Source of the DNA: Solidesulfovibrio sp.
Lineage (GTDB): Bacteria; Desulfobacterota; Desulfovibrionia; Desulfovibrionales; Desulfovibrionaceae
NCBI RefSeq assembly: GCF_029978005.1
Contig: NZ_JARKOZ010000139.1
Span: forward strand, 1-60,198
Length of the DNA: 60,198 bases
Direction of reading: 5' to 3'
Numbering within the stretch: the first letter of the stretch is position 1; every line of letters starts with the position of its first letter. Position numbers and translations under genes: made by a program. A model generated the notes under the pieces. The model had not been told where the DNA came from and did not search any database. It was given only the letters and a program-made list of their open reading frames with translations. Below, piece by piece: positions 1-60,198 of the stretch.

Positions 1-131
1 GGGCAACGTGCTGGCCGGCTTTGCGGCCTGCGGGTTGCCCGAAATTCCCCGACCACATGGTTCACCGCAACGCCGCCCACCGTTCCCGACCTCCCTCCCG
101 CTCGCACCCATCGGGGAGGTCCTGGAGGGGG

Positions 132-2228
<2,097 letters not shown>

Positions 2229-2457
2229 GGCGGCGGCTCCAACGGCTCCAGTTCCGGTCCCGGTGGGCGCGGCAGGCCATGCGCCGTCACTGTGGGGCAT
2301 GGCGTCTGGGATCGGGGCGCGAGAACGCAACGCCTTACGAAAACTAATGGAAGTTTGGGAAGCTGACAAGCGGTCGACTGCCGCGGCCCGGCCGCGTCCG
2401 CCTGGTCCCGTCCGAGGGGCGGCCGGACGCGCCGGGCGAAGTCGCGCCGGGAGGCGG

Positions 2458-2799
2458 TCAGCCCAGGGCGGCCAGGGTCTTTTCCAGGGGTCTGCGTTCG
2501 GGCACCACGGGCAGGGGCTTTTCCCCGTCGCGCACCGCGTCCGACACGTACAGGCCGCAGAAGCAGGCCCCGAACTCGGCCACGTCGGCGTCGCGGTACT
2601 GGCAGGGGCACACCACGTCGCGGTCCAGTTCGAACTTGCCCGAGGCCAGCCGGCACGGACAGGCCATGTAGCCGTAGCGCTCCTTGTTGACGAGGAGGTT
2701 GCCGAGCAGGTCCAGGGTCATGCCCATGTCCGGATTGAAGAAGTTCCCCTTGGCTTCCTGGATGGGCCGCAGGGTTTCGTAGAGGGACTTCGCGTTCAT
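2458..2799 (-). CDS. Ferredoxin:thioredoxin reductase catalytic subunit
   Basis: 113 residues with the family cysteine pattern: CPC near residue 47, CPCQYR near 65 and CFC near 79, which hold the 4Fe-4S cluster and the redox disulfide. The enzyme passes electrons from reduced ferredoxin to a thioredoxin-like partner. The ATG overlaps the stop of the glutaredoxin-like gene (ATGA), so the two are translationally coupled and are probable partners; I prefer this ATG to an in-frame GTG 12 bases upstream. No variable subunit, as found with the plant enzyme, is present. That matches bacterial and archaeal forms of this family. Confidence 0.9.
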   Translation of the reverse strand: MNAKSLYETLRPIQEAKGNFFNPDMGMTLDLLGNLLVNKERYGYMACPCRLASGKFELDRDVVCPCQYRDADVAEFGACFCGLYVSDAVRDGEKPLPVVPERRPLEKTLAALG

Positions 2800-3059
2800 T
2801 TCTTCTCGCACTGGTCGAGGGCCTGTTCGATTTCCTCGCGGCGGAAACCCACGATGACCTTGTTGCCGATGACGATGGTGGGGAAGGACAGGGCCGGGTT
2901 GAGTTTGCGCACGATGTCCATGATCTGGGTGCGCTCCTCCCCGGACAGGAAGTCCACATGGACGCAGTCGTAGGGGATCTTGTGCTCTTCCAGGTATTCC
3001 TTGGCGTGCTTGCAGTGCACGCAGGTGGACAGGGCGTAAACCTTGATGTCCGAACTCAT
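2796..3059 (-). CDS. Glutaredoxin/NrdH-like thiol protein (CVHC)
   Basis: 87 residues with a thioredoxin fold. The active-site motif CVHC is near residues 13-16 and the cis-Pro signature FPTIVIGN near 59. The AAGGAG ribosome binding site fits the ATG at 3059. The gene begins 19 bases after the permease stop and overlaps the FTR gene. I infer that it is the disulfide carrier reduced by FTR. The CxxC dithiol form can work without glutathione, which suits an anaerobe. Whether it serves ribonucleotide reductase, a disulfide substrate or protein disulfides is not visible from the sequence. Confidence 0.88.
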   Translation of the reverse strand: MSSDIKVYALSTCVHCKHAKEYLEEHKIPYDCVHVDFLSGEERTQIMDIVRKLNPALSFPTIVIGNKVIVGFRREEIEQALDQCEKK

Positions 3060-3078
3060 GGGACGCTCCTTGAAGAAG

Positions 3079-3840
3079 TTAGCGCGGCGGAGAAGCGGCT
3101 CCGTTTCGTATTCCTTTTTCCAGGCGGCCGGTCAAGTGCGAAAGGGGCCAGGTGAGCAGCAGGTAGAACAGGGCCAGGGGCAGGTAGGCCTCGAAGGTCC
3201 TATAGGTGGTGGCGTTGACCACCTCGGCCGCTTTGGTCAGCTCGCGCACGCTGATGACCGAAAGCAGGGACGAGTCCTTGATGCAGGAGACGAACTGGCC
3301 CGTGACCGGCGGCACGATGCGCCGCAGCGCCTGGGGGAAGACGACGTGGAGGAGCGCCTGCCGCCGGGTGAGCCCCGAGGAGAGGGCCGCCTCCCACTGT
3401 CCCCGGTCCACGGACTCCACCCCGGCCCGCACCATCTCCGAGATGTAGGCCCCGGAGAAAAAGCCCAGCGCCGCCGTGCCGATCAGGTAGGGGCTGTCCA
3501 CGTGGACGACCACGCCGACGCAGAAGTAGAAGATGAGGACCTGCACCAGAAGCGGCGTGCCGCGAAACGCGCCCACGTACAGGGCGGCCAGTTCCGAAAG
3601 CCAGACGTCGCCGGACACCGAGGCCAGGCCCGAGGCCAGGCCGCAGACCAGACCCAGGCCGATGGCCCCCACGGAGACGGCGAGCGTCATGCCGAATCCC
3701 GCCAGGAAGATGTCGCGGTAGGCCCAGACCGCGCCGAAATCCCAGTGGTAGCGGATGCGCGACAGCACGAGCCACAGCAGGCCGGCCAGCCCCGCGAACA
3801 GCAGCGTCCGGACCGTCAGCGGCGACGGGGCGCGCTTCAT
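3079..3840 (-). CDS. Amino-acid-type ABC transporter permease
   Basis: 253 residues of the HisM/GlnP permease family. Several hydrophobic membrane segments are visible, and the cytoplasmic EAA loop that contacts the ATPase is near residues 160-180 (WEAALSSGLTRRQAL, then FPQALRRIVP). The ATG at 3840 overlaps the stop of the preceding secreted-protein gene. The substrate-binding protein gene is upstream on the same strand, but no ATP-binding subunit lies nearby, so one must come from elsewhere or be shared. The next genes downstream are the glutaredoxin-like protein and FTR. Confidence 0.9.
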   Translation of the reverse strand: MKRAPSPLTVRTLLFAGLAGLLWLVLSRIRYHWDFGAVWAYRDIFLAGFGMTLAVSVGAIGLGLVCGLASGLASVSGDVWLSELAALYVGAFRGTPLLVQVLIFYFCVGVVVHVDSPYLIGTAALGFFSGAYISEMVRAGVESVDRGQWEAALSSGLTRRQALLHVVFPQALRRIVPPVTGQFVSCIKDSSLLSVISVRELTKAAEVVNATTYRTFEAYLPLALFYLLLTWPLSHLTGRLEKGIRNGAASPPR

Positions 3841-4220
3841 TTGAGGAACTGGTCCGCCGCGAAGACCAGGATGTAGGGCATGCGCTCGCCGAAATCGGCG
3901 ACCAGGCGGGCGGCGATCTCCTTGGCGTAGTCGCGGTTGGCCGTGACCAGGTAGACGACGTTGCCCTGGATCTCGATTTTGCCCTGTTCGTTCTTCCAGC
4001 CGCCGTCGCCGGACCCCAGGCGCGTGAAGCCGCCGAAGGAGCCGGCCAGCCACTCCTCCAGGGCCGGGATCCTGGCCGAGGCATCGCCGCCGGCCGGCAG
4101 GTCCGCGGGCACGGTGAACAGGTGGGCGAAGACCTGGCGGCTCTCGGCCCGGGCCGTGCCGGCCAGGCAGGCCGAGGCCAGGGCGAGGCAGCACAGAAGG
4201 CGCAAGGTGGCTCGAAGCAT
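3837..4220 (-). CDS. Small secreted protein of unknown function, DUF3574-like
   Basis: 127 residues with a signal peptide (hydrophobic stretch about 5-21, cleavage likely after GTARA). The mature part (LEEWLAGSFGGFTRLGSGDG, then a hydrophobic strand VVYLVTAN, then an alpha segment with LVADFGERM) resembles in layout the small secreted DUF3574 proteins; this is a weak match by eye. The gene sits between the binding-protein and permease genes and overlaps the permease start by four bases. It could be a periplasmic accessory of that transporter, which is inference from position only. Confidence 0.6.
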   Translation of the reverse strand: MLRATLRLLCCLALASACLAGTARAESRQVFAHLFTVPADLPAGGDASARIPALEEWLAGSFGGFTRLGSGDGGWKNEQGKIEIQGNVVYLVTANRDYAKEIAARLVADFGERMPYILVFAADQFLK

Positions 4221-4329
4221 GTTCTTCTCCCTGGCCGCCGCTACGAGGCCGGCGCAGTCCCCGGCGGGCGCGCCGGAGAAACCGCCGGCCCCGGGCGGCG
4301 GGATTGGGCTTCATGTGCCGGGGCGAAGG

Positions 4330-5145
4330 CTATTTCCCCAGGATGTCCTTGAAATACTTGGCCCGAAGGGTTTCGAGGGTGCCGTCGGCCTTGATGGTGC
4401 CCAGAAACATCTCCAACCACTGCCACCAGTCGAAGTCCCCCTTCTGCAGGGCGATGCAGTAGGGCTCGTAGGTGAAGGGGGTGAGCAGCGCCCGGGTGGT
4501 CTCGGGGTTCTGCTTCTGGTGCTTGGCGATGGAAAGCTGGTCGTAGAAGAAGGCGTCGGCCCGGCCGGCGGCCACTTCCTGCACGCAGGCGGTCTCTTCC
4601 TTGTAGCGGTTGATGGTGGCCTTGGGGAAGCGCTTGGCGGCCACCAGGTCGGCCGTGGTGCCGGTCTTGACCGCAAGCACCCGGCCCGGGGCGTCCAGGG
4701 CGGCCACGTCGGTCACGTCGGCCGCCTTGGCGACGCTCGTCAGGGCGCACAGGCCGGTGGTGAAGTAGGGCGAGGTGAAGGTGATGGACTTGGCCCGCTC
4801 CAGCGTGCCGGTGATGCCCGAGATGATGAGGTCGATCTTGCCGGCGGTCAGAGCCGGGATGAGCCCGGTCCACTCCATGTCCTTGATCTCGAGCTTGACC
4901 CCCAGCCGGTCGGCCAGGGCCTGGGCGATGTCCACGTCGAAGCCGACGGGCTTGCCCTGTTCGTCCACGTATTCGAAGGGCCAGAATTTGAGTTCCATGC
5001 CGACGACGAGGGTGCCGCGCGCGACGATCCTGCGCAGGTTGCTGCCCTCGTAAATGTCAAAGGGCGTGGACGCGGCCGAGGACGTGCCGCAGCACATCGT
5101 CAGGGCCACGAAGGCCAGGCAGATGACGCGGATGAAGCGGACCAT
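4330..5145 (-). CDS. Extracellular solute-binding protein, family 3 (amino-acid type)
   Basis: 271 residues with a signal peptide (about 1-24). The mature protein starts at the usual first strand (GTLVVGMELKFWPFEYVDEQ) and contains the family signature GFDVDIAQALADRLGV. The ligand-binding Arg lies in TGTLERAKSITFTSPYF, so an amino acid or similar carboxylate is the likely ligand. It belongs with the permease downstream; 109 bases separate it from the next gene. Cystine is an attractive ligand given the nearby thiol-reduction genes, but that cannot be read from the sequence. Confidence 0.92.
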   Translation of the reverse strand: MVRFIRVICLAFVALTMCCGTSSAASTPFDIYEGSNLRRIVARGTLVVGMELKFWPFEYVDEQGKPVGFDVDIAQALADRLGVKLEIKDMEWTGLIPALTAGKIDLIISGITGTLERAKSITFTSPYFTTGLCALTSVAKAADVTDVAALDAPGRVLAVKTGTTADLVAAKRFPKATINRYKEETACVQEVAAGRADAFFYDQLSIAKHQKQNPETTRALLTPFTYEPYCIALQKGDFDWWQWLEMFLGTIKADGTLETLRAKYFKDILGK

Positions 5146-5241
5146 GGGCGTTCTCCTTTGCTGGGGATGGCGATTGGAGCGAAGCCTATCCCATCGCGGG
5201 AGGCACGGCCACCCAAAATGCGGCCGCCCCGTGTGGCGTCC

Positions 5242-5269
5242 CTCAAAAAATACGAGCGTATTTTTTGAG
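5242..5269. promoter_or_regulatory. Perfect A/T-rich inverted repeat (operator or terminator)
   Basis: Two 13-base arms (CTCAAAAAATACG and its complement) are separated by AG. The site lies between the end of the flavoprotein gene and the start of the binding-protein gene, both on the minus strand. On the minus strand a TTGAGT box at 5281-5286 lies 17 bases before AAAATA inside the palindrome, so it could be an operator overlapping a promoter for the transporter block. It could also be a two-way terminator, but the near-absent loop argues somewhat for a protein-binding site. Confidence 0.5.
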
Positions 5270-5342
5270 AAAAATAGAACTACTCAAGTATGTTGTCTAT
5301 GGAATACGGAGCAGGCCGTTTCGGAGACGCGACGCTCGGGGT

Positions 5343-6503
5343 TCAGGCCGCCTGGCCGGCGGCCAGGCCCGAGGCGAAGGCCCAGTGGAGGTTGAAGCCG
5401 CCCAGGCGGCCGGTGACGTCGAGGAGTTCGCCCACGACGTAGAGACCCGGCACGGCGGAGGCTTCCATGGTCTTGGAGGAAACGGCGGCCGTGTCCACGC
5501 CGCCAAGCGTCACCTCGGCCTTGGCCCAGCCGGCCGTCCCGGCCGGGGCGAAGGGAAAGGCGCGCAAGGTCGCGGCCAGCTGGCGGCGGGCGGCGGCTGC
5601 CAGGCCGGCCGCCGGGCCGGCGACGCCGAGCCTGGCGCACAGGGCGGCGGCCAGGCGGCGGGGCAGGCGGCGGGCCAGGATGTTTCTGACCTCCTGGCGG
5701 CCGCTTTCGGCCAGGGCCGCCTCGACGTCGATCCCGGGGAGGAAGTCGAGGAAGAGGGTCCGCCCCTCGCGCCAGAAAAGCGAGGCGTCGAGGACGGCCG
5801 GGCCGGAGACGCCCTTATGGGTGAAAAGGAGGTCGCCGGCCAGGTCGCAGGGGCCGGACACCGCCACGGGCAGGGACACGCCGGCCAGTTCGCGGCAAAG
5901 CTCCAGATCCTGGGGCCCGGCCAGAAGCGGCGCAAGCCCCGGGCGCAGGGCTGTGACGCCAAGGCCCAGCCGCCGGGCCAGGTCGTGGCCGAGGCCCGAC
6001 GCGCCAAGCGCGGGCCAGGACCGGCCGCCCAGGGCCAGGACCAGGGCGGCGCAATCCACCGGGCCGGCGCTCGTCGCCACCGTGAAGCCGCCGCCCTCGC
6101 GGCGGACGTCGAGGACGGCCGTCCCGAGCAGCGTCTTCGCGCCGGCGGCCTCGGCCCGGCCGACCAGGAAACGGACGGCGCTTTTCGCCCCGTCGCGGCA
6201 GAAGACCTTGCCGCCGTCCTCCACGTCCGTGGCCACGCCCGCCGCGGCGAGGCTTTCCAGCAGGTCGCCCGGCCCGAACCGGGCCAGGGCCGATTTGACG
6301 AAGTGGGGATTGGCGCAGACGTAGTCCGCGGGACCGACGTCCGTGTTGGTGATGTTCGAGCGTCCGCCGCCCGAGGCCAGCACCTTGCGGGCGGGCCTTT
6401 CCCCGTGGTCGATGACGAGGGTGGCGCGCCCGCGCGCGGCGCAGGCGGCGGCGCAGGTCAGGCCCGAGGCCCCGGCACCCAGGATGGCGACGTCGACGCG
6501 CAT
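5343..6503 (-). CDS. NAD(P)/FAD-dependent oxidoreductase, YhiN/HI0933 family
   Basis: 386 residues. The N-terminal dinucleotide-binding motif is ILGAGASGLTCAA, followed by the family signature KVLASGGGRSNITN near residues 40-53. A Gly-rich LALGGRSWPALGASG block lies in the middle, and the C-terminal FAD-contacting segment includes VVGELLDVTGRLGGFNLHWA. The protein is cytoplasmic. The physiological substrate of this family is mostly unknown; the BaiN bile-acid relatives are distant. It stands alone on the minus strand, just downstream of a hybrid kinase gene. Confidence 0.88.
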   Translation of the reverse strand: MRVDVAILGAGASGLTCAAACAARGRATLVIDHGERPARKVLASGGGRSNITNTDVGPADYVCANPHFVKSALARFGPGDLLESLAAAGVATDVEDGGKVFCRDGAKSAVRFLVGRAEAAGAKTLLGTAVLDVRREGGGFTVATSAGPVDCAALVLALGGRSWPALGASGLGHDLARRLGLGVTALRPGLAPLLAGPQDLELCRELAGVSLPVAVSGPCDLAGDLLFTHKGVSGPAVLDASLFWREGRTLFLDFLPGIDVEAALAESGRQEVRNILARRLPRRLAAALCARLGVAGPAAGLAAAARRQLAATLRAFPFAPAGTAGWAKAEVTLGGVDTAAVSSKTMEASAVPGLYVVGELLDVTGRLGGFNLHWAFASGLAAGQAA

Positions 6504-6563
6504 GCGTTCCTCCCGGCCGTTGCCTACACGGATAAGGCCGCGAGGGCCAGGGGCGGGCCGGGC

Positions 6564-9875
<3,312 letters not shown>

Positions 9876-10337
9876 GGGGCGGGACCGGGCGGTTGCGCTA
9901 GCGCGGAAGCCGGTTGCCGCGGCCGGGTCCCATGGAGAGCAAGCAACGGGACGTTGCGGTCGGACGGCGGGAAGGACGTGCGATGGCGCGGCTGACGTCG
10001 TTCACGGGACATTCCTCGCTTTGGGCTGCGGTCGCGCCGGCCGGATACCGGAGGTTCCGGCGTGGGACGCGCAAGAGGAAGCATAGCCTCAGGCAGGGGT
10101 ACGGGGCAAGACCTGTCCGGCCTATTCCAGACAATGGAACTCCGGTACCTTCTTCCTGTCCAGACTCCTTTTCGGCCTCGGTCCGCGTGACATTGAAATG
10201 CATCGGAATCCAAGTTGCCGTCCATGCCTGTCCAAGGGCTCTGTATTTTTTCACGCCGCCGCAGCATTGTTCGGGCCTTTCGAGACGGTTGAAACTGCCG
10301 CGGAAGTGCGAAGACCGGGAAGCAACAGGGGGAAACG
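9876..10337. other. Intergenic stretch, no gene recognised
   Basis: 462 bases lie between the kinase start and the chemoreceptor fragment. Short open frames exist on both strands, but their translations are Arg/Pro/Gly-rich and resemble no protein I know. The last 10 bases or so hold an AGGGGGA ribosome binding site for the following frame. Confidence 0.5.
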
Positions 10338-10694
10338 ATGTCGCAATCCAACAAGGCCCTGACCTCCACGCCCGAGGAAAAGCAGATGGCCGGGCAGTTC
10401 GACCAGGCCCTGCAACAGCTCGACCAGGTGATCCAGCAAAACGCGGCCGCCGCCGAGGAGATCGCCTGCACCTCGGAGGGACTCTCGGCCCAGGCCGCCC
10501 AGCTCCCGCAGACGAGCTCCTTTTTCCAACTGCCCGACGGCGGGGAACCCCCGGCGGCGCATAGGCCCTTCCCGCCGCGCCAGGGCGCGCCCCGGCCCAG
10601 GCTGACCGGCCGAACGACCCCGGGCCAGCGGTTCCTCGGCGGCGCGGTCATCCGCATGGACGACGACAAGGACAAGGGGAATTCCGAGCCGTAC
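10338..10694 (+). pseudogene. Chemoreceptor (MCP) 3'-end fragment
   Basis: The frame encodes a recognisable MCP C-terminal methylation helix (ALQQLDQVIQQNAAAAEEIA, then SEGLSAQAAQLPQTSSFF). After it comes a Pro-rich linker and an acidic tail with the look of a normal MCP terminus (GGAVIRMDDDKDKGNSEPY). Everything upstream is missing: ligand domain, membrane helices, HAMP and signalling tip. The first 20 residues are not MCP-like, yet the ATG has a good AGGGGGA ribosome binding site. The frame runs on past the expected end to 10958 through unrelated sequence, so the original stop is lost. I call it a remnant; expression of a short helix protein cannot be excluded. Confidence 0.7.
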
Positions 10695-10899
10695 CGAACG
10701 GATCGCGTCATGGTCCGAGCGCGGCATCCGGACAAAGGGAAACGCCGCGCTTCGGGGCAGTCGATCGAATCCGGCCCTGGGGCCGATGCCACGGCGCTCC
10801 TTCCCCCGTCGCCGGGGAGGGACGTCGCGGGCGTCGGCCCTGTTGTTGCCGACGTGGCGTGGGCGTCACATCGAGGACCGGGCTGCCGGAGGGCGCGGC

Positions 10900-11913
10900 T
10901 CAGGATTCCAGGTTTCCCGCCGCGTCGCGGTAAAGGCCGATGTCGCCGTTGGAGGTGATGCCGTGCCGCTTCATGTATTCCCTGCACTTGAGGAGAACGT
11001 CGTTGAACAGCACGCGCCACTGCTTTTCCGTGGCGAGGGATTGCGCGGGAGTGTCGGCGATGTGCTGGAAATGGAAAAGCCTGCAGCCGTACTCCTCATG
11101 GGAGGCCTTGAGGGTGTCGAACAGGGTGGCGATGGTCAGCTTCATCAGGACGACGGAGCAGCCGTGCTTGAACTTCGGATAATCCGTCGCGGCCAACCGC
11201 TGCACGGTACGGATGTTCTTGTCGGCAATGGCGTAATCGAAGCCGCGAATGATTCTGTGGATGGTCCTGTCGATGGAATCTATGGAAAAAAGGATTTCGT
11301 CGTGCGACTCGAGGACATCGCGCCACAGTTTTTCCGGAACGCGCAGGCTGCCTGAGGTCGTCGTCGTCGTATACCTTGCCGGGCGGTACTGCTTGAGGAG
11401 TTGCAGGTAGGCTTTCAGTCTTGGATAGAGAAACAGCTCGCCATAGCAATTGCTGTTGACTATTTGCGCTTTGGCGAAATGATGCTCGGCGAATTCCCGG
11501 CAGTATTCCAAGGGGAGCCTGTCGGCCTGCCGTTTCCTGTTGGTGTTTTCATACTTTTTGGCGATGCCGCACATGAAGCACGAGAGGTTGCACTGGTCCG
11601 TCACGCCCAGCGAAATGACGGGTATGCTTTTTTGACGAACTTCACGGAATTTTCTCTGTCTGTTGAGATCGCTCGTATTGCGCAAGGTTCCATGGAAGAC
11701 GCAATTTGAGCATATGCCGAACTCGAAGCCATTGTTCAGATTCTCTCTGTATTGAAGGATGGTCTTGTTGTTCCAGAGGTCTCTTATCTCGGAGATGTTT
11801 CGTATCATCCCGACAGGTGGCCCGCCGCTGCATATCGAATAGGCACCATTCGGATAGATGACGAGCTCTTCCCATGGTTTCGTGCAGAACTTCGTATACG
11901 ACGGACGACTCAT
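10900..11913 (-). CDS. Radical SAM protein with N-terminal twitch/SPASM-like Cys region
   Basis: 337 residues. The radical SAM motif is CNLSCFMC (Cys108, 112, 115). Before it, the N-terminus looks like a SPASM/twitch auxiliary-cluster region: FCTKPWEELVIYPNGAYSIC, then GICSNC, giving Cys10, 28, 68 and 71. The barrel continues with Gly/Ser-rich motifs such as TTTTTSGSLRVPEKLW and ILFSIDSID. Base composition is clearly lower in G+C (about 47-53% in two lines counted by eye) than its neighbours, and codons ending in A/T are common. That suggests acquisition by transfer, as do the gene fragments on both sides. Related proteins often occur in surface-glycan or peptide-modification loci. The substrate here is unknown. 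Confidence 0.85.
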   Translation of the reverse strand: MSRPSYTKFCTKPWEELVIYPNGAYSICSGGPPVGMIRNISEIRDLWNNKTILQYRENLNNGFEFGICSNCVFHGTLRNTSDLNRQRKFREVRQKSIPVISLGVTDQCNLSCFMCGIAKKYENTNRKRQADRLPLEYCREFAEHHFAKAQIVNSNCYGELFLYPRLKAYLQLLKQYRPARYTTTTTSGSLRVPEKLWRDVLESHDEILFSIDSIDRTIHRIIRGFDYAIADKNIRTVQRLAATDYPKFKHGCSVVLMKLTIATLFDTLKASHEEYGCRLFHFQHIADTPAQSLATEKQWRVLFNDVLLKCREYMKRHGITSNGDIGLYRDAAGNLES

Positions 11914-12040
11914 TTTGTGGCGGGCTTGGTTGCTGTGGAACGATGCAGGAAATGCCGCTTCAGATCATAGACGAGAGGCCGGCGTTGTTGTCAAGACGAT
12001 TTGATTGCGACGTGTGCGCGCCGCGCGAGGGCCGCTTGTC

Positions 12041-12317
12041 CTTGTCCCCCGCTTCCGGGGCGTGGCGCTGCAGGATGGCGGCCCGGGGCAGTACGTCGAC
12101 GGTGCCAGGGGCTCCTGGGCGTCGCAGTCCTCGGGATGGGATGCAGCGCATGCCCCCAGGGCCCGGTGCGGCGGTCGTAGAGGGTGCGCCGCGCCGCTTG
12201 GGGGCCCACGGCGGCGTTGACGGGCAGGATGTTCCCATAGGGCAGGGCATTGAGCCGGAGAAGCTCGAAATTGCCGGGGGAGGGCTCCACGGCGAGCACC
12301 GTGGCCTGGGGCAGGGC
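12041..12317 (-). pseudogene. FkbM-family methyltransferase remnant, frameshifted
   Basis: On the minus strand from 12317 to about 12138 the translation matches the start of the FkbM SAM-binding region (ATVLAVEPSPGNFELLRLNA, NILPVNAAVGPQ, RRTGPWGHALHP). A second piece continues in another frame at 12100-12041 (VDVLPRAAILQRHAPEAGDK), as expected for the next segment of this family. There is no start codon, no N-terminus and no C-terminal half. The fragment abuts the end of motA. It is a decayed gene, probably part of the same scarred patch as the radical SAM gene. Confidence 0.65.
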
Positions 12318-12361
12318 GGCCGGGCGCCCCGGCGTCCCGGCCCGGCTCGCTCGCCCGCGGC

Positions 12362-13228
12362 CTACTTGCCCTTGCTGGCCTTGATGGCTTCCTCGAGTTC
12401 CTCGAAGGACGGGCGCTTGTGGATGGGGATGGCCCGGCGGCCCGCTTCCAGGGCCACGGGCGGCGGGTTGCCGCCGACGAAGGCCGTCAGCGACGCTTTG
12501 GCCACGAGCAGGATGGCCTCGGTTTCCTTGGCCCGGTGCTCGATGTTGGTGGCGATGGGCGCGACGAAGCCGTAGGCGGCCAGAACGCCCAGGAACGTGC
12601 CGACCAGGGCCGCGCCGATGCTGTGGCCGAGCACCTCGGCCGGCTCGTTGATCTTGCCCATGGTGAGCACGACGCCGAGCACGCAGGCGACGATGCCGAG
12701 CCCCGGCAGGGCGTCGGCGGTCTTGGAGATGGCGTGGGAGGGAACCAGGGCCTCGTGGACCGTGGCCTCGATGTCCGCCTCCATGATGGATTCGAATTCG
12801 TGGGCCTCGATGTTGACCGTGGAGAAGATGCGCATGGTGTCGCAGATAAACGCCAGCACCTCGTGGTTCTTCTTGTTCTTGGCGAAGTTGCTGAAGATCG
12901 GGCTTTCCGCCGGCCGCTCCACGTCTTTTTCGATGGCGACCAGCCCCTCGCGGCGGATCTTCATGTAAAGCCCGGACAGGGTGGTCAGAAGCTCCAGGTA
13001 GTAGGCCTTGCTCGTGAGCATGCCGCCGAAGATGGAGAGCGCCCCCTTGAAAGTGGCCCCGAGCACGTCCTTGGGCGCGCTGATCACCAGCTGCCCCAGG
13101 GCCCCGCCGAGGATCATGAGTATTTCCGGGGGGGCGGCCGAGATGAGCAGGTCGAAGTTGCCCTTCTCCAGGATGAAGCCGGCCAGGATGCAGCCGATGA
13201 CGATGATGATGCCGATGATCGCGAACAT
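12362..13228 (-). CDS. motA: Flagellar motor stator protein MotA
   Basis: 288 residues. Two N-terminal membrane segments (about 1-20 and 28-50) are followed by a long cytoplasmic loop carrying the charged residues that contact the rotor. The third and fourth helices include the family signature ALPGLGIVACVLGVVLTMG near residue 173 and SIGAALVGTFLGVLAAYGF. MotA forms the outer ring of the ion-driven stator around MotB. The gene is 24 bases downstream of motB on the same strand, the reverse of the common motA-motB order. Confidence 0.95.
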   Translation of the reverse strand: MFAIIGIIIVIGCILAGFILEKGNFDLLISAAPPEILMILGGALGQLVISAPKDVLGATFKGALSIFGGMLTSKAYYLELLTTLSGLYMKIRREGLVAIEKDVERPAESPIFSNFAKNKKNHEVLAFICDTMRIFSTVNIEAHEFESIMEADIEATVHEALVPSHAISKTADALPGLGIVACVLGVVLTMGKINEPAEVLGHSIGAALVGTFLGVLAAYGFVAPIATNIEHRAKETEAILLVAKASLTAFVGGNPPPVALEAGRRAIPIHKRPSFEELEEAIKASKGK

Positions 13229-13252
13229 AGCCTCGCCATGAGCCGCCGCAGC

Positions 13253-14290
13253 CTAGAACTGGCTGTCGGTCGACTTGTCGTAGAGGTTGTTTATCTGCTG
13301 CTCCAGGACTTCGCCCACGTCCGGCGTCTTGGGCGTGACCACGGCCCCGCCCGCACCCGACCCGCCGCCCACCGCCTTCTCTCCGGCCCTGGCCGGGCGG
13401 TAGAGCAGAAGGCTGATGCGCCGGTTTCTCGGATCGTAAATATTGCCCGGCACGTAGGGCCGCGTGTCGGCGAACCCCGTCACCGCGGCCACCTGGTCCG
13501 GGGCCAGCCCCTGCTGGATCATCAGCCGCCTGGCCGAGAGCGCCCGGCCGGCCGACAGGTCCCAGTTGGTGTAGGTCCCGGAATAGCGGTAGGCGTCGGT
13601 GTGGCCCTCGATGGCCACCTTGACCCCTTCCTTGCGGATGACGTCCGTGACCGCGGCCAGGATGCGCTGGGCGTCGGGCGTCAGCGACACGCCGCCGAGG
13701 TCGAACAGCGGCCGTTCGGCCTTGTCCATGATCTCGATGCGCACGCGGTCCTTTTCCTGGGTGACCGACACCTGGCCGGCCAGCTCGGGCACGGCCTTTT
13801 CCAGCGCCGACTCCACCTGGGCTTCCAGGGCCTTGGCCTGGGCTTCGGCCGCGGCCTGTTCCTTGGCCTGCGCCTCGGCCCGGGCCTTGGCCTCGGCTCT
13901 CGCCTTGGCGTCGAAGTTGCGGCCGCCGTCGAGGTCGCCCGTGTCCTGGCCCTTGCCGCCGGTGGGGGCCTTGCCGCCCCGGTCGATGGCCACGTCGGGC
14001 CGTTCGTCCTGGCTGCCGACCACGGCGGCCGGCGGTCCCAGGCCCCCGGTGTCGAGGAGCTGGGCCGAGGGGCCGGGGTTCTGGAACAGGCTGAAGTCGT
14101 TGAAATAGGCGGCGAGCTGCTCCTTTTTCTCCTGGGGGGTCATGTTGAGCAGCCACATGAGCAGGAAAAAGGCCATCATGGCCGTGACGAGGTCGGCGTA
14201 GGCGACCTTCCACGAACCGCCGTGCGCGCCGCCGGCGACCTTTTTGACCCGCTTGATGATGATGTTGGCCTTGTGGCCCTGTTCCGCCAT
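13253..14290 (-). CDS. motB: Flagellar motor stator protein MotB (OmpA-like)
   Basis: 345 residues. The short cytoplasmic N-terminus leads into one membrane helix with the ion-carrying Asp at about residue 33 (YADLVTAMMAFFLLMWLLN). An Ala/Glu/Lys-rich linker around 130-165 follows, then an OmpA-type peptidoglycan-binding domain (VAIEGHTDAYRYSG, SAGRALSARRLM). MotB anchors the stator to the cell wall. The long charged linker probably forms a coiled coil in the periplasm. It is the first gene of the motB-motA pair. Confidence 0.95.
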   Translation of the reverse strand: MAEQGHKANIIIKRVKKVAGGAHGGSWKVAYADLVTAMMAFFLLMWLLNMTPQEKKEQLAAYFNDFSLFQNPGPSAQLLDTGGLGPPAAVVGSQDERPDVAIDRGGKAPTGGKGQDTGDLDGGRNFDAKARAEAKARAEAQAKEQAAAEAQAKALEAQVESALEKAVPELAGQVSVTQEKDRVRIEIMDKAERPLFDLGGVSLTPDAQRILAAVTDVIRKEGVKVAIEGHTDAYRYSGTYTNWDLSAGRALSARRLMIQQGLAPDQVAAVTGFADTRPYVPGNIYDPRNRRISLLLYRPARAGEKAVGGGSGAGGAVVTPKTPDVGEVLEQQINNLYDKSTDSQF

Positions 14291-14427
14291 GGAACCTCCG
14301 CCCTGTGCCTATCGACCGGTTGGAGCGCCGGTTTAGGGAGACGGGCGTGTTTTGCGGAAATTACGCATCGATACGGCAAAGGGCAACAGGCTTTGGCGCG
14401 GGCAGGGACGTCCGGGAAACACGAAAA

Positions 14428-14453
14428 GGGCGAAGGGAGGATTCCCTTCGCCC
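14428..14453 (-). terminator. Intrinsic terminator of rplU-rpmA
   Basis: A perfect 11-bp stem (GGGCGAAGGGA and complement) with a four-base loop is followed on the minus strand by TTTTCG. It lies 46 bases past the rpmA stop. Confidence 0.85.
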
Positions 14454-14499
14454 TGAAGCGTCGCCTGTCCGGAGCCGGCGAGCCGGCCTCCGGGAATGT

Positions 14500-14781
14500 C
14501 TACTGGGTGGTCTCGGAACCGGCGGGAAGGACCAGGACGCGGGTCTTGACCTTCTTGTTGCGCTGGTACTTCTCGAACTTCACCACGCCGTCGATGAGCG
14601 CGAACAGCGTGTAGTCGCGGCCCATGCCCACGCCCTCGCCGGGGTGGAACTTGGTGCCAAGCTGACGCACGAGGATGTTGCCGGCCAGGACCTGCTGCCC
14701 GCCGAAGCGCTTGACGCCGCGCCGTTGTCCGGCGCTGTCGCGGCCGTTTCTGGAGCTGCCGCCCGCTTTTTTATGTGCCAT
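14500..14781 (-). CDS. rpmA: 50S ribosomal protein L27
   Basis: 93 residues with the bL27 signature: [19 protein letters not shown] at the N-terminus, whose tail reaches the peptidyl-transferase centre, then [15 protein letters not shown]. It is full length and starts directly with MAHKK, with no N-terminal extension needing cleavage. It lies 24 bases after rplU and is followed by an intrinsic terminator. Confidence 0.98.
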
Positions 14782-14805
14782 GTCGGACTCCTTGAAATGC
14801 TTGGG

Positions 14806-15114
14806 CTAGGCCTGGATGGACTTCACCGTGAGCTGGGTGTAGCTCTGGCGATGGCCCTGCTTCTTGTGCGAATCCTGCCGCCGGCGCTTGTGGAAGACCA
14901 CGATCTTCTTGCCCTTGACGTGACCGGCCACTTCGCAGGTCACGGAAGCGCCGGAGACGTAGGGCTCGCCCACCTTGACCTCGGGGCCGCCGACGAGCAG
15001 CACCTTGTCGAGAACGTATTGCGCGCCGGCTTCGGCGGGCAGGAGGTCCACGGTGATGGTGGCCCCTTCCTGGACCTTGTATTGCTTGCCGCCAGCCAAA
15101 ACGATTGCGTACAT
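14806..15114 (-). CDS. rplU: 50S ribosomal protein L21
   Basis: 102 residues, full length for bL21. It begins [17 protein letters not shown] and contains the conserved [19 protein letters not shown] near the C-terminus, which contacts 23S rRNA. GGAGGT lies before the ATG. It heads the usual rplU-rpmA pair; the PHP gene ends only 32 bases upstream on the same strand, so all three may be co-transcribed. The GTPase gene obg, often next in other bacteria, is absent here. Confidence 0.98.
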
Positions 15115-15146
15115 GGGTTTGACCTCCGATAGGGAAGAGGTGCCAT

Positions 15147-16049
15147 CTACACTGGCTCGCCCTTGGGGTCAAGCCCTTTTTCGCTCCCGGCCACGCGGCC
15201 GGCGTCCTGCCGGGCGAGCCTGGCCCGCAGCAGGTCGAGCACGGAAATGTCCACCCGCAGGTTGCCGCGCCCCCGGCCGAGCTCCACCTCGGGCTTGGCC
15301 GCGCCGTGAAAGTCGGACCCGCCCGTGACGGCCAGGCCGAAGCGCCGCGACAGGGCCAGATACTCCAGGGTCTGGGCCTGGGAGTGCTCGGTGTAGAGGG
15401 CCTCGATGGCGTCCAGGCCCGCGTTGCGGCAGCGCTCCACGGCCGCGGCCAGGGCCGGCCCGGCCAGGCCGAGCATATAGGGATGGGCCAGGGCGGCCAG
15501 GCCCCCCTCGGCGTGGATGAGCTCCACGGCGCGCTCGAGGGTCAGCTTGTCCTTGGGCACGTAGGCCCGGCCGTGGGCTCCGAGGTAGCGGGAAAACGCC
15601 TCCTTGAAGCTCGTGACCGCGCCCATGGCCAAAAGCGCCTGGGCGATGTGCGGCCGGCCCACGGCCCCCTTGGCAAGTTCCGTGACGGCCTTATATTCCA
15701 GGGGAACGCCCAGGGCGTGCAGTTTTTCGAGGATGCGCCGGTTGCGGTTGTGGCGGCGCTCCCGCAGATAGGCCAGGGCTTCGGCCAAGGGGCCGGGCCG
15801 GTCGGGCAGGAAGAGTCCCAGGAGGTGCACGCTGCGCTCGCCGTCGGCCACGGAGAGCTCCACCCCGGCCACGACGTCGATGTGGTGGACTTCCCCGGCC
15901 GCCCGGGCCTCGGGCAGGCCCTCCAGGGTGTCGTGGTCGGTCAGCGCCACGGCGACCAGGCCTTTTTTCGCGGCCAGGGCCACCAGTTCGCCTGGGGAAA
16001 GGCTGCCGTCCGAGGCCGTGGAGTGCGTGTGCAGGTCGATGAGCGCCAT
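15147..16049 (-). CDS. PHP-domain phosphoesterase (RNase AM/TrpH type)
   Basis: 300 residues. PHP metal-binding motifs are DLHTHSTASDG near residue 4, LTDHDTLEG near 37, VELS near 64, ALAHPYML near 190 and GGSDFHG near 248. This layout matches the YciV/TrpH family, which removes phosphate from 3',5'-nucleoside bisphosphates and trims RNA 5' ends. I chose MALIDLHTH as the start because the first strand of the domain begins there; the longer frame to 16142 adds unrelated residues. The protein is cytoplasmic. It is divergent from the Trm112-like gene. Confidence 0.88.
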   Translation of the reverse strand: MALIDLHTHSTASDGSLSPGELVALAAKKGLVAVALTDHDTLEGLPEARAAGEVHHIDVVAGVELSVADGERSVHLLGLFLPDRPGPLAEALAYLRERRHNRNRRILEKLHALGVPLEYKAVTELAKGAVGRPHIAQALLAMGAVTSFKEAFSRYLGAHGRAYVPKDKLTLERAVELIHAEGGLAALAHPYMLGLAGPALAAAVERCRNAGLDAIEALYTEHSQAQTLEYLALSRRFGLAVTGGSDFHGAAKPEVELGRGRGNLRVDISVLDLLRARLARQDAGRVAGSEKGLDPKGEPV

Positions 16050-16153
16050 GCCGGCAAGGTAGCGCGCCGGGAGCGTGTTGTCGAACCTCCATTGCGCGCC
16101 CGGCCCGATTTGGCTATCACCTGTGCCCAGCGACAAAGCCAAGGAGACCGCCC

Positions 16154-16357
16154 GTGACCATACATCCCGACCTGCTCGCCATCCTGGCCTGCCCCAAGTG
16201 CAAGGGCGAACTGACCAAGCCCGCCGCCGGCGAGGGCCTTGCCTGCGCGGCCTGCGGCGTGGTCTATCCTGTGCGCGACGACATCCCCATCATGTTGGTG
16301 GAGGAGGCCGTCCCGACCGCGGACTGGGAAGCCGGCAAGCGTTCGGTCAAGGACTAG
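16154..16357 (+). CDS. Trm112/UPF0434-family zinc-ribbon protein
   Basis: 67 residues with a zinc-ribbon pattern (CPKCKGEL near residue 13, CAACGVVYPVRDDIPIMLVE near 31). This is typical of the short Trm112-like proteins, which activate partner methyltransferases in eukaryotes and archaea; the bacterial role is less clear. It starts at GTG with AAGGAG eight bases upstream. Hsp20 follows 82 bases later. Confidence 0.9.
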   Translation: MTIHPDLLAILACPKCKGELTKPAAGEGLACAACGVVYPVRDDIPIMLVEEAVPTADWEAGKRSVKD

Positions 16358-16439
16358 AGCCGCGACATTTCCCCCGAAGGGGCGCGACGGGGCGGCCGGA
16401 CGCGACAGCCGCGCCCGGCCCTGCCTCAAGGAGCCGCAT

Positions 16440-16865
16440 ATGGCCAAAGTGCATTGGACGCCCTGGGTGGCGTTTTCGGAACTGGCCCAGGAGGCCGAGC
16501 AACTCGCCGGCGAGGGCGGGCTCGCCCACGACGCCGGCTACGCCTGGCAGCCCGTGGCCGACGTGCTGGAAACGCCGGTGGATTTCCGCCTCACCCTGGA
16601 ACTGCCGGGCATCGCCCGGGAGGACGTGCACGTGGAGGCCCGCGGGCGTTACCTCGTGGTCTCGGGCCTGCGCCGCTTCGTCAAGGAGCCCGGCGGGGTC
16701 TACCAGGCCGTGGAACGCTCCCACGGTCCTTTCGCCCGGCGCTTCGAGCTGCCCAAGGGCGTGTCGCGCGCCGAGATCACGGCGGTGATGAAGGACGGCC
16801 TGCTGCTGGTGGTCGTGCCCAAGGCGCGGCCCGAGCGCCTGCGCCGCCGCATCCCCATCAGCTGA
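16440..16865 (+). CDS. Small heat-shock protein, Hsp20/alpha-crystallin family
   Basis: 141 residues. The alpha-crystallin domain covers about 40-135: PVADVLETPVDFRLTLELPG, the strand REDVHVEARGRYLVVSG, and the A-x-x-x-DGLL motif seen as AVMKDGLLLVVVPKA. The C-terminal RIPIS carries the I-x-I-like anchor used for oligomer assembly. It is an ATP-independent holdase in the cytoplasm. AAGGAG precedes the ATG. The next gene is a DegP-type protease, so two proteostasis genes lie together. Confidence 0.93.
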   Translation: MAKVHWTPWVAFSELAQEAEQLAGEGGLAHDAGYAWQPVADVLETPVDFRLTLELPGIAREDVHVEARGRYLVVSGLRRFVKEPGGVYQAVERSHGPFARRFELPKGVSRAEITAVMKDGLLLVVVPKARPERLRRRIPIS

Positions 16866-16925
16866 CGCGCCGCGCCGCCCGCCCTTTCCCCTTTTTCTCC
16901 GACCAACCGCACCAGGAGGCGCGAC

Positions 16926-18293
16926 ATGGGACGTTTCGGCCCGTGGGCTTTGTGCTGCCTTTTCCTTCTCTGCGCCCCCTCGGCCGCTTGCAGCGCCGGC
17001 CGCGAGGCGCGCCTGACGCCCGTGGTCACGGCCGTGCGCGCCGTGGCCCCGGCCGTGGTCAACATCACCTCGGCCCGGACCGTGGAACGCCGGGCCGGCC
17101 GGGGACCGTTGCTCGACGACGAGTTCTTCCGCCAGTTCTTCGGCCCGGGCTTCGGCCCCGGTTTGGGGGGAGCCCCGGGCGAACCCCGGCGCGAGACCCA
17201 GGAGAGCCTGGGCTCGGGCGTGATCATCGACGGGCAAAAGGGGCTCGTGCTGACCAACGCCCACGTCATCGCCGGCGGCACGTCCATCACGGCCCGGCTC
17301 CTCGACGGCCGGGAGCTCCCCGCCGCCCTGGTCGGCTCGGACCCGGACTTCGACGTGGCCGTGCTGCGCCTGGACACGGGCGGCAAGACCCTGCCTCAGG
17401 CGGCCATGGGCGACGCGACCGACATCATGATCGGCGAGACGGCCATCGCCATCGGCAACCCCTTCGGTTACACCAACACCGTGACCACGGGCGTGGTCTC
17501 GGCCGTGGGTCGGTCCCTCAAGCATGAGGGAGGGGCCTACGCCGACCTCATCCAGACCGACGCGGCCATCAACCCCGGCAACAGCGGCGGCCCGCTGGTC
17601 AACCTGGCCGGCGAGGTCATCGGCATCAACATGGCCATCCAGGCCGAGGCGAGGGGCATCGGCTTCGCCATCCCCATCAACAAGGCCCGCCGGGTGGTGG
17701 AGCAGATCGTTTCCGGCGCCGGGGTGACCCCGGCCTGGCTCGGGCTTTCCGGCCAGGACGTGGACGCCCGCACGGCCCGCTATTTCGGCCTGGACCGGCC
17801 GCGCGGCCTGCTCGTGACCGAGGTGCTGCCGGGCTCGGCCGCCGAACGGGCGGGGCTTAAGCCCGGCGACCTGCTCCTGGGGATCGGCAACACCGAACTC
17901 GACGACAAGGACCAGTACCTGGGGGTGCTGCGCACCTCGCCCGTGGGCGAGGCGCTGACGCTTCGCCTGCGCCGGGGCCGGGGCGAGGAGCGGCTGTCGG
18001 CCGTGCCCACGGCCTTTTCCGACCGGGAGGCGGCCGAGGTGGCCGGAAGGCGCTGGGGCTTGAACGTGGCCTTTTCCCGGGGCGGGGCGACGGTCGCCGG
18101 GGTGGCCCCCGGTTCCCCGGCGGCCCGGCTCGGGCTCAAGCAGGGCGACCAGCTGGTGCAGATCGGCGGCGAGAAGCTCTCCGGGCAAAAGGAGTTCACC
18201 CGGGCCGTGTACCTGAGTCGCATGCACCGCACCGTGCTGGTGATGATCGAGCGCGGCGGCCGTGGCTATTACGCCCGCATGGGCGTGGACTGA
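16926..18293 (+). CDS. DegP/HtrA-type periplasmic serine protease
   Basis: 455 residues with an N-terminal signal peptide (about 1-23; a Cys at 22 makes a lipoprotein possible). The trypsin-like domain has the catalytic His in LTNAHVIAGG, Asp in DPDFDVAVLRLD and Ser in NPGNSGGPLVNL. Two PDZ domains follow: about 265-355 (LGLSGQ, VTEVLPGSAAERAGLKPGD) and 370-450 (VAPGSPAARLGLKQGDQLV). It degrades or refolds misfolded envelope proteins. Start chosen at ATG 16926 with AGGAGG upstream. Confidence 0.94.
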   Translation: MGRFGPWALCCLFLLCAPSAACSAGREARLTPVVTAVRAVAPAVVNITSARTVERRAGRGPLLDDEFFRQFFGPGFGPGLGGAPGEPRRETQESLGSGVIIDGQKGLVLTNAHVIAGGTSITARLLDGRELPAALVGSDPDFDVAVLRLDTGGKTLPQAAMGDATDIMIGETAIAIGNPFGYTNTVTTGVVSAVGRSLKHEGGAYADLIQTDAAINPGNSGGPLVNLAGEVIGINMAIQAEARGIGFAIPINKARRVVEQIVSGAGVTPAWLGLSGQDVDARTARYFGLDRPRGLLVTEVLPGSAAERAGLKPGDLLLGIGNTELDDKDQYLGVLRTSPVGEALTLRLRRGRGEERLSAVPTAFSDREAAEVAGRRWGLNVAFSRGGATVAGVAPGSPAARLGLKQGDQLVQIGGEKLSGQKEFTRAVYLSRMHRTVLVMIERGGRGYYARMGVD

Positions 18294-18313
18294 GCGCGGC
18301 CCCGGCAAGGCGC

Positions 18314-18352
18314 AAAAAAAGCCGGGCGGCGGCGACTTCCCGCCGTCCCGGC
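18314..18352 (-). terminator. Intrinsic terminator between convergent genes
   Basis: A GC-rich stem (18321-18332 with 18340-18352, one bulged base) is followed on the minus strand by seven T residues (A run at 18314-18320). It fits the end of the glycosyltransferase-like gene at 18383 and may also slow transcription from the protease gene. Confidence 0.75.
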
Positions 18353-18382
18353 GACGCCTGCGGGGGATCCCGCGTCGCGGCC

Positions 18383-19324
18383 TCAGCCGCCGGCGCGCAG
18401 AAGCGTCAGTTCGCCGTTCCCGGCCGCGACCCGGCAGCCGCGCTTGGCGACCGCTCCGGTGAATTCCTGCATGTAGCGCCAGACCTCGTCCAGGGGCACG
18501 TGGGAGCGCAGGTAGTCCTCGCATTTGGAGAAGCTGTAGTGATGGGCGAGGCTTCTGCCGAGCACGGCCACCTTCATCTTGTCCCGGGCCAGGGCCAGGT
18601 TGAAGGCCTTCTCGTCGGTGGTGGGCTGTCCGGCCGTGGGGACCGTGGGGAAGGGCAGCACCCGGCGCATGATGCGCTCGTCGAAGATGACGCAGTTGAT
18701 GGTCAGGTAGCCCACGTAGCCGTACTTGGCCGGCGCGTCGCGCAGGTACACCTCGGCCAGGTTCTCGTGCAGGAGCTTTTCCCACATCCAGCGGTGGTAG
18801 ACCCAGTTCTCCTCGATGGGCGGCCCGGAATACATCTGGCGCTCCGAGGGGTAGGACACGCGCAGGAAGCGGTTGAGCACGTGGCGGCCGGGGGGGCTTA
18901 TGGGCACCAGCGGCATGACCAGCGGCACGTCGGGCCGGTCGGCGTGGTCCAGGTAGCCGTCCACCAGCTGTTCGAGCCAGTGGGGCGTGACGAACAGGTC
19001 CTCGTCGATCTTGACGACCACGTCCTCGATGTGGGCGGAAAGGATCTCGTTCTGGGCGGCGTGCACGGCCGGCACCAGGCCGCGCGGTCCCCGGTCGAGG
19101 AGCGTGGCGTTGGCGTGGCGGCCCACGAAGCGCCTGGCCACGGCCAAGTGCTCGGGGCTTACGGCGTTGGCCACCACGTACACATGCTTGAGCCGCGTGA
19201 AATCGGTGAAGCGTTCCAGGCAGCGTATGCAGATGAGGAAGCAGTCGAGTCTGTGCGAGGTAAGCAACAGCAGAACCGGCCGAATGTCTCCGCGACGCGG
19301 GCGTAAATAGGTTAGCTTGCCCAT
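18383..19324 (-). CDS. Glycosyltransferase-like protein (GT-A fold)
   Basis: 313 residues. A Rossmann-like start (RPVLLLLTSHRLDCFLICIR) leads to VVKIDEDLFVTPHWLEQLVD near residue 110; the DED takes the place of the metal-binding DxD of GT-A enzymes. The rest (DRPDVPLVMPLVPIS, NWVYHRWMWEKLL, GYLTINCVIFDERIM) fits no family I can name firmly. No membrane helix is evident. It probably modifies a cell-surface glycan, but no other glycan genes are adjacent. The alternative is a GT2-like protein that has lost activity. Confidence 0.65.
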   Translation of the reverse strand: MGKLTYLRPRRGDIRPVLLLLTSHRLDCFLICIRCLERFTDFTRLKHVYVVANAVSPEHLAVARRFVGRHANATLLDRGPRGLVPAVHAAQNEILSAHIEDVVVKIDEDLFVTPHWLEQLVDGYLDHADRPDVPLVMPLVPISPPGRHVLNRFLRVSYPSERQMYSGPPIEENWVYHRWMWEKLLHENLAEVYLRDAPAKYGYVGYLTINCVIFDERIMRRVLPFPTVPTAGQPTTDEKAFNLALARDKMKVAVLGRSLAHHYSFSKCEDYLRSHVPLDEVWRYMQEFTGAVAKRGCRVAAGNGELTLLRAGG

Positions 19325-19741
19325 GGCCGTCCCTGGCTTTCAGGCATCCCTGCGTAAAAGGTTAAACTCCGCCTACATCCCCCTTTTCGGTAAAACGCTC
19401 CAGGAACTTTAGCCCCAAAATTGAAAAATTTCTTCTTTCTTTCAAGGGAGATAGGCGACGGGGTAAGGGCGTGCCGGTTACATGGCGACCATTTCCCCGA
19501 AGCGTTGGACGAAAAAAGGAGATTTTTCCCCTGCGGCGTCTTCACCCCCGACCGGCGCGGGACATCCTCGCCCGCCGGGCTCGGCCGGCCCCGGCGCGGC
19601 GTCCGGGGCGCTTCCCTTGACACGGAAACACGCCGGGGCTAAGGCTGCGTAAGCTGCCGGAGGCGGTGTGGGGTCTTTGCTGCAATAGCCTGAGATGCTT
19701 CGTGAAACGAGCCTTTGTCAGCGTCTGTTCGGAGGTTTGGC
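19325..19741. other. Intergenic region upstream of ferredoxin
   Basis: 417 bases between divergent genes. It includes an A/T-rich patch (19360-19450) and the ferredoxin promoter candidate. Open frames here look non-coding. Confidence 0.5.
19617..19645 (+). promoter_or_regulatory. Candidate sigma70 promoter for ferredoxin
   Basis: A perfect TTGACA (19617-19622) is followed after 17 bases by TAAGGC, a poor -10 element. It would give a leader of about 90 bases. Confidence 0.4.
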
Positions 19742-19930
19742 ATGGGATACAAGGTGATCGTCGACGTGCAGAAGTGCATCGGCGACGGCGAATGCGTGGA
19801 CGTCTGCCCGGTGGAAGTCTATGCCATGCGCGACGGCAAGGCCGTGGCCGTGAACATGGAAGAATGCCTGGGCTGCGAATCCTGCGTCGAGGTCTGCGAC
19901 CAGGACGCCATCATCGTCGAAGAAGAGTAA
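19742..19930 (+). CDS. Ferredoxin III-like 7Fe/8Fe ferredoxin
   Basis: 62 residues with two cluster-binding motifs. The second is a standard CLGCESCVEVC. In the first, CIGDGECVDVCP, an Asp replaces the second Cys. The sequence closely resembles what I know of Desulfovibrio africanus ferredoxin III, in which this Asp leaves a 3Fe-4S cluster that can take up a fourth metal. It is a cytoplasmic electron carrier. I chose ATG 19742 because GGAGG precedes it and the protein begins GYKVIVDV as in relatives. It is monocistronic, with a strong hairpin after the stop. Confidence 0.95.
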   Translation: MGYKVIVDVQKCIGDGECVDVCPVEVYAMRDGKAVAVNMEECLGCESCVEVCDQDAIIVEEE

Positions 19931-19948
19931 TAATTCAAAAATATTAAC

Positions 19949-19989
19949 CGGCAGCGGGAGCGGACGGTCGCCGTCCGCTCCCGCTGCCG
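19949..19989 (+). terminator. 19-bp perfect hairpin after ferredoxin gene
   Basis: Stem 19949-19967 pairs fully with 19971-19989 around a TCG loop. No T-run follows on the plus strand, so it may act as an RNA 3' stabiliser or as part of a factor-assisted terminator. Confidence 0.6.
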
Positions 19990-20065
19990 TCTCCGGCCCG
20001 GGCCGCCTGACCCTGCGCGGGGCCGCGTGAGGGACGACGGCGCGGGACGGTCGCGGAGTCCCTTG

Positions 20066-20896
20066 ATGCCCCTGGATTTCTCCCCCGCTTTCGCCCGTTA
20101 CGAGGCCATCGCCGCCGAGGCCGACGCCGCCTTCGCCAAGGTTTCGACCGCCTGTCCGGGCATGGTGTCCTGCGGCGAGGGATGCAGCGACTGCTGCCAC
20201 GCCCTGTTCGACCTGAGCTTCATCGAGGCGCTGTACCTCAACCACCGGTTCAACGAGGCCTTTCCCCCGGGGCCGGAGCGCGACGCCATCCTGGAGCGGG
20301 CCAACAAGGCCGACCGCGACCATTACAAGCTCAAGCGCAAGGCCTTCCGCGCCGGCGAGCAGGGCGTGCCCACGGCCGAGATCCTGGCCGACCTGGCCCG
20401 CGAGCGGATCCGTTGCCCGCTGCTCGGCGACGACGCCCGCTGCGTGCTCTACGCCCACCGCCCCGTGACCTGCCGGCTGTACGGCGTGCCGCTGGAGATC
20501 GGCGGCGCGGCCCACATCTGCGGCGCCGCCGGCTTCGAGCAGGGCGGGCGCTACCCCACGGTCAAGATCGAGAAGCTCCAGGACAGGCTCATGGAACTGT
20601 CCCAGGAGGTCGTGGCCGCCATGCCCACCAAGCTGCCGCTCATGGGCGAGTCCCTGGTCCCGGTCTCCATGGCGCTGATCACCGAATACGACGACGAATA
20701 CCTCGGCATCCTCACCGAGGACGACATGGTGCGCCTTCCCGAGCCCCCAGCGCCGCCGGCCTCGCCCTTCGGCGCGTCCTGCGGCTCCTGCGGCGAGGAG
20801 GCCGGCTCCTCGGCCTGCGCCTCCTGCGCCGGCGGGCAGACCACCTGGGTCCTGCCCGGCCCGGACGGCTCGCCCGAGGGCGAAGGCAAACCTTAA
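20066..20896 (+). CDS. YkgJ-family cysteine-cluster protein
   Basis: 276 residues. The YkgJ (zinc/iron-chelating) motif CGEGCSDCCHALFDL lies near residue 37, followed later by RCPLLGDDARCVLYAHRPVTC and a further Cys in HICGAAG. The C-terminal tail is unusually Cys-rich (ASCGSCGEE, SACASCAGG) and may bind an extra metal. Family members are thought to bind iron-sulfur or zinc centres; the reaction is unknown. The start at ATG 20066 is preferred over an upstream GTG. It is followed after 10 bases by the 119-aa gene and is first in a row of five co-directional genes. Confidence 0.85.
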   Translation: MPLDFSPAFARYEAIAAEADAAFAKVSTACPGMVSCGEGCSDCCHALFDLSFIEALYLNHRFNEAFPPGPERDAILERANKADRDHYKLKRKAFRAGEQGVPTAEILADLARERIRCPLLGDDARCVLYAHRPVTCRLYGVPLEIGGAAHICGAAGFEQGGRYPTVKIEKLQDRLMELSQEVVAAMPTKLPLMGESLVPVSMALITEYDDEYLGILTEDDMVRLPEPPAPPASPFGASCGSCGEEAGSSACASCAGGQTTWVLPGPDGSPEGEGKP

Positions 20897-20906
20897 GGAG
20901 GCGTGC

Positions 20907-21266
20907 GTGGCCCATTCCCCCGAGGAACTGGCGCAACTCAAGCGCGCCATCTACGACAAGCTCAAGCCCCGCCGCCGGCGGTTCATCGACAAGATCGGCT
21001 ACGACGCCTGGGATCCCTTTCAGGAGCCCAACGACCCGCTGGACATGCGCGAGGACGCCTCGCGCCGCACCGGCCAGCAGTTGGTCTCGGAATTTCTGGC
21101 CGGGAACCCCGGAGCCTCGGAGGAGTTCGCCAAGGGCGCTTGGGAACTCTGCATGGGCGTCATGAGCGGCTCGGAAAAGCACCGGGGCATGTACGCCTTC
21201 TGCAAATGGTACAAGGACCTGCTGGCCCGGGAAGGCATCGACGCCGAACTCGGCCCGACCAAATAA
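20907..21266 (+). CDS. Conserved-looking 119-aa protein, unknown
   Basis: 119 residues. It is soluble, highly charged at the N-terminus (LKRAIYDKLKPRRRRFIDKI), with PNDPLDMRED in the middle and the helical MYAFCKWYKDLLAREGI near the end. GTG start with a strong AAGGAGG. I recognise no domain. It sits between the YkgJ-type and TPR genes with 10- and 16-base gaps, so it is very probably co-transcribed with them. Confidence 0.75.
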   Translation: MAHSPEELAQLKRAIYDKLKPRRRRFIDKIGYDAWDPFQEPNDPLDMREDASRRTGQQLVSEFLAGNPGASEEFAKGAWELCMGVMSGSEKHRGMYAFCKWYKDLLAREGIDAELGPTK

Positions 21267-21282
21267 GCTGCAAGGAGCATTC

Positions 21283-21912
21283 ATGGAATACACCGCCCGC
21301 ACCCCGGACGAATTCATCGACGAACTGAAAAAGCGCCTGTCCCAGAACCCCGGCTGCGGCGTGTCCCACTACAACCTGGGCACGGCCTTCGTGGCCAAGG
21401 GCCGGCTCGTCGAGGCCGAGGCGGAGTTCCTCTCGGCCGTGGAATGCTCGCCGAGCCTGGCCGAGGCCTACGTGCAGCTCGGCGGCCTGGCCATGAACAA
21501 GGGCGACCTGGACGCCTGCCTGGAGTGGAACGAGAAGGCCAGCCGGGCCCGGCCCCTTTTCGCCGTGCCCTTCGGCAACATCGGCTTCGTGCACCTCCAG
21601 CGCGGCGACGTGGCAAAGGCCGAGAAGTCGTTGCGCCGGGCCATCAAGATCGACCCCAAGTACGTCCAGGCCATGGCCTCCCTCGGGAGCTGCCTCTTTA
21701 TGCAGGGCGACGTGGACGGCGCGGAGTTCCACAGCGCCAAGGCCCTGGAGGTCGAACCCATGTTCGGCCCGGCCCTCAACAACCTGGCCCTGGTGGCCAT
21801 GGAGCGCGGCGATTTTGCCAAGGCGAGGGAGTTCGTGGAGCGCGCCCGCCAGACCGGCTTCGAACCCCATCCGGACATGGTCCGCGAGATCGAGGCCGCC
21901 CTGGCCAAGTAG
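21283..21912 (+). CDS. Tetratricopeptide-repeat protein
   Basis: 209 residues, about four to five TPR units from residue 27 to 195, with the usual small/large pattern (GVSHYNLGTAFVAKGRLVEA, LAEAYVQLGGLAMNKGDLDA, VPFGNIGFVHLQRGDVAKAE, FGPALNNLALVAMERGDFAK). It has no signal peptide, so it acts as a cytoplasmic scaffold. AAGGAG precedes the ATG. It is third in the YkgJ gene row. Partners are not identifiable from the sequence. Confidence 0.88.
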   Translation: MEYTARTPDEFIDELKKRLSQNPGCGVSHYNLGTAFVAKGRLVEAEAEFLSAVECSPSLAEAYVQLGGLAMNKGDLDACLEWNEKASRARPLFAVPFGNIGFVHLQRGDVAKAEKSLRRAIKIDPKYVQAMASLGSCLFMQGDVDGAEFHSAKALEVEPMFGPALNNLALVAMERGDFAKAREFVERARQTGFEPHPDMVREIEAALAK

Positions 21913-21940
21913 GCTGGGGAAGAGTGTGGAAATGAGGAAT

Positions 21941-21994
21941 CGGGGCGCTGCCCCGAGCCCCGCCGGGGGGCATCATGCTCCCCGGACCCCCGCC
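21941..21994 (+). repeat. Variant of the dispersed palindromic element
   Basis: Two small hairpins: CGGGGC/GCCCCG (21941-21955), then CCGGGG/CCCCGG (21963-21985) followed by GGACCCCCGCC. The layout resembles the other palindromic elements but the arms differ. It lies between two co-directional genes. Confidence 0.45.
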
Positions 21995-22013
21995 AAGGGA
22001 TGGATATATCCGG

Positions 22014-22718
22014 ATGGCGTCGCGTAGGCATTTGCTCGGCGAGATGCGCCAGGCCCTGGGCGGGGACGACCGCGAGGCGGCCCTGGCCGTGCTGGCCGTC
22101 GTGCCGGCCAAGACGCGCCTGGGGCCGCTTTTCTCGCTGCTCCTCGATAGGGAGCCGCTCGTGCGCTGGCGGGCGGTCACGGCCTTCGGCGCGGCCATGG
22201 CGGAAATCGCCGCCGCGCGCCCGGAAGACGCCCGCGACGTCTGGCGCAACCTCATGTGGCGGGTCAACGAGGAGTCGGGCAACATCGCCTGGGGCATTCC
22301 CGAATGCATGGGCGAGACCCTGGCCGTGTGCCCGGTGCTTGCCCGCGACTACCACCGCATCCTCATTTCCTACGTCCAGGACTTGCCCGGCGACTGCACC
22401 TACATCGACCATGCGCCGCTGCGGCGCGGGGCTTGGTGGGCCGTCGCCCGCCTGGCCGGGACCGCGCCGGAGCTTTGCCTCCCGGCCCTGCCCGAGATCA
22501 CGGCCGCCCTGGCCGACTGCGACCCCGCCGCCCGGGGCCTGGCCTGCCTGGCCCTGGCCCGGCTTGGGCCCGACCCCTCGCGCACGCTCCTGGAGGGGCT
22601 CGCGGCCCTTGCCGCCGACACGGCCGCCTTCGATCGCTACGACGGCTGGGAGCTTGCGGCCACGACCGTGGCCGAGGCCGCCGGGGAAGCCCTGGCCGCC
22701 TGCCGCAGCTGCATGTAA
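22014..22718 (+). CDS. HEAT-like repeat protein, DVU0298-like
   Basis: 234 residues. The helical repeat pattern (LGPLFSLLLDREPLVRWRAV, YIDHAPLRRGAWWAVARLAG, DPAARGLACLALARLG) resembles HEAT/PBS-lyase repeats. The overall look recalls proteins annotated as the DVU0298 family in sulfate reducers; that is from memory and not checked. No catalytic motif is visible. The central GNIAWGIPECMGE is well formed and may be a conserved core. ATG 22014 is the best start, placed just after a palindromic element. Confidence 0.7.
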   Translation: MASRRHLLGEMRQALGGDDREAALAVLAVVPAKTRLGPLFSLLLDREPLVRWRAVTAFGAAMAEIAAARPEDARDVWRNLMWRVNEESGNIAWGIPECMGETLAVCPVLARDYHRILISYVQDLPGDCTYIDHAPLRRGAWWAVARLAGTAPELCLPALPEITAALADCDPAARGLACLALARLGPDPSRTLLEGLAALAADTAAFDRYDGWELAATTVAEAAGEALAACRSCM

Positions 22719-22782
22719 CCACCTGTTCACATCCCGCGACCTCCCTCGCAGAAACGGGGACGCCGTCCCCATGGAGGTCCGC

Positions 22783-23217
22783 ATGAACCTGAAACCCTGC
22801 CTCACCGCGCTGCTCTTCATGGCCGTCCTGGCCCTGGCCGCGGCCGCCGGACATGCCGGCGAGCCCCCGTCGCGGTGGTCCCTGCCTCCGGAGCAGGCCG
22901 CCGACGCGTATCTCCGCGATCTTACTGCCCAGGTGCCCCTTACGGCCGAGGAACTGGCCGCCGTGCGGCCGATCCTGGTGGAGCAGACCATCAAGCGCCG
23001 GGACGTTGCCCGGGCCCGCCTGGCCGTCAACCCGGGGCTGGCCGGCGTGCTGGCGCTTCGCGAGGACATGCGCGCCGTGTCCCGGGAAACCGACGACAAG
23101 CTCGCCGCCGTCCTGCCCCCGGAAAAGATGGAGCAGGTGCGCGCCTACCGCGAACAATCCCCGGAAAACGACAAGTCCTCGCCCCGGCAGATCGCCCAGG
23201 CCGGCGTCGACGGCTGA
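22783..23217 (+). CDS. Small secreted helical protein, Spy/CpxP-like layout
   Basis: 144 residues with a clear signal peptide (residues 1-28, cleavage after AGHAG or nearby). The mature part is helical and charged, with VPLTAEELAAVRPILVEQTI and LAAVLPPEKMEQVRAYREQS. This LTxEE...PIL pattern resembles periplasmic Spy/CpxP-type or related stress proteins, but no family is certain. GGAGGT lies just before the ATG. A strong terminator follows. Confidence 0.7.
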   Translation: MNLKPCLTALLFMAVLALAAAAGHAGEPPSRWSLPPEQAADAYLRDLTAQVPLTAEELAAVRPILVEQTIKRRDVARARLAVNPGLAGVLALREDMRAVSRETDDKLAAVLPPEKMEQVRAYREQSPENDKSSPRQIAQAGVDG

Positions 23218-23256
23218 TCGAAGCTCTCCTGGTTCCCGAGTCCCTCCCTTACGGCA

Positions 23257-23290
23257 GGGCGCGGCTATCCCCCCGGCCGCGCCCTTTTTT
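23257..23290 (+). terminator. Intrinsic terminator ending the YkgJ gene row
   Basis: Stem GGGCGCGGC/GCCGCGCCC (23257-23265 with 23276-23284) is followed by six T residues. Confidence 0.9.
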
Positions 23291-23300
23291 GTTATGGGGC

Positions 23301-23347
23301 GACGCCTCCGGCGGCCAGGAGGGGCGAGCCCCCTCCTGGACCTCCCG
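23301..23347 (+). repeat. Dispersed palindromic element, copy 2
   Basis: GACGCCTCCGGCGG, then arm CCAGGAGGGG (23315-23324), a five-base loop, the complementary arm (23330-23339) and ACCTCCCG. It lies just after a terminator, between co-directional genes. Confidence 0.75.
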
Positions 23348-23426
23348 CCTGGAGATTTAGTAATTGTAAATTTGGTGGGTTAGGACGATTTCAGGGGAAA
23401 GGACCGGAGAAAAAACACTGTGGCGC

Positions 23427-23454
23427 TTGACCAGAGAACTAAAAGGATTAAATT
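23427..23454 (+). promoter_or_regulatory. Candidate sigma70 promoter of the 116-aa gene
   Basis: TTGACC (23427-23432), 16 bases, then TAAATT (23449-23454), in a locally A/T-rich stretch about 60 bases before the start codon. Confidence 0.5.
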
Positions 23455-23514
23455 TGTCCTCAATCAGCCCGCGCACCAAATGAGGCGGCACACCCGCACG
23501 ACGGAGGAATTGCC

Positions 23515-23865
23515 ATGCAGACGCAGACGCACACCGATCTGTCCGATCTGGTCATCGACTGGAACATGACGCCCGAAGACGCCGTGACCCTGTATCTCGA
23601 GTGGGGCAACAACTCCTGGCATGCCGAGCATAAGCCCGTGACGTCCAAGAACGACTATTCCACCTATTTCGTGGTCAACACTTGGTCGGGACGGCCGGAA
23701 CTGACGCTGGTGCGCCGCAACTCCGAGGACTGCGTGGAACTGGCCTCCTTCGAACTGCCCGAGGATCTGGCCCGGGCCTTCATGGAGGAAAGCGGCTTCA
23801 ACAAGGGCGTCTACGCCCCGAGCGACGCCATCAAGAAGTGGCTGCAAGAGACTCACTTCAACTAG
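23515..23865 (+). CDS. 116-aa protein, DVU0772-like
   Basis: 116 residues, no signal peptide. It contains the distinctive IDWNMTPEDAVTLYLEWGNN near residues 14-33, which I associate with the DVU0772-type proteins of Desulfovibrio (from memory). The rest (NDYSTYFVVNTWSGRPELTL, FELPEDLARAFMEESG) suggests a compact alpha/beta fold. GGAGG precedes the ATG. It is monocistronic, with its own promoter candidate and terminator, which suggests independent regulation. Function is unknown. Confidence 0.8.
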   Translation: MQTQTHTDLSDLVIDWNMTPEDAVTLYLEWGNNSWHAEHKPVTSKNDYSTYFVVNTWSGRPELTLVRRNSEDCVELASFELPEDLARAFMEESGFNKGVYAPSDAIKKWLQETHFN

Positions 23866-23912
23866 AATTTCCGCTGAACACCCACAACCCCCGCACAACG
23901 CCCCTCACCCAT

Positions 23913-23957
23913 GACGCGACCCCGGGAGGATAGGCCCCGAGGTCGCGTCCTTCTTTT
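23913..23957 (+). terminator. Intrinsic terminator of the 116-aa gene
   Basis: Stem GACGCGACC (23913-23921) pairs with GGTCGCGTC (23941-23949), then CTTCTTTT. Confidence 0.75.
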
Positions 23958-24008
23958 GCGGCATGCCGCCGGTCTTGCCCTTGGTCGGCGAAGCTGCGAT
24001 GCTGGCCC

Positions 24009-24734
24009 ATGCTCATGGCCGTCCTCGCCGACATCCACGCCAACCTCGAGGCCCTGACGGCCGTGCTGGTCGACCTCGACACGGCCGGCCCGGCCGTGAC
24101 GGTGAGCCTCGGCGACGACATCGGCTACGGTCCGGACCCGGCCGCGGTGCTGGAGGCGCTCGCCGCCCGCGGCATCCCGAGCGTTCGCGGCAACCACGAA
24201 TGGGCCGTGGCCGACCCGGCGCGGGAGCGGCTTTTCAACGCGCAGGCCAGGGAAGCCGTGGCGCGCACGCGGGAGCTCCTCTCGCCGGAACTCGTCGCCC
24301 GGGTGGCCGCCTTCCCGACTTCGCTTTCGCTCTACGGCTGCCGCTTCGTGCACGGCCTGCCGCCCAACGACACCAACACGTACCTTTTCGAGGCCGGCGA
24401 CGTGACCCTGCGCCGGGCGTTTTCCCGCACGGCCGAGCGGGTCTCCTTCGTCGGCCACACCCACATGCTGGAGGCGGCGAGCCTGCGCGGCCGCGAGGTG
24501 GAGCGCTTCGAGCTGTCCCTGGGCGACAACCCCCTGGATGCCCGCGAGCGCCACATCCTCAACGTCGGCTCCGTGGGCCAGCCCCGCGACGGCGACCGCC
24601 GGGCCAAGTACGGCCTCTACGACGACGCGCGCGACGTGCTGACCATAAGGGCCGTGCCCTACGACGCGCGGCCCACGGCCGAAAAGATCGTGGCCCGAGG
24701 CCTGCCGCGCCGCTATGCCGACAGGCTGCTTTGA
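24009..24734 (+). CDS. Calcineurin-like metallophosphoesterase
   Basis: 241 residues. Metal-binding motifs of the family are all present: ADIHANLEAL near residue 7, LGDDIGYGPD near 33, RGNHEW near 60, HGLPPNDTN near 114, GHTHMLEA near 148, and NVGSVGQPRDGD near 185. This resembles the MJ0936/YfcE-type phosphodiesterases. The substrate is unknown. The ATG at 24009 lacks an obvious ribosome binding site. A toxin-antitoxin pair follows. Confidence 0.88.
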   Translation: MLMAVLADIHANLEALTAVLVDLDTAGPAVTVSLGDDIGYGPDPAAVLEALAARGIPSVRGNHEWAVADPARERLFNAQAREAVARTRELLSPELVARVAAFPTSLSLYGCRFVHGLPPNDTNTYLFEAGDVTLRRAFSRTAERVSFVGHTHMLEAASLRGREVERFELSLGDNPLDARERHILNVGSVGQPRDGDRRAKYGLYDDARDVLTIRAVPYDARPTAEKIVARGLPRRYADRLL

Positions 24735-24794
24735 GTGCCGCGCGGTATTGCCAAGGCGCTGGCGGCCCATTACCTTGGAGCCAAAGGAGCAGCC

Positions 24795-25013
24795 ATGAAG
24801 ACCGATGCGCGACTCGTGCGGCAGGTGCTCGATCTGGGGCCGCTGGAACGGGCGGAACTCATCGAGGTATTGCAAGCCAGCTTCGACGAGGCCGGCGACG
24901 CCGCCATGGAGGCGGCTTGGGGGCATGAGGCCGAGTCGCGGCTGGACGCTTACGCCGCCGGATCGCTCCGGGCGGTGCGCGCGGCCGACGTCTTCGGGAA
25001 AATCGTCGGCTAG
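24795..25013 (+). CDS. Antitoxin of a ParE/RelE-type module (PF09720-like)
   Basis: 72 residues. The pattern LGPLERAELIEVLQASFDE, then WGHEAESRLDAYAAGSLRAV and VFGKIVG, matches the short addiction-module antitoxins (unstable antitoxin family). AAGGAG precedes the ATG at 24795; the frame upstream to 24735 is unlikely. The toxin gene starts five bases downstream. Antitoxins of this type bind the toxin and usually repress the pair. Confidence 0.85.
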   Translation: MKTDARLVRQVLDLGPLERAELIEVLQASFDEAGDAAMEAAWGHEAESRLDAYAAGSLRAVRAADVFGKIVG

Positions 25014-25018
25014 CCAGC

Positions 25019-25321
25019 GTGGACGTCCTTTTTCTTGAGCCGGCCGTCCGCGAGTTCGAGGACGCCGTTTCCTACTACAATGCCGAATGCTCCGGTTTGG
25101 GCTTTACTTTCGCTACGGCTGTGGAAAAGACGCTTTCCCGCATCGTCGCTCATCCAGACGCTTGGCATTCGCTTTCGCCTCGCACCCGTCGCTGTCGCGT
25201 GCCGGGATTTCCCTATGGGATCATTTACCAGCAAGGCAGTGATTCCGTCGTGGTCGTCGCCGTCATGCACATGCGTCGCCACCCTGCCCACTGGCGCGAC
25301 CGGATAGCGCGTCGTCCTTGA
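25019..25321 (+). CDS. ParE/RelE-family toxin
   Basis: 100 residues with the ParE/RelE fold: VLFLEPAVREFEDAVSYYN at the N-terminus, the central LSRIVAHPDAWHSLSPRTRR, and the strand FPYGIIYQQGSDSVVVVAVM leading to the HMRRHPAHW end. GTG start. ParE relatives poison gyrase and RelE relatives cut mRNA on ribosomes; this sequence looks more ParE-like, but the target is not certain. Confidence 0.88.
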   Translation: MDVLFLEPAVREFEDAVSYYNAECSGLGFTFATAVEKTLSRIVAHPDAWHSLSPRTRRCRVPGFPYGIIYQQGSDSVVVVAVMHMRRHPAHWRDRIARRP

Positions 25322-25341
25322 CCCGTTGAAAGTTTTTGAAA

Positions 25342-25394
25342 GGGGGTCCGGGGGAAACTTTTTTCAAAAAGTTTCCCCCCGGCCGCCGGAGGCG
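25342..25394 (-). repeat. Dispersed palindromic element, A/T-core variant
   Basis: On the minus strand: GCCTCCGGCGGCC, an arm of Gs followed by AAACTTTTT, the complementary arm, then GGACCCCC. It has the same framework as the other copies but a different stem. Unlike copies 1 to 4 it is opposite in direction to the flanking genes. Confidence 0.6.
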
Positions 25395-25403
25395 TTTTCA
25401 CGT

Positions 25404-26744
25404 ATGCGGACCATCGGCAAGTATCCCCTGCTCGGCGTGCTGGGCCGGGGCGGCATGGGCGCGGTGTTCAAGGCCAGGGTGCCGGTCGTGGGGCGCGTCG
25501 TCGCGGTGAAGCTTTTGCACCCCAACGAGCTGACCCTCGCCTTGTGGGGCCGCGAGCGGGTGGTGCGGGCCTTTCGGGAGGAGGCGGCGCGGCTTGGCGG
25601 GCTTTGCCACGAGAACGTGGCCGGGGTGTTCGATTACGGCGAGATCGACGGCTGGCCCTATTTCGTGATGGATTTCCACAGCGAGTCCCTGGGATCGATC
25701 ATCGGCGAGACCTATCGGGTGGAGGAGCCCAGCCGCCGGCTGCCCGTGCCGCGCGCCGCAGGCTACGCCGCCCAGCTCCTGGCCGGCCTGGCCAGGCTCC
25801 ACCACGCCGGCATCGTCCACCGCGACGTCAAGCCCTACAACCTGCTGGTCACGGACCGCAACGTGGTCAAGATCACGGACCTGGGGCTTTCCAAGGCCCG
25901 GGGCGAGCGCTTCGACGGCCCGGCCAACCTCAAGGTGGGCTCGCCCTATTACGCCGCGCCGGAGCAGGAGGACGACCCCGACGCCGCCGACGCCAGGGCC
26001 GACCTCTACGCCGCCGGGGTGACGCTTTTCCGCATGCTGTCCGGCCGGCTGCCCGAGCCCGGCACGACCGCCCTGGACGACCCTCTCGTTTCGGGCGGGG
26101 AGGTGTTCGACGGCTTTTTCGCCCGGGCCCTGGCCGTATCGCCGCAAAAGCGCTTCGGGAGCGCCCGGGAGATGGGCGAGGCCCTGGCCGCTTGCCGCCG
26201 GGAATGGGACAGGCGGCTCGAAGGGGTCTGCGCCGGGGCGGTCCTTGCCTCGTCGCGCACGCCGGCGGGGGCGGCACGGCCGCGAAGCGAACCGGTCATG
26301 GTCGGCCTGCGCCAGGCCAGGTCGGCTTTCGGCCTCGACGCGCTGTGGCGGCCGACGGCCTACTGGCCGGGAGGGCTGGAGGCGCAGGGAAAAGGCCTGT
26401 TGCGCGACCCGGACACGGGCCTTTGCTGGCTGCGCGAGGCCGCGCCTTATCCCGTGACCTGGCAGGAAGCGGGTGAGTACGTGGCCGGGCTCAACGCGGC
26501 CGGCTGCGGCGGCCATGGAGACTGGCGGCTGCCGACCGTGGCCGAGCTCGTCACCCTGCTGCGGCCAGAACCCACGGGCGAGGGCTACTGCCAGCCGGCG
26601 GCGCTTGGCCAGCCCGTGCGCCGGGTCTGGAGCGCGGACCGGGCCAACTACGCCAGGGCCTACGCGGCCGACGTGGAGCTCGGCTACGTGACCAGCGTCG
26701 ATTTCCGCTGCCCGGTGGCGGCCCGGGCCGTGCGAAACGCTTGA
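25404..26744 (+). CDS. Ser/Thr protein kinase with C-terminal DUF1566-like domain
   Basis: 446 residues. The kinase domain (about 1-270) has the Gly loop LGRGGMGAVFKA, Lys in VVAVKLLHP, catalytic HRDVKPYNLL, DLG in place of DFG (ITDLGLSKA), and the SPYYAAPEQ activation segment. The C-terminal part (about 320-446) has CWLREAAPYPVTWQEAGEYV, HGDWRLPTVAELVTLL and VDFRCPVAARAV, the pattern of DUF1566/Lcl-type domains. There is no membrane segment, so it is a cytoplasmic kinase; the tail may bind substrates or the cell-surface target. Start at ATG 25404, directly after a palindromic element. Confidence 0.9.
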   Translation: MRTIGKYPLLGVLGRGGMGAVFKARVPVVGRVVAVKLLHPNELTLALWGRERVVRAFREEAARLGGLCHENVAGVFDYGEIDGWPYFVMDFHSESLGSIIGETYRVEEPSRRLPVPRAAGYAAQLLAGLARLHHAGIVHRDVKPYNLLVTDRNVVKITDLGLSKARGERFDGPANLKVGSPYYAAPEQEDDPDAADARADLYAAGVTLFRMLSGRLPEPGTTALDDPLVSGGEVFDGFFARALAVSPQKRFGSAREMGEALAACRREWDRRLEGVCAGAVLASSRTPAGAARPRSEPVMVGLRQARSAFGLDALWRPTAYWPGGLEAQGKGLLRDPDTGLCWLREAAPYPVTWQEAGEYVAGLNAAGCGGHGDWRLPTVAELVTLLRPEPTGEGYCQPAALGQPVRRVWSADRANYARAYAADVELGYVTSVDFRCPVAARAVRNA

Positions 26745-26754
26745 AAAGCCTGGA

Positions 26755-27759
26755 TCAGAGGGGGCATTTCTCCTTGGTCGGGAGCTTGTTGCCGGTCAGG
26801 CGCTTGTAGAGGGCTTCCTCGATGGGCTTGTCGCCGAAACGGGCCAGGTCGATCTCGGCCCGGGCCGCGCCGCGATGGCCGCCGGCCGAGCCCACGTCGC
26901 CGAACATCTTCGAGGCCATGACGCCCATGTTGCGGCCGATGCCGTCGCCGCGAAAGATCACCACCACCTGCTTTTTGACCACCCCCGAGAGCATGTTCCA
27001 GGACAGGCCGTGCACGCGGGTGAAGAAGTCCGCCAGCATGACCAGGAGGTCGGCGCTTTCGATGGCGTCCATGTACACGAAAAGCCCCTTGCTGCCGACG
27101 AAGCGCATCTTGCGGAAGGCCTTGGAGAAGAATTTCAGCCAGCGCCGGTGGTACTCGCTGTGGATGATCTTGCGCATAAGCAGCATGTCGGCGAACTTGG
27201 TGAGATAGCTGAAGGCCTTGACGTCGGCCTCCAGGAAATGCCGCTCGAAGCTTTGGGTGTCGGCCTTGATGCCGTAGACCAGGGCCGTGGCCAGGAGCTT
27301 TCCCGGCCGGATACGCATGTTGTAGAGATACTCCGTGAGAATGGTGCTCACCGAGCCGTAGCCCGGCCGGATGTCCACGAAGGGCGCCTTGACCGGGCTG
27401 TCGGTCTTGACCGGATGGTGGTCGATGACGATGCTGAACGAGCACTGCTTGAAGTCCGGGTGGTGGTGCGGCTGGGAATCGACCATGGCGAAGTGGTCGT
27501 AGCGGTCGCGCAGTTCGGGCGTGAGCATCTGCGTCGGGATGCGCAGGAAGCGCATCATGGCCAGGTTGTCCGGCCGCTTGACCTCGTTGACGTGAGCGAT
27601 GCCCACCTCGGCCACGCGGTGGACCATGATGCGCCGCAGCGCCATGGCCGAGGCCATGGCGTCTGGGTCGGCGTTTATCACGATGAGCCACTTGTCCTCG
27701 CGCCCGAGCATGTGGGCCAGGCGCGCCGTTTCCAGGGTCAGCTTGCGAAAATAGCTCAT
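26755..27759 (-). CDS. DHH-family phosphoesterase (NrnA-like)
   Basis: 334 residues. The DHH domain has INADPDAMASAMAL near residue 28, AMVDSQPHHH near 92, VIDHHPVKTD near 110 and the GIKADTQSF motif near 165. The C-terminal DHHA1 part contains a Gly-rich GDVGSAGGHRGAARAE. Relatives degrade nanoRNA, cyclic dinucleotides or pAp. It is the third gene of the CbiR-CobU run (19-base gap), so a role on a nucleotide loop product is possible, but this is inference. A housekeeping nanoRNase role is equally likely. Confidence 0.88.
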   Translation of the reverse strand: MSYFRKLTLETARLAHMLGREDKWLIVINADPDAMASAMALRRIMVHRVAEVGIAHVNEVKRPDNLAMMRFLRIPTQMLTPELRDRYDHFAMVDSQPHHHPDFKQCSFSIVIDHHPVKTDSPVKAPFVDIRPGYGSVSTILTEYLYNMRIRPGKLLATALVYGIKADTQSFERHFLEADVKAFSYLTKFADMLLMRKIIHSEYHRRWLKFFSKAFRKMRFVGSKGLFVYMDAIESADLLVMLADFFTRVHGLSWNMLSGVVKKQVVVIFRGDGIGRNMGVMASKMFGDVGSAGGHRGAARAEIDLARFGDKPIEEALYKRLTGNKLPTKEKCPL

Positions 27760-27778
27760 GAGGCGTTTCCCTTGGGCG

Positions 27779-28291
27779 TCACTTGAGCGTCAGGGCGCAG
27801 CCGGCGACCACGAGGCGCACATCGCCGGCCAGGGCGGCGACGGTCTGGTTGCAGCCGCCCAGGGCGTCGGCGAAGCGCCGCATGGCCGCGCTCGCGCCAA
27901 GTCCCCCCAGCCCGACCTCGGTGCTCACCACGATCAGTTCCGGTCCGTGCGCCGCGGCATAAGGGCTCAGGGCTTCCGTAAGCGCTTCGGGACACGATCG
28001 CATGGCATTTTCGTCATGGCAGGCGAAGAGCCAAAAGTCCAGGCTGTCGAAGAGAAGAGTGCCCCCCCGGGGGGCCTCGGCGGCGAGCACGTCCATGGCG
28101 GTCGCCCCGGCCTCGATGACGGCCACCCCGGGCGGCCGGGCCCGCTTGTGGGCGGCGATGCGCTCCCGGAACTCGAAATCGAGCGCCCGGCCCGTGGCCA
28201 GCACCCGGCGCGGGGCCGCGCCGGCCAGCAGCAACCCCTCGGCCAGGGCCGACTTGCCGGAGCGCACGCCGCCAAGGAGCAGCCGGATCAT
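27779..28291 (-). CDS. cobU: Adenosylcobinamide kinase / cobinamide-P guanylyltransferase
   Basis: 170 residues. The P-loop GGVRSGKSALAEG opens the protein; the CobU signature LATGRALDFEFRERIAAHKR contains the His that is guanylylated in this family. The later VVSTEVGLG and end residues match. It activates the nucleotide-loop end of cobinamide in B12 assembly and salvage. The ATG overlaps the stop of the CbiR-like gene, so the two are coupled. The Trp/Glu region after the His differs somewhat from the E. coli form. Confidence 0.9.
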   Translation of the reverse strand: MIRLLLGGVRSGKSALAEGLLLAGAAPRRVLATGRALDFEFRERIAAHKRARPPGVAVIEAGATAMDVLAAEAPRGGTLLFDSLDFWLFACHDENAMRSCPEALTEALSPYAAAHGPELIVVSTEVGLGGLGASAAMRRFADALGGCNQTVAALAGDVRLVVAGCALTLK

Positions 28292-29073
28292 TCCCTCTCC
28301 GCCGGACAGGCGGTGGACGCCTGCCCGCCGCAGGCCAGGGCGTCCAGCACGTGCAGGCTCTCCATCAGGTGGACCGGGGCGAAGACCTCGACCACCACGG
28401 TCTCGGGCCGCAGGTTGGCCAGCATCCAGACGAGGACCTCCCGGCCCTCGGGCGACAGGCAGCCCAGGGTGCGGTGGCTGTGGCGCCGTCCGGGCGGCGG
28501 CCCCTCGGCTCCGAAGGGCGAGTAGACATGGAGCATGCGGGTCAGGCGCGCCAGGTCCGGGTCGTGGGCGGGCAGGGCGTGGCCCATGGCCAGCATGTGG
28601 CCGAGATCCAGGCACACGCCGCAGCCGGCCGCGGCGGCCATGGCCGTGACGTCTTCCGGCGAGATTCCCTCGGTGTTCTCGAGAAGCACGGTGGCCGGAT
28701 CGCGGCCGGCTGCGGCCAGGGCGGCCAGGAACGCCTCCAGGGCGGCCAGGCTGTCCGGGGGATGGAGCACCATGGCCCAGGGCACGAGGCGGGCCGTGCT
28801 TTTGAGCAGCCCCTCCATGGCGAAGAAGGCGGCGTCGCCGCCGTGCCGCCAGGGCAGGTCCAGAGGCAGGTGCAGGTGGTAGCGCAGGCCGAAGTCCTTC
28901 TTCGGCAGGTCGTCCGGGCCGTAGGCCAGGCAGCTTTCGAGTTCCAGGAGATAGAGGCCGACCTCGTCCACGGTGCGGGAGAGCAGGCGGCAATTGGCGG
29001 CGGCGGTGTCGGGCCACACGCAGCTCGGGGCGGCGACGCGCCAGGATACGGCGGGGTTGCATTTTTGTATCAT
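28288..29073 (-). CDS. cbiR: CbiR-like cobamide-remodelling phosphodiesterase
   Basis: 261 residues with a TIM-barrel, AP-endonuclease-2-like pattern: first strand RVAAPSCVWPDT, then YHLHLPLDLPW, VLHPPDS, VLLENTEGI, CLDLGHMLAMGH, LHVYSPFG and TVVVEVFAP. Metal ligands would be these His, Glu and Asp residues. The position directly upstream of cobU, and overlapping it, matches the known family that hydrolyses the nucleotide loop of cobamides for remodelling. I choose ATG 29073 because the first strand needs it, although no ribosome binding site is visible. Another AP-endonuclease-2 family enzyme is the alternative. Confidence 0.8.
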   Translation of the reverse strand: MIQKCNPAVSWRVAAPSCVWPDTAAANCRLLSRTVDEVGLYLLELESCLAYGPDDLPKKDFGLRYHLHLPLDLPWRHGGDAAFFAMEGLLKSTARLVPWAMVLHPPDSLAALEAFLAALAAAGRDPATVLLENTEGISPEDVTAMAAAAGCGVCLDLGHMLAMGHALPAHDPDLARLTRMLHVYSPFGAEGPPPGRRHSHRTLGCLSPEGREVLVWMLANLRPETVVVEVFAPVHLMESLHVLDALACGGQASTACPAERE

Positions 29074-29187
29074 TATAAAATCGTTAGGGATAAAAGTTGG
29101 ATGGAAAACTTGAGGAAAGGTTTCCCCGGGAGTATGGAATCCCGGTCGTAAGGGTTTTTAGGGCGACGGCTCAGCATCGCCGGTTTC

Positions 29188-29203
29188 GCGGACCGCGGTC
29201 CGC
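29188..29203. promoter_or_regulatory. 16-bp perfect palindrome
   Basis: GCGGACCGCGGTCCGC reads the same on both strands, with no loop. It sits 21 bases before the 47-aa gene and suits a dimeric regulator site. Confidence 0.35.
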
Positions 29204-29224
29204 CGTTTTCAAAGTGATGGCGTT

Positions 29225-29368
29225 ATGCGACAGATTCGAGACTTCGTGCAGCATTTCTTCAATCCGCTGCACGTGTATTGCCGGCTCAAGGACATGGGCG
29301 TCAAGACGCCCACGGCCCACCGGATGACCAGGGCCTACGAGCGCTACCTCTGGCGCTTCATCTGGTAG
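29225..29368 (+). CDS. 47-aa basic protein, unknown
   Basis: 47 residues beginning MRQIRDFVQHFFNPLHVYC, then GVKTPTAHRMTRAYERYLW, ending RFIW. The mix of aromatic, basic and hydrophobic residues looks protein-like and not like a shadow frame, and I recall similar tiny proteins in Desulfovibrio (not checked). The stop overlaps the end of the opposite-strand EndoQ-UvrD gene by 11 bases. The ribosome binding site is weak. No membrane helix is clear; an amphipathic helix is likely. Confidence 0.55.
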   Translation: MRQIRDFVQHFFNPLHVYCRLKDMGVKTPTAHRMTRAYERYLWRFIW

Positions 29369-32300
29369 AATCCTCGACCCCGAACAGCGGCAGCTGGCGC
29401 GCCTGGCTCACGGTGCGCGCCACCAGGGCCGAGCGCCGCACCCCCCCGAGATCCAGGTTTTCCAGAAAGCGCGAACGCTTGAGCATGAACCGCCGGCCGT
29501 AGAGGTCGCGGCGCACGGCGTGGGACAGGTACAGCCGCCTTTTGGCCCGGGTGAGACCCACGTAGAAAAGCCGGCGCTCCTCGTCCTCGTCCATCTGGCC
29601 GGCCAGGTGCCCGGGCTTGCCCGTGAGGAAGTCCGCACCGGCGAAGGGCAAAAGTCCGTCCTCCAGGGCCGGCAGGAACACGGCGGCGAATTCCAGCCCC
29701 TTGCCCGCGTGCAGGGTCATGATGCGGACCTTCTCGGCCCGTCTGCCCACCAGTTCCAGCTCGGTTTCGCCGGCGACGTAGTTCAGCAGGCCGGCCCAGC
29801 CGCCGTGGGCGTCGAAGGCCCGGCACAGCTCGCGAAATTCCGGCCCCTGCCAGAAAAGCCGGTCGAAGGGCGCGATGTCCTCGAGATAGGCCGAAAGCCC
29901 GAGCGGCCCCTTGGCCAGCACCCGGTCCGGCAGAGTGGGGGGCTTTTCCACGTCTTCGGGCACGGGCAGCCCCAGCAGCCGGCCGGCGGCGGCCAGAAGC
30001 AGGCGCACGCGCGGCTCGTTGAAAAAGGCGTCGGCCTCGGGCGCGGCGCAGGGGATGCCGAAGCGCTCCAGGCTCTTGCGGATGGGGCCGATGAGCGCCG
30101 AGACGCGCACGAGCACGGCGATGTCGGCCGGGGACAGGGTGTCTGCGGCCAGGTCCCGGGCCAGGGTCAACGAGGTGCCGCCGAGAAGCGCGCTGATGCG
30201 TTCGCCCATCCAGCCCGCCTCGCCGGCGGCGGTGGGGGCCTCGAAAAGCTGTATTTCCGTGGTGGCGGTGGTGTCGCGGCTTAAGCGCGACACCAGCGGC
30301 GCGCGGCCGGGAAAGAGGCCGGCGGCCAGGTTCAGGAGCGGCTGGGTGGAACGGTAGTTTTCGGCGAGCGTGGCCACGGCCAGATCCGGCCACAGGGCCG
30401 TGAGCTCGGCCCTGGCCGCGCCCGTCGCGCCCCGGAAGCCGTAGATGGCCTGGTCCGGATCGCCGATGGCGAAAAGGCTGGCCCGCTCCCGGCCGACCAG
30501 GGCCGCGACCACGGCCAGTTGCAGCGCGGTCAGGTCCTGGACCTCGTCCACCAGCACGTGGGAGTAGGGCGGCCGCTCGCCCCCGGCCGAGAGCTTCTCC
30601 AGCCAGTATTCCAGCAGGTCCGTGAAATCCAGCAGGTTCCAGTCGGCCTTCTGGCGGGCGTAACGGGCGGCGTAGAGCCCCGGGCCCACGGTCGCGGCGT
30701 CTTTCGGGGCCTGCAGGCGCTCCCGGGCCAGGGACAGGTCGCGCCAGGCGCTTCGCAGCTTGGCCCCGGTCAGTTCGGGGTTGGCCGCGGCGAAGAGCCG
30801 CCGGGCGGCGTCCTCGGAAAGGAGCACCGGCTCCTGGCCGCCGGCCCGGGTCCAGGCCTCCAGGGCCAGGGCGTGGAGGGTGTCGGCCCGGGGCAGGTTC
30901 TGGGCGGTTTGCGCGCCGTCGCCGCCGGCCAGGCGCTGGCGCAGCTCCTCGGCCGCCCGGCGGGTGAAGGTCACGGCCAGGATGTCGCCGGCCGGGATGC
31001 CGGCCGCGAGCAGGGCGCGGATCTTGGCCAGAAGCGTATGGGTCTTGCCCGTACCGGGGCCGGCCACCACCAGCACGTGGCGGCCGCCGTTCTCCACGGC
31101 CGCCTGCTGGGAGGGGTTGAGGCTGCGGCGCGTGACCACGGGCGCGGGCGGCGCGGTCCGGGGCGGCGGGGCGGGGGGAGGCTCGGGGGAGGCGTCGTCG
31201 CCGCCGGCCGGGTCGCGCGGCCGGGCCGCCTTGGCGGCCGGGGGCGGCACGGCCAGGTAGCGGCCGCTTTTGAGCTCGCGCTGCTCCTGGGGGGTGAAGA
31301 CCGAGATGCGGCCGTATTCGCCGTCGAAGCCGGGGCGGCGCAGCACCCGGCCGGCGCGCATCCGGGCCACGGCCTCGCCGAGGATGGCGTCCACCCGGCC
31401 GAGGTCCTCCACGGGCGCGTCGCGAAGCACCGTGAGCTCCGCGCCGAATTTGGCCAGCAGCCGGGCCACCAGCCCCCGGGCCTTGGCCGTCTTGGCCCCC
31501 ACGCCCATGACCTCGCCGGCAATCTCGTCAAGCGGTATGAGCGAGGTGAACCCCGGCATGCCCTCGGGCCGGACGGGCTCGGTGCGGTCGGCCAGTTCCA
31601 GCACCCGGTGCAGCACCCCGAGCGTCAGCGGCTTGCCGCACACCGGGCAAAGCCCCCCGCGCGCCTTGGCCTCGGCCGGCTCCATGACCACGCCGCATTC
31701 GCGGTGGCCGTCCAGGTGGTACTTGCCCTCCTCGGGAAAGAACTCCACCGTGCCGCAAAACCGGGGCCCCAGGCCCTGGCCGCGCAGCGCCCGGTAGATG
31801 CCCTCGTAGGAGGGGTCGCCGGAAAAGAGGTTGCATTCGCGGCCGAGCTTCTCGCCGGAATGGGCGTCGGAGTTGGAGACCAGGCGGAAGCGGTCCAGGG
31901 CCGACAGCGTCCAGTTCATCTCCGGGTCCGAGGACAGCCCCGTCTCCAGGGCGAAGATCTCCTTGGCCAGCGATCCGTAGCATTCCTCCACCGAGTCGAA
32001 GCCGGACTTGGAGCCGAACAGCGAAAACCACGGCGTCCAGATGTGGGCCGGCACCAGAAAGGCCATGGGGTCGGTTTCGAGCACCATCTCCAGCAGGTGG
32101 CGGCTGTCGAGGCCGAGGATGGGCCGGCCGTCCGAGGCGAGGTTGCCGACCTTGGCCAGCTTGCGGTTGAGGCTTTCGGCCGCCTCGTAGGTGGGGACGT
32201 AGACGAGGTTGTGGACTTTGCGGACCTTGCCGCCGCGCTTGTAGATGGAGCTGATTTCCGCCGAGAGCAGGAAGCGCACGCGCCCGGAGGGGCTGGCGTC

Positions 32301-32543
32301 GGGCAGCCAGGGGAGTTCCCGGCCGAGGTGGGCCGGGTCCTTGAGGCGAAACAGCCCCGAAGCGTCCGGGGCGAGGGCTTCCTGGAGCTCGGAAAGCCAG
32401 CCCGGGTGGGTGAAGTCCCCCGTGGCCACCACGGTCAGGCCCTTGACCTCGCCCCAGGCGGCCAGGTTTCGCGGGGTGAGCCCCTTGCTCGTGGCCCGGG
32501 AGTGGCGGGAATGGATATGCAAGTCGGCGAGATACTGCTCCAT
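29358..32543 (-). CDS. Endonuclease Q (PHP) fused to UvrD/PcrA-type helicase
   Basis: 1061 residues; the start may be the ATG at 32543 or 32555. Residues 1-430 match Endonuclease Q: PHP motif ADLHIHSRHSRATSKGL, TGDFTHPGWL, LLSAEISSIYKRGGK, VPAHIWTPWFSLFGSKSGF, VSNSDAHSGEKLGREC, a Cys-rich zinc site (HREC, then GGLCPVCGKPL) and the ending RRPGFDGEYGRI. EndoQ nicks DNA 5' of deaminated bases and abasic sites. After a Pro/Ala-rich linker comes a superfamily 1 helicase: Walker A VVAGPGTGKTHTLL, LVDEVQDLTALQ, IGDPDQAIYGFRG, ENYRSTQPL, MTLHAGKGLEF and LFYVGLTRAKRRL. The fusion implies nick-then-unwind repair. Confidence 0.9.
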   Translation of the reverse strand: MEQYLADLHIHSRHSRATSKGLTPRNLAAWGEVKGLTVVATGDFTHPGWLSELQEALAPDASGLFRLKDPAHLGRELPWLPDASPSGRVRFLLSAEISSIYKRGGKVRKVHNLVYVPTYEAAESLNRKLAKVGNLASDGRPILGLDSRHLLEMVLETDPMAFLVPAHIWTPWFSLFGSKSGFDSVEECYGSLAKEIFALETGLSSDPEMNWTLSALDRFRLVSNSDAHSGEKLGRECNLFSGDPSYEGIYRALRGQGLGPRFCGTVEFFPEEGKYHLDGHRECGVVMEPAEAKARGGLCPVCGKPLTLGVLHRVLELADRTEPVRPEGMPGFTSLIPLDEIAGEVMGVGAKTAKARGLVARLLAKFGAELTVLRDAPVEDLGRVDAILGEAVARMRAGRVLRRPGFDGEYGRISVFTPQEQRELKSGRYLAVPPPAAKAARPRDPAGGDDASPEPPPAPPPRTAPPAPVVTRRSLNPSQQAAVENGGRHVLVVAGPGTGKTHTLLAKIRALLAAGIPAGDILAVTFTRRAAEELRQRLAGGDGAQTAQNLPRADTLHALALEAWTRAGGQEPVLLSEDAARRLFAAANPELTGAKLRSAWRDLSLARERLQAPKDAATVGPGLYAARYARQKADWNLLDFTDLLEYWLEKLSAGGERPPYSHVLVDEVQDLTALQLAVVAALVGRERASLFAIGDPDQAIYGFRGATGAARAELTALWPDLAVATLAENYRSTQPLLNLAAGLFPGRAPLVSRLSRDTTATTEIQLFEAPTAAGEAGWMGERISALLGGTSLTLARDLAADTLSPADIAVLVRVSALIGPIRKSLERFGIPCAAPEADAFFNEPRVRLLLAAAGRLLGLPVPEDVEKPPTLPDRVLAKGPLGLSAYLEDIAPFDRLFWQGPEFRELCRAFDAHGGWAGLLNYVAGETELELVGRRAEKVRIMTLHAGKGLEFAAVFLPALEDGLLPFAGADFLTGKPGHLAGQMDEDEERRLFYVGLTRAKRRLYLSHAVRRDLYGRRFMLKRSRFLENLDLGGVRRSALVARTVSQARQLPLFGVEDSTR

Positions 32544-32601
32544 GGGCCAAGGCATACAGAGATTGCCAAAAGGCGGCAAGGGCCGGCCGCGGCGGCGCAA
32601 T

Positions 32602-32630
32602 AAAAAGGGGGAACGCTTTCGCGTCCCCCC
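32602..32630 (-). terminator. Intrinsic terminator of sat
   Basis: Stem 32607-32616 with 32621-32630 around a four-base loop, then five T residues on the minus strand. It lies 28 bases past the sat stop. Confidence 0.88.
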
Positions 32631-32657
32631 TTGGCAATCATGCGATTGCGCGGCAGC

Positions 32658-33950
32658 TTATTTGGCGGATTCGCCGGAAGCAGCGCCGTGCATCTTGATC
32701 TCGACCTTCTCGGTCAGGCCCTCGTAGTACTTGCGCAGGATGACCAGGACCTCGTCGCGGCCGAAGTGATCCGGGATCTCGCCGCCCTCGGACAGCATCT
32801 TGCGCAGCTTGGTGCCGGACAGGATGACGCGGTCTTCCTTGGTGTGCGGGCAGGTGCGCAGCGAAGCCATGCCGTCGCACTTGTAGCAGTAGAAAGTCCA
32901 GTCGATCTTCAGCGGCTGGCAGAGCAGGGCCTGGCCGGGCTTGGGAGCCTTGCCGTCGGCGTAGGGGATGCGGTCGAAGATCTCCTGAGCCTCGAACATG
33001 CCGTAGAAGTCGCCGACGCCGGCGTGGTCACGGCCGATGATCATCTTGTTGACGCCGTAGTTCTGGCGGAAGGTGGCGTGCAGCAGGCCTTCGCGGGGAC
33101 CGGCGTAACGCATGTCGAGGGGGTAGCCGCCCTGGACCACGTTCTTTTCCACGAAGTAGTGCTTGACCAGGGTGTCGATGCACTCGACGCGGACTTCGGC
33201 CGGGATGTCGCCGGGCTTCAGGTTGCCGATCAGCGAGTGGATGATGACGCCGTCGCAAACCTCAATGGCGATCTTGCACAGGTATTCGTGGGAGCGGTGC
33301 ATGGGGTTGCGCAGCTGCAGCGCGGCGACGTTGGCCCAGCCGCGCTCGTCGAAGATGGCGCGGGTCTCGGCCGGACGCAGGTACACGCCCTTGTACTTGG
33401 TCGGGTACTCGCCCTCGGACAGGACCTTGACCGGGCCGGCCAGGCAGATGGCCTTGCGGTCCATGACCATCTTGACGCCCGGGTGGTCTTCCAGGGCGAC
33501 CTTCCAGAACTTGTCGTCGGCGGAATCGTCGCCATGGCCCTTGTAGACCATCTCGGATTCCCACTTCTTGTCGGCCTCGGTCAGCTCGAACTTCTCGGTG
33601 ACCTTCATGGTGGCGAAAATTTCGCCCTTGCGCTCAAGGGTGATTTCCTCGCCGTCCTTGATGGCGGCGGCTTCTTCCTTGGTCACCGCCAGCACGACGG
33701 GAACCGGCCAGAAGGTGCCGTCGGCCAGGGTCATCTTCTCGACGACGCTCTTCCAATCGGCCTTGGTCATGAAGCCGTCCAGGGGCGAGAAACCGCCGAT
33801 GCCGATCATGATCAGGTCGCCCTTTTCCTGGGCGGTGATCTCGACCTTCTTGAGGCCGGCGGCCTTCTTCAGCTCGGCTTCCTTGGCAGCGCCCTCGAGC
33901 AGGCGAATGACCAGACCTTTGCCTCCATGCGGCGGAACCAATTTGGACAT
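32658..33950 (-). CDS. sat: Sulfate adenylyltransferase (ATP sulfurylase)
   Basis: 430 residues. It activates sulfate to APS, the first step of dissimilatory sulfate reduction. The ATP-binding motif is [14 protein letters not shown] near residue 218, with [12 protein letters not shown] further on, and a C-terminal zinc-type Cys motif ([16 protein letters not shown]). The length and single-domain form fit the homo-oligomeric enzyme of sulfate reducers. AAGGAGG precedes the ATG at 33950; the longer frame upstream is not coding. It has its own promoter candidate and terminator, so it is monocistronic and probably highly expressed. Confidence 0.97.
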
Positions 33951-34045
33951 GTAGCGCCTCCTTACCGGTGATTTTGTTGAAGTTTCCGCGTAGCACCTGG
34001 GTGGTCGGATGGAGTCCGGAGCCGACCGTGCCCATGAGTGCAGCC

Positions 34046-34090
34046 GGTATACACCACGGAGAGGGGAATACCAAGTGAAAAATGTATCAA
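34046..34090 (-). promoter_or_regulatory. sat promoter with degenerate Rex-like site
   Basis: On the minus strand TTGGTA (34069-34074), 17 bases, TATACC (34046-34051). Just upstream, 34073-34090 has a TTG...TTCAC arrangement matching about 9 of 14 fixed bases of the Rex consensus TTGTGAA-N4-TTCACAA. The leader to sat is about 90 bases. Confidence 0.4.
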
Positions 34091-34166
34091 AGGGCACGAA
34101 ATTGTCCCCGAGCCCCGTGCGAAAGGGCGGATTTCGTGTCCGGTCGCGCACCCTGCCTCGCCCGCA

Positions 34167-34195
34167 TTGACCTTGCCCCCGCCTTCCATTATGTG
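34167..34195 (+). promoter_or_regulatory. Candidate sigma70 promoter of lepA
   Basis: TTGACC (34167-34172), 17 bases, TATGTG (34190-34195), about 45 bases before the lepA start codon. Confidence 0.5.
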
Positions 34196-34239
34196 CCTTG
34201 CCGACCCTAAGCGGCGTTTCGCCAAAGGCCCCCCCACGC

Positions 34240-36042
34240 ATGGATATCTCGCGCATCAGAAATTTCAGCATCATCGCGCACATCGACCACGGCAAGTCGA
34301 CGCTGGCCGATCGCATCCTCGAACTGACCGGCGTCATCACCGCCAGGGAGATGCGCGAGCAATACCTCGACCGCATGGACCTCGAGCGCGAGCGCGGCAT
34401 CACCATCAAGGCCCAGACCGTGCGCATTCCTTATAAGGCCGCCGACGGGAACGAGTACATCCTCAACCTCATCGACACCCCGGGGCACGTGGACTTCTCC
34501 TACGAGGTCTCGCGCAGCCTGGCCGCCTGCGAGGGCGCGCTGCTCGTGGTCGACGCCACCCAGGGCGTGGAGGCGCAGACGCTCGCCAACGTGTTCCTGG
34601 CCCTCGACAACGACCTGGAGATCATTCCGGTCCTCAACAAGATCGACCTGCCGAGCGCCGACCCGGAAGCGGTCAAGGCCGAGATCGAGGAGGCCATCGG
34701 CCTGCCCTGCGCCGACGCCGTGTCCGTCTCGGCCAAGACCGGAATCAACGTCGGGGCCGTGCTCGAACAGATCATCGCCAAGATCCCCCCGCCCAAGGGC
34801 CATGCCGACGCGCCGCTCAAGGCCCTGGTCGTGGACTCCTATTACGACTCCTACCAGGGCGTGGTGGTCCTGTTCCGCGTCATGGACGGCACGGTCAGGC
34901 TCGGGCAGCGCATCAGGATGATGTCCAACGGCGTGGACTTCGAGGTCGTGCGCCTGGGCGCGTTTTCCCCGGGCCCCATCGACATCCCGTCCTTTGGCCC
35001 GGGCGAGGCCGGGTTCCTGTGCGCCAACATCAAGACCCTGACCGACGCCAGGGTGGGCGACACCGTCACCCTGGCGGACAACCCCGCCGCCGAGGCCCTG
35101 CCGGGGTTCAAGGAAGTCAAGCCCATGGTCTTTTGCGGCCTCTACCCGGTGGACGCCGCCGAGTACGAGATCCTCAAAACCGCCCTGGAGAAGCTGCGCT
35201 TAAACGACGCCGCCTTCACCTACGAGCCCGAGACGTCCCAGGCGCTCGGGTTCGGCTTCCGCTGTGGCTTTCTGGGCCTGCTCCACATGGAGATCATCCA
35301 GGAGCGGCTGGAGCGCGAGTTCGGGGCCAGCCTCATCGCCACCGCGCCCTCGGTCATCTACAAGGTCGAGACCCTGTCGGGAAAGACCATCTCCATCGAG
35401 AATCCGAGCAAGCTGCCCAAGACCCAGGAGATCGCCGCCCTCTACGAGCCCTACGCCAAGCTCGAGATCCACACGCCCAACGAGTACGTCGGCGGCGTGT
35501 TCAAGCTGTGCGAGGAAAAGCGCGGCATCCAGAAGGACGTGCGCTACCTGACGGCCACCCGCGTCATCATCACCTACGAGCTGCCCTTCGCCGAGATCGT
35601 CTACGACTTTTTCGACCGGCTCAAGTCCGCCACGCGCGGCTACGCCTCCCTGGACTACGAGATCATCGACTACCGGGCCTCGGACCTGGTCAAGCTCGAC
35701 ATCATGATCAACGGCGACCCCGTGGACGCCCTGGCCGTCATCGTGCACCGCGACAACGCCTACCACTACGGCCGGGCCCTGGCGCTCAAGCTCAAGCGCG
35801 TCATCCCGCGCCAGCTCTTCGAGGTCATCATCCAGGCCGCCATCGGCACCAAGATCATCGCCCGGGAGCGCAACGCCCCCATGGGCAAGAACGTCACGGC
35901 CAAGTGCTACGGCGGCGACATTACGCGCAAACGCAAGCTCTTGGAAAAGCAGAAGGAAGGCAAGAAGCGCATGAAGCGCATGGGCAACGTCGAACTGCCC
36001 CAGGAAGCCTTCCTGGCGGCGCTCAAGGCCGGGGACGACTAG
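34240..36042 (+). CDS. lepA: Elongation factor 4 (LepA)
   Basis: 600 residues, full length. GTPase motifs: [47 protein letters not shown]. The LepA-specific C-terminal domain follows ([37 protein letters not shown]). LepA acts on ribosomes during initiation/elongation stress. The start [10 protein letters not shown] fits the family. It is followed by lepB, as in many bacteria, after 108 bases. Confidence 0.97.
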
Positions 36043-36150
36043 CCGGCCGGCACGCCCTTTCTCAACCCCAACCTCCCGCCACGGCCGGCGGCGGCGCGAA
36101 ACGTCCGCGCCAGGCCGCCCGGCCCGCCCCAACGACAAGGAACCACGCCG

Positions 36151-36750
36151 ATGAATCCAAGATGGCAAAAAATGCTGCTGGAATATCTGGAAGCCCTGGC
36201 CGTCGCCCTGGTGCTCGCCTTCGTCATCCGTACCTTCGTGGTCCAGGCCTTCAAGATCCCGTCGGGCTCCATGCTCGACACCCTGCTGATCGGCGACCAC
36301 CTGCTCGTCAACAAGTTCCTCTACGGCACCCGCATCCCCTTCACCGACAAGGTGATCCTGCCCATCGAGGAGCCGGTCGACGGCGACGTCATCGTCTTCG
36401 AGTTCCCCGAGGACACCTCCAAGGACTTCATCAAGCGCATCATCGGCGCGCCCGGCGACGTGCTGGAGATGAAGGACAAGGTCGTCTACCGCAACGGCAA
36501 GCAGCTCGACGAGCCCTACGTCAAGCACACCGACCCCAACATCCAGTCCCGCCGCGACAACTTCGGCCCCATCACCGTGCCGCCAGGCAAGTACTTCGCC
36601 ATGGGCGACAACCGCGACGAATCCTACGACTCGCGTTTCTGGGGCTTCGTGGACAAGGAGAAGATCCGGGGCAAGGCCTGGGTCATCTACTGGTCCTGGG
36701 ACGGCCCGGCCGACATCCGCTGGAGCCGCATCGGCAACCTCGTGAAGTAG
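36151..36750 (+). CDS. lepB: Signal peptidase I
   Basis: 199 residues. One N-terminal membrane helix (about 12-30) is followed by the catalytic Ser in KIPSGSMLDTL near residue 40 and the catalytic Lys in FIKRIIGAPGD near 95. The C-terminal box AMGDNRDESYDSRFWGF is intact. It removes Sec and Tat signal peptides at the outer face of the inner membrane. AAGGAA precedes the ATG. A palindromic element lies after the stop. Confidence 0.96.
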   Translation: MNPRWQKMLLEYLEALAVALVLAFVIRTFVVQAFKIPSGSMLDTLLIGDHLLVNKFLYGTRIPFTDKVILPIEEPVDGDVIVFEFPEDTSKDFIKRIIGAPGDVLEMKDKVVYRNGKQLDEPYVKHTDPNIQSRRDNFGPITVPPGKYFAMGDNRDESYDSRFWGFVDKEKIRGKAWVIYWSWDGPADIRWSRIGNLVK

Positions 36751-36763
36751 CGGCAGGAGAGAA

Positions 36764-36811
36764 GACGCCTCCGGCGTCCAGGAGGGGCGAGGCCCCTCCT
36801 GGACCTCCCGA
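36764..36811 (+). repeat. Dispersed palindromic element, copy 3
   Basis: GACGCCTCCGGCG, arm CCAGGAGGGGC, a short loop, complementary arm, ACCTCCCG. It sits 14 bases after the lepB stop and before the AbrB-like gene, in the direction of transcription. Confidence 0.75.
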
Positions 36812-36871
36812 TTTGGGATGAACCCGGCGGCCGCATTCGCGTGCGTGGCCGGCAGTCGTGAAAGGGGAGCC

Positions 36872-37921
36872 ATGGCGAGGGGAAAGCTCGGACAGTGGAC
36901 GCTGTTGACCGTGGTCACGGCCTGCGTCACGGCGGTCTTGCGCTTCCTGGAGATGCCGGCGTCCCTGCTGCTCGGCCCCATGCTCTCGGGCATCCTGCTG
37001 GCCCTTGGCGGGGCGTCCGTGCGGCTGCCCAAACAACCTTACATCGTGGCCCAGGCCGTCATCGGCTGCCTCGTGGCCCGGGCGGCCACGCCGGACATCC
37101 TGCCGGCCCTGCTCGGCAGCGGGCACCTCTTCGCGGCCGTGGTCCTGTCGAGCATCCTCGCGGCCGGGGCCATGGGCTGGCTGCTTTTCCGCCTCCACGT
37201 CATGCCCGGGGCCACGGGCATCTGGGGCACCTCGCCCGGCGGCGCGGCGGCCATGGTGATCCTGGCCGACGCCTACGGAGCCGACGCCCGGCTCGTGGCC
37301 TTCATGCAATACCTGCGCGTGCTGTGCGTGGCCCTGGCCGCGGCCGGCGTGGCCCACATCTGGACCGACGCTCCGGAAGGGGCCGCCGCGGCCACGGTTT
37401 GGTTCCCCCCCCTGGGGATCGCCAACCTGCCGACGGCGGCGCTTATCGTCCTCGGCGCGCTGGTCGGGCTTCGCAACTGGCTGGCCAGCGGGGCCATGCT
37501 CGCGCCCATGCTGCTCGGCGGCGGCCTGCGTCTGGCCGGAGTGGTGGAGATCGAGCTGCCGCCCTGGCTTCTGGCCGCGTCCTACGCGGCCATCGGCTGG
37601 CGTATCGGCCTGGGGTTCACCCGAAGCGTGGTGGCCCACGCCGCCCGGGCCCTGCCCATGATCCTGGCCACCATCGTCGTGCTCATCGGCTTTTGCGGCG
37701 GCCTGTCGGTGCTCTTGGCCCGCACGGCCGGGGTCGATCCCCTCACCGCCTACCTGGCGGCCAGCCCCGGCGGGCTGGATTCGGTGGCCATCATCGCCGC
37801 CTCCGCGCCGGTGGACATGCCCTTCGTCATGACGCTCCAGACCATGCGCTTCTTCCTGGTGGTGCTGCTGGCGCCGCCCATGGCCCGGTTCCTGGCCGGC
37901 AAGGCGGCGAAGCGGGGCTAG
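36872..37921 (+). CDS. AbrB-family (ammonia monooxygenase-like) membrane protein
   Basis: 349 residues with about ten membrane segments. Two repeats of the AbrB/PF05145 pattern are visible: LLGPMLSGILLALGG ... ATGIWGTSPGGAAAMV ... and the second LAPMLLGGGLRLAG ... LAASPGGLDSVAIIA. SPGG motifs at about 115 and 300 are hallmarks. Function is poorly known; transport or regulation has been suggested for the family. AGGGGAGCC before ATG 36872. Its stop interlocks with that of the convergent dehydrogenase gene (CTAG). Confidence 0.88.
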   Translation: MARGKLGQWTLLTVVTACVTAVLRFLEMPASLLLGPMLSGILLALGGASVRLPKQPYIVAQAVIGCLVARAATPDILPALLGSGHLFAAVVLSSILAAGAMGWLLFRLHVMPGATGIWGTSPGGAAAMVILADAYGADARLVAFMQYLRVLCVALAAAGVAHIWTDAPEGAAAATVWFPPLGIANLPTAALIVLGALVGLRNWLASGAMLAPMLLGGGLRLAGVVEIELPPWLLAASYAAIGWRIGLGFTRSVVAHAARALPMILATIVVLIGFCGGLSVLLARTAGVDPLTAYLAASPGGLDSVAIIAASAPVDMPFVMTLQTMRFFLVVLLAPPMARFLAGKAAKRG

Positions 37922-39066
37922 ACGAGCTTCCCGTAGAGTTCCAAAATCTCCTCGGCTTCGGCGCGGCGGGGGTTGACCCGGCTGCTGCCGTTTTCCGCCG
38001 CCTCGCGGGCCATGTCCGGCAGTGCCTCGGCGTCCACGCCCACGGCGGCCAGGGTGCGGGGCAGGGGCAGCCCGGCGGCGAGCTCAGCCAGGGCCGTGGC
38101 AGCCAGGCGCGAGGCGGCGCCAAGGTCCAGGCCGTCCGTGCGCCGGCCCAGGGCCTCGGCCACCCGGGCCATGCGCCCGGGGCAGGCCGGGCGGTTAAAC
38201 GCCGTGACCAGGGGCAACAGCATGGCGTTGGCTGTGCCGTGGGGCACACCGAAGCGCGCCCCCATGGGCCGGGACATGGCGTGCACGAGCCCGACGGAAG
38301 CGTTGGAAAAGGCTAGGCCGGCCTGAGCCTGGGCGTAGAGCATGGCGGCACGGGCGTCGCAGTTGTCCGGGGCGGCCACGGCCACGGGAAGGTTTTCGCC
38401 GATGGTTGCGATGGCCGCCAGGGCCAGGGCGTCGGAAAAGGGGTTGGCCAGCTTGGACACGTAGGCCTCCACGGCGTGGGTGAGCGCGTCCATGCCCGTG
38501 GCCGCGGCCACGGCCGGCGGCATGCTGGCCGTGAGCTCCGGGTCCAGGATGGCCGCCGCCGGCAGCAGGGTGGGGCCGACCAGGAGCATCTTGTAGCCGC
38601 GCGCCGTGTCGGTCAGGACGCTGACCTTGGTCGCCTCGCTGCCCGTGCCGGCGGTGGTGGGGATGGCGATGACGGGCGGCCCCTGGCGCAGGCCGGCCGC
38701 GCCTTCCAGGGCGGCCAGCTCGCCCGGGTTGGCCAGCAGGCAGCTGATGCCCTTGGCCGCATCCATGGCCGAGCCGCCGCCCAGGGCCACGATGACGTCG
38801 CAGCCTTTTTCCCGGGCCAGTTTCGTGCCGGCGACCACGGTGTCCAGGCTCGGGTCGGGCTCCACCCGGGGGAAGGGCACGGCGGCGACGCCGGCGTGTT
38901 CGAGCAGGCCGCACAGCCGCTCCAGGCTGCCGTTTTTGGTGGAAGCGGACCGTCCGGTCACCACCAGGGCGACCTTGCCCAGCGCCGCCGCCTCGGGGCC
39001 GGCCTGCTCGATGGCGCGCGGCCCGTAATGGATGCGCGGCGTCGTCTGAAATACTCTCGTGGACAT
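37918..39066 (-). CDS. Iron-containing alcohol dehydrogenase
   Basis: 382 residues. The NAD-binding [11 protein letters not shown] near residue 98 and the metal-binding region ([11 protein letters not shown], then [20 protein letters not shown]) are typical of the group III/iron-containing ADH family. It oxidises or reduces short alcohols/aldehydes in the cytoplasm. AAGGAG precedes the ATG at 39066. A palindromic element separates it from the MogA-like gene upstream. The exact substrate (ethanol, 1,3-propanediol, lactaldehyde) cannot be read. Confidence 0.93.
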
Positions 39067-39103
39067 GTATTTCTCCTTGCTACGCGCCCTGCCTTCCCCC
39101 AAT

Positions 39104-39150
39104 GGGGAGGTCCAGGAGGGGGTCACCCCCTCCTGGCCGCCGGAGGCGTC
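39104..39150 (-). repeat. Dispersed palindromic element, copy 4
   Basis: On the minus strand: GACGCCTCCGGCGGCC, arm, TGA loop, complementary arm, GGACCTCCCC. It is the closest match to copy 1. It lies between the MogA-like gene and the dehydrogenase gene, in the direction of transcription. Confidence 0.75.
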
Positions 39151-39168
39151 TTCCCTCTTCCCGCTCCG

Positions 39169-39966
39169 CTACGCCTGCGCGCAGTCGGCGGGGTCGCCGC
39201 GCAGCTTGTCCAGGCCGTGGGGGATGGCCGGCAGGATGGCGGCCAGGGTTTCGCGCACGGCCTTGGGCGATCCCGGCACGTTGACGATGATGGCCTGGCC
39301 CAGCGTGCCGGCCACGGCCCGGGAGAGCATGGCGTGCCTGGTCTTGGCCAGGGAGGCGGCGAGCATGGCCGCCTCGAAGCCGGGCAGGCGCTTCTCGATG
39401 ATGCGAAGAGTGGCTTCCGGGGTGGTGTCGCGCGGGGAGAGCCCCGTGCCGCCGGTGGTGACCACGAGGTCGAAGCCCTGGGTCAGGGCCAGGTCGACCA
39501 GCAGGGCGGTCAGCTCGCGCGGCTCGTCGGGGATGATGTGGCCAAGGGCCAGGGCCACGGGCAGGGCGGCGGCGCAGGCCTCGGCGATGGCCGGGCCGGC
39601 GGCGTCGGCGCGAAGCCCCTGGCTGCCCTTGTCGCTCAGGGTGATCCAGGCCAGGGCCAGGCCTTCCTTTTCGGCGCGGTATTCCCGGTCGCCGCCCGGC
39701 AGCACGCCGTCGGCCAGGGCCTCGGCCAGAAAGGCCGGGCTTGCCGGCGCGTCGCCGCGCCCGGGGCGGGAGAGCACGGCGACCACGAGGAGCGCCGGCC
39801 CGCCGTCGGCCGGGGTCAGGCGCGTGCCGACGCCAAGGCGCGGCAGGCATTCGGCCGCGTGCAGGCAGGTTCCGTATTCCGGGGCGGGGCCCGCGACGAC
39901 ATGCAGCCTGTCGCCGGCGGCCAGGGCCGTGTCGCCGGCGGCGGCGAGGCGGATGGATTGTGGCAT
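39169..39966 (-). CDS. MogA/MoaB-type molybdopterin-binding protein with N-terminal extension
   Basis: 265 residues. The C-terminal 160 residues match the MogA/MoaB family: [14 protein letters not shown] near residue 107, [19 protein letters not shown] near 172, and [20 protein letters not shown] near the end. These enzymes adenylylate molybdopterin before molybdenum insertion. The first ~100 residues ([30 protein letters not shown]) are not part of the core and match nothing I recognise; they may be a partial partner domain. ATG 39966 has GGGAG upstream. Confidence 0.85.
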
Positions 39967-40063
39967 GGCGGCTCCCTTTGGGCCTTGCGGTTTTGGTGGC
40001 GTTGGGTCAAAAGCGTGCCAACGATACGTCCGAGGCGGGCGGGTTATCAAGCGAGGAGAAGGC

Positions 40064-40933
40064 ATGAAGGGGATCATCTTGGCCGGCGGGTCGGGCACGC
40101 GTCTTTATCCCATCACGCGGGTGGTGAGCAAACAGTTGTTGCCCATCTACGACAAGCCCATGATCTACTATCCGCTTTCGGTCCTGATGCTGGCCGGCAT
40201 ACGGGAGATCCTCATCATCTCCACGCCGACCGACCTGCCCCGGTTCCAGGAGATGCTCGGCGACGGGGCGAGCCTCGGCATGTCGTTTTCCTACAAGGTG
40301 CAGCCCAGGCCCGAAGGCCTGGCCCAGGCCTTTTTGCTGGGCCGGGAGTTCATCGGCTCGGATTCCGTGTGCCTGGTGCTCGGCGACAACATCTTCTACG
40401 GCCAGGGGCTGGCCTCGGTGCTCCAGCGTTGCGCCGGGCTGACCGAGGGCGGCGTGGTCTTCGGCTACAAGGTCCGCGACCCGCACCGCTACGGCGTGGT
40501 GGAGTTCGACGCGGCCAGGAACGTGATCAGCATCGAGGAAAAGCCCAAGGAGCCCAAGTCGAAGTTCGCCGTGACCGGGCTCTATTTCTACGACAACGAG
40601 GTGGCCGACATCGCGGCCGGGCTCGCTCCCTCGGCGCGCGGCGAGCTCGAGATCACCGACCTCAACAACGTGTACCTGAAGCGCGGCCGGCTCAAGGTGG
40701 AGTTCCTCGGCCGGGGCTACGCCTGGCTCGACACCGGCACCCACGAGTCGCTGCTGCACGCCGCGAGCTTCGTCCAGGCCATCCAGGAGCGCCAGGGCGT
40801 GCTCGTGGCCTGCCTTGAGGAGATCGCCTACCGCATGGGCTACATCACGGCCGGCCAGGTGGAATCGCTCGCCGGCGACATGCTCAAAAACGCCTACGGC
40901 CAGTACCTGATGGAAATGATCCGCGAAAGCTAG
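40064..40933 (+). CDS. rfbA: Glucose-1-phosphate thymidylyltransferase
   Basis: 289 residues. It makes dTDP-glucose for dTDP-rhamnose and related sugars. Motifs: [68 protein letters not shown] and [15 protein letters not shown], all typical of RmlA. GAGGAGAAGG precedes the ATG. The other rml genes are not in this window, so the pathway genes are dispersed or lie elsewhere. Confidence 0.96.
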
Positions 40934-41022
40934 GGCCGTTTCCCGTCCCGCAAGCCCCTTTTCCCGGTCGCGCCCGGAATTAGTTCCCCGGTTTACGGGC
41001 GCGGCTGCGTTTCGGCGGCCGG

Positions 41023-41052
41023 GAAAATGAAAGAGCCGCCCGCAGGCGGCTC
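41023..41052 (-). terminator. Intrinsic terminator of the 49-aa gene
   Basis: Stem GAGCCGCC/GGCGGCTC (41033-41040 with 41045-41052) is followed on the minus strand by TTTCATTTTC. Confidence 0.75.
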
Positions 41053-41091
41053 GAAAAGAAACGGCGTGGCGCGGCGATGGCCGCGGCCGGC

Positions 41092-41241
41092 CTAGTGGTG
41101 GTCGTTTTTCATGTTGTGGCGGATGCGCACCAGGGCCGTGGCGACGATGATGGCCATGTAGATATAGATGGCCGTGACCCCGAAGAAGCCCTGCTCGGTG
41201 GAATGGCCCATGTTCGTGACGAGTTCCGATACGATGCTCAT
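41092..41241 (-). CDS. 49-aa single-helix membrane protein
   Basis: 49 residues: an N-terminal polar part (MSIVSELVTNMGHSTEQG), a helix FFGVTAIYIYMAIIVATALV, then RIRHNMKNDHH. AAGGAG precedes the ATG and an intrinsic terminator follows, so it looks like a real single-gene transcript. Positive residues after the helix suggest an outside N-terminus. Proteins like this are often small accessory subunits of transporters or respiratory complexes; no partner is adjacent and I do not recognise the family. Confidence 0.75.
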   Translation of the reverse strand: MSIVSELVTNMGHSTEQGFFGVTAIYIYMAIIVATALVRIRHNMKNDHH

Positions 41242-41427
41242 AGCCTCTTCTCCTTCGGGTCGATTGGCGCGGTGACGCGGAAGATTCCTACGTCAGGACG
41301 GGCGAGGGCGTCAAGGGGGGCGGCCGTTTCTCCCTGCCTGTCCGGCGGTCGGGGACCTGCCGCTTGGTGAAATGCGCTTTCGTTTTTTGCCGACAGGCTG
41401 TAGATGAGGCGATACGGGAGAAGCGTT

Positions 41428-44013
41428 GTGCATCCGAACCAGCCCCAGATTTCCGAAACCGCATCGCCGTTGCGCCAGGCGCTGACTGCGGGACTGCTGA
41501 CGTTCGTCCTCGGGGGCGGCGGCATGATCCTGCTGGCCCTGGGTTGCCGGGAAGTCTTGGCGGCTTCCTTTCCGGGCCTGGCCACGCCGGGACTGGTGGC
41601 GACGGCCTTTTTCCTGGCTGTGTTTCCCGCGCTTCTGGTCGGGCTGGTCGTGGACCGTCACCATCGCCTGCGGGCGGCGCTGCGGCGGCAGGAAGCGGAA
41701 GCGGCCGTCGTGAAGGCCGAGCTTTCGCGCAGCAATCGGGCCCTGGTGGCCCTGGGGGCGGTCAACCACGAGCTGATCCACGCCGAGGACCGCGAGACCT
41801 TTTTGGGGAGCATCTGCCGGACGCTGGTGGACAAGGCGGGCTACGACCTCGTCTGGGTCGGCATGGCCGACCCCGGCGCGGGCAAGAAGGTCCTCGTGGC
41901 CGGCCGGGCCGGCGAGGGGTCCGAATGGCTCGACACCCTGGACGTCCGCTACGAAGACGGCGTCCGAGGGCACGGGCCGGTCGGCACGGCCATCCGAGAA
42001 GGGCGGATGGTCTTGATGCCCAGGCTCTCCGAGGAACGTTTCTTCAAGGAGTGGCCGAACCGGCCCAAGGCCCTTGACCGGTACCGTTCAGGCATCGCCT
42101 TTCCCCTGCGCATGGGGGCGAGGGTGGCCGGGGCGCTCAGCATCTACGACCGCCAGGACCGGGAATTCGGCGAGGAGGAAATTTCGCTTCTCGCCCAGAT
42201 GGCCGACGACGTGTCCCACGGGCTGCATGTCCTGCGGTTGTCGGTCACCCGGGAAAGGGCGTTGGGGCTTTTGCGCCAGGCGCTTCGGGCCAGTTCGGTC
42301 ATGGCCGCCACGTCCCGCGCCCTGGTCGCGGGCGAGCTGGACATGGCGGGCATGGCCAGGCTGGTCCTTTGCCGGGCCATGGAGGCGACCGCCAGTCTCC
42401 TCGGGGCGGTGGGCCTGGTGGAGCGGCGGCTGGGGCGGCTCGACTGGCTGGCGACCCTCGGCCCGGCGGGCCCCATCGCGGACGATCCGAGCGGACCGCG
42501 CGGCTTTTATCCCGAAGTTTCCGGCGTCTATGTCGGGCCGTTCGCCGCGGCCCTCAACGGCGACGCGCACGTGGTGCAAAACGGCCCCTATCCCCTGGAC
42601 GCCTTCGGGCCGGCCTTTCCGGGCCAGGGCCTGGTAGGGCGGTTTCTGGCCGTGCCGCTTCGCCGCGTGCGAGGCGGCCCCGGGGGGCTGCTGCTGCTGG
42701 CCGACGCCCCGGAGGGCTACGCCGACCGGGACGTGCGGCTCGCGCAGCGGCTGGCCACGCTGCTCGACATGGGCGCGGCGCGTCTCGCCGTCGAGGCGGA
42801 CCTGGTCGCGGCCAAGCGCCGGGCCGAGGCGGCCGACCAAGCCAAGACGCAGTTCCTGGCCAACATCAGCCACGAACTGCGCACGCCCATAAACGGCATC
42901 ATGGGCATGGCCCAGCTGGCCATCCTGGAGGGAGCCTCGGGCCGCGAAGCCGAGTACTGGCGCACGGTGCGCGAATCCACCGACCGGCTGGTGGACATCG
43001 TGGACAACCTGCTGGAGCTGGCCAGCGTCGAATCCGGATCGTTCTCCCCCATGCTGCGGGAGTTCTCGCTGCGCCGGCTGCTCGAATCCCTGCGTTCGGC
43101 CTATTCGGTGCGGGCGGGACTGGCCGGGCTCGGCCTCGACGTGCTGGTCGAGCCGTCCCTGCCGGACAAGCTCATGGGCGATTCCTTCCGGCTGCGCCAG
43201 ATCCTGGCCCACCTTCTGGACAACGCCATCCGCTTCACGCCGACCGGGACCGTTTCCCTGCGCGCCGACCGCCTGGACCCGGAGTCGGTCCGGGAGCGGG
43301 TGCTGGTGGCCAAGGACTTCAGCGGGTTGAGCCTCGTTTTTTCCGTGGTCGACACCGGCGTCGGCATTCCCAAGGACCGGCAGACGACGATCTTCGAGAG
43401 CTTCACCCTGGGCGAGGAGCTTTTGACCAAGCGCTTCGGCGGCACGGGCATGGGCCTTTCCATCGCGCGTCGGCTGGCCGAGCTTCTGGGCGGCAGCATC
43501 TGGGTGGAGAGCCGGCCGGGGTTCGGCAGCACCTTCCGTCTGGCCGTGCCCCTTTGGCCGGTGGCTCCGCCGGAGCGGGAGGACGGCGGGGCGCATGCGC
43601 CGACGGCCCTGCCGCCGCTTCGCTTCCTGGTGGTGGAGGACGAGGCCATCAACCGCCTGGCCCTGGCGCGGGGGCTTCGCAAGCTCGGCCACGAGGTGGA
43701 AGAGGCGGCCAACGGCGAGGAGGCGCTGCGCAAGCTCTCCATGACGCGGGTGGACGTGGTGGTCATGGACATCCAGATGCCGGTCATGGACGGACTCACG
43801 GCCGTGGCCCACATCCGCAACGGCGAAGTGCCGGGGACGAGCCGCAAGCTGCCCGTGGTGGCGCTGACGGCCTACGCCCTGGATGGCGACCGGCAACGGT
43901 TCCTGGCCGCCGGCATGGACGAATTCGTGACCAAGCCCTGCGACATGGACCAGCTCTTGCGGGCCGTGGCCAAGGTGGTCGGGGTCAAGAGCGCGGCGGA
44001 GGGGGCGTCCTAG
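41428..44013 (+). CDS. Hybrid sensor histidine kinase (GAF-GAF-HisKA-HATPase-REC)
   Basis: 861 residues from the GTG at 41428, which has GGGAG upstream; an ATG at 41404 would add eight. Two membrane helices lie at about 15-40 and 50-75. The first GAF-like domain is about 105-265 ([49 protein letters not shown]), a second GAF-like region follows to about 450. HisKA His is near 482 ([11 protein letters not shown]), then HATPase ([27 protein letters not shown]) and a receiver ([19 protein letters not shown]). The stop interlocks with the convergent comM stop (CTAG). Confidence 0.92.
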
Positions 44014-45545
44014 CCCAGCCTCTGCCGGTCCAAGTTCCTCAGGTTCACGGCCTCGGCCAGATGCTCCACGCGAAGCTCCGCGTCGCCGTCGAGGTCGGCG
44101 ATGGTGCGGGCGATGCGCAGGATGCGCGTGTGCGCCCGGGCCGAAAGCCCGAGCCGCCGCACCGCGCCGTCCAGGAAGGCGTGCCCCTCCTGGCTCACGG
44201 CGCAAAATTTCGACAGCCACTTTCCCGACAGCCGGCCGTTGACCGAAAAGGGCAGCCCGGCGTAGCGCGCCGCCTGCGTCTCGCGCGCCGCCAGCACCCG
44301 GTCCCGCATGACCGTCGAGGTCACGGGCGAGGCCTCGGCCCGCAGCTCCTTGTACGGCACCGCCGGCACCTCCACCTGCAGATCGATGCGGTCGAGAAGC
44401 GGCCCGGAAAGCCGCGACCGGTAGCGCCGCACGTCCCCGTCGGCGCACACGCAGGCGTGGCGCTCGTCGCCGAGATAGCCGCACGGGCAGGGATTCATGG
44501 CCGCCACGAGCATGACGTCGGCCGGGTAGGAAAGCGACACGGCCGCCCGGGCGATGGTCACCTTGCCGTCCTCCAGGGGCTGGCGCAGCACCACCAGCAC
44601 CGACTTCTTGAATTCCGGCAGCTCGTCTAAAAACAGCACCCCCCGGTGGGCCATGGACACTTCGCCCGGGCGGGGATAGGAGCCGCCGCCGATGAGCCCG
44701 GCGTCGGAAATGGTGTGGTGGGGGCTGCGGAAGGGCCGGGCCGTCAGCAGCCCCGCCCCGTCCAGCCGGCCGGACACGGAGTAGATGGTCGTGACCTCGA
44801 GCGCCTCCTCGAAGGACAGCGGCGGCAACACCGTGGGCAGGCGCTTGGCCAGCATGGTCTTGCCCGAGCCCGGCGGGCCGATGAAAAGGAGGTTGTGCGA
44901 GCCCGCCGCCGCGATCTCCACCGCCCGCTTGGCATGGGCCTGCCCCTTGACCTCGGCGAAGTCCTCGCCGAAGGGGGCCGCCTCGCCCACGGCGGCGAAG
45001 GGCGGAGCCGCGGCCGGGGAAAGGGCTTCCTCGCCGGAAAAAAAGCGCAGCACCTGCGCCAGGTCGTCGGCGGCGTAGACGGAAAGTCCCGCGACCACGG
45101 CCGCCTCGTCGGCGTTGGCCCGGGGCACGACCAGGCCCCTGGCCCCCTCGCGCCGCGCCCGGGCCGCCAGGGGCAGCACCCCGGGCACGGGCTTGAGCTC
45201 GCCGGAAAGCGACAGCTCGCCGCACAGGAAATAGCCCTCCGTGGACCCCGGCGGCACGGCCTCCACGGCGGCGAGCAGGGCCAGGGCCAGGGGCAGGTCG
45301 TAGCCCGAGCCTTCCTTGCGCATGTCGGCCGGGGCCAGGTTGACGGTGATGCGCGCCGGCGGCAGGCGCAGGCCGGCGTTTTTGAGCGCCGCGAACACCC
45401 GCTCCTTGCTCTCGCGCACCGCGCCCTCGGCCAGGCCGACCATGGTGAACGACGGCATGCCCTGCCTGGAGAGATCGACCTCCAGGGTGACGGGATGGGC
45501 CTCGATGCCGAGAAGCGCGCCGGTGGTGATTCGGGAAAGGCTCAT
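44010..45545 (-). CDS. comM: ComM/YifB-family Mg-chelatase-like AAA ATPase
   Basis: 511 residues. The N-terminal ChlI-like domain (VDLSRQGMPSFTMVGLAEGA, TVNLAPADMRKEGSGYDLP) is followed by an AAA core with Walker A FIGPPGSGKTMLAKRL near residue 217 and Walker B GVLFLDELPEF near 290. The Cys-rich insert MNPCPCGYLGD and the C-terminal domain with GLSARAHTRILRIARTIADL are typical. ComM relatives drive branch migration during transformation in other bacteria. It lies alone on the minus strand, convergent with the upstream kinase gene. Confidence 0.93.
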   Translation of the reverse strand: MSLSRITTGALLGIEAHPVTLEVDLSRQGMPSFTMVGLAEGAVRESKERVFAALKNAGLRLPPARITVNLAPADMRKEGSGYDLPLALALLAAVEAVPPGSTEGYFLCGELSLSGELKPVPGVLPLAARARREGARGLVVPRANADEAAVVAGLSVYAADDLAQVLRFFSGEEALSPAAAPPFAAVGEAAPFGEDFAEVKGQAHAKRAVEIAAAGSHNLLFIGPPGSGKTMLAKRLPTVLPPLSFEEALEVTTIYSVSGRLDGAGLLTARPFRSPHHTISDAGLIGGGSYPRPGEVSMAHRGVLFLDELPEFKKSVLVVLRQPLEDGKVTIARAAVSLSYPADVMLVAAMNPCPCGYLGDERHACVCADGDVRRYRSRLSGPLLDRIDLQVEVPAVPYKELRAEASPVTSTVMRDRVLAARETQAARYAGLPFSVNGRLSGKWLSKFCAVSQEGHAFLDGAVRRLGLSARAHTRILRIARTIADLDGDAELRVEHLAEAVNLRNLDRQRLG

Positions 45546-45694
45546 GATATTTCATGGATCGATAGCCCGGGTATGCGGCGGGCGCAAGGATTTTGGCCGG
45601 GGCGGGCTTTCCATCCGCCGCGGCAGGTGGTAGCCTTGACGCTGGCCGGCCCGATCCGGCCGGCGGCCCCACCCTCCACCGGGAACCTCAAGGC

Positions 45695-47623
45695 ATGCTC
45701 CTGCCCCGTTTCTCCCTGACGCGTTCCGTCGGCGGCGCCGTGGTTGTGACGCTCGTGTGCGTCAACACCGTGCTGTTGGCCGCCTTCGGCGTGCTCGACT
45801 ACATCGGCGAGAAGCACCGCCTGGAAACCGAGCTGCGCGTCGGCGCGAGCCTGGCCGCCTCCCAGCTCGCCGAGAACCTGTCCCGGCCGCTGTGGTTCCT
45901 GGAACGCGAGAACATCGTCCAGCTCATGGACGGGCTCATGCAGAACGAACGCGTGGCCGCCGTGGTGGTCACGGAAGGCGATTCCGGCAAGCCCTACGAC
46001 GGCCGGGGCCGGGACCGCGACTGGCAGCCTGCGCCCCTGACCACCCATCCCGCCCTGGATCGCGTCCTGTCCGAGAAGCGCGACATCCGCTTCGAGGGCC
46101 GGCCCGTGGGCACGGTGGAAGTGCAGCTGACCCGGCGCTTCATGGACCGGGAGCTCGACGCCGCCCTGGCGCGCATCGTCTTTCGCATCCTGTGCCTCAA
46201 CGCCGCGCTCGGCCTGGCGGCCATCCTCGTCGTGCGCTGGCGCGTCATCGCGCCCCTGGCCCGGCTCGAACGCTACGCCCTCCGGGTGCGCCTGGGCGAC
46301 CCGTCGTGCGCCACGGAGCCCGAGGGCCTGCGCGGCGAGCTGGCCAGCCTCGGCCGGACCATGCACGAGACCGTGCTGCGCCTGACCTCCACCGAACGCA
46401 AATACCGCGACATCTTCGAGCACGCCACCGAAGGCATCTTCCAGACCACCCTCGAAGGCCGCATGCTCTCGGCCAATGCGGCCATGGCCGCCATGCTCGG
46501 CTACGATTCGCCGACCGAGCTCATGGACGCCGCCGACGACGTCGGCGTGCGGCTCTACCATTCCCCCGACGATCGCCAGGTCATGCTCGAGCGCCTGCTG
46601 CGCGAGGAGGCCATCGCCGGCCTGCAGCTGCGCTTCCGGCGGCGCGACGGCCAGACCATGTGGGTGCTGCTCAATATCCGCCTGGTGCGCGACGCCGCGG
46701 GCGCGCCGCTTTATACCGAGGGCACCCTGTCCGACGTCACGGCCCGGGTCCGGGCCGAGCACCGGCTGGAGATCCTCAACCGCCACCTGCGCAAGGCCGT
46801 GGAGGAACGCACGGGCCGGCTGGCCGAGAAGGCCCGGGAGCTCGAGGCGGCCAACGTCCGGCTCACCGAGCTCGATCGGCTCAAGTCCGGCTTCCTGGCC
46901 ACCGTCTCCCACGACCTGCGCACCCCCCTGACCTCCATCATGGGCTTCGCCAAGCTCATCAGCCGGGATTTCGGCAAGTTCTTCGCCCCCTTCGCCGCCG
47001 GCCACGAACGCCTGACCGCCCAGGCCACGCGCATCACGGCCAACCTTTCCATCATCGAGCACGAGGGCGAACGCCTCACCCGGCTCATCAACGACTTCCT
47101 GGACCTGTCCAAGATCGAGGCCGGCCGGGCCGACTGGCGCGACGTCGTGGTGGACGTGGCCGAGGCCGTCGCCCGGGCGGCCGACGCGGTCAGCGCCGAT
47201 TTCGCGGCCAAACCCGAGGTGTCCTTCGCCATGGATGTGGCGGACGGGCTGCCGTCCCTCCGCATCGACCCCGACCGGCTGACCCAGGTGCTGGTCAATC
47301 TCCTCGGCAACGCGGCCAAGTTCACGGACGAGGGGGCCGTACGCCTGCATGCCTTCGTCGCGGGCGATATGCTGCGGGTGGAGGTGACGGACACCGGCCA
47401 GGGCGTGCCCAGGGAATCCCTGGAAAAGATCTTCGACAAGTTCCACCAGGCGCAAGTCAGCGACACCGTGACCGAGGGCCAGCGCCGCAAGGGCACGGGC
47501 CTGGGCCTGGCCATCTGCCGCCAGATCGTGGAGCACTACCACGGCCGCATCTGGGCCGAATCCGAACTGGGACGCGGCAGCGCCTTCATTCTGGAGCTGC
47601 CCTACCTCCGCAAAGACGCCTGA
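45695..47623 (+). CDS. Sensor histidine kinase (TM-TM-HAMP-PAS-HisKA-HATPase)
   Basis: 642 residues. Membrane helices lie at about 10-33 and 160-182, bracketing a periplasmic domain of about 125 residues. A HAMP-like linker and a PAS region (YRDIFEHATEGIFQTTLEGR, about 230-350) follow, then a coiled coil and HisKA with His406 (VSHDLRTPLTSIMGF), and HATPase (LLGNAAKF, DTGQGVPRE, GTGLGLAI). There is no receiver domain, so the partner regulator is elsewhere. The ATG at 45695 is the best start. Confidence 0.9.
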   Translation: MLLPRFSLTRSVGGAVVVTLVCVNTVLLAAFGVLDYIGEKHRLETELRVGASLAASQLAENLSRPLWFLERENIVQLMDGLMQNERVAAVVVTEGDSGKPYDGRGRDRDWQPAPLTTHPALDRVLSEKRDIRFEGRPVGTVEVQLTRRFMDRELDAALARIVFRILCLNAALGLAAILVVRWRVIAPLARLERYALRVRLGDPSCATEPEGLRGELASLGRTMHETVLRLTSTERKYRDIFEHATEGIFQTTLEGRMLSANAAMAAMLGYDSPTELMDAADDVGVRLYHSPDDRQVMLERLLREEAIAGLQLRFRRRDGQTMWVLLNIRLVRDAAGAPLYTEGTLSDVTARVRAEHRLEILNRHLRKAVEERTGRLAEKARELEAANVRLTELDRLKSGFLATVSHDLRTPLTSIMGFAKLISRDFGKFFAPFAAGHERLTAQATRITANLSIIEHEGERLTRLINDFLDLSKIEAGRADWRDVVVDVAEAVARAADAVSADFAAKPEVSFAMDVADGLPSLRIDPDRLTQVLVNLLGNAAKFTDEGAVRLHAFVAGDMLRVEVTDTGQGVPRESLEKIFDKFHQAQVSDTVTEGQRRKGTGLGLAICRQIVEHYHGRIWAESELGRGSAFILELPYLRKDA

Positions 47624-47652
47624 GACCAGCCGCCACCCCGTTGCATGATTCC

Positions 47653-47683
47653 GCAAGGCAGGAATTTCCGTTTCCTGCATTGC
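47653..47683 (+). terminator. Inverted repeat after the kinase gene
   Basis: 12-base arms with one mismatch (47653-47664 with 47672-47683) around a seven-base loop, followed by ATCTTTG. It is a plausible weak terminator 30 bases past the stop. Confidence 0.5.
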
Positions 47684-47766
47684 ATCTTTGTGACCATGCG
47701 GACGCGCCCTGGCGCAACGGCCGCGAAACGGATAGAAGCGACCCAGGAGCGACACGGAGGTAGGGC

Positions 47767-49377
47767 ATGAATCGCAGAGGCTTCCTGCGCGCGGCCGCGC
47801 TTGCCGCCGCATCGGGACTGTCCGGCTTGCGCTTTGCCGAGGCCGCGACATCGTCGTCGTCGTCGGAAAACTATGACGCCGTCGTCGTCGGTGCCGGGCT
47901 CGGCGGGCTTTGCTGCGCGGCGCACCTGGCCAGGGCCGGCCACAGGACGCTGCTCCTCGAACAGCACTATCGCCTGGGCGGCTACGCCACGTCCTTTGCC
48001 CGCCGCGACGGCAACGGGCGGGAGTTCGCCTGCGAGGTGTCGCTGCACGCCTCGGCCCTGGACACGCCGAACACCCGGCCCATGCTCGAAGCGTTGGGCC
48101 TGTGGGACAGGATCGGCCTGGCGGCCCATCCCCATGCCTGGGCCTCGCGCTTCCCGGGCTTTCCCCTGGACGTTCCGGCGAAGACCGGCCTTGGCGGCTT
48201 CGAGCGGCAGCTGGCGGCGCTTTTCCCCGGAGAGGCCGAGGGCCTGGGGCGCTATTTCGCCCTGTGGCGGGCCGTCATGGACGAGACCGCCCGGCTCGGC
48301 GGCGACGGCCGCGACTTTCCCCGGCGTTTTCCCCACTTGTGGGCCATCCGGGACAAGACCGTGGCCCAGGTGCTGGAGCCCTTCGTGCAAAGCCCCCGGC
48401 TGCGGGCCGTGCTGACCCAGAGCTGCGGCTACTACGGCCTGCCGCCCTCGCGGCTGTCGGCCTTCTACTACCTCGTGCCCACGGGCCAGTACCTCGAATC
48501 CGGCGGCTATTACGTCCGGGGCACCTCCCAGGCCCTGTCCGACGCGCTGGGCGACGTGATCGCCACCGCCGGGGGCGAGGTGCGCCTGCGCACGCGCGTG
48601 GCCTCCATCCTGACGCGAAACGGCCGGGCCGTGGGCGTGCGCACGGCTGACGGCCGGGATGCCTACGCGCGGGCCGTGGCGCTGAACGCTTGCGCTCCGG
48701 CCGCTTTCGACGGTCTGCTCCTTCCGGGGGGCGCGGCCGACGGCGAGCGGCAAAAGATGGCCCGCCTGGACCCCAGTCCGGGGAGCGTCATCGTCTGGCT
48801 GGGCCTTGACCGCGACGTCACCGAGGTCCTGGGCGAACCGGAACTGTCCGTCTATCCGAGCCTGGACATGGAGGCCAACTACGCCGCGGCCATGGCCTGC
48901 GATTTCGAGAAGGCCTCCTTCTCCATGATGCTCTACGACAACCTGGTCCCCGGCTTTTCCCCGCCCGGCTGCTCCACGGTCTGCCTGGTGTGCCTGTGCG
49001 GCTACGAGCATTGGCGGCCCTTCGAGGCGGACTACCTTTCCGGGCGCAAGGCGGCCTACGTGGCCGAGAAGCGCCGGCTGGCCGACATCCTGATCCGCCG
49101 GGCCGAGGAGGCCGTGCTGCCGGGGCTCTCCGCCAGGATCGTCATGCGCGACGCCGCGACGCCCCTGACCAACCGGCGCTTCACGGGCAACGCCCGGGGC
49201 GCGATCTACGGCTTCGCGCCCACGCCCGACAATGCGTTTCTCAGCCGCCTGCCGAATGCCACCACCGTGCCCGGGCTTTTCCTGGCCAGCGCCTGGGGCA
49301 GCCCCGGCGGCGGCTACACCGGCGCGCTCATGGCCGGCCGGCAGGCCTACCAGGCCATGGGCGAAATATTGGCCTAG
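47767..49377 (+). CDS. Tat-exported CrtI/phytoene-desaturase-like FAD oxidoreductase
   Basis: 536 residues. The N-terminus is a twin-arginine signal (NRRGFLRAAALAAASGLSGL), cleavage probably after FAEA. The FAD-binding motif VVVGAGLGGLCCAAHLARAG follows at once, with EQHYRLGGYATSF. The C-terminal FAD segment (NATTVPGLFLASAWGSPGGG) matches the CrtI/carotenoid-isomerase-like family. Tat export of a folded flavoprotein puts the enzyme in the periplasm. The substrate is unknown; no carotenoid genes are nearby. The stop interlocks with that of the convergent LysR gene (CTAG). Confidence 0.87.
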   Translation: MNRRGFLRAAALAAASGLSGLRFAEAATSSSSSENYDAVVVGAGLGGLCCAAHLARAGHRTLLLEQHYRLGGYATSFARRDGNGREFACEVSLHASALDTPNTRPMLEALGLWDRIGLAAHPHAWASRFPGFPLDVPAKTGLGGFERQLAALFPGEAEGLGRYFALWRAVMDETARLGGDGRDFPRRFPHLWAIRDKTVAQVLEPFVQSPRLRAVLTQSCGYYGLPPSRLSAFYYLVPTGQYLESGGYYVRGTSQALSDALGDVIATAGGEVRLRTRVASILTRNGRAVGVRTADGRDAYARAVALNACAPAAFDGLLLPGGAADGERQKMARLDPSPGSVIVWLGLDRDVTEVLGEPELSVYPSLDMEANYAAAMACDFEKASFSMMLYDNLVPGFSPPGCSTVCLVCLCGYEHWRPFEADYLSGRKAAYVAEKRRLADILIRRAEEAVLPGLSARIVMRDAATPLTNRRFTGNARGAIYGFAPTPDNAFLSRLPNATTVPGLFLASAWGSPGGGYTGALMAGRQAYQAMGEILA

Positions 49378-50300
49378 GAACGGGCGACGAGCGCCTGGGG
49401 CGGCGGGGGCAGGGCGGCCAGGGCTTCCCTTACGCCCTGGAGAAAGGCCTCGGCGGCGGGTCCTGGCCGGGAGCCCTGGCGGCGCACGACCAGGACCGGC
49501 GCGAAAAGCGCCTCCTCGGCCCAGGGCAGGGCGACGAGCTCCCCCGCCGCCTGGGCCTGGTGCACGGCCAGCCAGGGCGCCACGCCGAAGCCCTGTCCGG
49601 CGGCCACGCAGCGCAGGATCACCGGCAGGCTGGTGCAGGCGACCACCGCGCCAAGGCGCGTGCCGGCCCGCTCCAGAGCGGCCTCGATGCGCCGGCGGAC
49701 GTTCCACACGTGGCGCGTGACGAAAAGCTCCCGTCCGGCCAGTTCACGCGGCCCCACCGCCCCCAGCCGCGCCTCGGGCGCGTCCGGCGGGGCGACGACG
49801 CAAAGCGGCTCGCGGTGGATTTCCTCCATGACCACGCCCTCGGCGGCGAAGGGCTCGCCCAGGTGCAGCCCCATGTCCATGACGCCCTGGCGCAGCTCCC
49901 CGGCCAGCCCCTGTCGGGAATGGGTGGCCAGGACCAGGCGCGTATGGGGGTAGCGCTTGCGCAAGGCGGCCACGGCTTGGGGCGCCACGGCCAGGCCCAG
50001 GCTCTCGGACAGGCGCACGGCCAGTTCCGGGCAGGCCTCGCCGTCCCGGCGCACGTCCCGGCGGATCTCGGCTTCCAGGTCGAGCAGCCGGCGGGCCAGG
50101 CCCATGAGCCGGCGGCCGTGCTCGGTGGGGGCCGTGCCGCCGCGGCGTCGCCGGAAAAGCGGCACGCCGAGGGCGTCCTCCAGGGCCTTGATCTGCGCCG
50201 TGACCGTGGACGGGGCCAGGGACAGCTCCTTGGCCGCCTGGCGGAAGGACAGGCTCTCGGCCGCGGCCAGGAAGGTGCGCAATTGCCAGGGGTCGAGCAT
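49374..50300 (-). CDS. LysR-family transcriptional regulator
   Basis: 308 residues. The winged helix-turn-helix occupies about residues 3-62 (LRTFLAAAESLSFRQAAKEL, STVTAQIKALEDALGVPLF). The C-terminal substrate-binding domain includes MGLHLGEPFAAEGVVMEEI and VAAGQGFGVAPWLAV. It is divergent from the aldehyde dehydrogenase gene, with a 224-base region holding two palindromes, the usual arrangement for a LysR regulator and its target. The inducer is unknown. Confidence 0.93.
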   Translation of the reverse strand: MLDPWQLRTFLAAAESLSFRQAAKELSLAPSTVTAQIKALEDALGVPLFRRRRGGTAPTEHGRRLMGLARRLLDLEAEIRRDVRRDGEACPELAVRLSESLGLAVAPQAVAALRKRYPHTRLVLATHSRQGLAGELRQGVMDMGLHLGEPFAAEGVVMEEIHREPLCVVAPPDAPEARLGAVGPRELAGRELFVTRHVWNVRRRIEAALERAGTRLGAVVACTSLPVILRCVAAGQGFGVAPWLAVHQAQAAGELVALPWAEEALFAPVLVVRRQGSRPGPAAEAFLQGVREALAALPPPPQALVARS

Positions 50301-50360
50301 GTTCGGTTTCCCGGAATGCGTTGGGCCGGTATTGGCGGTCGCGGCAAGACTAGCCCGTAT

Positions 50361-50394
50361 CGGGGGCCCCCGCAACGTTCGCGGTTCCCGAACG
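50361..50394. promoter_or_regulatory. Palindromes in the LysR-ALDH divergent region
   Basis: CGGGGGCCCCCG (50361-50372) is a perfect palindrome. CGTTCG and CGAACG (50376-50381 and 50389-50394) are spaced by seven bases. These are candidate LysR operators. Confidence 0.4.
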
Positions 50395-50524
50395 CCGGGC
50401 GGGCGGCCGGGCGCGCGCCCGGTCCCGCGCCCTTGCGGCCGCCGCTTGGGCGCGCTTGGCTTGGGGGCGCAAAAGCGGTAGAGGTCTCTCCTCCCGGCGC
50501 ACCGGCGTCCGCGAGCCAAACCCC

Positions 50525-51892
50525 ATGTTCGTCAGCATCAATCCGACAACCGGCCAGACCCTGGCCCGCTATCCCGCCTTCGACGCCCCGGCCGCCAGGC
50601 AGGTGCTGGACGAGTGCGCCGCGGCCCAGGCGCGCTGGCGCGACGTGCCCCTGGACGGGCGGCTGGCCGTGCTGTCGCGCCTGGCCGACCTGCTCGAGGA
50701 GCGGGTGGAGTTTCTGGCCGGCCTGGCCACGCGCGAAATGGGCAAGCTCCTGTCCGAATCCCGGGCCGAGGTGCGCCGCTGCGCCAGGGCCTGCCGGTTC
50801 TACGCCAAGATGAGCCCGCGCTGGCTCGCGCCCGAGGCGCTGCCCTCCGAGACCGGCCGGCGCATGGTCGTCTACGAACCGCTGGGGGTCATCCTGGCGG
50901 TCATGCCCTGGAATTTCCCCTACTGGCAGGTGCTGCGCGCCGCCGTGCCGCTCCTTGCCGCCGGCAACGCCGTGGCCGTCAAGCACGCGGCCAACGTCAC
51001 CGGCGCGTCCCTGGCCCTGGAGGCGCTTTTTGAGGAAGCCGGCCTGCCGGGCGGCGTGTTTTCCCTGCTGCGCGTTCCCGAGGCCCTGGTGGCCGAGGCC
51101 GTGAACCATCCGGCCGTGCGCGGCGTGACGCTCACGGGTTCGGCCCGGGCCGGCGCGACCGTGGGGGGGCTCGCCGGCGCGGCCGTGAAAAAGGCGGTCA
51201 TGGAGCTCGGCGGGGCCGACCCCTTCATCGTCCTGGCCGACGCCGCGCTCGGCGACTGCTGCGCCGCGGCCGAGACGGCCCGCATGCGCGCCTGCGGCCA
51301 GGCCTGCATCGCGGCCAAGCGCTTCATCGTCGAAGCGCCGCTTCTGGCCGAGTTCACCGACCGCTTGGCCGGGCGGCTGGCCGCCCATGTGCCGGGCGAC
51401 CCCACCGATCCGGCCGTCACCGTCGGCCCCCTGGCCCGGTTGGACCTGCTCGAAAACCTCGACCGCCAGGTGCGCGAATCCGTGGCCATGGGCGCGCGCT
51501 GCGTCCTCGGCGGAAATCGCCTGCCCGGGCCGGGCTTTTTCTACGCGCCCACGCTGCTGACCGGCGTGCGGCCGGGCATGCCGGCCTTCGACGAGGAGCT
51601 TTTCGGCCCGGTGGCCGCCATCGTCGCCGCCCGGGACGAAGAGGAGGCGCTTTCCCTGGCCAATACCTCGGCCTACGGCCTGGGGGCCAGCGTGTGGACG
51701 GCGGACACGGCGCGCGGCCTGGCCCTGGCCCGGCGCATCGAGGCCGGCATGGTGGCGGTCAACGCCGTGCCGCGCTCGGATTTCCGCCTGCCCTTCGGCG
51801 GGGTCAAGCGCTCGGGCTACGGCCGGGAACTGGCCCGCTGGGGGCTTACGGAATTTTGCAACATCAAGTCCATCATCGTGGAGGACGCATGA
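50525..51892 (+). CDS. Aldehyde dehydrogenase (succinate-semialdehyde DH-like)
   Basis: 455 residues. Motifs: VIMPWNFPYWQVLRA-type segment (AVMPWNFPYWQ near residue 128), ELGGADPFIVL with the general-base Glu near 231, and the catalytic Cys in CGQACIAAKRF near 262; the end FGGVKRSGYGREL is typical. It oxidises an aldehyde to the acid with NAD(P). The likely regulator is the divergent LysR. The stop overlaps the start of the 80-aa gene (ATGA). Confidence 0.93.
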   Translation: MFVSINPTTGQTLARYPAFDAPAARQVLDECAAAQARWRDVPLDGRLAVLSRLADLLEERVEFLAGLATREMGKLLSESRAEVRRCARACRFYAKMSPRWLAPEALPSETGRRMVVYEPLGVILAVMPWNFPYWQVLRAAVPLLAAGNAVAVKHAANVTGASLALEALFEEAGLPGGVFSLLRVPEALVAEAVNHPAVRGVTLTGSARAGATVGGLAGAAVKKAVMELGGADPFIVLADAALGDCCAAAETARMRACGQACIAAKRFIVEAPLLAEFTDRLAGRLAAHVPGDPTDPAVTVGPLARLDLLENLDRQVRESVAMGARCVLGGNRLPGPGFFYAPTLLTGVRPGMPAFDEELFGPVAAIVAARDEEEALSLANTSAYGLGASVWTADTARGLALARRIEAGMVAVNAVPRSDFRLPFGGVKRSGYGRELARWGLTEFCNIKSIIVEDA

Positions 51893-52131
51893 GCGGCCAG
51901 GAACAGGACATGGCGGCCGAGATCGAGGCCCTGGAGGCGGATCTGGCCTCCCTGGAAGCGGAAAAGACCGCCGTGGCCAAGCGCGTGCGCGAACTCATGG
52001 ACGCCGAGGACCCCAGGGCCGGCGTGTGCTACGCCCAGGAGATCTTCGCTGCCAAGCAGGAGAAGCTCACCCTGGAGACCCGGCACGAGATCGCCCGCCG
52101 CCGCCGCAACCGCCTGCTCCAGGGGATGTAG
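51889..52131 (+). CDS. 80-aa coiled-coil protein, unknown
   Basis: 80 residues, mostly Glu/Ala/Lys in heptads (EIEALEADLASLEAEKTAVA), ending in a basic RRRRNRLLQGM. The ATG overlaps the aldehyde dehydrogenase stop, so translation is coupled. It may be a structural or regulatory partner of the dehydrogenase; no domain is recognised. Its 3' end overlaps the opposite-strand gene by 65 bases. Confidence 0.7.
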   Translation: MSGQEQDMAAEIEALEADLASLEAEKTAVAKRVRELMDAEDPRAGVCYAQEIFAAKQEKLTLETRHEIARRRRNRLLQGM

Positions 52132-52786
52132 CCGCCCCGGGCGGCCCCAACGCGCCGGGAGGGAAGGCGCGGGCCGCTTCGCGGGAACGGGCGGCCCGGC
52201 TTGCCTCTTTGCGCCGCGCCCAGTCGGCGGCCAGGCGGATGCCGCTCAGCATGAGGATCACGGCGTTGACGGCGGCGTCTCCCCGCACGTGACGCCTGGC
52301 TTCCTCCAGGACGGGGGCGAGGTGGTTTTCCAGTTCCCGTTCCAGCCTCGTGGCGAATTCTTCCGGGCAGAGCGGAGAGCGTGTCCCGCCGTTTCGCGGC
52401 AGGGCGCGCAGGAGTCTGGCGAAGGCCGCGTAGGCGCTTCGAAGCGGCGCGTCGGCCGGCACCCTGGCGAACAGGCTGAAAAACGGGCAGCCCGAATACT
52501 GCATCCCGGCCAGCAGCAGCCGGAAGACGGCTCGCTGCCCCGTTTCCTCGAAATAATGCGTCCGCCCGCCCGCCTTGCACAGGACCATGGCGCGTTCATG
52601 GGAGACCACACCCGAAAGGCGCGTCAGCACCGGAGCCACGGCCGCCTTGACCAGACAGCCGCCGGTCAGCTGCGCGGCCAGGCACGGCGCGCCGTCGCGG
52701 CAGGGAATCGTCGGCATGGGGATGGGCAGGTCCGGCGTGGAGAAATGGAAAACGGGCATCCCCGCGACCGCGACGTGAAATTCCAT
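52067..52786 (-). CDS. Unknown 239-aa protein
   Basis: 239 residues, soluble. AAGGAG precedes the ATG at 52786 (MEFHVAVAGMPVFHFS). The middle contains RAMVLCKAGGRTHYFEETGQ and a helical FARLLRALPRNG segment; the last 40 residues are Gly/Pro/Ala/Arg-rich and may be a spurious extension through the overlap with the 80-aa gene. I do not recognise a family. Scattered Cys residues (about five) do not form a clear metal motif. Confidence 0.6.
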   Translation of the reverse strand: MEFHVAVAGMPVFHFSTPDLPIPMPTIPCRDGAPCLAAQLTGGCLVKAAVAPVLTRLSGVVSHERAMVLCKAGGRTHYFEETGQRAVFRLLLAGMQYSGCPFFSLFARVPADAPLRSAYAAFARLLRALPRNGGTRSPLCPEEFATRLERELENHLAPVLEEARRHVRGDAAVNAVILMLSGIRLAADWARRKEASRAARSREAARAFPPGALGPPGAATSPGAGGCGGGGRSRAGSPG

Positions 52787-53141
52787 GAAACGCTCCTTGT
52801 CCTTATGAGGCGTGCCTGCCGATGTGTCGCCCGTCGCGCCGGGATGGTTGCGCCGCTTCGCGCCCATGGCGCAACGGTCGCCCAGGACGCCCGCGGCATG
52901 CGGGGACAAGGATTTGTACCGCGCCTTTCCGGCCGCGCCCCGCCAGGCCGTCGCCCAGGGGGCAGGGGGCGACGGAGTATCGAGAGCGGATTCCTATCTG
53001 TCTTGAATTGCACGAGTATTTGAAGATTGCTGGGAGCTGTACAAAAACCTGAACGGGCTTCCAGGCAGTTCCCGGGGCGGGTAAAAGCATTTGTACCGAA
53101 AAAGGCCCCCCGGAAGGCGGTCGGATAAGCGGCTATGGGGT

Positions 53142-53160
53142 GCAATATTTTATAATATGC
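53142..53160 (+). promoter_or_regulatory. A/T palindrome upstream of the sigma54 promoter
   Basis: ATATT and AATAT arms around TTAT, within an A/T-rich stretch about 40 to 55 bases before the -24 element. It could be an activator or bending-protein site. Confidence 0.35.
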
Positions 53161-53195
53161 TGTAATAATGGTATTTTTTATATTTTTTGAGTGTT

Positions 53196-53211
53196 TGGCA
53201 CGCCAGTTGCT
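53196..53211 (+). promoter_or_regulatory. Sigma54 promoter (-24/-12)
   Basis: TGGCACG, four bases, TTGCT: a full match to the sigma54 consensus TGGCACG-N4-TTGC(A/T). It points away from the gene at 52067-52786 and towards a terminator-like hairpin 40 bases on. Confidence 0.8.
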
Positions 53212-53221
53212 ATAGGCAAGG

Positions 53222-53291
53222 CATCCTTCCTCCGAAAAGGACATTTCAGAAAGCGGCTCCGGGATGGCGACCTGGAGCCGCTTTCTTGTTG
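53222..53291 (+). ncRNA. Predicted sigma54-driven small RNA, about 70 nt
   Basis: The expected start is about 12 bases after the -12 element. The transcript would hold a small stem (TCCTT with AAGGA) whose loop exposes CCTCC, the complement of a ribosome binding site. It ends in a perfect 12-bp stem (53249-53260 with 53274-53285) followed by TTGTT. No open frame of note lies within it and no plus-strand gene follows for 1.8 kb. The span is prediction from sequence only. Confidence 0.6.
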
Positions 53292-53300
53292 TGCGCCGGA

Positions 53301-53337
53301 AAAAAAACGGCCGCCCGGCAGATGCCGGGCGGCCGTT
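53301..53337 (-). terminator. Strong intrinsic terminator of the 104-aa gene
   Basis: Stem 53306-53320 with 53323-53337 (15 bp) followed on the minus strand by a run of T residues. Confidence 0.92.
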
Positions 53338-53356
53338 CGCATTGGTGCGACGGGGC

Positions 53357-53671
53357 TCACTGGGCCGGGTGCTTGGTGCGGCAGGCCCGCTCCACGCCCC
53401 AGGCCTGCTCGTCGCGCTCGGCCGTGATCAGGTTGCTGATCATGCAATCCAGGGCGGCCGGGGAATAGACGCGGCATTCCTCGGCCTTGGCGTCCTGGTA
53501 GCGGCACTTGCAGGCCCGGCGCATGAGCATGCCGCCGTCGCGCGAGGCGGCGCGCTTGGCGTTGAGCATGACGCAGTCGGCATAGTTTTTGGGGGCGAAG
53601 CCCTGGGCCGAGGCCGTGGCCGCCAGACCAAGGACCAGGATCAGGGCCGCCGGGATGAGCAAACGGTGCAT
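53357..53671 (-). CDS. Secreted Cys-rich protein with an internal duplication
   Basis: 104 residues with a signal peptide (about 1-22, cleavage after ATASA). The mature part has two copies of a motif: DCVMLNAKRAASRDGGMLM with RRACK, and DCMISNLITAERDEQAWGV with ERACR. Each keeps DC, N four positions on, RD and RAC at the same spacing. Six Cys suggest periplasmic disulfides. It is probably a small periplasmic helical repeat protein; the function is unknown. The gene has a strong terminator. Confidence 0.75.
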   Translation of the reverse strand: MHRLLIPAALILVLGLAATASAQGFAPKNYADCVMLNAKRAASRDGGMLMRRACKCRYQDAKAEECRVYSPAALDCMISNLITAERDEQAWGVERACRTKHPAQ

Positions 53672-53785
53672 GCCTCCTCCTTTGCGTGAGGTGTTCCGGG
53701 GTTGGCCGGGACAGGTTGCGCGAACCGGCTCGGGGCGTCAACCGGGCTCGGGCCGGGATGGGGTCGTTGCCGCCGGCGCGCCTCG

Positions 53786-54952
53786 TCAGGGCGCGGGCTG
53801 GGTCGGCGTAACCTGCGGGACGGGCGCGCCTGGCGCAGGCACGCCTTCCGTCGCCGCCGGGCCTTGCGCCGGCGCGGGCGCGGCTTTCTTGCGGCTTTTT
53901 TTGGGTTTGTCCGCCGCCTTGTGTTCCGTGGCGGCCGGCGCGACTTGTCCGTCCGGGCGCGCCGCCTCAGGCGTTGGAGCGGCGGGCGAAGGCGTCTCGC
54001 CAGCCGCCGGCTGTTTCGCCGCTTTCCGGGCTTTGGGCCGGACGGTCCGCTCGGGCTCGCCGCCGGGCCTGTCCGTCGGCCGGCCGGCCAGGGCCGGCGG
54101 CGCGGCCATGGGGATGGGCACGCCCAGGGCCTTGGCCGCGGCGGCGTTGGTCGGGTCGATGGAAAGCGCCCGCTCGTAGGCCCGGCGGGACTCGTCGGGC
54201 CGGTCGGACAAGGCGGCGGCCAAGCCTTCGTCCTGGGCCAGCCGGGACAGGAAGAAACGGGCCCGCGCGTCGCCCGCGTCCACGGCCAGGGCCTGCTCCC
54301 AGGCGCTTTTGGCCAGCGGGACCTTGCCCAGGCGCTTGTACACGAGTCCGAGCAGGTCCAGGGCGGCGGTGTTGCGGGGTTCGAGCTCGAGCGCCGCCTC
54401 CAGCTCCAGGCGGGCGTTGGCCGGGGCGTCGAGCGTCCAGAAGGCCAGCCCCGAAAGGAGTCTGGCCAGGGCGTCGGCGCTGTCGGCCTGCTGGGCCTTG
54501 GCCAAAAGGCCGATGGCCTCGGCCGTGCGCCCGGTGGCGGCGGCCGCGAGCCCCTGGCCGACCAGGCTTCGCGCGTTGCCCGGATCGGCCTGGGCCATGG
54601 CCGTAAACCGAGTCCCGGCCGCTTCGGGCTTGCCTTCGAGCAGGTCCAGGCAGCCGAGCGTCCACAGCGCGAACAGGTCGTCGCCCCGGGCGGCGACCAA
54701 GGCTTCCAGGAGCTTTCTGGCCTCCTCCGGGCGGCCGGCCCCGAGCTTGGCCAGGGCCAGGCGGCTGGCGGCGTAAGGGTTTTGGGGGTCGCTGGCCAGG
54801 ACCGTGGCAAAGGCCTGGAGGGCCTGGTCGAACCGGCCCCGGGCCAGGGATTCCGTGCCGTAGAAGAGCTGGTCGTCGAGGCTCATGGCCCGGGCCGCGA
54901 CGGGCGCGGCCAGGCAGGCGGCGACGACGAGGATGCGCATGAGACGGTGCAT
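53786..54952 (-). CDS. Secreted TPR protein with Pro/Ala/Lys-rich tail
   Basis: 388 residues with a signal peptide (about 1-22, MHRLMRILVVAACLAAPVAA). TPR units cover about 25-265 (YGTESLARGRFDQALQAFAT, LLGLVYKRLGKVPLAKSAWE, RRAYERALSIDPTNAAAA). The last ~100 residues are Pro/Ala/Lys-rich (PKKSRKKAAPAPAQG) and probably disordered, perhaps crossing or binding the cell wall. No partner is evident; the divergent neighbour is the EF-hand lipoprotein. Confidence 0.85.
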   Translation of the reverse strand: MHRLMRILVVAACLAAPVAARAMSLDDQLFYGTESLARGRFDQALQAFATVLASDPQNPYAASRLALAKLGAGRPEEARKLLEALVAARGDDLFALWTLGCLDLLEGKPEAAGTRFTAMAQADPGNARSLVGQGLAAAATGRTAEAIGLLAKAQQADSADALARLLSGLAFWTLDAPANARLELEAALELEPRNTAALDLLGLVYKRLGKVPLAKSAWEQALAVDAGDARARFFLSRLAQDEGLAAALSDRPDESRRAYERALSIDPTNAAAAKALGVPIPMAAPPALAGRPTDRPGGEPERTVRPKARKAAKQPAAGETPSPAAPTPEAARPDGQVAPAATEHKAADKPKKSRKKAAPAPAQGPAATEGVPAPGAPVPQVTPTQPAP

Positions 54953-55073
54953 GGCTGGGGCTTGGCAAAGCGGCGGGGGGCTGTCAAGGCCGGGTATGGC
55001 CTGGCGGGGTGGTTTGGTGTAGCTTGGTTCCTTGCGCCCGCCGCCCAAAGAGAGGGGCGGCAAGGAGGACGCC

Positions 55074-55598
55074 GTGGAAAAGCTTCGCGCCGTGGCCTGC
55101 TGTCTGGCCCTCGCCGCCGGCCTGTGCGCCGGCTGCGCCGGGGAGAGCCGCGCTCCGTCGGGCAAGGCCGTGCAGACGTCCTACCCCTCGCCGGACTACA
55201 ATCCCGACCAGGCCGGGCCGCCGGCTTCCCCGTCGCCCGCGCCGCCCGCATCCGTCTCCGCGCCCGCGCCTCAGGGCCGGCCCCTGTACGGCCCCGTGGG
55301 CCAGACCGCGCCGGCCGCCGCCGCCCCGGCCGCGGCTCCTGCCGGCGTGCCGGCTCAGTCGCCCGCCATCCCGCCGGCCCGGGCAGGCCGACCGGCCGGC
55401 GCGCCCAACATGAACCGGCTGTTCGACGCCATGGACGCCGACCGCAACGGCCGGGTAACCTTGGAGGAATGGCGCAATTTCCACGAGAAGGAATTCCGCC
55501 GGCTGGACAAGAACGACGACGGCGTGCTGACCCGCGAGGAGATGGCCGCGCCGCCGCCCATGGCCCCGGGCGGCGCGGCCCCGCGTCCCGCGCCCTGA
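55074..55598 (+). CDS. EF-hand lipoprotein
   Basis: 174 residues. The N-terminal signal ends in a lipobox (LAAGLCAGC), so it is lipid-anchored. A long Pro/Ala-rich stalk (about 45-120) follows, then two EF-hand loops: DADRNGRVTLEEW near residue 130 and DKNDDGVLTREEM near 150, both with intact calcium ligands. GTG start with AAGGAGG. It is probably a calcium-binding envelope protein; no more specific function is visible. Confidence 0.87.
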   Translation: MEKLRAVACCLALAAGLCAGCAGESRAPSGKAVQTSYPSPDYNPDQAGPPASPSPAPPASVSAPAPQGRPLYGPVGQTAPAAAAPAAAPAGVPAQSPAIPPARAGRPAGAPNMNRLFDAMDADRNGRVTLEEWRNFHEKEFRRLDKNDDGVLTREEMAAPPPMAPGGAAPRPAP

Positions 55599-55646
55599 CG
55601 CCTTTTCGAGACCGCTTTCGACGAGCCCCACAGACAAGGAGACCGC

Positions 55647-56846
55647 ATGACCTCGCCCGTGATCCCGCTGCCCAAGGGATTTTCCTTCGCCACCGCCGCC
55701 GCCGGGTTCAAGCGCCCCGACCGCGACGACCTGGCGCTCATCGCCAGCGAGCCGCCGGCCGTGGCCGCCGGGGTGTTCACCAAAAACCTCTTCCAGGCCG
55801 CGCCCGTGCTGGTGGCCAAAAGCCAGCTCCAGGCCTCGGGCGGCCACGCCCGGGCCATCCTCGTCAACTCCGGCCAGGCCAACGCCTGCACCGGCGACGA
55901 CGGCCTGGCCGACTGCCGGGCCACCCTGGCCCTGGTGGCTTCGGTGACTGACCTTTCCCCCGAGGAGATCCTGCCGGCCTCCACCGGCGTCATCGGCCAG
56001 CGCCTCAAGATGGACAAATGGAAGGCCGCCGTGCCGGCCCTGGCCGAAAGCCTCGGCAAGGCCTCGGCCGTGGACGCGGCCAAGGCCATCCTGACCACGG
56101 ACACCTTCCCCAAGATCGCCTGGGGCACGCTCGCCACGGACGCCGGCGAGGTGCGCGTGCTCGGCATGTGCAAGGGCGCGGGCATGATTGCGCCCAACAT
56201 GGCCACCATGATCGGCGTGCTCCTGTGCGACGCCAAAGTCGGGTCGCTGTGGTGGCAGGAGGCCGTGGCCGCTGCCGCGGACCGCAGCTTCAACAGCATC
56301 ACCGTGGACGGCGACACCTCCACCAACGACTGCGTCCTGGGCCTGGCCAACGGCGCCTCCGAGGTGGTCATCGACTCGGCCGAGGGCCGGCAGGCCCTGC
56401 TCGCCGTCATGGTCGAGGTCTGCCAGGCGTTGGCCTTCATGCTCATCCAGGACGCCGAGGGCGGCACCAAGATCCTGCGCATCAAGGTGCAGGGAGCGGC
56501 CAGCCACGCCGAGGCCGAACTGGCCGCCCGGGCCGTGGGCAACTCCCCCTTGGTCAAGACGGCCTTTTTCGGCCAGGACGCCAATTGGGGCCGGATCGTG
56601 GCCGCCCTTGGCCGCTCGGGCGCGACCTTCGACCCCGAGGCCGTGAGCGTGCGCATCGGCGGCGTGACGGTCTTTACGCGCGGCATGCCCGTGCCCGAGG
56701 ACCTCGACGCGCTGCTCGCGCCGCACATGCGCCGCGGCGAGATCAGCCTGGACGTGGAGCTCGGCAAGGGCCCGGGCCGCTACCTGCTTCTGGCCTCGGA
56801 CCTGACCTACGACTACATCAAGATCAACGCCGACTACCGCACGTAG
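55647..56846 (+). CDS. argJ: Glutamate N-acetyltransferase / amino-acid acetyltransferase
   Basis: 399 residues. ArgJ transfers acetyl from N-acetylornithine to glutamate in the cyclic arginine pathway. The precursor is cut before a Thr within KGAGMIAPNMATMIG near residue 183; this Thr is the nucleophile. GVFTKNLFQAAPV, NSGQANACTG and SFNSITVDGDTSTND are all present. AAGGAG precedes the ATG. HD and YfcE genes follow in the same direction. Confidence 0.96.
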   Translation: MTSPVIPLPKGFSFATAAAGFKRPDRDDLALIASEPPAVAAGVFTKNLFQAAPVLVAKSQLQASGGHARAILVNSGQANACTGDDGLADCRATLALVASVTDLSPEEILPASTGVIGQRLKMDKWKAAVPALAESLGKASAVDAAKAILTTDTFPKIAWGTLATDAGEVRVLGMCKGAGMIAPNMATMIGVLLCDAKVGSLWWQEAVAAAADRSFNSITVDGDTSTNDCVLGLANGASEVVIDSAEGRQALLAVMVEVCQALAFMLIQDAEGGTKILRIKVQGAASHAEAELAARAVGNSPLVKTAFFGQDANWGRIVAALGRSGATFDPEAVSVRIGGVTVFTRGMPVPEDLDALLAPHMRRGEISLDVELGKGPGRYLLLASDLTYDYIKINADYRT

Positions 56847-56857
56847 GCGTTTTTGGC

Positions 56858-56889
56858 GCGGCGCGGCCCCGCGAAGGGGCCGTGCCGCC
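56858..56889 (+). repeat. GC-rich hairpin between argJ and the HD gene
   Basis: GCGGC-g-CGGCCCC pairs with GGGGCCG-t-GCCGC around GCGAA, with no T-run after it. It may be an RNA processing or attenuation structure between co-transcribed genes. Confidence 0.5.
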
Positions 56890-56900
56890 GCGAGGTGCGC

Positions 56901-57554
56901 ATGACCTGCGACAATCCCGGCCGCGTGGACACGAGCGAGCGCGACCGCCTGACCCGGCTGGCCGATTTCCTGTTCGAGGCCGGCATGCTGCGAAAGACCC
57001 CGCGTACGGGCTACCAGTTCCTGGGCTCGGGCGCGGAGAACGTGGCCGAGCACAGCTTCCGTGCCGCGCTGATCGGCTTCGTCCTGGCCAGCCGGGCCGG
57101 GGCCGATCCGCAAAAGACCATGGCCATGTGCCTCTTCCACGACCTGCACGAGGCCCGCACCGGCGACTTCAACTACGTCAACAAGCTCTACAACACCTGC
57201 GACGCCCGCCGGGCCATGGCCGACGCCCTGGCCGGCACCGGGCTGTCCGGCGCGGTCATGCCCCTTTTCGACGAGCTGGAGGCGGCCGAGTCCCAGGAAG
57301 CCAGGCTGGCCCAGGACGCGGACCAGATCGACCTCATCGCCAACCTGAAAGAAGAGCTCGACCGCGGCAACCGCTACGCCGCGGCCTGGATCGAGGCGGC
57401 CATGGCAAGGCTGCGCACCGAACCCGGCCGGGAGCTGGCCCGGGCCGTGGCCGGCACGGACCACGCCGAATGGTGGTTCACGGCCCCGGACCGGGAGTGG
57501 TGGAACCGCAAGAACGGCCGCGCCCCTGGCCGGGGCGGCGGGCAGGAGGAATAG
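56901..57554 (+). CDS. HD-domain hydrolase, YfbR-like
   Basis: 217 residues. HD motifs: ENVAEHSFRAALIGF near residue 48, CLFHDLHEARTGDFN near 75 and DADQIDLIANLKEE near 135. These fit the YfbR-like HD phosphohydrolases that act on 5'-nucleotides. Start at ATG 56901 with GAGGTG upstream. It lies five bases before the YfcE-like gene, and the two may act together in nucleotide turnover. Confidence 0.87.
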   Translation: MTCDNPGRVDTSERDRLTRLADFLFEAGMLRKTPRTGYQFLGSGAENVAEHSFRAALIGFVLASRAGADPQKTMAMCLFHDLHEARTGDFNYVNKLYNTCDARRAMADALAGTGLSGAVMPLFDELEAAESQEARLAQDADQIDLIANLKEELDRGNRYAAAWIEAAMARLRTEPGRELARAVAGTDHAEWWFTAPDREWWNRKNGRAPGRGGGQEE

Positions 57555-57559
57555 CCGCC

Positions 57560-58036
57560 ATGCGCGTGGCCGTCCTGTCCGACACCCACCTGCGCGCCCC
57601 AACCCCCTGGTTCGAGGCGGTCTACGAGCGCCACCTGGCCCCGGCCGACCGCGTCTACCACTGCGGCGACCACGCCGGATACGGCCTGTGGTCCTCCCTG
57701 CTGCGCCACCCGGGCTTCGAGGCCGTGGCCGGCAACTCCGACGGCTACGACCTGGCCGCCGAGCTGCCGCCGCTTCTCGAGCGCGACCTGTGCGGGCTGC
57801 GCCTGGCCGTCACCCATGGCTGGGGCCCCCGGCCGGGCCTGGCCGCGCGCATCGCCAAGGCCTTCGCCAAGCGCTATGACCTGGTCTTCTTCGGCCATTC
57901 CCACGCCGCCGAGGACGTGGTCATCGGCGGCATGCGCCTGGTCAACCCCGGCTCCTGCTCTCCCGGCGGCTCCCTGGCCCTGCTCGATTGTCAGGAAGGG
58001 GAGGGTGTGCACTCGATCCGCTTCGTATCCGTCTGA
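57560..58036 (+). CDS. YfcE-type metallophosphodiesterase
   Basis: 158 residues. Motifs: AVLSDTHLRAP near residue 4, HCGDHAGY near 34, AGNSDGYD near 57, VTHGWGPRP near 80, GHSHAAED near 110 and NPGSCSPGG near 128. This is the small MJ0936/YfcE class active on phosphodiesters. AGGAGG precedes the ATG. A 204-base gap before the chemoreceptor shows no clear terminator. Confidence 0.9.
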   Translation: MRVAVLSDTHLRAPTPWFEAVYERHLAPADRVYHCGDHAGYGLWSSLLRHPGFEAVAGNSDGYDLAAELPPLLERDLCGLRLAVTHGWGPRPGLAARIAKAFAKRYDLVFFGHSHAAEDVVIGGMRLVNPGSCSPGGSLALLDCQEGEGVHSIRFVSV

Positions 58037-58240
58037 CGCTCTCCGATCCTTCTGCAAGAGCCGCTGCGTCACGCTGGATGTTCGGTCCCGTGACGGATTG
58101 CGCGAATGCTTCTTTTTTGTCAAAAGGCGTCACCTGTTGGGCGCACTGGTCTGCTATGCCCTGCCGGACATCCTCACCCGGGGCCGCTGGAAGTGCACGC
58201 GGCTCTGTCGCGCCGCCTGGGCGACAAAAATGGAAGTTGT

Positions 58241-60198
58241 ATGAAATCCATCAAATTGAAGATCATGTTGGGACTTTTCCTGGCCGTGACCGTGCCCATG
58301 GTGTTGGTGTTCGGCTTCCTTTTCCGGGCCTTCTACGACCAGACCCTCGAGCAGCGCATCGAGGCCGTCACGCGCGAGATAAACCAGCTCGACAACGCCA
58401 TGACCATCTTCATGGACCAGGCCAAGGACAACGTGACGCTTCTGGCCGGCTCGCCCCTGCTGCGCCGGGTGGACGCCTCCCTGACTTCCTACGTCGCCAC
58501 CAAGGAGAAGACCAAGGCCATTCCACGGGAGGACGACGCCGCGGGCAAGGCCATCATGGCCTACTACCAGGAGGTGCAGAACTCACATCCCCCCTATGTG
58601 GAAGTGTATTTCGGCTCCGAGGAGGGCGGCTTCGTTTCCAGCCTCGACGGGCCCATTCCCGCCGGCTACGATCCGCGAAAGCGCCCCTGGTACCTCGACG
58701 CCCTGGCCGCGCCGGACCGCCCGGTCATCTCCAAGGCCTACATGTCCACCTCGGGCGAGGCCGTGGTCGGCGTGACCAAGGTGGCTTCCGAGGGCGGCAA
58801 GCGCCTCGGGGCCGTGGGCGTGGACATTTCGCTTACGGTCCTCACGGACATCGTCAAGGCGATCAAGATCGGCCGCTCCGGTTACGTGGTCTTCGTCCAG
58901 GGCGACGGCGTGGTCATCTCCAACCCCCGCGACGCCGGGCAGAATTTCAAGAAGATCGCGGAGCTCGGCGTTGCCGGACTCAAGCAGGCCTTCGACCTCG
59001 GCCGGGGCCATGTCGTGGTGGAGATGGGCGGCGAGCGCTTCCTGGCCCTGTGCCACGACGCGCCCAAGCTCGGCTGGAAGTTCCTCACCTTCGTCAGCGA
59101 AGACGAGGTGGTGGGGCCGGTGCGCGCGCTCATGTGGCGCTCGGCCCTGGCCGTCGGCGCCATCCTGCTCCTTATCGGCGGCTTCATCTCCTTTTTCTTG
59201 AACAAGGAGATCTTCCGGCCCCTGACGCGCATCATCGGGCAGCTGCGGGCCGTGGGCCAGGGCCGCTACGACGAACGCCTGACGGTGCGCCGCCGCGACG
59301 AGGTGGGCGAGGTCTGCGAGGCCCTCAACCAGACCACACAGACCCTGGCCGCGAGCGTGGGCGAGATCGAGAAGCGCCGGGTCGAGGCCGAGCGCACGGC
59401 CCGGGAGGCCGGCGAGGCGCGCCTCCAGGCCGAGGAGGCGCGCAGCCGGGCCGAATCGGCCCGGATCGAGGGCATGCTCCACGCGGCCGACCGCCTCAAG
59501 GGCGTGGCCGGCGTCGTGTCCACGGCCTCGGGCGAGCTTTCCGCCCAGATCGAGGAGGCCAGCCTGGGGGCCGGGCATCAGTCCGGCCGCATCGACGAGA
59601 CGGCCACGGCCGTGGAGGAGATGTCCGCCTCGGTGCTGGAGATCGCCCGCAACGCCGGCTCCGCCGCCGCCCTGGCCGACCGCACGCGCGCCGCCGCCGC
59701 CGACGGCAAGGCCCAGATGGAGAAGGTCAAGACCGACGCCCACGGCATCCACGACGGTTTCCAGGAGGTCTACGCCTCGGTTTCCGACCTCTCGGCCAAG
59801 GCGGACGGCATCGGCTCCATCGCCCGGACCATCGAGGACATCGCCGACCAGACGAATCTTCTGGCCCTTAACGCCGCCATCGAGGCGGCCCGGGCCGGTG
59901 AGGCCGGCCGGGGCTTCGCCGTGGTCGCCGACGAGGTCCGAAAGCTGGCCGAAAAGACCATGGTGGCCACCAAGGAAGTGGAGTCCCGCATCCGGGCCAT
60001 CCAGGACGCCGCCGGCCGCAATATCAAAAGCATGGACCAGGCCGTTTCCGCCGTGGCCGAGGCCAATACCCTGGCCGAGCAGTCGGGCCAGGCCATTGCC
60101 GCCATTGTGGGCCATGCCGATGCCACCAGTTCCCAGATCCAGGCCATTGCCGCCTCGGCCGAGGAGCAGTCCGCCGCTTCGGAACAGATCAGCCGGGC
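58241..60198 (+). CDS. Methyl-accepting chemotaxis protein with dCache sensor (3' end outside window)
   Basis: 652 codons are visible. Helix 1 is at about 8-30. A dCache periplasmic domain covers about 35-290 (YVEVYFGSEEGGFVSSLDG, PRKRPWYLDALAAPDRPVIS, VGVDISLTVLTDI). Helix 2 lies near 300-322, then HAMP (RPLTRIIGQLRAVGQGRYDE) and a coiled coil. The signalling tip IADQTNLLALNAAIEAARAG, then FAVVADEVRKLAEKT, is intact, and the methylation helix begins at the end. The dCache fold suggests a small ligand such as an amino or organic acid. Cut by the window. Confidence 0.95.
   Translation, partial: MKSIKLKIMLGLFLAVTVPMVLVFGFLFRAFYDQTLEQRIEAVTREINQLDNAMTIFMDQAKDNVTLLAGSPLLRRVDASLTSYVATKEKTKAIPREDDAAGKAIMAYYQEVQNSHPPYVEVYFGSEEGGFVSSLDGPIPAGYDPRKRPWYLDALAAPDRPVISKAYMSTSGEAVVGVTKVASEGGKRLGAVGVDISLTVLTDIVKAIKIGRSGYVVFVQGDGVVISNPRDAGQNFKKIAELGVAGLKQAFDLGRGHVVVEMGGERFLALCHDAPKLGWKFLTFVSEDEVVGPVRALMWRSALAVGAILLLIGGFISFFLNKEIFRPLTRIIGQLRAVGQGRYDERLTVRRRDEVGEVCEALNQTTQTLAASVGEIEKRRVEAERTAREAGEARLQAEEARSRAESARIEGMLHAADRLKGVAGVVSTASGELSAQIEEASLGAGHQSGRIDETATAVEEMSASVLEIARNAGSAAALADRTRAAAADGKAQMEKVKTDAHGIHDGFQEVYASVSDLSAKADGIGSIARTIEDIADQTNLLALNAAIEAARAGEAGRGFAVVADEVRKLAEKTMVATKEVESRIRAIQDAAGRNIKSMDQAVSAVAEANTLAEQSGQAIAAIVGHADATSSQIQAIAASAEEQSAASEQISR

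Follow-up and report, generated by a model that had tools for sequence, protein, structure and literature searches.

Gene Architecture and Genomic Context

The window, which is the whole stretch of 60,198 nucleotides analysed here from Solidesulfovibrio sp., carries on its minus strand a gene encoding a fusion of endonuclease Q (EndoQ) and a helicase (29358..32543, stop codon 29358-29360). The minus-strand translation is stop-free over 29361-32555 and gives 1065 aa from an alternative in-frame ATG at 32555 (P0001, whose residue numbering is used here); the ATG at 32543, giving 1061 aa, is the likelier start because the matches of relatives to the fusion protein mostly begin at residue 4-5. The original prediction of a single fusion gene at 29358-32555 stands as regards the intact gene, but it did not mention the minus strand and used the less likely start; on the plus strand, the frame of that prediction is interrupted by a stop. 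The neighbors are an ATP sulfurylase on one side and a CobU-domain gene on the other, and a terminator-like G+C-rich hairpin followed by a T-run, read by eye, lies between the upstream gene and the fusion gene (32601..32630, minus strand). An assembly join as the source of the fusion was rejected, since many related genomes carry this architecture intact.

The two halves are connected by a Pro/Ala-rich linker (residues 426-477; 31125..31280, minus strand), which is disordered and variable among relatives. In the AlphaFold model of the fusion protein, which is moderate (pLDDT 73.9), residues 437-476 of the linker fall below pLDDT 50, as do the EndoQ pocket segments 173-186 and 206-219. Compared with four relatives, dN/dS was 0.09-0.25 for the EndoQ half, 0.13-0.39 for the helicase half, and 0.47-0.61 for the linker, where constraint is relaxed. 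Both halves are under purifying selection, with the helicase half evolving faster than the EndoQ half.

The EndoQ Half

The Endonuclease Q domain (residues 5-425; 31281..32543, minus strand) includes the PHP catalytic part, a zinc ribbon, and the C-terminal helical part. A phmmer search aligned residues 10-422 with PfuEndoQ 5zb8 (E 5.9e-53), and the same structure was recovered by Foldseek (E 3e-29, TM 0.80-0.81 over the target) with the predicted model, which is moderate and low in the pocket segments. The PHP motif I, DLHIHS (residues 11-16; 32508..32525, minus strand), contains H13 and H15, which together with D230 and H232 are identical in the alignment to Pfu H8, H10, D193, and H195. In a residue-by-residue check, E100, H115, and H171 align identically with the Pfu metal ligands E76, H84, and H139, each of which is reported to be essential by mutation (PMC8307549). 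Across 114 rows, the metal-ligand and PHP positions are invariant except for Tyr at H171 in L023, with L014 uncovered N-terminally, while the base-discriminating pocket G206/S208 (Pfu G169/S171) is present in all 114. Every catalytic and pocket residue is kept in 77-78 of the 78 fused rows, the only exception coming from a row truncated by its contig. The one-by-one alignment and the phmmer match to 5zb8 bear out the predicted EndoQ and show that its PHP site is intact, and the active-site residues whose absence had been named as a refutation are all present.

The zinc-ribbon-like site, H284-x2-C287 ... C303-x2-C306 (31638..31706, minus strand), retains three Cys and has His at the position of the first PfuEndoQ Cys in 114/114 rows; perhaps it forms a putative HCCC zinc site. 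The zinc motifs of EndoQ claimed earlier were thus found in part, with three Cys kept and the first replaced. The EndoQ half scored 169.6 bits with the NCBIfam model TIGR00375 (hypothetical equivalog), below its curated cut-off of 326.6, and is homologous to that family without being filed there.

The Helicase Half and the C-Terminal Peptide

The remainder of the protein contains a UvrD-like SF1 helicase domain (residues 478-1035; 29451..31124, minus strand; Pfam PF00580/PF13361), with a match to UvrD-helicase PF00580 of E 2e-39 (136 bits against a cut-off of 23), and it matches UvrD/PcrA/Rep structures by sequence as well as in Foldseek (E about 1e-34). The Walker A motif GPGTGKT (residues 499-505; 31041..31061, minus strand) was located by sequence and alignment, and the signature residues of Walker A/B and motifs Ia, III, IV, V, and VI are invariant in 21/21 aligned fused rows. 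The chain stops about 30 residues past the helicase core, so a UvrD-type C-terminal domain would not fit. In a tree of 56 rows, a 97/92 branch separates the 36 EndoQ-linked helicases (32 fused, 4 as separate ORFs) from the 20 other UvrD-type helicases included, which come from 13 genomes; the tree omits L089 and L101 (Walker A pattern unmatched), L026, RecB-like loci, and hits without a locus, and seven branches in it were flagged as long. The complete SF1 core agrees with the UvrD-type helicase that had been predicted, but the tree position outside the UvrD/PcrA-type helicases and the missing room for a C-terminal domain do not.

The fusion scored 186 bits, in pieces, with the NCBIfam pcrA model (cut-off 911), a cut-off that is not discriminating here because the genome's own PcrA/UvrD-like protein (contig C165), for which pcrA is the best model, also misses it with 411 bits end to end. 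The presence of this protein excludes the fusion helicase as the sole UvrD of the cell; a RecB-like protein is also encoded, on contig C85. Two candidate markers of the EndoQ-linked group were discarded: the motif G[GAT][TSHN]S, carried by 14/32 fused rows and 0/20 canonical ones, and a short motif IV-V segment, which is 216 aa in this fusion and 136-286 aa in other fused rows, compared with 254-307 aa in 17 measurable canonical rows.

The protein ends with a β-clamp-binding-like motif, QLPLF (residues 1054-1058; 29382..29396, minus strand), which fits the consensus Q-phi-x-[L/M]-[F/L] given in PMC11139829. A clamp-like C-terminus was found in 64/78 fused relatives (61/78 with the stricter published pattern) and in 2/964 background frames (1/964 with the stricter pattern), the latter being only a rough control because these frames run stop-to-stop and many are no genes; it was absent from the canonical helicases (0/17). 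There is redundancy among the 78 fused rows, which comprise 76 distinct tails (L005/L028 and L017/L171 are apparently the same records, and L034-L036 are near copies); L014 has no N-terminus, and the motif count excludes L021, a fragment at the end of a contig. Among 20 extra family loci, ten show the pattern and ten fail it, seven of the failures having the key Gln replaced by His or Arg. Archaeal EndoQ is described as stimulated by PCNA via a C-terminal PIP box (PMC4858679). This putative clamp-binding peptide was missed by the original prediction and is newly recognized here.

Distribution of Fused and Stand-Alone EndoQ

Matches to the fusion were found in 148/149 high-quality genomes of the Desulfovibrionaceae-like family, and whole-protein matches in 192/199 family genomes; the gene is therefore near-universal in the family and is not a peculiarity of this genome. 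Rechecking 44 weaker whole-protein matches with the EndoQ half alone confirmed EndoQ in 40, and the EndoQ half was not found in G003, G145, G187, and G196 despite their whole-protein match. Overall, the EndoQ half was seen in 186/199 family genomes, with two more (G100 and G167) assessed by their whole-protein match alone, and in 147/149 high-quality genomes, the other two being G100, assessed in the same way, and G086, which has none. Of the seven genomes without a match, G018, G081, and G086 were searched again at E 1e-8 and still gave none; the other four (G022, G052, G174, and G180) are 54-69% complete.

Stand-alone EndoQ is common among relatives. The fetched stand-alone and fused loci were chosen by hand from the listed rows, not at random; among 20 stand-alone loci, 17 have no EndoQ-linked helicase in the fetched stretch, and the other three have a separate helicase ORF directly behind EndoQ, each with a clamp-like ending. 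The frequency of stand-alone EndoQ, the disordered and variable linker, and the faster change of the helicase half would suit a loose tethering, in which the fusion would serve only to co-express two clients of the clamp, EndoQ repairing bases and the motor, as an accessory UvrD/Rep, serving other nicks or blocks. Against this stand the distinct helicase group that accompanies EndoQ, whether fused or adjacent, with 0/20 of the other UvrD-type helicases in it (in the tree, which omits RecB-like hits and hits without a locus), and the PcrA/UvrD-like helicase already in the genome, and we regard such tethering as quite unlikely.

A very GC-rich genome had been offered as the rationale for the fusion; this was rejected because 11 fused loci of Gastranaerophilales have 31-41% GC, compared with 69% for the window. 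Apparent EndoQ/helicase gene pairs in Gastranaerophilales were reinterpreted, more cautiously, as frame differences at a poly-A tract between the domains, possibly assembly indels.

Defense could also explain a nuclease-helicase fusion, by the destruction of uracil-containing or otherwise modified foreign DNA in the manner of GajB; a defense role has been suggested for Bacillus EndoQ (PMC8307549). The best PADLOC matches of the helicase half are indeed GajB models (E 2.5e-53), but these reflect an overall similarity to UvrD (PcrA model E 9.7e-55), and the gene is family-wide, between an ATP sulfurylase and a CobU-domain gene, and without a match among 72,556 plasmid or 50,697 phage records, which leaves a mobile or defense gene unsupported. 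In the viral fold library, the tellingly named matches among the 50 listed, polyproteins aside, were helicases only. An anti-phage role is thus very improbable, and DNA repair is the function favored here.

Other Uracil and Hypoxanthine Repair Genes

Genome search turned up neither a UDG-superfamily nor an EndoV gene in the genome of the window; in 14 control genomes, the same searches gave a UDG match in 13 and an EndoV match in 6. Among the 149 high-quality family genomes, UDG was found in 41 and EndoV in 2. The predicted role in the repair of deaminated bases, which the sequence supports as likely, gains weight from this lack of a detectable UDG-superfamily or EndoV gene. UDG is also present in 39/147 high-quality family genomes with the EndoQ half, and fused copies occur beside UDG in G485 and G488 (two UDG matches each), so the fusion does not simply replace UDG. 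In this family, which mostly has neither UDG nor EndoV, the fusion probably serves as the principal pathway for dealing with uracil and hypoxanthine.

Proposed Mechanism

Here it is proposed that the fusion is a single-chain, clamp-tethered nick-and-unwind excision-repair machine for deaminated DNA, a reading that is reasonably likely on balance. Counting against it are the many relatives whose EndoQ comes without this helicase, the extra family loci that lack the clamp pattern, the fused copies beside UDG, and the moderate structural model, which is poor in parts of the EndoQ pocket. The C-terminal QLPLF would dock onto the β clamp, and the EndoQ half would flip out a uracil, hypoxanthine, or abasic residue and nick immediately 5' of the lesion, so that the break has a 3'-OH and the damaged residue carries a 5'-phosphate. 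The motor would then enter at the nick and load onto the intact strand, because loading on the nicked strand would carry it away from the lesion. Moving 3' to 5' along the intact strand, it would displace, as a 5' flap, the damaged strand lying downstream of the nick; its polarity and strand choice are presumably those of the UvrD family. Finally, a clamp-bound polymerase would extend the 3'-OH, a 5' nuclease would trim the flap, and ligase would seal.

The order might also be reversed, with the motor acting first, clamp-bound at the fork, and feeding single strands to EndoQ, whose substrate would be deaminated bases of single-stranded or partially melted DNA and whose products would be left to other enzymes for strand removal. 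UvrD-type motors require a loading site, which a nick provides, and a nick in ssDNA at a fork would break that fork, while the flexible linker and the clamp-like motif are compatible with either order. EndoQ is described as cutting dU and dI in ssDNA (PMC11354406), which speaks for this order, but earlier authors (PMC4357722, PMC8438529) drew the helicase after or between nicks. Altogether, the motor-first order appears unlikely, and nicking before unwinding is retained. A helicase step alongside EndoQ was thus proposed before, although drawn only in models in those two sources, and EndoQ in Desulfovibrio is already published; no description of an EndoQ-helicase fusion was found in the literature searched.

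The persistence of this natural fusion across large distances points to a motor in the post-nick step of EndoQ repair, which becomes testable with one purified protein. If the fusion is the main uracil route, the family would be an exception to the UDG-first rule for bacterial uracil repair. Desulfovibrio is amenable to gene deletion and would be a place to test UDG-independent uracil repair. A broader scenario, offered tentatively and rather doubtful as a whole, is that the family largely abandoned glycosylase-initiated uracil/hypoxanthine repair for a clamp-bound nick-and-unwind polypeptide, a unit fused in three phyla, and that slippage at the poly-A domain junction in gut Gastranaerophilales may toggle the product between EndoQ by itself and EndoQ-helicase.

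Comparison with Known Systems

Similarly to Endonuclease Q (PfuEndoQ/TkoEndoQ, Bacillus EndoQ; COG1379), the fusion has the whole domain, the catalytic and base-selecting residues, a zinc-ribbon-like site, and a chain that terminates in a clamp-type peptide; however, it carries a helicase, has His for the first zinc Cys, and has its clamp-type peptide closing the helicase half instead of the EndoQ half. It shares the SF1 motifs and core fold with UvrD/PcrA/Rep (SF1A), but its helicase is on a separate branch of the tree and a clamp-like tail replaces the C-terminal extension. Gabija GajB and other nuclease-helicase pairs also combine a nuclease with a UvrD-like helicase, although the nuclease of the fusion is unlike theirs, its gene is chromosomal and family-wide, and no defense context was seen. 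In alternative excision repair (EndoQ/EndoV/UVDE), as here, repair is thought to be initiated by nicking next to the damaged base, without a glycosylase, whereas in the fusion the nuclease and the motor are one polypeptide, proposed to carry out both the nick and the strand displacement.

Domain Architecture and Active Site

The gene occupies a single intact minus-strand frame (29361-32555, 1065 aa) with no internal stop; the start at 32543 (1061 aa) appears likelier than that of the longer reading, because the alignments of relatives mostly begin at residue 4-5 (residues are numbered here in the 1065-aa reading). In a sequence search of solved structures, residues 10-422 aligned with the Pyrococcus enzyme PfuEndoQ (5zb8, E 5.9e-53), with 7k30-7k33 also matched, and residues 478-1035 matched the UvrD, Rep, and PcrA structures; Pfam assigned UvrD-helicase and UvrD_C. 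The AlphaFold2 model is moderate overall (pLDDT 73.9), and its EndoQ segments 173-186 and 206-219 fall below 50. In Foldseek it resembled both PfuEndoQ (E 3e-29, TM 0.8 over the target) and UvrD/PcrA/Rep (E about 1e-34). One frame with sequence and predicted-fold matches to both parts bears out the original prediction of an EndoQ joined to a UvrD-type helicase. The expected profile matches were obtained for both halves, but the NCBIfam scores stayed under their cut-offs, at 169.6 bits versus 326.6 for TIGR00375 and, far below, 186 versus 911 for pcrA.

PfuEndoQ numbering was transferred through its sequence alignment with the window protein, in which H8, H10, E76, H84, H139, G169, S171, D193, and H195 correspond to the identical H13, H15, E100, H115, H171, G206, S208, D230, and H232, so that the PHP site predicted in the N-terminal part is intact. 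According to a review (PMC8307549), E76, H84, and H139 hold zinc at the scissile phosphate, each being essential, and H139, G169, and S171 keep normal bases out. The zinc motif predicted in the same part was recovered in three of the four PfuEndoQ Cys, but the first is replaced by His. All of these positions are unchanged across 114 EndoQ rows where covered, the sole exception being H171Y in locus L023. In this copy, which is apparently decaying, the reading frame also shifts between the two domains, and helicase motif V contains a stop.

Distribution, Constraint, and Possible Origin of the Fusion

The fused gene is real and well conserved. Whole-protein matches were found in 192 of the 199 genomes of the window's family (148/149 high-quality) and the EndoQ half in 186 (147/149 high-quality), the difference being four genomes without the EndoQ half on recheck and two outside it. 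dN/dS is low in the EndoQ and helicase halves and higher in the linker. The neighbors are an ATP sulfurylase gene (32658-34427, minus strand), beyond a terminator-like hairpin, and, on the other side, a CobU-domain gene (27779-29062, minus strand); no repair operon was seen around the gene, the setting being a sulfate reducer's chromosome, and the EndoQ half had no match in 72,556 plasmid and 50,697 phage records.

The related-locus search returned 24 loci, from Desulfovibrio-like bacteria, Nocardiopsis-like actinobacteria, Gastranaerophilales, and one Patescibacteria. The EndoQ half was present in 191 of 297 genomes of the phylum sample, where frames among the matches listed were mostly about 430 aa or about 900-1190 aa, in 4/198 around Streptomonospora, and in 46/194 around Gastranaerophilales, 35 of these 46 in frames >900 aa; all 11 such loci fetched were fused. 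At six Gastranaerophilales loci (L025, L190, L191, L194, L186, and L023), the helicase is out of frame with EndoQ, with a poly-A run of 8-10 at the junction; a run of 8-9 lies in frame at the junction of 5 of 11 fused relatives and is missing from the other six. These frame differences could be programmed or phase-variable slippage, of which Thermus dnaX is an example, or assembly indels.

Genus g39 of the window's family has short EndoQ frames (377-424 aa in G039, G067, G101, G113, and G125), and none was found in its high-quality genome G086. Genome G033 carries, besides a short EndoQ frame, a second, distant EndoQ-like copy (C27:9265-10530, 32% identity) within a 1053 aa open frame.

The window's genome also encodes a PcrA/UvrD-like protein (C165) and a RecB-like protein (C85). 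In a tree of 56 helicases (seven long branches flagged; RecB-like matches and some others left out), a 97/92 branch separates 20 other UvrD-type rows, drawn from this genome and 12 further ones, from 32 fused and four EndoQ-adjacent rows. The 2B subdomain restrains UvrD-type monomers, and a smaller one is possible in the window protein, whose motif IV-V segment has 216 aa versus 254-307 in 17 measurable canonical rows (UvrD-type helicases not linked to EndoQ). As a group trait this was dropped, since the segment spans 136 to 286 aa in the other fused rows.

A helicase ORF lies directly behind EndoQ in 3 of 20 stand-alone loci (L074, L077, and L078). At L074 (G379) and L077 (G354), both ORFs share one frame with a single stop codon between them, one TAA in G379. 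In the EndoQ tree (quick method, midpoint root), L077 and L078, with stand-alone L070, form the earliest branch of the clade containing all fusions, a topology consistent with adjacency first, then fusion and later losses. The helicase tree instead groups L077 and L078 with two fused rows, at modest support (87/64), which makes this order tentative.

C-Terminal Clamp-Like Motif

The window protein ends in ...QARQLPLFGVEDSTR. The published consensus for clamp binding is Q-phi-x-[L/M]-[F/L], with QLxLF as its best form (PMC11139829). The stricter published pattern occurred within the last 20 residues of 61/78 fused, 6/34 stand-alone EndoQ, and 1/964 other frames, and a slightly wider one in 64/78, 6/34, and 2/964; none of 17 canonical helicases had the clamp pattern, and at all eight loci with a whole helicase ORF beside EndoQ, that ORF ended in the wider form. 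Ten of the 14 fused misses fall within 20 extra family loci, and seven of these have His or Arg in place of the Gln, so at such loci the protein may bind the clamp more weakly or not at all. Shiraishi et al. 2016 (PMC4858679) had already pointed out clamp motifs in EndoQ homologues from bacteria and shown that PCNA stimulates the archaeal enzyme, and a P. abyssi COG1379 protein with a PIP box had been described in 2013 (PMC3820547).

Other Repair of Deaminated Bases

Neither a UDG superfamily member (PF03167; control genomes positive 13/14) nor EndoV (PF04493; control genomes positive 6/14) was found in the window's genome. UDG was found in 0/14 genomes of its genus, its own included, and in 52/199 of its family (41/149 high-quality), and EndoV in 2/199. 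UDG occurs in 264/297 genomes of the phylum sample, and the 33 without it include all 11 members of the window's family sampled there. Of the high-quality family genomes, 108 have no UDG match, and every one of these has the EndoQ half; G086, the sole high-quality one without EndoQ, has a UDG match. This pattern is compatible with replacement and shows no inverse link, because EndoQ is near-universal in the family. The two also coexist, in 39 high-quality family genomes, in the Streptomonospora and Nocardiopsis genomes that carry the fused gene (G485, G488), and in both Gastranaerophilales genomes examined (one split, one stand-alone EndoQ), which counts against a simple replacement of UDG. 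Three g39 genomes (G039, G086, and G125) have UDG matches, and a return to glycosylase repair in this genus is possible.

Proposed Role and Comparison with Known Systems

EndoQ of Desulfovibrio and Bacillus is already mentioned in print. Within the available text of PMC4357722, PMC4858679, PMC8307549, PMC8438529, PMC6202378, PMC7776575, PMC7690668, and PMC11354406, from an open literature with few subscription papers, the helicase fusion is not named. Figure 9A of PMC4357722 is a domain drawing whose legend refers to total lengths; the extra length may therefore have been noticed by the authors.

Domain identity, residues, and tail are read directly from the sequence; every catalytic step of the fused protein is inferred. 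The EndoQ half would nick 5' of the lesion. UvrD-type motors move 3' to 5' on the strand they bind, so lesion removal would need loading on the intact strand; the motor would load there, at the nick, and push the damaged strand off into a 5' flap, with synthesis from the 3' end by a polymerase held on the clamp. This role is testable and possibly important. Published EndoQ models place a helicase between the EndoQ and EndoV cuts (PMC4357722) or a helicase plus FEN1 after the nick (PMC8438529); whereas those models draw a helicase, in the window protein such a helicase would be joined to its nuclease.
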